NCBI GenBank assembly: GCA_002783385.1 | Contig: PFFX01000166.1 | Span: forward strand, 1-37,073 | From: Rhodobacterales bacterium CG15_BIG_FIL_POST_REV_8_21_14_020_59_13 | GTDB taxonomy: Bacteria; Pseudomonadota; Alphaproteobacteria; Caulobacterales; Maricaulaceae | Direction: 5' to 3' | Length of the DNA: 37,073 bases | In this document: positions 1-37,073 of the stretch, piece by piece | Layout of the letters: every line of letters starts with the position of its first letter | How positions within the stretch are numbered: position 1 is the stretch's first letter | The notes under the pieces: model-generated | The model's input: only the letters and a program-made list of their open reading frames with translations | Told to the model about the DNA's origin: nothing | Database searches by the model: none | Program-made: the position numbers and the translations under genes

Positions 1-179
1 ATGAAGGGCAGTGGCGGTTTCATCTGGTATTTGCCTTCCACCAGCAGGATATCCGGGAAGTTCACACCCGCCGCCTTGACGTCAATGACGACATGACCGG
101 CCTCGGCCTTCGGGTCTTCGACGTCCTCGATGGAGAGTTGCTGATAGGGTGCAAATTCCTTGCAAACAACGGCTTTCAT
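1..179 (-). CDS. NADPH:quinone oxidoreductase / zinc-type alcohol dehydrogenase-like protein, N-terminal part (truncated by window edge)
   Basis: Minus-strand translation from ATG at 179: MKAVVCKEFAPYQQLSIEDVEDPKAEAGHVVIDVKAAGVNFPDILLVEGKYQMKPPLPF; typical MDR N-terminus (V.A.GVNFPD.L...G.Y). Open at window start, so absent from the ORF track. Confidence 0.82.
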   Translation of the reverse strand, partial: MKAVVCKEFAPYQQLSIEDVEDPKAEAGHVVIDVKAAGVNFPDILLVEGKYQMKPPLPF

Positions 180-267
180 ATTTTATTCCCCTGACCGGCC
201 TGTCCGGTCTTTGTTTCTGGTTCAAGAAAACAGGCTGGAACCTCATTCGTCCAGACCTGCGAATGAA

Positions 268-1542
268 TTACTCATTTTCCGCGGCGGCTTGCGCTTCGAT
301 CCGCGATACGCGCCGCTCCAATGAATTGAAATCGTCCCGGTTGAGAAAGACGTGCGGGCGTTCCTCTATCGACGGCGGATCCGCATCCATGATGTCATAT
401 TGGCCGGTGACCCAGGCTGCCCACTCGTCGTTTTCCAGCCACTCATCCCGGCGGGCTGTCACATCGGCCCAGTGTTGCTCAAGAGTTTCAGCTGTCAGGC
501 GGACGCCGAATTGCTCCGGCGCGACGGGCGCCTCGGTTTCCTCACCCAGCATACGGTCGAGAATAACCAGGCCCAGCGCCGGCCGGTAATGCGAAGGCTC
601 ATAATACCACGGGTTCAACACTTCGCCGGAGTGTGAAGGCGGCGCGCTCTGCGAGACTTCGGAAAATCCTGCAAAGTCCCAAACCTCGAGCGCCTCCCCC
701 GGAAAACACGGAGAGCGCGAGGGTGGCGGCGTGCGCGCTTCGGCCAGCCGTACCAGATCACGGCGGATCTGAAGCTCGATATCGTCAATCCCGGTGCGCC
801 AGCGCGCTTCCTCGATGCGGGAATGGATGGGGTGGATGAAGACGCGCACCTGAACACCGCGCGCCAGCAAGGCATCTATGCCCCGTAATACGAATTCAGA
901 CCGTTCAGGATCATAAACATACCCCAAATAGCTGCGGTAGCGTTTGGCGAGTTCCCTATCGAAGCGGTCGCGGGAGTTTTCCGGCGCATAAGCGGTTTCC
1001 CAATCCACGTCCGAACCGCCCGTAGCATTATCGATCACCGTCTGCAGAGCGCGCGCAAATGCATCCAGCGACAGCGAAGTCTGGATGTGGGATTGCAATT
1101 GTGATCCCCCTGCCAGCGGAGTCAGCCAGTAAGTGGCATCGGCGCGTGGATAATCGCCGAATTCACGTAAATCCAGACCGATAATCGCACACTCCACATG
1201 ATCGTTTTCCGCCGCCAGCGCAGCCGCATTGGCAAGCTCGAAGGCATTGGTCCCGCCCATCGCCATGTTCTCAAAACCGCCCGGCCAGTCAGGGATGTTA
1301 TCCGGGAACCCATCATGCGAGCGCGAGGAGCCGAAGAGCAGGGTTCCCGCCTGCGTTTCGACCAGACCATGACCGACAGCGACCCGGTAGCCATCGGCAT
1401 GAGCACGGGTACGGCGCTCGTTTACACCCGGTATCCCGCTCCACGCATTCACATGATACGGGTCGACGATGAAGGTGAAGCTGCCAAACAGGATCAGCCA
1501 TGCCGCCAGCGTCAGGACCAGGCGCACAGCATAACCCTTCAT
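268..1542 (-). CDS. SGNH/AlgJ-AlgX-like membrane-anchored O-acetylation partner protein
   Basis: 424 aa, N-terminal TM segment, LLFGSSRSHDGF near the N-terminus (SGNH-type Ser block) and late YEPSHYRPALG; immediately downstream of an MBOAT gene. Confidence 0.6.
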   Translation of the reverse strand: MKGYAVRLVLTLAAWLILFGSFTFIVDPYHVNAWSGIPGVNERRTRAHADGYRVAVGHGLVETQAGTLLFGSSRSHDGFPDNIPDWPGGFENMAMGGTNAFELANAAALAAENDHVECAIIGLDLREFGDYPRADATYWLTPLAGGSQLQSHIQTSLSLDAFARALQTVIDNATGGSDVDWETAYAPENSRDRFDRELAKRYRSYLGYVYDPERSEFVLRGIDALLARGVQVRVFIHPIHSRIEEARWRTGIDDIELQIRRDLVRLAEARTPPPSRSPCFPGEALEVWDFAGFSEVSQSAPPSHSGEVLNPWYYEPSHYRPALGLVILDRMLGEETEAPVAPEQFGVRLTAETLEQHWADVTARRDEWLENDEWAAWVTGQYDIMDADPPSIEERPHVFLNRDDFNSLERRVSRIEAQAAAENE

Positions 1543-1561
1543 CGTCAGGGGCGGTTTGGAC

Positions 1562-3007
1562 TTAGAAGTTGTAATAGATAAACTCCGCGGTGTTCCAAGC
1601 GTTTACGATCGACAGAAAAAGCAGGAAGGCCAGCGTGCCCGATATCCAGGGGCGCGTGGTAAATCGCAGACCTTTTTGAGGCACCAGTCCCGCTGTTTTC
1701 AGCGTGGCGTCATCGAACCATTTCATGAAGACGGACGCCGTATCCGGCAATCCCCAGACAATCGCCAGGCCGATGGCGATGGCGATAAAGGGTTCGTCAC
1801 CGACGCCCGGCCCGATGCCGTTCAGCCCCGCCATGCCCTCTAACATCAGCAGGGCGGCATCGAAGGATGTTGCCCGGAAAAAGACCCAGGCGATGACGAC
1901 AAACAGGAAGGTGAAAACCACAGACACCCAGGGCGCAGATGGCAAGAGCCCGTTGGGCCGCACCTTGTTGAGCCAGTTACACCAGCTCAGTGCCAGCCCG
2001 TGCAGGGCACCCCAGAAGACGAAGGTCCAGGCCGCACCATGCCAAAGCCCGCCCAGCAGCATGACCACGGCGAGATTGCTCGCCCGACGCACCTGACCAT
2101 TCCGGTTTCCGCCCAGCGGGATGTAGAGATAATCACGCAGGAATTGTGAGAGTGTGATATGCCAGCGCCGCCAGAAATCAATGATTGAACGGGCCCGGTA
2201 AGGCGCATTGAAATTGATCGGCAGTTTATAGCCGAACATACGCGCCAGACCGATGGCCATGTCGGAATAGCCCGAAAAGTCGAAGAATATCTGGAAAGTG
2301 TAGCAAAGCGCGCCGGTCCAGGCCTCCAGCAGGCCGACTTCATCGCCGCGGGCCGCCGCCCCGAATGCGCTGGCGGCGAAGGGTTCGAAATTATCTGCCA
2401 GCAGGACTTTCTTGGAGATACCGATGGCGAAGATGGACAGGCCGACACCGATATTCTCCGACCAGTCATCCTTCCGCTGCGTGTCTTCATATTGCGGCGC
2501 AATCTGATCGTGGCGGACAATCGGACCGGCAATCAATTGCGGGAAAAAGGATACAAAAAGTCCTTGACCCAGCCAGCCGGAGGGCCGGGTTTCGCGGCGT
2601 GCGACATCGACCAGAAAGCTGATCTGCTGGAAGGTGAAAAAGGAGATGGCGAGCGGCAGGGCAAAGCCTGGCAGTGGCAGATCAGTCCCTGCCACGGCGT
2701 TGATGTTCGACAGGAAGAAGTCGGCATATTTGAACAGGCCGATACTGGCGAGATTGAGCACCACGCCAATCGTCAGCCAGGGCTGTGGCCTCCATCGCGC
2801 AATGGCGAGGCCGAAAAGATGGTTGATGATGATGGAGCCGAGCAATAGCGGCAGGTAGCGGATATCCCACCACGCATAGAAGACGAAGCTGGCAATCGTC
2901 AGCGCCACCAGGGCGGCATGGTGCGCCACCCATCGGCGCAGCACATAATAGACGCCGAGCGTTGCGGGCAGAAAAAGAAACAGAAATTCGAAGGAATTGA
3001 ACAGCAT
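1562..3007 (-). CDS. MBOAT family O-acyltransferase (AlgI-like)
   Basis: 481 aa; multi-TM; FNSFEFLFLFLPATLGVYY start, FDFSGYSDMAIGLARMFGYKLPINFNAPY, RRWHITLSQFLRDYLYIPLGGNR, GGLWHGAAWTFVFWGALHG: classic AlgI/DltB motifs. Confidence 0.95.
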   Translation of the reverse strand: MLFNSFEFLFLFLPATLGVYYVLRRWVAHHAALVALTIASFVFYAWWDIRYLPLLLGSIIINHLFGLAIARWRPQPWLTIGVVLNLASIGLFKYADFFLSNINAVAGTDLPLPGFALPLAISFFTFQQISFLVDVARRETRPSGWLGQGLFVSFFPQLIAGPIVRHDQIAPQYEDTQRKDDWSENIGVGLSIFAIGISKKVLLADNFEPFAASAFGAAARGDEVGLLEAWTGALCYTFQIFFDFSGYSDMAIGLARMFGYKLPINFNAPYRARSIIDFWRRWHITLSQFLRDYLYIPLGGNRNGQVRRASNLAVVMLLGGLWHGAAWTFVFWGALHGLALSWCNWLNKVRPNGLLPSAPWVSVVFTFLFVVIAWVFFRATSFDAALLMLEGMAGLNGIGPGVGDEPFIAIAIGLAIVWGLPDTASVFMKWFDDATLKTAGLVPQKGLRFTTRPWISGTLAFLLFLSIVNAWNTAEFIYYNF

Positions 3008-3206
3008 TCATCCGCCCCGCGCGTGGTCGCAAATAGACTGTGCTTCACCGCGAGGGTCAATTGACGTACACAGGCCAGACTTTCCCCTTGCCGGGCTATC
3101 GAAGACGTATGGATGAACGGGCGCTCATTTCGCGGGTCAGCCCATATTCAGCTTGCCAGAGGCAGGCTTCCCACATGAAACTGCTACAGCGACCGGGAGG
3201 TTTGTC

Positions 3207-3569
3207 ATGTTGTTCCGATTTCTGATCACTATCGGGTCCCTCGTGGGATTTGTCACCGGCGGACTGGATCTGCTCGAACGATTTGGCGTCCCGGTCAATC
3301 AATGGCTGGCGGGCCTGCCAGATATTGTCTCCGGCCTGTTCTACCGCTTCGGCTTTTTCGTGGATGAAACGGCCGTGGCCGTGTTCGGCGCGCCGGAGCC
3401 GGAAATGATAGTGCGCAACCGGTCTGCCTATGAAGCAAACATGGACGGCGTGGCAGCCTCAAGCCCGATGATGGCTGGTGCCTCCAACGAAGCCCTGATC
3501 GTCTCCGGCGTCTTCACCCTGTTGATGCTGATCATCCTGCTGATCGCCATGCGCCGTCAGGAGCGGTGA
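3207..3569 (+). CDS. small hypothetical membrane protein
   Basis: MLFRFLITIGSLVGFVTGGLDLLERFG...LIVSGVFTLLMLIILLIAMRRQER; preceded by GGGAGG SD (ATG at 3207); two hydrophobic segments. Confidence 0.6.
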   Translation: MLFRFLITIGSLVGFVTGGLDLLERFGVPVNQWLAGLPDIVSGLFYRFGFFVDETAVAVFGAPEPEMIVRNRSAYEANMDGVAASSPMMAGASNEALIVSGVFTLLMLIILLIAMRRQER

Positions 3570-3587
3570 TTTTTGACGGGGTAAAAA

Positions 3588-3663
3588 TGGTGCCCGGGGA
3601 CAGAATTGAACTGCCGACACGCGGATTTTCAATCCGCTGCTCTACCAACTGAGCTACCCGGGC
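3588..3663 (-). tRNA. tRNA-Phe (anticodon GAA)
   Basis: GCCCGGG TAGCTCAGTTGGTAGAGCA GCGGA TTGAAAA TCCGC GTGTC GGCAG TTCAATT CTGTC CCCGGGC A CCA; full cloverleaf with encoded CCA. Confidence 0.97.
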
Positions 3664-3753
3664 GCCTTGCAGGTCTTGCAGGGCAAGGCCGTTTGAGAGG
3701 CGGGTTTATAGGCGGCAGATTGCAGCCTGTCCACGCCCTCTTGCGCGGAAAGG

Positions 3754-3924
3754 TCAGTCTTCTGCAGAGGGGTCGAGCAGGTGCGGCGGAGCGGGCGGGC
3801 CGGGTATGGCGTAATCATCCGCCAGCCAGTGGCCGAGGTCGGCATCGGCGCAGCGTTTCGAACAGAAGGGCAGCCATTTCTTCTCCGCCGGCTTCTTACA
3901 GATCGGACACTTCACACCACTCAT
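3754..3924 (-). CDS. yacG: DNA gyrase inhibitor YacG (zinc finger)
   Basis: 56 aa MSGVKCPICKKPAEKKWLPFCSKRCADADLGHWLADDYAIPGPP...; CPxC...CSxRC pattern of YacG; ATGA overlap with the upstream RNase gene. Too short for the ORF track. Confidence 0.9.
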   Translation of the reverse strand: MSGVKCPICKKPAEKKWLPFCSKRCADADLGHWLADDYAIPGPPAPPHLLDPSAED

Positions 3925-4997
3925 TTTGACGCCACCACTTCCACGAAATCACACGGAACATCCTGCCGCGATTCGAGCGCGAAACGAGGACCGATCCGGT
4001 CAGTCATGGCGGCGCGCCAGCCCATCGCATCCGCCTCCAGACAGAGGGCGGTTTCCGGAGATGTGCGCAGGGTCAATTGCGAGGCGCGGTTGGCCACAGC
4101 CTCTCTTTCCAGACGCCTGAGGGCGGCCAACGCCAGTGTTTCAGTGGAAGCCTCCCCCTGCCCAGCATTGAGAACTTCCGCAATCGCGCGGCCGGTGCGC
4201 TGACGCACCAGTTCGATCAGGCCAAAGGGCGACATCGGCAATACATCCATGCGGGCGGGATCGGCTTTCAGAGCGCGTTTGAGCGCGCCTTCTACCGCCT
4301 TGCGATCTGGCTGGGCGCGCAGATGCAGGCAATCCATCACCACATTGCCGCCAATCCCGCGCAGGCGAATCTGGCGGGCGATTTCCGGCATCGCCGCGAC
4401 ATTGAGATCTAGCGCCAACTTTCGACCGGCATTGGCGGTGCGTCCGGCACTGTCAATATCAATCGCGGTCAGTGCCGATGTCGGCTCGATGATCAGCGCC
4501 CCGCCCCCGGGAATCGGGACGCGCGTGGCCATGGCCGCTTCGATGGCAGTGGAAATATCAATGCCGGCCTCATCGGCCCAGACCGCTTCGGCCTCGGGAT
4601 AGCGGCGCAACAGGCGCTCGGCGAGATTGGCATCGGCCTCGATCAGCTCAGGTGCATCGCCCGATACGTCACGTTCGGCCAGCGCCAGTGTCGGGCCCTT
4701 CTCGCCAAAGGCTTCACGGATGACGCGCACAACCACCGCCGCGCCCTCATGCAGGCCGGACGGACGCCCGGCTTTTCCAAAAGGCAGAAAGCCCGGCTCG
4801 CCGCGGCCCAGATCGACAAAGGCGGCATTGAGCGCGCCCTCGATTTTCTTCACGCGCCCCAGATAAAGCTCTCCCGCAAAGGCGCGCTGGCCCTGCTCGC
4901 TCCATCGATCAAAATGAAGCTCGACAATCTGACCGTTCTCGATAATGGCGGCGCGGGTTTCACCGACCCATTCCTCGACCGCGATCTGCCGATTCAT
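3921..4997 (-). CDS. rng: Ribonuclease E/G family protein (short form)
   Basis: 358 aa; S1-like GELYLGRVKKIEGALNAAFVDLGRGEPGFLPF, catalytic-domain ALTAIDIDSAG and GGNVVMDCLHL, MSPFGLIELVRQRTG. Confidence 0.9.
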   Translation of the reverse strand: MNRQIAVEEWVGETRAAIIENGQIVELHFDRWSEQGQRAFAGELYLGRVKKIEGALNAAFVDLGRGEPGFLPFGKAGRPSGLHEGAAVVVRVIREAFGEKGPTLALAERDVSGDAPELIEADANLAERLLRRYPEAEAVWADEAGIDISTAIEAAMATRVPIPGGGALIIEPTSALTAIDIDSAGRTANAGRKLALDLNVAAMPEIARQIRLRGIGGNVVMDCLHLRAQPDRKAVEGALKRALKADPARMDVLPMSPFGLIELVRQRTGRAIAEVLNAGQGEASTETLALAALRRLEREAVANRASQLTLRTSPETALCLEADAMGWRAAMTDRIGPRFALESRQDVPCDFVEVVASK

Positions 4998-5578
4998 AGG
5001 GTCAGCACCGGACAGTCAAAGCCGCGCAGGAGGTTTGCGGTTTCATAGAGCGGCAGGCCCATCACACCGGAATAGGACCCCGCCAGGCGCATGACGAAGG
5101 CTTCAGCCATGCCTTGGATGCCATAGCCGCCGGCCTTGCCCTTCCATTCGCCGCTGGCAATGTAGGCGTTGATTTCATCATCTGACAGGCGTTTGAAGGT
5201 GACGCGAGTTTCCACCAGCCGCGAGGCCATGCGGCCATCGGGAGCCGTCAGTGCCACGCCGGTCCAGACGCGGTGACCGCGCCCGGAGAGCAGGGCCAGG
5301 CATTTGCGCGCGTCTTTCTCATCCTCGGTCTTCGGCAGAATGCGGCGTCCCACAGAAACTACCGTATCCGAGCCAAGCACGATGGCATCGCTGGCCTCGA
5401 TGGCCGCAGCTTTTGATCGCGCCAGCCTTTCAGCCAGCTGCCGCGGTGTCTCGCCCGGGATTTCGGATTCGTCGATATCGGCGGGGCGGACCTCGTCCGG
5501 CTCTACGCCGATGCGGCGCAGCAATTCCAGCCGCCGCGGAGAGGCGCTGGCCAGCACAAGGCGCAAGGGCTCATTCAT
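4994..5578 (-). CDS. maf: Maf family nucleoside-triphosphate pyrophosphatase
   Basis: 194 aa; LVLASASPRRLELLRRIG, VLGSDTVVSVGRRILPKTEDEKDA, GYGIQGMAEAFVMRLAGSYSGVMGLPLYE. Confidence 0.95.
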   Translation of the reverse strand: MNEPLRLVLASASPRRLELLRRIGVEPDEVRPADIDESEIPGETPRQLAERLARSKAAAIEASDAIVLGSDTVVSVGRRILPKTEDEKDARKCLALLSGRGHRVWTGVALTAPDGRMASRLVETRVTFKRLSDDEINAYIASGEWKGKAGGYGIQGMAEAFVMRLAGSYSGVMGLPLYETANLLRGFDCPVLTL

Positions 5579-5598
5579 GCCAGCAACACGCCTGAAAA

Positions 5599-5817
5599 TT
5601 ACTTGAAACGATAGGTGATCCGGCCTTTGGTCAGATCATACGGCGTCATCTCGACAAGTACCTTGTCGCCAGCAAGAACACGAATCCGGTTCTTGCGCAT
5701 CTTGCCCGCCGTGTGGGCAATGATCTCGTGATCATTTTCCAGTTTCACGCGGAAGGTAGCATTCGGAAGCAATTCCGTCACCTCGCCGGGAAACTCCAAT
5801 AGTTCTTCTTTCGCCAT
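5599..5817 (-). CDS. infA: Translation initiation factor IF-1
   Basis: 72 aa [75 protein letters not shown]-track start at 5844 is an extension. Confidence 0.98.
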
Positions 5818-5937
5818 GAGCTCCTCTTGTTGGCGGTGAATCAACGCTCAACCCTAACACAAATCGTCAAGCGGCGCGGTATATAGACTTGGCGACTGCC
5901 ACAAGTCGAGCCCAAATCCTGTTAATTCATGCGGAGA

Positions 5938-6414
5938 TCAGCTGCTGCCGGGCCGGTGATGCAAAGCCCCTATCAATGTGAACAGGCGGCGGGCGGTCTC
6001 GAAATCGACGTCGATCTTGCCCATGAAACGCTCAAGCAGGAGCTCGGCACCTTCATTGTGCACGCCCCGGCGGCCCATATCGATGGCCTCAATCTGAGCC
6101 AGAGAGGAATCGCGAACCGCCTCATGATAGCTTTCGCAGATCATGAAATAATCCTTGAAGATGCCGCGGAACGGGCCGAGCGAGAACATGAAGGTGTGGA
6201 TCGCTTCTCCGGTCTCGGTCCGGATATCGATAGCCAGCTTGCCATCATCAATTGACAGATTGACGTTATAAGGCCCGAGATTGTCACCTTCTGGCGAGAA
6301 GTGGTTCGCCTCGAGTAGATCGGAAACCGCTACACGGCGTTCGCGGTCCGCCGTTGTATCGCCGCCGGGCAGGCCGAGCAAATCAATCGAGACGATATAT
6401 TCCGAGTCGCTCAT
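5938..6414 (-). CDS. UPF0262 family protein
   Basis: 158 aa; GPYNVNLSIDDGKLAIDIRTETGE...FMFSLGPFRGIFKDYFMICESYHEAVRD...IDMGRRGVHNEGAELLLERFMGKIDVDFETARRLFTL; position between infA and DUF2948 typical of alphaproteobacteria. Confidence 0.9.
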   Translation of the reverse strand: MSDSEYIVSIDLLGLPGGDTTADRERRVAVSDLLEANHFSPEGDNLGPYNVNLSIDDGKLAIDIRTETGEAIHTFMFSLGPFRGIFKDYFMICESYHEAVRDSSLAQIEAIDMGRRGVHNEGAELLLERFMGKIDVDFETARRLFTLIGALHHRPGSS

Positions 6415-6851
6415 GCGTCCGTCTCATGTTTTGGACGCCCCTTGGCGGGCCAGGGCTCAGCGATATCGACCAGCAAGGCATCAATGCATTCCACATCGAT
6501 GCGCAACTCGCCACCGCCAGAAAAAGCGAAACAGATTTCACCCCCGGGCACGTCACCTTCCTCGAAGGTCAAGGACAATAGCGACACGATGGCGCTAGGC
6601 TCATCCTGTTTCAGGCGCTTGGACCGGACGTGCAGAACGCCTGACACATCCAGAGCGGAACGCGTGCGCCATGCTTGACGAGCCTGACCGTCCTCCCAGC
6701 GGAAACGGTTGAAAACCGCCGTAAACCGCCGTGTCCTGCGATCAAGAGTGAAGTCACCCAGCTGTGCTACCGCATCCTGCAGCGCGGCGGAAATTACGGC
6801 CAGATCGTCAGCATCCTGCGCTGCAAGCCTGATTGGTTGGCGTCGTGCCAC
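6411..6851 (-). CDS. DUF2948 family protein
   Basis: 146 aa; LRLAAQDADDLAVISAALQDAVAQLGDFTLDRRTRRFTAVFNRFRWEDG; adjacent to murA; ATGA overlap with UPF0262. Confidence 0.85.
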   Translation of the reverse strand: MARRQPIRLAAQDADDLAVISAALQDAVAQLGDFTLDRRTRRFTAVFNRFRWEDGQARQAWRTRSALDVSGVLHVRSKRLKQDEPSAIVSLLSLTFEEGDVPGGEICFAFSGGGELRIDVECIDALLVDIAEPWPAKGRPKHETDA

Positions 6852-6860
6852 AGCCTGGTC

Positions 6861-8120
6861 CTATTCCTTTACCCGTTCGATATCCGCGCCACAGCCGGCC
6901 AGCTTGGCTTCCAGATGCTCGAATCCCCGATCCAGATGATAGACCCGCCCGATCGTCGTTTCACCTGTGGCAACCAGTCCCGCTATCACCAGTGAGACCG
7001 AGGCGCGCAAATCGGTCGCCATCACCGGTGCGCCCCGCAGTTTTTCAACGCCGGTTACAACCGCTTCATTACCCCGGAGATCAATCTTCGCGCCCATACG
7101 CATCAGCTCTGGCGCGTGCATGAAGCGGTTTTCAAATATCGTCTCGCGGATGACGGACCGGCCTTCAGCGACGCACATGGCGGCCATGAACTGGGCCTGT
7201 TCATCTGTCGGAAAACCCGGATAAGGCCGCGTTTCCATATCAGTGGCCAGCAAGCGGCCACCGGAGGCTCTGACGCGCACGCCCTCCTTTTCTTCGGAGA
7301 CGGACGCGCCGGCAGCTATCATCAGCTCCCACAGCGCGGAATTGTGCTTCCAGACCGCATCCCGTAGCAAGACCTCGCCGCCCGCAGTGGCCGCAGCAAG
7401 AGCATAGGTTCCTGTCTCTATCCGGTCTGGCACAACAGCGTGAATCGCTCCGGTCAGACGGTCGACCCCCTCAATAGTAATAGTGGCGCTGCCTGCGCCT
7501 GATACTTTCGCGCCCATGGCGTTCAGACAATTGGCGATGTCCTGAATTTCCGGCTCCCTCGCAGCATTTTCCAGCACTGTTTCGCCTTTCGCCAGAACCG
7601 CAGCCAGCATGGCATGTTCGGTTGCCCCGACAGATACGAAGGGGAAAATGATCTGCGCACCAACCAGGCCGTTTTTCGCTCTGGCCTCGACATATCCATC
7701 AGCGAGCTCAATCCCGGCCCCCAGCGCTTCGAGCGCCTTGAGGTGAAGATCGACAGGGCGGGTGCCAATAGCGCATCCCCCAGGCAAGGAAACGCGGGCC
7801 TCTCCATTGCGGGCCAGCAAGGGGCCCAGAACATTAAAACTCGCGCGCATCTTGCGGACCAGATCATAAGGCGCTTCAGCTCTGGCCAGACAGGCTGTCT
7901 GTAAGGTCATCTCGCTGCCAATGCGGAAAATGTCTGTGCCCAGATGTCCCAGCAATGTCGACAGAAACCTCGTATCGGCGAGATCGGGCATGCGAGTAAA
8001 AGTCAGTTTTTCGTCAGTCAACAGCGTGGCGACCATCAGCTTCAGCGCCGAATTCTTGGCACCGGAAATTGTCACATCACCCCGTAAAGGATTGCCGCCG
8101 CGTATTTTTATCGAATCCAT
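6861..8120 (-). CDS. murA: UDP-N-acetylglucosamine 1-carboxyvinyltransferase
   Basis: Start [82 protein letters not shown] including the active-site-loop Cys. Confidence 0.97.
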
Positions 8121-8174
8121 GAATCCTGCTCTTGCCTGTGAACCGCAACAGTTCAACCCCTGCCAATGGCCATT

Positions 8175-8312
8175 TCAAGGCGTTCTGGCAGCCTTCGCTG
8201 CGGCTTTGCGGCGGTGCAAATTCTTGCGAAGCGCTTCCGCAAGGCGATCTTCCCGACTGGTGCCGGGTTTTGGGCTGCCGGATGTTTCGCAAGAGGTGTC
8301 TTTTTTACTCAT
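8175..8312 (-). CDS. small basic protein upstream of murA
   Basis: 45 aa MSKKDTSCETSGSPKPGTSREDRLAEALRKNLHRRKAAAKAARTP; resembles the short RLAEALR.NL.RRKA.. ORFs I recall next to murA in alphaproteobacteria. No obvious SD. Confidence 0.55.
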   Translation of the reverse strand: MSKKDTSCETSGSPKPGTSREDRLAEALRKNLHRRKAAAKAARTP

Positions 8313-8402
8313 GGACACTGATGTGACGATGCTGCACCTTCTCGTCAAGGCGGACTTGGCGAGGGCGGCAGCATGGGGTATACGCCGCGATCCATGGCTT
8401 TG

Positions 8403-8477
8403 GCCGCAGTAGCTCAGTGGTAGAGCGCATCATTGGTAATGATGAGGTCGGCAGTTCAATCCTGCCTTGCGGCACCA
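8403..8477 (+). tRNA. tRNA-Thr (anticodon GGT)
   Basis: GCCGCAG TAGCTCAGTGGTAGAGCG CATCA TTGGTAA TGATG AGGTC GGCAG TTCAATC CTGCC TTGCGGC A CCA. Confidence 0.97.
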
Positions 8478-8482
8478 TTCTT

Positions 8483-9499
8483 ATGACCCTTTTTCCCGAT
8501 ATCTCCCCTTTCGAAACCGGCTTTCATCCCACAGGTGACGGCCATTCGCTGTATTGGGAAAGGTGCGGACAGAAGGGCGGCATTCCTGTTGTATTTCTTC
8601 ATGGCGGACCGGGCTCCGGCTGTACGCCCACCCATCGCCGGTATTTCGATCCGGATGTGTATGACGTGGTGTTGTTTGATCAACGCGGCTGCGGCCGGTC
8701 AAGGCCGGTCTTCTCGCTTGACGGCAATACGACTCAAAACCAGATCGCAGACATTGAGGTCTTGCGATCGCTTTTCGGCTTTGAGCGCTGGATCGTCGTC
8801 GGTCCCTCTTGGGGGTCGGCGCTGGCCCTCGCCTATGCCGAGGCCTGCCCGACCGCTGTTTCGGGCCTGCTGGTGGAAGGTATTTTTCTGGCGTCAGACA
8901 AAGAGCTGGCCTGGTGGCATTACAGACCCGGCGCGCCCAGCCTGTTTCCCGATGCGTTCGAGGATTTTCTCGGCGGAAAAGGCGCGCCTGATCATATGAA
9001 TGTGCGAGACTTTTTTGCCTCGATCTGCAATGCCATGCAGGAGGAAATTGATATAAGGATGCCAGACCTTCAGCGCCTGTCTGATCCCTCAATCACTCTG
9101 ACAGAATTGCGGCGATCACCGCTCTACCGGTGGACAGAATACGAAAATCGTCTCTCCTGGCTCGAGGCTTCACCCGAACATGTTCGCCACAGCCTTGCCG
9201 CGCGCGGACCGGATTTTGTGGCCTCGCACTCGCTGATCGAGGCTCATTATTTCGCCAATGGCTGTTTCCTTAAACCTGATCAGCTCATCAGCAATACAGA
9301 CCGGCTCGCCGGCATTCCGATGGAAATCATCCAGAGCCGTTACGACATGGTCTGCCCGCCTGAAGCAGCCTTCCGGCTCAAAGCGGCTTGTCCGCATGCG
9401 AGGCTGACCCTGATCCAGAAAAACGGTCACGCCATGACTGATGCGGTTTTTCCAGCTCTGATTACCTCACTCGTGCGGCTTGCTGCAGGCGCTGACTAG
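8483..9499 (+). CDS. pip: Prolyl aminopeptidase (proline iminopeptidase), alpha/beta hydrolase
   Basis: MTLFPDISPFETGFHPTGDGHSLYWERCGQKGGIPVVFLHGGPGSGCTPTHRRYFDPDVYDVVLFDQRGCGRSRP...GPSWGSALALAYAEA. Family N-termini start exactly here, so the ORF-track start inside the tRNA is an extension. Confidence 0.93.
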   Translation: MTLFPDISPFETGFHPTGDGHSLYWERCGQKGGIPVVFLHGGPGSGCTPTHRRYFDPDVYDVVLFDQRGCGRSRPVFSLDGNTTQNQIADIEVLRSLFGFERWIVVGPSWGSALALAYAEACPTAVSGLLVEGIFLASDKELAWWHYRPGAPSLFPDAFEDFLGGKGAPDHMNVRDFFASICNAMQEEIDIRMPDLQRLSDPSITLTELRRSPLYRWTEYENRLSWLEASPEHVRHSLAARGPDFVASHSLIEAHYFANGCFLKPDQLISNTDRLAGIPMEIIQSRYDMVCPPEAAFRLKAACPHARLTLIQKNGHAMTDAVFPALITSLVRLAAGAD

Positions 9500-9999
9500 C
9501 GCCGAGGCAAGGGCCGGGCGCGGTCGCCGAACCACCACAGTGTCGCAGCACTCGCCGTGAACGCGATATTGGAAATGAAGTATCCAATAAATTCGGCTTC
9601 CACATCGTCAGCTATGAAATGATCTGCCATGCCATTCATGACGGCAAAGAACACGATCAGATAGAGCGCCCACAACAGTGGAGTCAGAACCGGCCGTACG
9701 AGCGCGCGTACAGCGGATACCCAAGCATAGCCGGACTCAAGTGCTGCATCGCCGTGGAGACTTTCGCCGAGCGCATCAAACCGCGCCGTTTGCAACGCTG
9801 TTTCCCGTTCGCTTTGGGCTGCCGAAGCCGCATTCCGCGCGCGCAGCTCCTCCATCTGCAATTCATGTGTCCAACGCTCGCGTTCCTGGCCGAGCTCCGC
9901 GCGGTGTTCGAAATACCCGGTGATGCGTCCCAGCGCCGTTCCCAGCGTGCCGAGGAGGCCGCCGGACAGGGCCGACGTGCCGATATCTGCGATATCCAT
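9496..9999 (-). CDS. Holin-like (3TM, GTA/phage type) membrane protein
   Basis: 167 aa; N-terminal Gly-rich segment, charged helical middle, WVSAVRALVRPVLTPLLWALYLIVFF...TASAATLWWFGDR C-terminal TM segments typical of 3TM holins; next to a DUF2793 fibre gene. Confidence 0.65.
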   Translation of the reverse strand: MDIADIGTSALSGGLLGTLGTALGRITGYFEHRAELGQERERWTHELQMEELRARNAASAAQSERETALQTARFDALGESLHGDAALESGYAWVSAVRALVRPVLTPLLWALYLIVFFAVMNGMADHFIADDVEAEFIGYFISNIAFTASAATLWWFGDRARPLPRR

Positions 10000-10002
10000 C
10001 GT

Positions 10003-10089
10003 CTATACCTCCGCACCGATATGTTCAGTGCATTTCACGTTTATAATGCGCGCAGCATCGCGCGCGGGTGAACCAAACGTGCCTGTCAT
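10003..10089 (-). CDS. 28-aa small ORF between fibre and holin genes
   Basis: MTGTFGSPARDAARIINVKCTEHIGAEV; consensus SD AGGAGG 6 nt upstream of ATG, starting 11 nt after the stop of the upstream gene, and ending 3 nt before the holin-like ATG. Confidence 0.6.
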   Translation of the reverse strand: MTGTFGSPARDAARIINVKCTEHIGAEV

Positions 10090-10099
10090 GTTAAGCCTC

Positions 10100-11740
10100 C
10101 TAGAGTTCAGCGCTGGCCGTGGCATGCGCACGGGCCAGTTCCAGCGCGGTATGCGACGCTGATTGAAAGTCTGCAGAAGCGGCGGAAATATTGAGCGGCA
10201 ACGCATTGAGATCTGTACCGCCAGCGTCGATTTTCCCAGTCGCAGCCGTTGCCGGCGAATAAATCGTCAAGCTGGGCGCGGCGCGCATCTCTACCGGGAA
10301 CCGCCAGTCAAATATTGCGGTTGTGGACGGGCCGGAAGTCGCACTCAGAAGGCTCCCCGAGACAGTGGCGCTGCCCGGCTCTATTCCTTGCGGCCAGGTT
10401 TTTGCAAAATATCGCTGGCATAAACGTAGATTGTCAGCAGCGCTCAGGCGCTCGAACCGGCTGGCGACGGGGCCACATTCCAACTGGACGTCAGCAAAAT
10501 CAATATCGGCCGACGTTTCTCCAGCCGATAAGTAGAATTCCAAGCCGAGAAAATGTCCTGCTCCCAATGTTTTTCCTGACAGGCTGGTGACAGCGAGTGG
10601 AACTTCAAATCGCTGCCAGTCCGTGGTCAGAGCGACGTACACCTGTGCAAGATTTTCATTTACCGATCCGCCTGAGCCAAAATCCCGACGAAATCTCGAA
10701 ACAATAGAGACTGCACGTGACGCTCTAACAAAAAAACTCAGCATTGCTTCGCCTGTAGGCAAAGACCGGACATTTTCCACGCGCTGCTCGATCCCGGGGT
10801 TGGTGCTTGCCGTGCCGGTCAGGCTCCAGTGCAGAAAGTGTGCCGGTGCTCCAGGAACATCCGCCTGACCGGGCGCAAAATCCTCCTGCGAAATGCTGGC
10901 GGACATTCCGCCCTCTGAGACCAAAAGCCATCGATCCAGCGTATAGCTTCCCGCCGAAATCCCGGGGAAATCCGTGCCCCGCTGAGCGATTGAAAAATCG
11001 CCATTGATGACAAGATTGCGGCGCTGACCGGGTGATGTGCCGTTGATGGCCGACACTGTCAGGCCGCCGCTTACCGGAATGGAAAGCCGGGTTGGTGATG
11101 CGCGAAACAATTCAGCCCAATTGCTGCCATCATCACTCATTTTCAGGAGAAGCAGGTCATCGCCGATCAATCCCAGCTCGGCACGGCCGGAAAACCCGCT
11201 CTGAAACAGCAAGGAGAGCACATCGCTGCTGCTTTCCTTGTTCAGGGTGTAGCGCAGATCTCCTGTGCCCCCCTCCCCCGCCGATTTTGCTGTCCACAAG
11301 ACCGCGTTCAGTTTGGCCGAGAACGGGTTTGCCGCATCTGCCGTGGTGCCGATTCCCAGAAGATCAAGGTTTTGCAGTTGTCTGATCGTATCATCGGCTG
11401 CAATCCATTCATTTCCGTCGAAAATGACGACACCGGTTTCGTCACTGATCCAGGCCATCAGACCTTCAACCGGTAGGATTTCCGCCCACTCCCCATCGCG
11501 GAAAAAAGCAAGACTGTCAGATGACATCATCGACCAGCTCTCCCCCGATCGCCCGGAGGTGAGAATGTAGGCATCGCCTTCGGCCGGGCTGACCGGTTCA
11601 GCCTCCATGGTCCGGCTCAGGGCATTCGCCTGAATCAGTGCATCCAATCGCCGGAATGTCTCATTCACGGTAACATGTTTTTGAGCCTGAGCCGCCATGA
11701 CATAATCGAGTCCGAGCCGGGGAGAGTTTTCTGTGGTCAT
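10100..11740 (-). CDS. DUF2793 domain protein, GTA/phage fibre- or spike-like
   Basis: MTTENSPRLGLDYVMAAQAQKHVTVNETFRRLDALIQ...EGDAYILTSGRSGESW...LMAWISDETGVVIFDGNEWI (DUF2793); C-terminal NLVINGDFSIAQRGTDFP..YTLDRW...ADVQLECGPVASRFERLS..DNLRLCQRYF typical of phage fibre C-termini. Confidence 0.85.
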   Translation of the reverse strand: MTTENSPRLGLDYVMAAQAQKHVTVNETFRRLDALIQANALSRTMEAEPVSPAEGDAYILTSGRSGESWSMMSSDSLAFFRDGEWAEILPVEGLMAWISDETGVVIFDGNEWIAADDTIRQLQNLDLLGIGTTADAANPFSAKLNAVLWTAKSAGEGGTGDLRYTLNKESSSDVLSLLFQSGFSGRAELGLIGDDLLLLKMSDDGSNWAELFRASPTRLSIPVSGGLTVSAINGTSPGQRRNLVINGDFSIAQRGTDFPGISAGSYTLDRWLLVSEGGMSASISQEDFAPGQADVPGAPAHFLHWSLTGTASTNPGIEQRVENVRSLPTGEAMLSFFVRASRAVSIVSRFRRDFGSGGSVNENLAQVYVALTTDWQRFEVPLAVTSLSGKTLGAGHFLGLEFYLSAGETSADIDFADVQLECGPVASRFERLSAADNLRLCQRYFAKTWPQGIEPGSATVSGSLLSATSGPSTTAIFDWRFPVEMRAAPSLTIYSPATAATGKIDAGGTDLNALPLNISAASADFQSASHTALELARAHATASAEL

Positions 11741-11891
11741 GCCTTGCGAAGCTCCTTTTTCGGGTCTCAAGGCTAGACGCAGACCTGGGCGGGGCGGATA
11801 ACGTCATGCACTCTCCATGCCCTCACGGCTTGACCTAGGGCCTTGCCCGCGCCTTTTTCTTGCCAAGATAGCGGCCAGCAGGAATTCTTTG

Positions 11892-13244
11892 ATGACCGAA
11901 ACGCTCCACGCCCTGATTGACGGATTACCCACAAGCAGCGCTGATCACTGGCGTGCGCTGGCGGATGCAGCTTTACGCGGTGAAGACTTTGATTCAACGC
12001 TGGTGCGGGACACGCCGGATGGCATTGAACGGGGGCCTGTTTTCTTCGAAACTGAGCGCGCCGGTGCTGCCGCAGCGCCGCGCAAGGAAGCGTTTCTGCC
12101 TTGGCATATCCGACAGATTTTCACCGAGTCCAGCCCGTCAGAGGCCAATGCGGCCATTCTGGCAGATCTGATGGGCGGTGTTTCAGAAATCGGCCTGCAA
12201 ATCGACCGGCAGGGCGCATTTGGCGTAACCATCGGCACCCCGGATGACCTCGCTCGTACGCTAGAGGACGTGGACGTTTCGATTGCATCCGTGTTTCTGG
12301 AGTCCGGACATAATTTCGAGCCCGGTCTGTTTGCAGACTGGATGAAAAAGGCTGGTGCAAATCGGGCCGGTCTGGGTGTGGATGCCGCCGACGCCCGCCT
12401 AGCCGATCTGGCTAAAAACCATCCCGGCTATTGCATCGCCAGCATTGATGCCCGAGTCATCCACGAAACCGGCGGAACCGAGGCCCATGAGCTCGCCTTT
12501 GCGGCCGCAGGGTTTGCCGAAGCTTTTGGCAAACTCATCGAGGCAGGCATTTCTGCCGCCCAAGCGGCTGGACAGATCGAAGTCGTTTTTGCCGCTGATG
12601 CCGATATTCACCTCTCGCTTTCCAAAATCCGGGCAGGCTATCTGGTGCTTCAGAATATTCTGGACGCTTATGATGCGGCCTCCAGCGCGCCGGAGATGCG
12701 CGCTGTGACGTCTGGCCGGATGATGACGCGCAAGGCACCGTGGACCAATATGATCAGAACATCCGCAGCCGGATTTGCCGCAGCCTGTTCCGGTGTGACC
12801 AGCCTCACCGTCCTGCCCGCAACCCATGCACTCGGCCGACCCGACCGGCTTGCGCGCAGAGCCGCCAGAAATCTGCATATCCTGCTGCAGGAAGAAGCAC
12901 ATTCCGGCTTGGTGGATGATCCGGCGGGTGGTTCCTACCTGCACGAGCATCTGACGGCTCAACTCGCGGAAAAGGCTTGGAAGATGTTCCAGTCGATAGA
13001 AGCCGATGGCGGCTATTCCGCGATTGGTGCCGGCAGTGAGTTCGTCACGCAAGTTGAAACGGCGCGTCAAACTTTGCTTAGCCAGTATCAGATCGGAGAA
13101 CGCGTCCTGTTTGGCATCAACCGTTTTGCTGCGCCGGATCTGCGCGACATGAAATATGAGGAAGGCCTGACTCCGCCGTCCAGCGCCTCGTTGTTTCCTG
13201 CGATCCGGCTTGAGGATGCCGCTCAGGACGGAGCGAAATCATGA
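11892..13244 (+). CDS. mutA: Methylmalonyl-CoA mutase small subunit (beta), short form
   Basis: 450 aa from ATG 11892; [87 protein letters not shown]. Confidence 0.9.
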
Positions 13245-15373
13245 GCCAGCGCATCAACTTCGCGAAACGTGAATTTGCGGCAGACCTCTCCAGCAAACGC
13301 GAAGTTAAATCCCGCTGGCAAGCACCCGAAGGTCTTGAAATCAAATCCGGTTACAGTGCGGATGATGTTGATGAGCGCTTGCGCCAGACTCTTCCGGGTG
13401 CCGCTCCCTTCATTCGCGGCCCCTACCCGACCATGTTCCTGCAGCGTCCATGGACGATCCGCCAGTATGCCGGATTTTCAACGGCCCGGGATTCCAACGC
13501 TTTCTATCGCCGCAATCTGGCTGCAGGTCAGAGAGGATTGTCAGTTGCATTCGATCTGGCGACGCACCGGGGATATGACAGTGATCATCCGCGCGTGGCC
13601 GGTGATGTCGGCATGGCCGGGGTTGCCATCGATTCCATTTATGACATGCGGGAATTGTTCAACGGCATACCTCTTGATGAAATGAGCGTGTCCATGACCA
13701 TGAATGGCGCGGTCCTGCCCGTCATGGCGCTCTATATCGCGGCCGCAGAAGAGCAGGGCGTCAAACCGGAACAGCTGTCCGGCACCATCCAGAATGACAT
13801 TCTGAAAGAATTCATGGTGCGGAATACATATATCTATCCACCTCAGCCATCGATGCGGATCATCTCGGATATTTTTGCCTATACGGCTGAAAACATGCCT
13901 CGATTTAATTCTATTTCGATTTCCGGCTATCACATGCAGGAAGCCGGGGCCCCAGCCGATATCGAGCTCGCCTACACAATTGCTGACGGCCTAGAATACA
14001 TCAGGACCGGCATTGAAGCAGGTCTGGACGTCGACAGGTTCGCGCCGCGCCTCTCCTTCTTCTTCGGCATTGGTATGAATGTCTTCATGGAGATTGCGAA
14101 ATTGCGGGCGGCGCGCCTTCTATGGGCGGGACTTGTGCAACAACGCTTCGAGCCGAAGTCGGACAAATCCATCTGCCTGCGGACCCATTGCCAGACCTCC
14201 GGCTGGTCGCTGACCGCGCAGGATGTGTTCAACAATATCGGACGCACGGCCCTAGAGGCCATAGCAGCCATCGACGGACACACACAGTCCCTCCATACCA
14301 ATTCACTGGATGAAGCTTTGGCGCTTCCAACAGATTTTTCAGCCCGCATTGCGCGGAACACCCAGCTTGTTCTGGCCGAGGAAAGCCGTCTGATCGATGC
14401 CATAGATCCATGGGGTGGGTCCTTTTATGTCGAATGCCTGACACAGGATCTTGCCACCCGCGCGCTCGAACATATCCGCGAAGTCGATGAACTTGGCGGT
14501 ATGGCAAAGGCCATCGCCGAGGGCACACCGAAGCTTCGGATCGAGGAAGCTGCTGCCCGGACCCAGGCTCGCATCGACAGCGGACAACAGACGATTGTCG
14601 GCATCAATAAATTCATCCTAGAGGAGGACGAAGACGTTCCGGTATTGAAAGTGGACAATTACCAAGTGCGCAAGGAACAGGAAGAGAAACTGAAACGCAT
14701 ACGGGAGGAACGCGATGGCACTGCTGTAAAGGGGGCGCTCACAGCACTGACCCGCGCTGCCAGAGAAGGCGGAAATCTTCTTGCGCTTTGCGTAGATGCC
14801 GCCCGGGCCAAAGCCACTGTCGGAGAAATGTCGGCTGCTATGGAGCAGGTCTTTAACCGTCATGAGGCCGAAATCCGTGTGATCAAAGGCGTTTATGCTG
14901 ACGAGGCCGGGCCTGATAAAAAAGTCGCTGCGGCCATCAAGGCCGCTACAGCCTTCGAGGCACGTATCGGCCGCAAGCCGAAAATCCTGATCGCGAAACT
15001 GGGCCAAGATGGCCATGATCGCGGTCAGAAGGTTGTGGCTTCTGCCTTTGCAGATATGGGTTGGGAGGTCGTGATCGGCCCCCTCTTTCAGACGCCGGAA
15101 GAGGCCGCAGCACTCGCGGATAAAGAAAATGTCCACGCTGCAGCAATGTCATCACTGGCTGCCGGACACCTCACCCTCCTGCCGGAATTGCGCAATGCCT
15201 TGCGTGATCTAGGGCGCGAGGACATGCTGGTCATTGTCGGCGGCGTTATTCCACCTGACGATGAGGCCGTCCTGCGTCAGATGGGGGCGGCAGCCGTCTT
15301 TCCGCCCGGAACCGTGATCGCTGACAGTGCGTTGAACCTCTTGAAACGTATGGAGGTCGCTGTGAAGGCTTGA
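13241..15373 (+). CDS. scpA: Methylmalonyl-CoA mutase large subunit
   Basis: 710 aa; [64 protein letters not shown]12-binding [45 protein letters not shown] overlap with the small subunit. Confidence 0.98.
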
Positions 15374-15384
15374 GGAGGCTCATC

Positions 15385-15855
15385 ATGCGTAAGTTGATCA
15401 TCATCGGGCTTTATGCCAGCGTCACCGCCTGCGCGTCCGGGCCCACCGTTTATGCGCCCGCAAATGGAAGTGACCGTGGGTATTCTGAACGCCAAATCGA
15501 ATCAGACCGCTTTCGTATCCGGTTTGATGGCGGTTCTGACGTCAGTTTTGAGGAACTCGAAAACCTCGCCTTGCGGCGCGCAGCCAATCTCACTCTTGAA
15601 CGGGGTGGAGACTGGTTCGAGATCGTCTCGCGTTCGAGCGAAGGGGATGACGAGCGCCGCGTTCGCGTCGGGGGTTCGGTCGGCCAGACATTCGGTTCGC
15701 GCCGTTATTCGGGGCGTAGCGCCGGGCTGGGAATAAGGTTTGATCCCGGTGCCGGCGACAAGACAATCTATCTTGAAATTTTGATCCGGTCAGGCCGTCG
15801 CCCGGATATCCCCGAAGCCTATGATGCCTGGGATGTGCTGCACGCGATCGGCTAA
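15385..15855 (+). CDS. Small lipoprotein (CC0125/CC1285-like)
   Basis: MRKLIIIGLYASVTACASGPTVYAPANGSDRGYSERQIESDRFRIRFDGGSDVSFEELENLALRRAANLTLERGGDWFEIVSR; lipobox SVTAC. Confidence 0.75.
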   Translation: MRKLIIIGLYASVTACASGPTVYAPANGSDRGYSERQIESDRFRIRFDGGSDVSFEELENLALRRAANLTLERGGDWFEIVSRSSEGDDERRVRVGGSVGQTFGSRRYSGRSAGLGIRFDPGAGDKTIYLEILIRSGRRPDIPEAYDAWDVLHAIG

Positions 15856-16355
15856 CCGAGCTTTGACTTGGCTTGCCCAACCCAGTCCTCGCGTTCAATG
15901 CGGCCCCGGGCTGTCAGCTTTTCATCCCATCTTGTGATGTCAGCCGGGGTCCATCTGGCGATCTGTGAAAAGGATGTTATACCATCCGCATTCAGAGCGG
16001 CCGCAGCTTTCGGTCCAAGACCCTTGATTGCGGTCAGCTCGTTTACCTCTGTTTTTACCGTCGGTGCCTTATCCGGAACCGCGTCACTTTTTGCAGGGGA
16101 TTTTGCCGTTTTTGATTTCGACGCAGACGCTTCCGGTTTCACAGTGATCCGGCTGACTTCCAGCGCTGCCTGATGCCGGGCAGCAACGCTGGACAGACTG
16201 TCGTTCTCGCGTTGCAAACGGCCGATTTCGTCCTTCGCGGCTTGCAAGGCCCGTCCGGATTCGCCCGAGGCAGACCATAGCCGCCAGCCCAGCCCCAGCC
16301 CGATCAGGAAAGCCAGAATCAGGAAAAACCACATCTGCCAGATTAACCAGAGCAT
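15852..16355 (-). CDS. Membrane-anchored coiled-coil protein with C-terminal helix-hairpin-helix domain
   Basis: N-terminal TM MLWLIWQMWFFLILAFLIGLGLGW, coiled coil, then NELTAIKGLGPKAAAALNADGITSFSQIARWTPADITRWDEKLTARGRIEREDWVGQA (HhH). Confidence 0.75.
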   Translation of the reverse strand: MLWLIWQMWFFLILAFLIGLGLGWRLWSASGESGRALQAAKDEIGRLQRENDSLSSVAARHQAALEVSRITVKPEASASKSKTAKSPAKSDAVPDKAPTVKTEVNELTAIKGLGPKAAAALNADGITSFSQIARWTPADITRWDEKLTARGRIEREDWVGQAKSKLG

Positions 16356-17393
16356 TCAGCTTTCTCCTTCATCATCCAGAACAATCCGGACAAGTTGATC
16401 TTGATCTGCGTTCGTAACGACACTGATCCGGGTATCTGTGACACCAAAAGTAATCAATACCGACCTTACGGCTTCGGCACGCCGAATGGCGAGGGCTTCT
16501 GCCTCACGATCACCACTGACAACTGGACGCACGCTGATGCCAAGCTGATTTGTTGGACATGCCGATATCACTGCTGCCACATGTTCCAGACCGGCGCGCC
16601 CAATCGGAGACAGCGATGCGCTACCCGGATTGAACCTCAAACGGCCCATTGCAAAGGCGGCCTCCAGCAACATCGTGCAATCCTCCGCTGTTGCCCCCCC
16701 CCCGATCACATCGTCATCGGACAGGATCAGAGCAACCGTACGAATGCCTTCCGGAAGAGCCGCCAGTGCATCAAGAATTTGCTGCGCGTCATCACCGCTT
16801 CGCGCCACGCCATAAAGGACGGCTGTCCCGGAATCCAGAATGGCAGACCCTTGATCAAGCCGTTCCAGACCGGTCAGCAAAGCCATTGCGGCTTCGATCC
16901 AGTCATCCGGATTTGAGTTACCCGACCGGGCTGCCAGCCGTGGCTGGATGCGTCCATGGAACAGTGGAAGAGCCTGATCCAACAATCCGGTTCTGGCGGC
17001 ATCGCCTGGTGCGATTCCGGTTAGAGAGGCCCCATCAGGTGTTGACACAGCAATGATGCGGCTTGCCGCTTCGCCCGGCTGAGCTATTGAATTGTCGATG
17101 ATCCTTGTAATGCCGCCGGCTAACCATCCGCCAGACCATTCAGACGACCACAAAGCCTTGATCACTGATTCATAAGCGGTTTCATTCGGCCAACGGCCGG
17201 ATAATGTCGCGGCCTGGCCGTCCACGGTGACATTTGCCCATCGGGAATGCCGGCCGGCGATGGCTTCTTCAGCAGCAGATTGAAGCCGGGCTTCCAGCCG
17301 CCAAGCCGCGATGGGGCTGAACGCCATCACATAGGCAGAGAATGCCAGAAAAACGGCAAGTCCAATCAGCAATGTTCGGCGTTCCGGTGACAT
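16356..17393 (-). CDS. BON/OmpA-like envelope protein
   Basis: N-terminal TM; BON-like VTVDGQAATLSGRWPNETAYESVIKAL; C-terminal FNPGSASLSPIGRAGLEHVAAVISACP..LGISV..DREAEALAIRRAEAVRSVLITFGV (OmpA-like). Confidence 0.72.
   Translation of the reverse strand: MSPERRTLLIGLAVFLAFSAYVMAFSPIAAWRLEARLQSAAEEAIAGRHSRWANVTVDGQAATLSGRWPNETAYESVIKALWSSEWSGGWLAGGITRIIDNSIAQPGEAASRIIAVSTPDGASLTGIAPGDAARTGLLDQALPLFHGRIQPRLAARSGNSNPDDWIEAAMALLTGLERLDQGSAILDSGTAVLYGVARSGDDAQQILDALAALPEGIRTVALILSDDDVIGGGATAEDCTMLLEAAFAMGRLRFNPGSASLSPIGRAGLEHVAAVISACPTNQLGISVRPVVSGDREAEALAIRRAEAVRSVLITFGVTDTRISVVTNADQDQLVRIVLDDEGES
16694..16703. repeat. C10 (G10 on coding strand) homopolymer inside the BON/OmpA-like CDS
   Basis: tccgctgttgCCCCCCCCCCgatcac; encodes VI-GGG-A (ATC GGG GGG GGG GCA). 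Confidence 0.85.
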
Positions 17394-17462
17394 TCAGCGC
17401 TCACTTCCTGAAGGCATCATAATACAAGATGACCCGACATCTAGGGTCTGTGATTCTGTGAC

Positions 17463-17495
17463 AAAGAAAAAGGGCCGGAGCATGGCTCCGGCCCT
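17463..17495 (-). terminator. Rho-independent terminator downstream of the TonB-dependent receptor
   Basis: Minus strand GGGCCGGAGC-CAT-GCTCCGGCCC followed by TTTTTCTTT; 10-bp GC-rich stem. Confidence 0.9.
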
Positions 17496-17515
17496 CATTT
17501 TCTTTCCGAAGCCGG

Positions 17516-20041
17516 TTAGCGGCGGGCGCGGAGCGTAACGCCCCATGTCCGCGGATGGCCGAGGAAGGCATTGAACGAGCCCGGCTGGAACGGGCCGTCA
17601 AAACCAACCTGAATATAGTCTTCGTCGAACAGATTGTTGGCGAAGAGTTCCAGCGCCCAGCTCTGGTCATCGGCACCGATGCCGACGCGCCCGTTAAACA
17701 CGGCATAGCCATCCTGGATTTTTTCCGGATCCAGATCAGAACCAGTGTTCTGTTCAGACAGATAGCGTCCGCTCAGATGTGCCAGCCATTCCATGCCGTC
17801 GCCGAAGGAACGCACATAGCTGATCGAACCAGATGTGTACCATTCCGGGGCCAGAGAGAAATTCTGACCTGACAGTCGATCCACATCCGGCGTTCCGGTC
17901 GGAGCAAAACTGTTATAGGTCGCATCTGCATAGGTGACGCCGCCCTGTATTGTCAGGCCGGGCATGGTTTCCGGGAACCAGAGGATTTCGAATTCTGCGC
18001 CCTGCGTGACCGCACCCTGATTCAACGACGTCACGAAGAAGGCCAGTCCGTTGAAAGTGTTCAACTGGAAGGACTCGAATTCGGAATAGAACAGATAAAG
18101 GTTCGCCAGGAGTGTGTTATCAAGCGCTTCGGTTTTAATCCCGATTTCGAACGAATTCACGATTTCCGGATCGAACTGGGCCGGATATGGGCTCGTGCCT
18201 GCCAGAACGTTCGTGAAATTCACTTGATTTGATCCCGCTTGCGTGAATCGATCAAGGTTGAAACCACCCGCTTTATAACCGCGCGAATAGGTCCCATAAA
18301 TCAGCAAATCGTCATTGAAGCGGTGCGACAATGAAATCAGGCCTGTGACTTCGTCTTCCGAGAGCGACTCGTTGAAATTGATGTTTGAATAGACATCGCG
18401 GGCGCTCGGCAGACAGGTGAATGTTCCGAACTGTATCAGGCTGGCAACTGGAACCTGAGAGGCTTGCGAGAAGCCCGACAGGATCGCCTGGTTTAGCGGC
18501 GTCGAGAAATCAAGCGCTTCTCCAAAGACGGCTTCCCAGACATCGCATGCCGGCGCATTTGCCGGCGAGAATTGGGCCGTTGCATCTTTCTCGGTGGAAT
18601 TCCAGCGCAGGCCGAATGTGAGGTCGGTATTCTCCGCGATTGCAAAGGTGTTGTGGGTGAAGAGACCGAAAGTCTGACCATCCTGTTCATACCGGTCGCC
18701 ACCACTATTGGCGCTGCCTGTCGGGAAGCCCTGTCCGGGTGCCAGCGGCACGTAACCGGGAATAAATGCTCCGCCCAGACCGTTCGCCAGAGTCGTCACA
18801 AGCACCGGATTGCCGCCACCGATCAGACCCAGATAAGCCTCGAAGTCAGAACCATACTGAATGGCATCACGGCGAACGAGGTCCTCAGAAGAGAAGAAGC
18901 CGCCGACCAGCCAATCCAGATTTCCACGCTGGCCTTGTGCCCTCAACTCGAAGGTTGAATTATCGAACTCAAACGAATTGAGTGACGGGTCACGGAAGAC
19001 AATGTCGGCACCAGTAAAATCGGTGTCCTGACCGGAAACGATTTCATATTGGCGCATCGAGCCGATTGCGGTCAGCGTAAAATTATCAAAGTCATAAGTG
19101 TATTCGAACTGGAACCCACTGTCCTCAATGTCTTGCGTGGTGTCACGGTTGGACTGGATAACGCGGCTGAACGGGTCTTCCGCGCCGGGTAGCGGGCGGC
19201 CACCCGGAACGAGTGCGTTGATCGCCGCTGCGGTGGGGCCCGATACAATGCTGGGGGCACCACAGCAATTCTCGTCACGATTGGTGAAGTCGCCTTGCAG
19301 TGTCAGTTCGCCCCGCTCACCCAGATTGAAAAGCAATTGACCCCGAACCGTGTAGAAGTCCTGATTGTTGTCCTCGCCAATTGTCCGCGGACCTCCAAAG
19401 GTCTGCACAGTCTGGAAACCGTCGCGATCACCGCGTGCGGCGTAAAGGCGGAAGGCCACCTGATCCTCAACAATCGGTCCGGTCACACTTCCTGAAATCC
19501 GGAAGCCATCAGCCCCGTCGGTGAGATATGTCGCTTCGGCATTGGCACCAAATTCGAATTCCGGACCCTGGGTCACAATATTGATGATACCCGCTGAGGT
19601 GTTGGCGCCGAATAGCGTGCCTTGCGGACCCCGCAAAACTTCAATGCGCTCGATTTCACCAAGATCGCCGAAGCTGACGCCATTGCGCGCACGGGGCACA
19701 CCGTCGATCACAATACCCACTGAGGATTCCAAGCCTGGATTGTCACCCACCGTGCCAACGCCGCGGATCCGCGCCGTTGTAGAATATTCGCTGGAAGTTG
19801 AGGTGATGTTCAAACCCGGCGCAATCACCGCAAGGTCGCGAATATCGCGAATGCCAGCGTTCTGCAGGAGCTCTGCGCTGTAGGCTGTCACAGCCACCGG
19901 CACATCCTGGATGCCTTGTTCGCGCTTTTGCGCCGTCACGGTGATGACATCCACCGTCTGACGCTCCTGAGCAAATGTCGGGGCGGTAAATGCGGCGGCT
20001 GATACGGCGGCCATAAGGGCCGCGCGGGTAAAGGTTTTCAT
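17516..20041 (-). CDS. TonB-dependent receptor
   Basis: 841 aa; signal peptide; VDVITVTAQKREQGIQDVPVAVTAYSAELLQNAGIRDIRDLAVIAPGLN plug; IEVLRGPQGTLFGANTSAGIINIVT; C-terminal TWGVTLRARR. Confidence 0.96.
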   Translation of the reverse strand: MKTFTRAALMAAVSAAAFTAPTFAQERQTVDVITVTAQKREQGIQDVPVAVTAYSAELLQNAGIRDIRDLAVIAPGLNITSTSSEYSTTARIRGVGTVGDNPGLESSVGIVIDGVPRARNGVSFGDLGEIERIEVLRGPQGTLFGANTSAGIINIVTQGPEFEFGANAEATYLTDGADGFRISGSVTGPIVEDQVAFRLYAARGDRDGFQTVQTFGGPRTIGEDNNQDFYTVRGQLLFNLGERGELTLQGDFTNRDENCCGAPSIVSGPTAAAINALVPGGRPLPGAEDPFSRVIQSNRDTTQDIEDSGFQFEYTYDFDNFTLTAIGSMRQYEIVSGQDTDFTGADIVFRDPSLNSFEFDNSTFELRAQGQRGNLDWLVGGFFSSEDLVRRDAIQYGSDFEAYLGLIGGGNPVLVTTLANGLGGAFIPGYVPLAPGQGFPTGSANSGGDRYEQDGQTFGLFTHNTFAIAENTDLTFGLRWNSTEKDATAQFSPANAPACDVWEAVFGEALDFSTPLNQAILSGFSQASQVPVASLIQFGTFTCLPSARDVYSNINFNESLSEDEVTGLISLSHRFNDDLLIYGTYSRGYKAGGFNLDRFTQAGSNQVNFTNVLAGTSPYPAQFDPEIVNSFEIGIKTEALDNTLLANLYLFYSEFESFQLNTFNGLAFFVTSLNQGAVTQGAEFEILWFPETMPGLTIQGGVTYADATYNSFAPTGTPDVDRLSGQNFSLAPEWYTSGSISYVRSFGDGMEWLAHLSGRYLSEQNTGSDLDPEKIQDGYAVFNGRVGIGADDQSWALELFANNLFDEDYIQVGFDGPFQPGSFNAFLGHPRTWGVTLRARR

Positions 20042-20235
20042 TCTGTTTCTCCCGGTCCTGGTCTTGCCAGTTACATTTATCGGCTTTTGAGCCGTTTTTC
20101 ATTTCGTAATTCTGTCTTATTTCCCGCAAATACAAAAGGACCTTGCAGCAGAGATTATGAGATTGCGTGAACGCTTATTGCCCTCTCTCAGTGTTTTTGA
20201 CCGCCATCGTTGCAGGGAAGCAACATAAACGTCGT

Positions 20236-20877
20236 TCACTTATTGGCGCTTGGCCGCTGCGCGATCGCTGTTCGCCATTCGATCAGTGCGGTTTGCCGCC
20301 CCGGCGGCACCAGCTTCACCCACCCTGCAAACTCGACAACGACAAAGGCAGTGATGTCTGCCACAGAGAATCTGTCTCCACCCAGATAAGCATGGTCGAT
20401 AAGGCGGGCATTCAACAATTCAAAGAAATACCCGACTCGTGCTTTTCCACGTTCTGCAAGCGCTGGAATCTGTTCGTAGTTTTGTGGTCCGGTTAGCGCC
20501 CGCCCCTTCAAGCCGGGCAAGGAATTGCGGATGGTTTCCGCCATGGCCAGCAACCCGTCGCTTTCCGCGACGGCATTCCATTCGGCAATGACTGCCTTTT
20601 CCACGGGATCCCGTCCCATCAAGGGCGGGGCGGGCCGGATTTCTTCCAGATACCGGGCAATGGATGCATTATCCCCGAGGACAGTTCCATCTGGCAGTTT
20701 CAAGGCAGGAACCGTGCAGCGCGGATTAATGGCGCGGAAATCATCGCCCAATTGTTCATCATTTCGGAGATCGACCTGGACAGTTGGAATATCCAGTCCT
20801 TTCTCCACAATGAACATGCGCGCCCGGCGAGGACTGGGCGCTGTCGCACAGTCATAGAAAACGTGGTCTTCCATCAT
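20236..20877 (-). CDS. Glutathione S-transferase family protein
   Basis: 213 aa; VFYDCATAPSPRRARMFIVEKGLDIPTVQVDL, NPRCTVPALKLPDGTVLGDNASIARYLEE, FSVADITAF. Confidence 0.9.
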   Translation of the reverse strand: MMEDHVFYDCATAPSPRRARMFIVEKGLDIPTVQVDLRNDEQLGDDFRAINPRCTVPALKLPDGTVLGDNASIARYLEEIRPAPPLMGRDPVEKAVIAEWNAVAESDGLLAMAETIRNSLPGLKGRALTGPQNYEQIPALAERGKARVGYFFELLNARLIDHAYLGGDRFSVADITAFVVVEFAGWVKLVPPGRQTALIEWRTAIAQRPSANK

Positions 20878-22583
20878 GAAAATTGCTCCGGTCGTTCGTT
20901 GGCAACATCCAGCCGCGATTCGATAGATCGGCCCAACTGGAGCAGCTTGTCTTCGCCGAAAAGCGGCCCCCAGAGCGACGTGCCCTGTGGCATGCGGAAG
21001 ATGGCATCCTGGCGTTCTGCGCCGCTTGCGGTCAAAGGGTTAAGTGTCCTTTCAACAAAACCCGACCGCAATATCAGTCCCGGATGACCTGTGAAATTCG
21101 TGATTAGCAACATGTTGGAGGCAAAATTCGGCCCGATAATCACATCGCATTGATCGAACATACCCGCCATGACCTCACACACACTGCGGCGGAACCGATC
21201 GATATTGACAAAATCGACCGCAGACCGGAGCCGCGCCCGGCGCCAGGTGTTGGGCCAGGCTCGCGGCTCCTGCCATCGTAATTCATCGTCCCGGCCAGAC
21301 AGGGTCAGTTCCTCGAAGGCGGCCGCCGCTTCTACCTCTACGACCGTGCCCAGTGCACCATAGGGTAAATCCGGTATTTCAATTTCGACAAGCTCACAGC
21401 CAAGATTTTGCACGGCCTGCAAGGCGGCCCGGTCCGGAGGAGCTGCATTGTCGAAATCATCGGGAAGATAGCCCACTCTCAGCCGCGACGGATCAAAGGA
21501 CCAGTTAACGCCGAAGCTGGTGTCCAGCGATGAGGCGTCCGTCACATCATGGCCATTGAGCGCGTCAAGCACGAGTGCCGTATCCGCGACAAAACGCGTG
21601 ATTGGGCCAATCTTGTCGAGCGACCAGCACAATGCCATCGCGCCGCTCCTCGAGACCCGTCCGAATGTTGGCCGCAGCCCCGTGGTTCCGCAGCGATTCG
21701 AGGGTGAAACAATTGAGCCCAACGTTTCAGTGCCAATGGCGAAGCTGGCCAATCCGGCGGCTACGGCCGACGCTGGTCCCGCGCTTGAACCGGAAGAACC
21801 TTCATCCGTGTTCCAGGGATTCCGGGTCAAACCGCCAAACCACAGATCATTATAGGCAATTGCTCCGCTGGTGGATTTACCCAAAAGAACGGCCCCGCCC
21901 TGCCGGAGTTTTTCATAAACGGTAGCGTCAGCGTTCGCGATCCGGTCCTGATACGGCGTTGCGCCCCAGGTGCTGCGGACACCTGCGACATCAATGATGT
22001 CCTTGAGCGCAAAGGGCAAACCGTGAACCGGGCTTGTGTTTTCGCCGTAAGCGCGCACCTTATCTGCTTCACGGGCCTGCTCCATGGCGAGCTCCGGAGT
22101 CACCGTCACGAAACATTCCAACTCACGAGCGTGGCGTTCGATCCGTTCGAGATATATGCTCGTCAACCTTTCGGAGGACAGCTGTCCTGAGCTGAGCCAT
22201 TTCGATTGCTTCCAGGCTGGAGCAAAGGCGATATCGGTTTCGGAGGACGGTACCGGTCCTGTGTCATCGGAGGGAATTATATCGCCCCCCTCGTCAGGCA
22301 TGGTGTAGGCCACACCCGGTAAACGCGGATCAAATGTCGTGGCCGGTTGTAGCGTGTTGGGTTGATCGATGGCACGCAATCGCGCCGCGCTTTCCGCCCA
22401 ATCATCAAGGCCAATGACCATCTGCTCGACTTCGGAGTCGGTATAGTCAATGCCGAACAGGCCTTCAGCACATTGAAGCGTTTCTGCGGTCAGGCGTTCT
22501 TGCGCCTGCGCCTTTGAACCTAGCGCCAGAGCGCCGCCTCCGATTGCCAGTCCACCCAGTAATTCACGCCGTGTCGCTGCCAT
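20874..22583 (-). CDS. Tat-exported amidase (amidase-signature family)
   Basis: MAATRRELLGGLAIGGGALALGSKAQA Tat signal preceded by AAGGAGGAT SD; FALKDIIDVAG, TDEGSSGSSAGPASAVAAGLASFAIGTETLGSIVSPSNRCGTTGLRPTFGRVSR. Confidence 0.92.
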   Translation of the reverse strand: MAATRRELLGGLAIGGGALALGSKAQAQERLTAETLQCAEGLFGIDYTDSEVEQMVIGLDDWAESAARLRAIDQPNTLQPATTFDPRLPGVAYTMPDEGGDIIPSDDTGPVPSSETDIAFAPAWKQSKWLSSGQLSSERLTSIYLERIERHARELECFVTVTPELAMEQAREADKVRAYGENTSPVHGLPFALKDIIDVAGVRSTWGATPYQDRIANADATVYEKLRQGGAVLLGKSTSGAIAYNDLWFGGLTRNPWNTDEGSSGSSAGPASAVAAGLASFAIGTETLGSIVSPSNRCGTTGLRPTFGRVSRSGAMALCWSLDKIGPITRFVADTALVLDALNGHDVTDASSLDTSFGVNWSFDPSRLRVGYLPDDFDNAAPPDRAALQAVQNLGCELVEIEIPDLPYGALGTVVEVEAAAAFEELTLSGRDDELRWQEPRAWPNTWRRARLRSAVDFVNIDRFRRSVCEVMAGMFDQCDVIIGPNFASNMLLITNFTGHPGLILRSGFVERTLNPLTASGAERQDAIFRMPQGTSLWGPLFGEDKLLQLGRSIESRLDVANERPEQFS

Positions 22584-22747
22584 GCGATCCTCCTTCATGA
22601 ACGCAACATAAACGATTTGATCCAGTTTCCCATCAAATCACCCAAATTCAGCCCGCATTGCCGCCGCAATCTGCCACATTTCATGGTTAACCATTTTGCT
22701 GCGTCACTCCCGACGTGGGCTGTCTAAAATAATTCTTGGGGGAGGAA

Positions 22748-23677
22748 ATGGCTTTGAACGAATTAAACGAAACTGCCACTCGGCAATTTTACAAGCCGGA
22801 GAATGAACGCGATCAGCGGTCGCGTGCTCTGGCGAGTGAACATTTTTCCAATGGTGCGCACATTCAGGATTTTGACCTGCAATTTACGTTGTCCCGGGCG
22901 CGACGTGATTTCGAAAACCTGCGTGCTTTCCGCCGCACATCAGGTTGGGCTTTTGACGATCCCACCGGCAAGGAAAAAAGCGGCAATCCAGGAAAACCCA
23001 TTGAGCGGTCTGCCATTTACCCGGATTCGCACATCCTGACCTTCTCTGTCCTGGCTGCGCTGATTCTGTTTGAAGGCTTGGCGAACGCCTATTTCTTCTC
23101 CGGCAGTTCTGATCTCGGCCTTCTTGGCGGCTGGCTTCAAGCCATCACGGTTTCCTTTGTAAATGTCATCACCGCATTCTTCGTGATCGGGTATCTTTGC
23201 CTGCGCCATCTGACCAATCCGCAAAAACGCTGGTCTTTTGCGGCCGCGCTCGCCGGCCTTCCGATCGGGATTGCTTTCGTCGTCGTGCTCAACCTCGCCG
23301 CGGCGCATTACCGCGACCTGCTTGAAATTCACTCTGCATCTCTGGCGCTAGGTGGTTCAAACGTGACGGGCGATTTGATCGCGCCGATCCAGCATCTCAT
23401 GGCGGCTCCTTTCTCTTTCCAGACTCTTGAAGCTTATCTTTTGCTGACACTGGGTCTGACCTTTGGCATCATAGCAGCCTACAAAGGCCGTACGTTTGAT
23501 GATGCGATCCCGGGCTTTGGTGTGGTGCAACGCCGCGCCGAGCGGTCGGCTCGCGAACTCAACCGGGTGGTCAAGAAAGCTGCGGGTGGCCGCAATTCGC
23601 CGGAAGAGCAAATTGCCGAAGCCCAAATTCTGCTGATGGATATGGCAGAAGATTTTGGATCAGCGCGCCCGCGCTGA
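22748..23677 (+). CDS. Uncharacterised membrane protein, about 90-aa N-terminal soluble region plus about 4 TM segments
   Basis: MALNELNETATRQFYKPENERDQRSRALASEHFSNGAHIQDFDLQFTLSRARRDFENL...; hydrophobic segments ILTFSVLAALILFEGLANAYFF, ITVSFVNVITAFFVIGYLCL, AALAGLPIGIAFVVVLNLAAA, LEAYLLLTLGLTFGIIAAY. Start uncertain (ATG 22748 or TTG 22754/22736). Confidence 0.7.
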   Translation: MALNELNETATRQFYKPENERDQRSRALASEHFSNGAHIQDFDLQFTLSRARRDFENLRAFRRTSGWAFDDPTGKEKSGNPGKPIERSAIYPDSHILTFSVLAALILFEGLANAYFFSGSSDLGLLGGWLQAITVSFVNVITAFFVIGYLCLRHLTNPQKRWSFAAALAGLPIGIAFVVVLNLAAAHYRDLLEIHSASLALGGSNVTGDLIAPIQHLMAAPFSFQTLEAYLLLTLGLTFGIIAAYKGRTFDDAIPGFGVVQRRAERSARELNRVVKKAAGGRNSPEEQIAEAQILLMDMAEDFGSARPR

Positions 23678-23699
23678 TCCCGCCTTTGGGGGATGAGTA

Positions 23700-24506
23700 A
23701 TGTCCGGACGCGACCTGCTTGGTATATTTAACCTGTTAATCGTGGCGGGCGTGGTGGCAGCGGTCAGCTATTTAGCGCTGACCCTGCGGCCAGCGGAATA
23801 CGATGCTGATACACTCTGCATTGCGGGCATTGTGCCACCGCACCGCGTTGTCATTATCGACAAGACTGACCTTTACTCCACCCAACAAGCAGCCGTGATT
23901 GAGCGTATTATCCTGACCCAGCGCGATACGCTGGCAGTGGGCGAACGCTTGTCCCTGTTCGAGCTGGACGAGAGCGGCCGGCTGGATGCCACAAACCAGT
24001 TTTCCCTGTGTAATCCAGGAAGTGGCGACCAGGTGAATCCGCTCTATCGTAATCCGGATCGCATACAGGCTCGCTATGAATTCCTGTTTGATGCGCCTCT
24101 ACAGCAAGCGCTCGCCGATCTGGTGGTGCCCAAAGATGCGCCGCAAAGCCCCATTCTGGAAGCGCTCGCCGAACTCGCACAGGAGCCATCCATGGCCCAG
24201 ACCGTGCCCGGACGGCGGATCATCCTCGTTTCGGACATGCTCCAGAATTCAGAGATTTTCTCGGTCTATGGCCGGTCTCGTGGCGCGGTGTTTGACCGTC
24301 TGCCGCCGGTTGCCGATACGGTTGAAGCTATCCGCGAGGAATACGGTCTGGCACTGGCTGGCGTGGTGCTGGAAATCTATCTAATCGAGCGGCGTGGCTG
24401 GGAATCAGAGCAGAATGGTGCCCTCAGAACCTATTGGGCCCAAGTGTTCAACCAGCTCGGCGTCACCATGAGCTGGAATGTCCAGCCCACTGACGCTCTT
24501 TCCTGA
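23700..24506 (+). CDS. Uncharacterised vWA-like protein with N-terminal membrane anchor
   Basis: 268 aa; TM LGIFNLLIVAGVVAAVSYLAL; vWA-like VVIIDKTDLYSTQQAAVIERIIL, RLSLFELDESGR, PILEALAELAQEP, RRIILVSDMLQNSEIFSVYG. 22 nt downstream of the membrane protein gene. Confidence 0.7.
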   Translation: MSGRDLLGIFNLLIVAGVVAAVSYLALTLRPAEYDADTLCIAGIVPPHRVVIIDKTDLYSTQQAAVIERIILTQRDTLAVGERLSLFELDESGRLDATNQFSLCNPGSGDQVNPLYRNPDRIQARYEFLFDAPLQQALADLVVPKDAPQSPILEALAELAQEPSMAQTVPGRRIILVSDMLQNSEIFSVYGRSRGAVFDRLPPVADTVEAIREEYGLALAGVVLEIYLIERRGWESEQNGALRTYWAQVFNQLGVTMSWNVQPTDALS

Positions 24507-24518
24507 CACCATTACTGA

Positions 24519-26267
24519 TCAGAAGTGCCAGACAGCGCGGGTGATAAACGCCTGATCGTCGGTATCGCCGACGCCGAAGCGATATTCCATCTCCAGATCC
24601 AGACGCTGTGACGGAGCTGACGTTTCGCTTTCGTCAAACCAGAGCGAGAACACCACACCCGGGCCTAGTTCAAGCCGTTCGCGGGTCTGGAATGTGTCGT
24701 CTGACCATTGTGCCACGCCGGTCACATAGGGCGTGACGGTCCAGCGCTCTCCAGTGCGTAAACGCCGCCCCTGACGGATAGAGGCATAAGCGGACAGAAA
24801 TTCAGGATCATCCGGGATGTACGCAAGATCAGCGAAGACCGTCGTGTAATTCCAGCCTGTCTGGCTCGGGTTCCAGTCAAGCCCGTCCGCCCAGCCATAG
24901 CTGGCCCGTAACAGCCAAGCGTCACGTGCCTGATCACCGCCAGCGATCATGCGTTCACCTGATAGGTAGAAGTCGTGCCCGGCCAAGGGCTTCCAACGCG
25001 CGCCAAGGCCAAGCTGAAGCGTGCTGTCATTGAGCGTTATACTTCCCGGGTCCGCCGAGACATAACCGCGTCCGAACAGCGTCAGACCGGTATTCTGCGC
25101 ATTAAAAGCGTCTGGCCGCCAGCCAAACTCACCACCGGCCTGAGTTTCATTGGGTCCGGTTTCCGGCAGATTGACGGAATTGGGTGCCGAGCCATCTCGA
25201 TAGGAAGCAAAAATAAAGCCGTAAGTGGACCGTTCCAGTTGCTCCACCTGACGGCGCAGTCTGTATATGCGTTGATCGCGCGCGTCAGCTGCTTCTCCGT
25301 CGCGGAGTGATGGATCGAGAATAGCGGCGCGAAAGGATACCGCAGCCTCCTGCTCACGATCTGCCTGCATCAAAGCATAGCCCAGTTCCTCGCGAACCGT
25401 GCTACGGGCTGGATCAATGACCAATACGCGCTGAAACAGGTCGGCCGCCAGGTCCGCATCGCCCACGTGTTGCGCGGCGTAGGCGGTCGAAAGCAGGACG
25501 TCCACATTGCGTGGATCGTCTTCCAGCGCCCGGCTAAATTCGACGAGCGCGGCGCGCTCCTCTCCTGCTTGTTGAAGGAAGAGTCCCCGCTGGAAACGTC
25601 GGTAAGGCCGGTCCTCTATTTCAATGGAGCGGGCGAGATACATGGCCGCCGCATCCGGCTGGGTTTCAGCCATGACCAGAGCGCGTTCCTCGAAATAAAG
25701 CGCTAGGTCAGGTCCTGTGATCCCCGTCACATCAATCTGTTGCAGGCGAGCCGCGCCGGATTGCGGCCGTCCATCTAGACGCGCAGCCCGCGCTGCCATC
25801 AATTCGTCGAACGGATCACCTGTAATACCGGCGGCCTCGCTCCACCCGATTGCCGAACGGGAAAATTCGCCTGCTGCTTCAGCTTGGTAACCAAGGCTCC
25901 GGTAGACATAAATGCGCTGAGCTTCATCCAGTTGGTGCCGGTAGATAACAGCCTGCCAGAAGGCTTCGGAGGCTTGTGAGACATCGCCTGTTTCCACAGC
26001 ACATTCGGCGGCTGCGATATAGTCGAGCGCCTGCTGCCCTGATGATGCAATCGTATTGAGCGTGGGCAACGCTGTTTCACATCCTGCCTGCTCCAGAAGT
26101 CCTCGCGCATCAGCCCGGTGTTGATCAATAGATCGCGGGTCTTCATCTGCGCCCGCCGAAACTGCAAAACTCAATGCCGTCAGTGAGGCGGTGGACGCCA
26201 GCAGAAGCCGGGGCCGCAGATTGTATTTTGCCGGGGTGATCCAGCCTTGATTATAATAAAGGGACAT
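24519..26267 (-). CDS. nfrA: NfrA-like outer-membrane TPR/beta-barrel protein (phage N4 adsorption protein A family)
   Basis: Signal peptide, multiple TPR-like repeats, C-terminal barrel DAWLLRASYGWADGLDWNPSQTGWNYTTVFADLAYIPDDPEFLSAYASIRQGRR...RLELGPGVVFSLWFDES...LDLEMEYRFGVGDTDDQAFITRAVWHF, comparable to E. coli NfrA C-terminus; follows nfrB with TGATG coupling. Confidence 0.8.
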   Translation of the reverse strand: MSLYYNQGWITPAKYNLRPRLLLASTASLTALSFAVSAGADEDPRSIDQHRADARGLLEQAGCETALPTLNTIASSGQQALDYIAAAECAVETGDVSQASEAFWQAVIYRHQLDEAQRIYVYRSLGYQAEAAGEFSRSAIGWSEAAGITGDPFDELMAARAARLDGRPQSGAARLQQIDVTGITGPDLALYFEERALVMAETQPDAAAMYLARSIEIEDRPYRRFQRGLFLQQAGEERAALVEFSRALEDDPRNVDVLLSTAYAAQHVGDADLAADLFQRVLVIDPARSTVREELGYALMQADREQEAAVSFRAAILDPSLRDGEAADARDQRIYRLRRQVEQLERSTYGFIFASYRDGSAPNSVNLPETGPNETQAGGEFGWRPDAFNAQNTGLTLFGRGYVSADPGSITLNDSTLQLGLGARWKPLAGHDFYLSGERMIAGGDQARDAWLLRASYGWADGLDWNPSQTGWNYTTVFADLAYIPDDPEFLSAYASIRQGRRLRTGERWTVTPYVTGVAQWSDDTFQTRERLELGPGVVFSLWFDESETSAPSQRLDLEMEYRFGVGDTDDQAFITRAVWHF

Positions 26268-28618
26268 CAGGCATCCTCCATGACCAGATCGGCATGAGCC
26301 TCCTGGATTTCGGTCCAATCCACCTCGGTCAGATAACCCAGCGCCTTGGCGCGCTGAACAAAGCCTAGCGGAGATTTGGGTTGGGCGGCTAGTGCTGCAT
26401 CCAGATCCGTTTTCTTGATGATGCGCTTCTGGACGAGAGCGCTCCCGAGCGCAGATTCATCCACAGCGTCCACGCCTTTTTGTTCGGTCAGTAATTGCGC
26501 ATGGCTGAGCGCACCGCGCCGGACCAAGTGATCGCCCAGCCGGACCCAGTCCTTGCGCAGGCTGCGCCAGACGGCCGACACTTGCTCATCATCCAGAATG
26601 GACAGGCGTTCGAGCACACGGGCGGCACGGCGGTCGGTCTCCAGAACCTCCGGCTGATAGCCAAAACGGATGCCGAAGCTGACATCGCTCAGCGGTGCAA
26701 CAGAGACTTTCAGGGACCGGCCCAGCTTGTGCCTCAAATCGGACAACTGGTTTTCGCTCAGTGGTTCACCCACAGCGATTTGCAAGCTGCGGCCATCCCG
26801 CGCCATTGGAAAAGCACCATATTTGGCGGCAAGGTCACGCGGGAATAGCTTCAAGACCTCTGGTTTTATGTCTAGCGGATCCAGCATAATGCGTTCCAGG
26901 CCTTTATGCTCGGCAACGGCATCCGCCAGCTGATCATCATTTATGTCTCCGAGATCGAGCAGAAGAAGCCCCAGCGGGCGGTATTCATCCTCTTGCAGCG
27001 CAAGCGCGCGTTGCAGCCCACGCTCATCAATGGCGCCCCAGTAGATCAGCGCGTCGCCCAAGCGGCCTCCTTCGCCCTGTCCCAGCTCAGCCATAGAGGG
27101 ATAGGCGTGGGCGGTCTTGTCCCAGGTGATACGGTTTCCGCTGATGACGTGCCAGAGATAACGGCGCGCGGCGCGCATGGAGGCGAGATAGCCAATATAA
27201 TTGCCCCACACCATTCGAACGGGAGCGAGGATCGCGTATTTCAGCCCGTGTGCAGCGCCGGTAAAAATGAGGCGGTGGACAACGCGATTTACAAGGAAGA
27301 CGAAGTTGATCAGCACAATCGACCAGACCCAGCTGTCGGGGTCGATCAGTGGCGGTAATCCGCCTGCTTGCGGAAAGAGCGTCGAGATCAGCCAATACAA
27401 TGCCCATTGCAGAAGAATGGCATAGGCCAGCATACCCGTCGGGGCGGTCCAGATGGCTTTCCTGTCGCGATAGAGGAAATAGCGATGGGAGGCCGGGCCG
27501 ATCCAGCCCAGCTGCTTCCAGCCGAGATAGGATATGCCCAGCATCCAGCGGGATTTCTGACGTACGGACACTTTCACACTGTCCGGGAAAAACTCACGCG
27601 TACAGACCAGTTCGCGGCGGTATTTTTGAACATCCCGATTGGCAAACCAGGCCTTGCGCGTAGCATAGGGCATACGCACCCAGTAGCGCACGAACCTGGA
27701 TTTCAGACCGGCTTCATAAAAGCGGTGGCCAATATCATAATCCTCTGTCAACGAATCCACATTGAAAGGCTGGTTATGGCGCTCCTTACACAGGAGCGCG
27801 ATCGCATCGCGGCTGAAGGCAGTGGCGACACCGGCCGAAGGGACCAGATCTGTCATGTGCGAGCGGGCAATGAGATCCTTGCCATGCCATTCAGCAAACT
27901 CGTCCATGTAGTGACATGCCGTCAGCGCAGTCCATTTACGCGGCATGGACAAGACTGGTAATTGCAGCATATCGGCGTGGTCGAGATAGGCATTGATCAC
28001 CTTGAAGGACATGGGATGAATAACATCTTCCGAGTCCTGCATCAGAATGCCGTCAAAGCGTTCACCCAGCTCTTCTTCGCGCTTGACGATCCCGGCAATC
28101 ATCCAGTTGAGATTGTCCGCCTTACAGGTCGGACCATTGTGACCGACAAAGGCGATGTTGATGCCGTCATTCTGGCGGACGATACGATTGACCTCGTCGA
28201 TGGTTTCCTGATCGTTGGGATAGACGCCGACAAAAATCTCGTAATTGCGATAATCCATGGTCTTGAGCGTATTGACCAGCATGCGGCCAATCACGTCTGC
28301 TTCGTGCCAGGCTGGTACCATGACGGCGAGTTTTTTCTGCTCCATTTCATGAAGCTGCTTCATGGAGGGCACATAGCGGAAGGGCCGGGTTGCAATGCGT
28401 TGTGCCGTCAAGACCCAATAATAGAGGTCCAGAAAGGCGTCATCGACCGATGAGATAAAGATGGCGATGGCGGCATAAACCGTCAGGCCGCTCAATATCG
28501 TCCAGTAAATACGGATCGCCTCGCCCGAAAGCAGACTGGCGAGCACGGTTTCACTCCATGCCGCAAGGCCCGCATCGGCTGAGGCGATGTGCGCGAGGGA
28601 GGGATCGAACCCTTCCAT
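26267..28618 (-). CDS. nfrB: NfrB-like membrane glycosyltransferase with MshEN (c-di-GMP-binding type) domains
   Basis: 783 aa; KLAVMVPAWHEADVIGRMLVNTLKTMDYRNYEIFVGVYPNDQETIDEV, MQDSEDVIHPM, SLTEDYDIGHRFYEAG, VRQKSRWMLGI, WDKTAHAYPSM; then RLGDALIYWGAIDERGLQRALALQ / PLGLLLLDLGDINDDQLADAVAEH MshEN repeats. Collinear with E. coli NfrB. Confidence 0.93.
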   Translation of the reverse strand: MEGFDPSLAHIASADAGLAAWSETVLASLLSGEAIRIYWTILSGLTVYAAIAIFISSVDDAFLDLYYWVLTAQRIATRPFRYVPSMKQLHEMEQKKLAVMVPAWHEADVIGRMLVNTLKTMDYRNYEIFVGVYPNDQETIDEVNRIVRQNDGINIAFVGHNGPTCKADNLNWMIAGIVKREEELGERFDGILMQDSEDVIHPMSFKVINAYLDHADMLQLPVLSMPRKWTALTACHYMDEFAEWHGKDLIARSHMTDLVPSAGVATAFSRDAIALLCKERHNQPFNVDSLTEDYDIGHRFYEAGLKSRFVRYWVRMPYATRKAWFANRDVQKYRRELVCTREFFPDSVKVSVRQKSRWMLGISYLGWKQLGWIGPASHRYFLYRDRKAIWTAPTGMLAYAILLQWALYWLISTLFPQAGGLPPLIDPDSWVWSIVLINFVFLVNRVVHRLIFTGAAHGLKYAILAPVRMVWGNYIGYLASMRAARRYLWHVISGNRITWDKTAHAYPSMAELGQGEGGRLGDALIYWGAIDERGLQRALALQEDEYRPLGLLLLDLGDINDDQLADAVAEHKGLERIMLDPLDIKPEVLKLFPRDLAAKYGAFPMARDGRSLQIAVGEPLSENQLSDLRHKLGRSLKVSVAPLSDVSFGIRFGYQPEVLETDRRAARVLERLSILDDEQVSAVWRSLRKDWVRLGDHLVRRGALSHAQLLTEQKGVDAVDESALGSALVQKRIIKKTDLDAALAAQPKSPLGFVQRAKALGYLTEVDWTEIQEAHADLVMEDA

Positions 28619-29745
28619 CAGCTGGCCTGCCGCAATTCTTTGCCTGCCGGCAGCTTCCTGGCGAGAATGCCGGTGATGCGCTGACTGGCCTTGCCATCGC
28701 CAAACGGGTTTTTGCGGCTTGCCATTCTGCCGTGAGCGTGGGCCTGCGTGAGCAGAATCGATGCTTCGCGGACGATGACAGCGGGGTCTGTGCCCACCAG
28801 TTTGGCTACGCCCGCGTCGATCGCCTCCTGGCGTTCAGTGGTCTCGCGCAGGACCAGCACCGGCACATCAAAGCTAGGCGCTTCTTCCTGAACACCGCCG
28901 GAATCCGACAGGACGAGATGGCTGGCTTTCAGAACCGCGATGAATTCGGGATAGGCGAGTGGCGCAATCACATGAATGCGATCAGTCGCGCCCAGCATGG
29001 CCTCGACTGTCTCCCGGACCCGCGGATTGGAGTGAGCCGGAAATATGATGCGAATATCCCGATGAAGCCGGATGAGTTCCAGCGCGGCCCGGCAAATACC
29101 AGCGATACCCTCGCCCCAGCTTTCGCGACGGTGAGCGGTCAACAGAATGATCCGTTCGCCCGGCTTGACCTGATCCAGAATCGCCGGTGCGCTAACGTGG
29201 TCAGCCATATCGAGTACGGTGTCGATTATGGTGTTGCCGGTGACCCAGATCTGTCGGGGACGCACGCCATCCAGCCGCAGGTTTTTCTCGGCGAGACGTG
29301 TCGGCGCGAAGTGAAAATCAGCAATCGGCGCGATCAGCCTGCGAAAGCTTTCCTCGGGGAATGGATTATTGGTGTCGCCACTGCGAAGACCTGCCTCGAC
29401 ATGACCTACCGGGACCTTGTTCAGATGCGCCGCAAGCGCACCGGAATACGCGGTGGCCGTATCGCCTTGAACAAGCACAGCACGCGGATGATGCTTTTCA
29501 ATCCAGCGGCCAAGTTGATAAAGTAGGCCTGCAGACAGGTTGGTCAGCGAACAGGGATCCCATCCGCCACTCAGGGTAAAGGCTGGCGTGATATCGACAG
29601 CATCCAGCGCCTGTTTTGCCAGATCGCCATGTTGTCCCGTAGCGATCCAGACCGGCTCAAGCGCCGTTTTTTTCAAACTCCGGAAAACCGGCGCGAGCTT
29701 TAAAATCTCGGGCCGTGTCCCAGCAATAATTGCGATTCCCATCAT
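28618..29745 (-). CDS. wecB: UDP-N-acetylglucosamine 2-epimerase (non-hydrolysing)
   Basis: MMGIAIIAGTRPEILKLAPVFRSLK; VLVQGDTATAYSGALAAHLNKVPVGHVEAGLRSGDTNNPFPEESFRRLIAPIADFHFAPT; SDSGGVQEEAPSFDVPVLVLRETTERQEAIDAG. TGATG overlap with nfrB. Confidence 0.95.
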   Translation of the reverse strand: MMGIAIIAGTRPEILKLAPVFRSLKKTALEPVWIATGQHGDLAKQALDAVDITPAFTLSGGWDPCSLTNLSAGLLYQLGRWIEKHHPRAVLVQGDTATAYSGALAAHLNKVPVGHVEAGLRSGDTNNPFPEESFRRLIAPIADFHFAPTRLAEKNLRLDGVRPRQIWVTGNTIIDTVLDMADHVSAPAILDQVKPGERIILLTAHRRESWGEGIAGICRAALELIRLHRDIRIIFPAHSNPRVRETVEAMLGATDRIHVIAPLAYPEFIAVLKASHLVLSDSGGVQEEAPSFDVPVLVLRETTERQEAIDAGVAKLVGTDPAVIVREASILLTQAHAHGRMASRKNPFGDGKASQRITGILARKLPAGKELRQAS

Positions 29746-29850
29746 CGCCCCCCAGTGCGATTGGCGGGCAAGCCCGCCGGAAATCCCTCGCACCGGGAAA
29801 GTCGCTTTGAATCAGGGAGTAATAACCACCGCTAAAAGGCGATTCCGGGA

Positions 29851-29884
29851 CAGAAAAGACAAAACCGCCCCGATTGGGGCGGTT
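29851..29884 (-). terminator. Rho-independent terminator of the M28 peptidase gene
   Basis: Minus strand AACCGCCCC-AATC-GGGGCGGTT followed by TTGTCTTTT. Confidence 0.88.
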
Positions 29885-29925
29885 AAGTGTCTATTAAGAC
29901 CAATGCAGGCGATCAGGAGGCAGTT

Positions 29926-31413
29926 CTATTCATCCTGCATTCGGAATTCGACATTTGAGTCGGCTGCGAGCCAGACGATGGCAGCCCAAGCCGCGATATT
30001 TTGAGCGAGTTCATCCGGATCGATCTTGTCGAATGTGTCATCCGGGGTGTGGTGTAGATTGAAGTAATCCGTGCCGTCCTGGGTCAGCCGGAAGACAGGC
30101 GTGCCCTGCATGGCGAGGGGGATGATGTCCGGGCCGCCACTCCGATCGGCGCGTTCACCGCGGATGATCCCCAGTGGGGCTATGATACGGTGGGCTTCAT
30201 CAAGGAAAACCGTTCCTTCGTCACTGGTGCCGGATGTCAGTGACCAGACGCGTCCTGCGCCAAAATCTGATTCTGAGGCTAGGACAATATTTTCTACGTC
30301 ATCGGTATTCTGTTGCGCGTAGGCAAAAGCGCCCAGCAAACCGACCTCTTCTGCCCCAAACAAAACGACGCGAATGGTGCGGCGTGGCGCGCGCGGCAAT
30401 TGACTGATCAAATGTGCGGCACCGGTGACAATTCCAACGCCAGCACCATCGTCAATCGCGCCTGTGGCTTCGTCCCAGCTGTCCAGATGCGCCCCGATCA
30501 GGACGACTTCGTCCGGCAGTTCACGGCCCGGGATTTCAGCTATGACATTTCCGGACTGACGCATGCCCCTCCATCCGGATACAACCGAGAGATGCGCAGT
30601 CAACGTTTCACCGGATTCATGAATGCGCTCGATCTGATCGGCATCCGGTCCCGAGACTGCAACCGCCGGGATGGAGGATCTGACACGGCGTTCGGTGTAA
30701 TCGGGATGTTCGGCGTTCAGATAGTCGATGACCGCCTGCGAATGAGTGCCGGAAGCGACTGAAGATGCGCTAGGTGTGCTGACCATTCCAGTGTGGGGAA
30801 AGCGGTGGCTGTCCGTTCCAACCGAACGGATAATGACGGCAGCAGCCCCGCGGGCCTCTGCCTCAAGCCAAGCGAAGCGACGCTTCTCGTTAGCCGGGCC
30901 ATAACCGGCCCCGGTTTGGGTCGAAATCATGCGGTCATTGACATAGACAATGTGGTCTTCCAATGCCCCGTCATCAGGTGACTCCCGCAAAGAATCGAAA
31001 CTGTCAAAAAAAGCAATTTCCCGTTCCAGACCATTTTGCGGCGTTGCGGCCGAGCCCCCAAGGGCAGAAGCGAAAAGATTTTGCGGGAAAGGCTCAACGA
31101 TGCGCAATTCAATATCGCCGCGATCCCAATACGGCATCTCGAATGGCTCGATCCGGACATTTTCAAAACCCAGACCGGTGAACATCTGCACGGCCCAATC
31201 ACGGGCGCGGGCTTCCTGTCCGGATCCGCCGAGTCGCGGGCCAACTTCGGTTGTAAGCGATCTGACGATCTCATACCCGGTGTCAGACTCCAGACCGCGC
31301 TCCATTAGCTCGCGCGCCGTATCCGCCGCGTCCTCGCTGATCAGATCGCCGCTCAGAGCGGCTGCGTTGGCAGACATGATGAGGCAGGCGGCACTGGCGA
31401 TGCGTATAAACAT
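29926..31413 (-). CDS. M28 family zinc metallopeptidase (secreted, PA-domain containing)
   Basis: 495 aa; signal peptide; VVLIGAHLDSWDEATGAIDDGAGVGIVTGAAHLI, RTIRVVLFGAEEVGLLGAFAYA, LHHTPDDTFDKIDPDELAQN. Confidence 0.93.
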   Translation of the reverse strand: MFIRIASAACLIMSANAAALSGDLISEDAADTARELMERGLESDTGYEIVRSLTTEVGPRLGGSGQEARARDWAVQMFTGLGFENVRIEPFEMPYWDRGDIELRIVEPFPQNLFASALGGSAATPQNGLEREIAFFDSFDSLRESPDDGALEDHIVYVNDRMISTQTGAGYGPANEKRRFAWLEAEARGAAAVIIRSVGTDSHRFPHTGMVSTPSASSVASGTHSQAVIDYLNAEHPDYTERRVRSSIPAVAVSGPDADQIERIHESGETLTAHLSVVSGWRGMRQSGNVIAEIPGRELPDEVVLIGAHLDSWDEATGAIDDGAGVGIVTGAAHLISQLPRAPRRTIRVVLFGAEEVGLLGAFAYAQQNTDDVENIVLASESDFGAGRVWSLTSGTSDEGTVFLDEAHRIIAPLGIIRGERADRSGGPDIIPLAMQGTPVFRLTQDGTDYFNLHHTPDDTFDKIDPDELAQNIAAWAAIVWLAADSNVEFRMQDE

Positions 31414-31566
31414 GCTGGATATCTCCCCTTTTACGTGGACCGTACTGGAAGCTAGCCCGCCTCCCGGCCCCTCTCAAGGCGCCCGCTCAGACACGGGGGA
31501 TCAGCTCCGGGTGCAAAAACGGGAGAAGCACCCTATATTCGCAGAGGGTAAAGGGAGCAGCACTTC

Positions 31567-32454
31567 ATGATTGAAATGACGATTTCCGGACGCGCACGGG
31601 ATTTGGGCGGATTTTCTGTACGCCGCCTTATCCCGGCCGCCAAGAAGCGGCTTGTTGGGCCGTTCATCTTCTTTGATCATCTTGGTCCTGCGGAATTCGG
31701 ACCCGGAAACGGTATTGATGTTCGCCCCCATCCGCATATCGGTCTTGCGACAGTGACCTATCTTTTCGAGGGCGAGTTGGATCACCGCGACACGCTTGGT
31801 ATTCATCAACCCATCAAACCCGGTGATGTGAACTGGATGACCGCAGGGAAGGGCATCGTTCACTCCGAGCGGACCGGAGGTGAAGCGCGCGCTGCCGGCC
31901 ACAACATTCATGGCATCCAGACATGGGTTGCCCTGCCGGTCGAAGATGAAGAGACAGACCCGTCCTTTCATCACCACAAGGCCCATGAATTGCCGGAAAT
32001 CGAAATGGATGGCGTGAAGATGCACCTCATTCTAGGTTCGGCTTATGGTGAAATCTCGCCGGTGAAGGTGTTTTCTCCCATTTTCTATCTACATGCCGAA
32101 ACAGAGGAAGGGTCGGTGTTCAAACTGACCGATGAACATGCCGAGCGCGCCGTTTATGTCGTCTCCGGTGAAATCGAGATTGATGGCCGTCTTTTTGGTG
32201 AGGGCGAGATGATCATTCTGGACGACGAGGCGCAAATCGGCATCCGGACGATATCCGATGCGCGTTTGATGATGTTCGGTGGTGCCCATCTGCCCGGTGA
32301 CCGGCATATATTCTGGAATTTTGTTTCGAGCCGGATAGACCGGATCGAGCAGGCAAAAACAGACTGGAAAGCCTCCGCGGACGCCGGATTTGAAAACAGC
32401 ATCTTTATTCTGCCCCCGGAAGAATCAGAACACATCCCCCTGCCGGAGTCATAA
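31567..32454 (+). CDS. Pirin family protein
   Basis: 295 aa; VRRLIPAAKKRLVGPFIFFDHLGPAEFGPGNGIDVRPHPHIGLATVTYLFEGELDHRDTLG...PGDVNWMTAGKGIVHSERT. Confidence 0.96.
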   Translation: MIEMTISGRARDLGGFSVRRLIPAAKKRLVGPFIFFDHLGPAEFGPGNGIDVRPHPHIGLATVTYLFEGELDHRDTLGIHQPIKPGDVNWMTAGKGIVHSERTGGEARAAGHNIHGIQTWVALPVEDEETDPSFHHHKAHELPEIEMDGVKMHLILGSAYGEISPVKVFSPIFYLHAETEEGSVFKLTDEHAERAVYVVSGEIEIDGRLFGEGEMIILDDEAQIGIRTISDARLMMFGGAHLPGDRHIFWNFVSSRIDRIEQAKTDWKASADAGFENSIFILPPEESEHIPLPES

Positions 32455-32600
32455 TTCGTTACTTGGCCATGCACTTGCATTGGGAGAATGGACTTGATGC
32501 AAAGCGTCCTGTCGCTTAGTGAATACGTTTATCCGGCGATCGTGAGCGAAAGATCGGATCATGCCGCTGTAGGGGCAGCATCCAGAAACCGGGGGATTTC

Positions 32601-34223
32601 ATGTTCGAACAGGCGAATGATCGCGATATAGGTGTTCTGGCGCATCTGGGGTTGTCCCGTGCCGGATCACTAAGTCATAATTGGACTGAAGCAGCGCTTT
32701 ATGAGGAGGCTGTCCGCCGCGGCGAAGGCGAAGTGGCGAGAGGCGGCGCACTGGTTGTCAAAACCGGCCAGCACACAGGCCGATCCGCAAACGACAAATT
32801 CACGGTTCGGGACGAAACCACGGAAGACACGGTCTGGTGGAAAACGAATGCGTCAATCACGTCTGATCAGTTCACCGCGATCTGGGACGATTTCAAAACC
32901 CATATGGCTGGAAGAGAATTATTCGTTCAGGACCTCTTCGGCGGTGCCGACCTGGATCACCGTCTGCCGGTTCGCATTGTCACCGAGTTGGCCTGGCATT
33001 CGCTCTGCATCCGCCATTTACTGCGCCGCCCCGAAGCCAGCGAGCTTGACGGATTTGACCCGGAATTCACGATCATCAACCTGCCGAGCTTCAAGGCCGA
33101 TCCCGAACGACATGGCTGCCGCAGCGAAACGGTGATCGCCGTCGATTTCACACGCAAAATGGTTCTGATAGGTGGCACCTCCTATGCCGGTGAGACCAAG
33201 AAATCGGTTTTCACCATTCTGAATTATCTGCTGCCCGCCAAGGGCATCATGCCGATGCACTGCTCAGTGAATACCGACGGGGAGAATGCCGCCATCTTCT
33301 TTGGCCTGTCCGGGACGGGAAAAACGACCCTTTCTGCCGACGCCAGCCGCACGCTGGTCGGCGATGACGAGCATGGCTGGTCAGAAAACGGGCTCTTCAA
33401 TTTTGAAGGCGGGTGTTACGCCAAGATGATCCGTCTGTGCCCTGACGCCGAGCCTGAAATTTTCGCCACCACACAACAATGGGGCACGGTGCTGGAAAAT
33501 GTGGTGATGGACCCGGTGACGCGTGAGCTGGACCTGGATGATGCCAGGCTGGCGGAAAACAGCCGCGGAGCCTATCCGATTGATGCTATCCCCAATGCGT
33601 CTGATACGGGCCGCTGTGGTCAACCGAAAAACCTGATCATGCTGACCTGTGATGCCTTTGGCATCATGCCGCCGATCGCCAAGCTGACGCCGGCGCAAGC
33701 CATGTATCACTTCCTCTCCGGCTATACGGCGAAAGTTGCCGGCACGGAAAAGGGCGTGACCGAGCCGGCTGCAACCTTCTCCGCCTGTTTCGGTGCGCCT
33801 TTCATGCCGCGTCACCCGGCGGAATACGGAGCACTGTTGCGCGAATTGATCGCAGAGCATGGCGTTGATTGCTGGCTGGTGAATACGGGCTGGACCGGCG
33901 GCGCGTATGGCGAAGGCCGGCGTATGCCGATCAAGGCAACCCGCGCCCTGCTGAATGCGGCACTTGATGGATCGCTCAACACTACGACCTTCCGCGAGGA
34001 CCCGAATTTCGGTTTCATGGTGCCGACCATCGTCCCCGGCGTGGAGAGCGGCATTCTGGATCCGCGCTCAACCTGGACCAATCCGGGCGCCTATGATGTG
34101 CAAGCGGCCAGACTTGCTGATATGTTCATCGCCAACTTCACAAAGTTTGAGGATCACGTCGCCCCCTACGTCCGTGCTGCCGCGCCACGTCAGGCCGAAG
34201 CGCGCGTGGCCGTCGCAGAATAA
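32601..34223 (+). CDS. pckA: Phosphoenolpyruvate carboxykinase (ATP)
   Basis: 540 aa; [98 protein letters not shown]. Confidence 0.98.
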
Positions 34224-34248
34224 GCCATAGCCCTTTCACTGACGTTTA

Positions 34249-34283
34249 AGCCCCGGTGTCTTCAAGGTGCCGGGGTTTTTCTT
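34249..34283 (+). terminator. Rho-independent terminator downstream of pckA
   Basis: CCCCGG-tgtcttcaaggtg-CCGGGG followed by TTTTTCTTT. Confidence 0.82.
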
Positions 34284-34338
34284 TGGTGTTTATGTGTGTT
34301 GGCTTTGTGCCTTATGTCCCGCCAGAGGCTGTTAGCGC

Positions 34339-34632
34339 TCACCTGAAAAGCATGCCGCCCTGGAAGGCGGATGTCTTTGCTGACCTCAACTCCAGCGCAA
34401 GGCGCCGGTTGAGAATGGCCAGAGACGGCTCGCCGGACACGCCGTCGAGAAGCTTCTTCTTGCACCGCTTGCAGCGCAAACGCCGGGCGACCTCATAACG
34501 GGTCCAGTATTTGGCTTCATCAAATGCCGTGAGCAGTGCTGCGGGAGAAACGCTTGCCCGATATCCGCATGAAAAACAGGTCGCAACGAAGCGGTAACCG
34601 TCCGCCAGATCCATGAGTTGAAGCTCTGCCAT
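34339..34632 (-). CDS. Small zinc-ribbon-like protein coupled to Y-family polymerase
   Basis: 97 aa; two CxxC knuckles (CFSC ... CKRC) about 32 residues apart; TGATG stop/start coupling with the upstream polymerase gene. Confidence 0.75.
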   Translation of the reverse strand: MAELQLMDLADGYRFVATCFSCGYRASVSPAALLTAFDEAKYWTRYEVARRLRCKRCKKKLLDGVSGEPSLAILNRRLALELRSAKTSAFQGGMLFR

Positions 34633-35891
34633 CAGTGAAAGTCCGACGTATCAAAGTCGCGGAAATCCGGTATGCGCGTATAGGCAATTTTCGCTCCCGC
34701 ATATTCACCGGGAGGCGGCATCAAGGGGCCGACCGAAACCAGCTGCCGGTCATAGCGGTCATTAAGCGTATCTATGGCCCTGGTGATAGCTTCCCATTTC
34801 TGCCGCCGGTCCGCATCATCCAGAAACAGGTTCAGCTGCCGTGTGCCTTTCCATAAATCAAGGAAAGCACAGCGTATCCGTACCACAACGCTATTATGCG
34901 GCAGTTCCTGCCTTGCCCTGGCCCATAACGCATTCAACCCCGCCAGACAGGCTTGGTCATCATTGACAATGGGGAGCGTTTTTTCACGTCCCCAATGGCC
35001 AGCACGGCACGATAGTCCAAGCCAGATCTTTCCGGCCCTGAAACCTTCTGCGCGCATGCGTCTTGATGCTTTCAGAATCAGAAAAGTCGAATAATTCATG
35101 GCCTTGTCCAGCGTTCTATGATTCGGGGGCAAAACCCGGCCATGCCCGAACATACGCCGCTGTGTGTCCTCGCCGGGAACGTCATATCCATGAAGAAGAT
35201 ACCAGAAGCGCTCACCTGCAATCGAGCCCCATATGTTTCGTAACTGCTTTGGTTGTGAGTTCCACAGATCTTTCATATCTGAGAGCCCGGCCCTGATCAG
35301 CCGTTTTTCCATCCGTGATCCGATTCCGGCCACGTCTGCGAACGGCATGTCCAGAAGTCCGCCCGGCATGGCGTCAGGATACAGAATGGTCACGCCATTC
35401 GGTTTTTCCCATTTGCAGATCAGCTTTGCCAGATGCCGGTTCGGCGCGATCCCGATCGAGCCCGTAATGTAAGAGCCAATATTGTCGCGAAGCGACCGCT
35501 TGATCTGTTCACTCAGTACTTCCGGCTCCTTCCGCCACATGGGCGATACGCCGCACGACATTTCGTCGATTGAACAAATGCCGGTGACCGGCGTGCTCTG
35601 ATTGATGGCAGACCGGAGCGCATGGTGAGCCCGCACATAAAGCTCGGGCGTCTGTCTCTGGAATATGATGTCAGGGCAGAGTTCCCGGGCTTCGGTCAAT
35701 GGCGTCCCGGTCCTGACCCCTGCGGCCTTGGCTTCCCGTGAAACCGCGATGCAGATCGTATGCTCCGTGCCGGAGAAAGGAATAACGCCCACGGGCCGGT
35801 CTCTCAGGCCAGGCCGGGCCTGCTGTTCCACGGACGCAAAAAAATTGTCGAAGTCGATGTAAAGCTGCTCGACCTGCTCCGGCTTGCGCAT
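34632..35891 (-). CDS. Y-family (DinB/UmuC-like) DNA polymerase
   Basis: MRKPEQVEQLYIDFDNFFASVEQQARPGLRDRPVGV; CSIDEMSCGV catalytic DE; GSIGIAPNRHLAKLICKWEKPNG; FADVAGIGSRMEKRLIRAG HhH; RQLNLFLDD beta-clamp-type motif. Confidence 0.92.
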   Translation of the reverse strand: MRKPEQVEQLYIDFDNFFASVEQQARPGLRDRPVGVIPFSGTEHTICIAVSREAKAAGVRTGTPLTEARELCPDIIFQRQTPELYVRAHHALRSAINQSTPVTGICSIDEMSCGVSPMWRKEPEVLSEQIKRSLRDNIGSYITGSIGIAPNRHLAKLICKWEKPNGVTILYPDAMPGGLLDMPFADVAGIGSRMEKRLIRAGLSDMKDLWNSQPKQLRNIWGSIAGERFWYLLHGYDVPGEDTQRRMFGHGRVLPPNHRTLDKAMNYSTFLILKASRRMRAEGFRAGKIWLGLSCRAGHWGREKTLPIVNDDQACLAGLNALWARARQELPHNSVVVRIRCAFLDLWKGTRQLNLFLDDADRRQKWEAITRAIDTLNDRYDRQLVSVGPLMPPPGEYAGAKIAYTRIPDFRDFDTSDFH

Positions 35892-35912
35892 TTTGTTCTC
35901 CAGAAAACGAGA

Positions 35913-35927
35913 GAACAAATGACGAAC
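35913..35927 (-). promoter_or_regulatory. LexA/SOS box, alphaproteobacterial type GTTC-N7-GTTC
   Basis: Minus strand GTTC-GTCATTT-GTTC, exact match to the alphaproteobacterial LexA operator consensus, 22-36 nt upstream of the Y-polymerase ATG. Confidence 0.85.
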
Positions 35928-36057
35928 ATTTCAGCCCGCGTCAAGCAACCAGAGAGATTGCAGAACCGTGGTGAGCGGACCGGTACGAAACAGGGGCGGC
36001 GAAGGCAAGATGATGGTTAGCCAATAGGCTTCCAAATTTTTCCGTTCAAGATCGAGC

Positions 36058-36094
36058 AAAAAAAAAGCCCGCCAACTCATTGAGTTAACGGGCT
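36058..36094 (-). terminator. Rho-independent terminator downstream of initiator tRNA
   Basis: Minus strand GCCCGTTAACTC-AA-TGAGTTGGCGGGC (two G-T wobbles) followed by about ten Ts. Confidence 0.9.
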
Positions 36095-36098
36095 TTAT

Positions 36099-36175
<77 letters not shown>

Positions 36176-36296
36176 TCAAAAACCACGCCCTTCAAGGGCG
36201 GGAGGGCGTATCTAGGCCATGACAGAGGGGGATGCAAGACCCGTTACACTACCATGACAGCTTGGCGGCTGCTTTTCTCTCGCCTATGCAGAACGC

Positions 36297-37073
36297 ATGA
36301 CAATATCCGATACCCAGACTTGGGGTGCGGCGGCCCCCTCCGGCCTGTTCCGGACCTTTCTCGAGCAGGCATGTGCGCGCAACAGCAAGACCTGGTCGCG
36401 CATGGCGAGCTGGTTTGCACCGGAAGCCGTGGATGTTGAACGGCTTGGTTTCCGGGCGCGATTGCACCCGAGGGACAATCTGTCGGAAAAGCGGATCCTG
36501 TACACGCCGGGGCGATTTGATCCGGTGGAGCTGGCATATCTGTCGTCCCTCATCGGAGCGGACTTTACCTTTGTCGATCTGGGGGCCAATTGCGGCGGCT
36601 ACACGCTGCACCTGGCGGCGAAAGCGCCCGCCAGTGCGCGCTTTTTCGCGATCGAGGCACAGCCGGAAATGGCCCGGCGTTTCCGCTTCAATCTGGAGGC
36701 CAATGCCTTCGCCGCAAACCTCCAGCTTGATGAAGTGGCCATTTCGGATATTCGGGGGGATATCACCTTCACGATCAATACGCATAATCGGGGCGAAAGC
36801 GGCCTGGAGGGCCAAGGTGAAAGCATCCGGGTGCCTGCTCTGCCGCTGGCCGATTATCTGGCTGAACGGTCAATTGAACGCCTTGATGCCATGAAGATTG
36901 ATGTTGAAGGTCTGGAACATCGCATATTGACGCCTTTTTTCACGTCTGCGCCTAAATCCTGCTGGCCGAAATGCCTGATCGTAGAACAGCTTTTTGCGAC
37001 ACCGGAAAAAGACCCCGTAGCACTGGCCGTTTCGCTCGGATATCGCGTAGAGCGCGATCTGGGCCGCAATGTA
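36297..37073 (+). CDS. FkbM family methyltransferase (truncated by window end)
   Basis: MTISDTQTWGAAAPSGLFRTFLEQ...ELAYLSSLIGADFTFVDLGANCGGYTLHLAAKAPASARFFAIEAQPEMARRFRFNLEANAF...LADYLAERSIERLDAMKIDVEGLEHRIL. Open at window end, so absent from the ORF track. Confidence 0.88.
   Translation, partial: MTISDTQTWGAAAPSGLFRTFLEQACARNSKTWSRMASWFAPEAVDVERLGFRARLHPRDNLSEKRILYTPGRFDPVELAYLSSLIGADFTFVDLGANCGGYTLHLAAKAPASARFFAIEAQPEMARRFRFNLEANAFAANLQLDEVAISDIRGDITFTINTHNRGESGLEGQGESIRVPALPLADYLAERSIERLDAMKIDVEGLEHRILTPFFTSAPKSCWPKCLIVEQLFATPEKDPVALAVSLGYRVERDLGRNV

Follow-up and report, generated by a model that had tools for sequence, protein, structure and literature searches.

Three genes occupy the minus strand between positions 24519 and 29745 of the window (the whole 37,073-nucleotide stretch of DNA that was analysed), at the coordinates given in the initial annotation. 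The first operon gene, wecB (28618–29745), encodes a non-hydrolysing UDP-GlcNAc 2-epimerase of 375 aa and may alternatively start one codon earlier, at the ATGATG at 29748. It is followed by nfrB (26267–28618), encoding an inner-membrane processive GT2 glycosyltransferase of 783 aa with a C-terminal MshEN domain, and by nfrA (24519–26267), whose 582-aa product combines a signal-peptide-like N terminus, a TPR solenoid and an outer-membrane barrel. As had been claimed, the sequence reads TGATG on the minus strand at both junctions, giving stop/start overlaps between wecB and nfrB (28616–28620) and between nfrB and nfrA (26265–26269); the starts of nfrB and nfrA are therefore placed at 28618 and 26267, and translation is presumably coupled across both overlaps. 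On the 5′ side, an M28 peptidase gene is followed by a terminator-like hairpin with a T tract (29863–29884, minus strand; read from 29884 to 29863, a 9-pair stem, AACCGCCCCAATCGGGGCGGTT, then TTGTCTTTTC) and then by wecB, and on the 3′ side a convergent gene ends at 24506. Because of this upstream hairpin and convergent downstream gene, the three genes appear to form a transcription unit of their own. A promoter scan gave no useful signal (four candidates found, 2.8 expected). The two convergent genes downstream of nfrA (22736–24506, plus strand; 313 and 268 aa) matched no Pfam or NCBIfam family, and ORFs of similar size and orientation adjoin the operon in four Hyphobacterium loci (L022, L024, L028, L029).

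The gene identities originally proposed hold for all three products, which match their families far beyond chance. WecB matches Epimerase_2 (E 2e-99, Pfam profile search) and the TIGR00236 wecB model (411 bits, cut-off 210), is 40.5% identical to E. coli WecB, and keeps five of five catalytic positions, K15 together with D95, E117, E131 and H213, the latter four of which we take to be catalytic in the E. coli enzyme. The gene linked to nfrB is the sole Epimerase_2 gene in the host assembly (2.3 Mb, 93% complete). In E. coli WecB, K15 has been tested experimentally as a catalytic position (PMC8669472).

Over 723 aa, NfrB shares 33% identity with its E. coli counterpart (BLASTP, E 5e-126, 383 bits). 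It scores 664 bits against the NfrB-like PRK15489 model (cut-off 537), which places it in the wider NfrB family, and 568 bits against NF008411, the E. coli-type NfrB equivalog with a cut-off of 1170; judged by that threshold it counts as a homologue but falls short of an E. coli-type orthologue. A grouping with the cellulose or PNAG synthases found no support in pairwise BLASTP, in which E. coli BcsA and a partial PgaC gave no significant similarity (E > 0.2, against 5e-126 for NfrB). The processive GT2 motifs are conserved (D195, TED293, Q354xxRW358). At the C-terminal end, the MshEN profile scores 51 bits (cut-off 23), with an intact pair of half-motifs at aa 519 and 548, 29 residues apart; L520/G521 align with the c-di-GMP-binding residues L490/G491 of E. 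coli NfrB, and V568 replaces its L537. E. coli NfrB mutants at D169, D267, QxxRW and L490/G491 are defective (PMC8669469), and all of these positions are kept in the window. The NfrB model (pLDDT 81) broadly matches BcsA, with a low TM-score and large rmsd, and its C-terminal part closely matches c-di-GMP-bound MshE. Four GGDEF proteins are encoded in the genome, and the GGEEF motif is intact in two or more of them; no diguanylate cyclase (DGC) or YbcH gene is linked to the operon at this locus. Of the c-di-GMP gating proposed in the initial annotation, the residues themselves are in place, and gating is plausible because the MshEN motifs are intact and GGDEF proteins are available in the genome; binding of c-di-GMP would then activate NfrB.

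The nfrA product carries an NfrA_C domain (E 4.5e-27, 95 bits against a cut-off of 25) in addition to TPRs, is encoded adjacent to nfrB, and shares 24% identity with E. coli NfrA across 490 aa. Its model (pLDDT 85) shows a TPR solenoid and, C-terminal to it, a barrel made of 12 strands at residues 348–581. The top Foldseek matches are TPR proteins. An alignment of the model with E. coli BcsC spans 554 columns; its global TM-score is low (0.29), perhaps owing to the curvature of the solenoid and the size of the barrel. In Glycocaulis/Oceanicaulis-type loci (L020, L021, L023, L033), nfrA is followed by a gene for a second, short NfrA-like TPR protein of ~290 aa; none was found in the Hyphobacterium loci.

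The nearest named relatives of NfrB are from Hyphobacterium (94% identity to H. indicum), and the window, from a marine alphaproteobacterium, therefore derives from Hyphobacterium or a close neighbour within the Maricaulaceae. NfrA was found in seven of eight genomes of the genus. Across the order, WecB scored over the cut-off in 9/9 NfrA-bearing genomes, but in just 2/20 from the same family that lack NfrA (Fisher p 5.5e-6, kinship between genomes being ignored). Three Glycocaulis-type genomes have no wecB beside nfrB and a strong WecB elsewhere in each, which fits the published rule that nfrB has wecB linked to it in genomes without another wecB (Junkermeier & Hengge, 2021; PMC8669469).

The comparison was extended to 89 locus records, for which the 80 collection matches were chosen by similarity to the window and are not a census. 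All 70 loci retrieved from Pseudomonas, Burkholderiales, Rhizobiales and some other groups carry a BcsB-like gene, in most cases between wecB and nfrB, and none of the 19 compact-type records, in which some genomes were entered twice, does so. The host genome has no BcsB-like gene. Outside the nfr locus, nine NfrA-bearing genomes gave no BcsB-like match to PF03170, nor to a profile of five NfrB-linked BcsB proteins, a search that included no positive-control genome; the profile from those same five proteins recovers all 70 BcsB-type loci. In a more even sample of Alphaproteobacteria, with 384 other genomes, 12 had NfrA_C: wecB stands immediately next to nfrB in seven of them, BcsB lies upstream of nfrB in two, and three have no linked wecB. 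One Pseudomonas nfr locus (L042:12653–15164) has AlgF-, AlgX- and DUF4434-like genes downstream, which suggests glycan acetylation in that branch.

Phylogenetic trees revealed a supported clade of Maricaulales NfrB proteins, apart from both the BcsB-type clade and E. coli NfrB. The E. coli protein pairs instead with NfrB of another compact alphaproteobacterial locus, L138 (G464; wecB 13351–14505, nfrB 11174–13348; support 100/100), in which wecB is directly adjacent to nfrB and which may bridge the E. coli and compact forms. As the trees are midpoint-rooted and contain long branches (E. coli and L144), they do not give the polarity of BcsB gain or loss. MshEN is absent from NfrB of the Glycocaulis and Oceanicaulis relatives, its motifs are weakened in Maricaulis, and two further alphaproteobacterial NfrBs (561 aa) are probably too short to contain it. 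We tentatively suggest that the Maricaulales and other Alphaproteobacteria could carry a distinct deep Nfr branch, a stand-alone three-protein synthase–exporter without a BcsB-like co-factor, within which c-di-GMP control was lost. If so, the branch would offer natural pairs of regulated and unregulated systems for testing what gating does.

Taken together, the operon likely encodes a compact Nfr/NGR-type system for the synthesis and export of an exopolysaccharide, using UDP-ManNAc and controlled by c-di-GMP. This reading rests on the family matches, the conserved residues, the BcsC- and BcsA/MshE-like folds and the linkage of the sole WecB, as well as on WecB/NfrA co-occurrence, linkage within the compact clade, the presence of NfrA in most genomes of the genus and the GGDEF proteins. 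In such a system WecB would convert UDP-GlcNAc to UDP-ManNAc, which NfrB, a membrane GT2 enzyme with a cellulose-synthase-like fold, would polymerise while threading the chain across the inner membrane, with c-di-GMP bound to MshEN as the trigger. The TPR domain of NfrA would lead the chain across the periplasm and its barrel would let it out at the cell surface. The initial annotation is supported in its gene identities, its operon structure and its inferred ManNAc-type glycan pathway, with UDP-ManNAc as the presumed donor and a homopolymer as the presumed product. Given identities to E. coli of 33% for NfrB and 24% for NfrA and a separate deep NfrB clade, donor and product could differ here; even for E. 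coli, the literature cited here leaves the chemistry of the NGR polymer uncharacterised.

Sequence does not reveal donor specificity, and the GT2 fold is common to cellulose and hyaluronan synthases, so NfrB might use UDP-GlcNAc or mixed donors to make a glycan resembling PNAG or a heteropolymer, the role of WecB being limited to adjusting the donor pool. We regard this as unlikely in view of the strong co-occurrence of WecB with NfrA and of the non-significant BLASTP results for BcsA and partial PgaC against the 383 bits to NfrB. The genome also contains one WecG/TagA-family glycosyltransferase, on another contig, a possible second consumer of UDP-ManNAc. It is compatible with WecB mainly feeding UDP-ManNAc to a different surface glycan through such a transferase, the linkage to nfrBA being incidental, but this is very improbable: wecB and nfrB overlap at stop and start, their linkage is conserved in many alphaproteobacterial families, and Caulobacter encodes the WecG family while lacking Epimerase_2 altogether. 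Nor was an ECA-type UDP-ManNAc dehydrogenase found by model in the genome, where the single strong sugar dehydrogenase best fits a UDP-glucose dehydrogenase (543 bits versus 185–193).

Besides glycan export by the Nfr-type system, and compatible with it, the locus might provide the receptor that N4-like phages recognise in this lineage, as the E. coli homologues and NGR glycan do for phage N4 (PMC8669472). We consider this quite unlikely. Among the matches listed, homologues of N4 gp65 are carried chiefly by Achromobacter, Escherichia, Erwinia and some marine phages, and those of gp64 chiefly by Escherichia, Pseudomonas, Campylobacter-labelled, Achromobacter and Acinetobacter phages, with no host from the Maricaulales; furthermore, Circe, an N4-like Caulobacter phage, needs smooth LPS (PMC12633290). 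The earlier label of phage-receptor locus is accordingly reduced to conjecture for this lineage. Elsewhere in the window, the minus strand at 9496–11770 encodes a tail-fibre-like protein (DUF2793; PHROG 4492 tail fibre, E 7e-66) adjoined by a small protein matching PHROG 6637, possibly a host-recognition module of a gene-transfer agent or prophage remnant.

The novelty implied for the operon linkage was not borne out: wecB–nfrB linkage has been known since 2021 (PMC8669469), with a published Achromobacter nfrA–nfrB–wecB cluster (PMC8669472) and NfrB already reported in some Alphaproteobacteria (PMC8669469), and the compact layout is common in this class. Modestly new, as small additions, are the compact layout lacking BcsB and the loss of MshEN in relatives. 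A three-gene operon with its own precursor enzyme, in a genome where WecB is unique and no ECA-type dehydrogenase was found by model, would be a clean system for identifying the donor sugar, and the MshEN-less relatives could serve as a reference for how c-di-GMP exerts control.

Cellulose (Bcs) and PNAG (Pga) systems have their mechanistic logic and folds (BcsA, BcsC) in common with the window operon, which differs in the lack of significant NfrB similarity to BcsA or PgaC, in MshEN as the c-di-GMP domain and in a modelled barrel of 12 strands. The PGR locus of Acinetobacter baumannii is a related case that shares an NfrB-like synthase, a WecB homologue and an outer-membrane pore, but adds a BcsB homologue and a PgaB-like protein, and phage dependence has been shown there (PMC12507263). 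The wecB–bcsB–nfrB–nfrA(–algF/algX) loci of Pseudomonas, Burkholderiales and Rhizobiales share linked wecB, NfrB with MshEN, and NfrA; they have a BcsB-like gene and sometimes alginate-type acetylation genes, whereas the window locus has neither. Compared with the E. coli NGR system (Junkermeier & Hengge, 2021; Sellner et al., 2021), in which wecB lies in the ECA cluster, the window has wecB linked to nfrB, no ybcH and no linked or known dedicated DGC, an NfrA of 582 rather than 990 aa, and an NfrB of 33% identity. The two systems nevertheless have the same three protein families, each without a BcsB-like gene at the locus, and are alike in their GT2–MshEN architecture, active-site and c-di-GMP residues, and TPR-barrel exporter.
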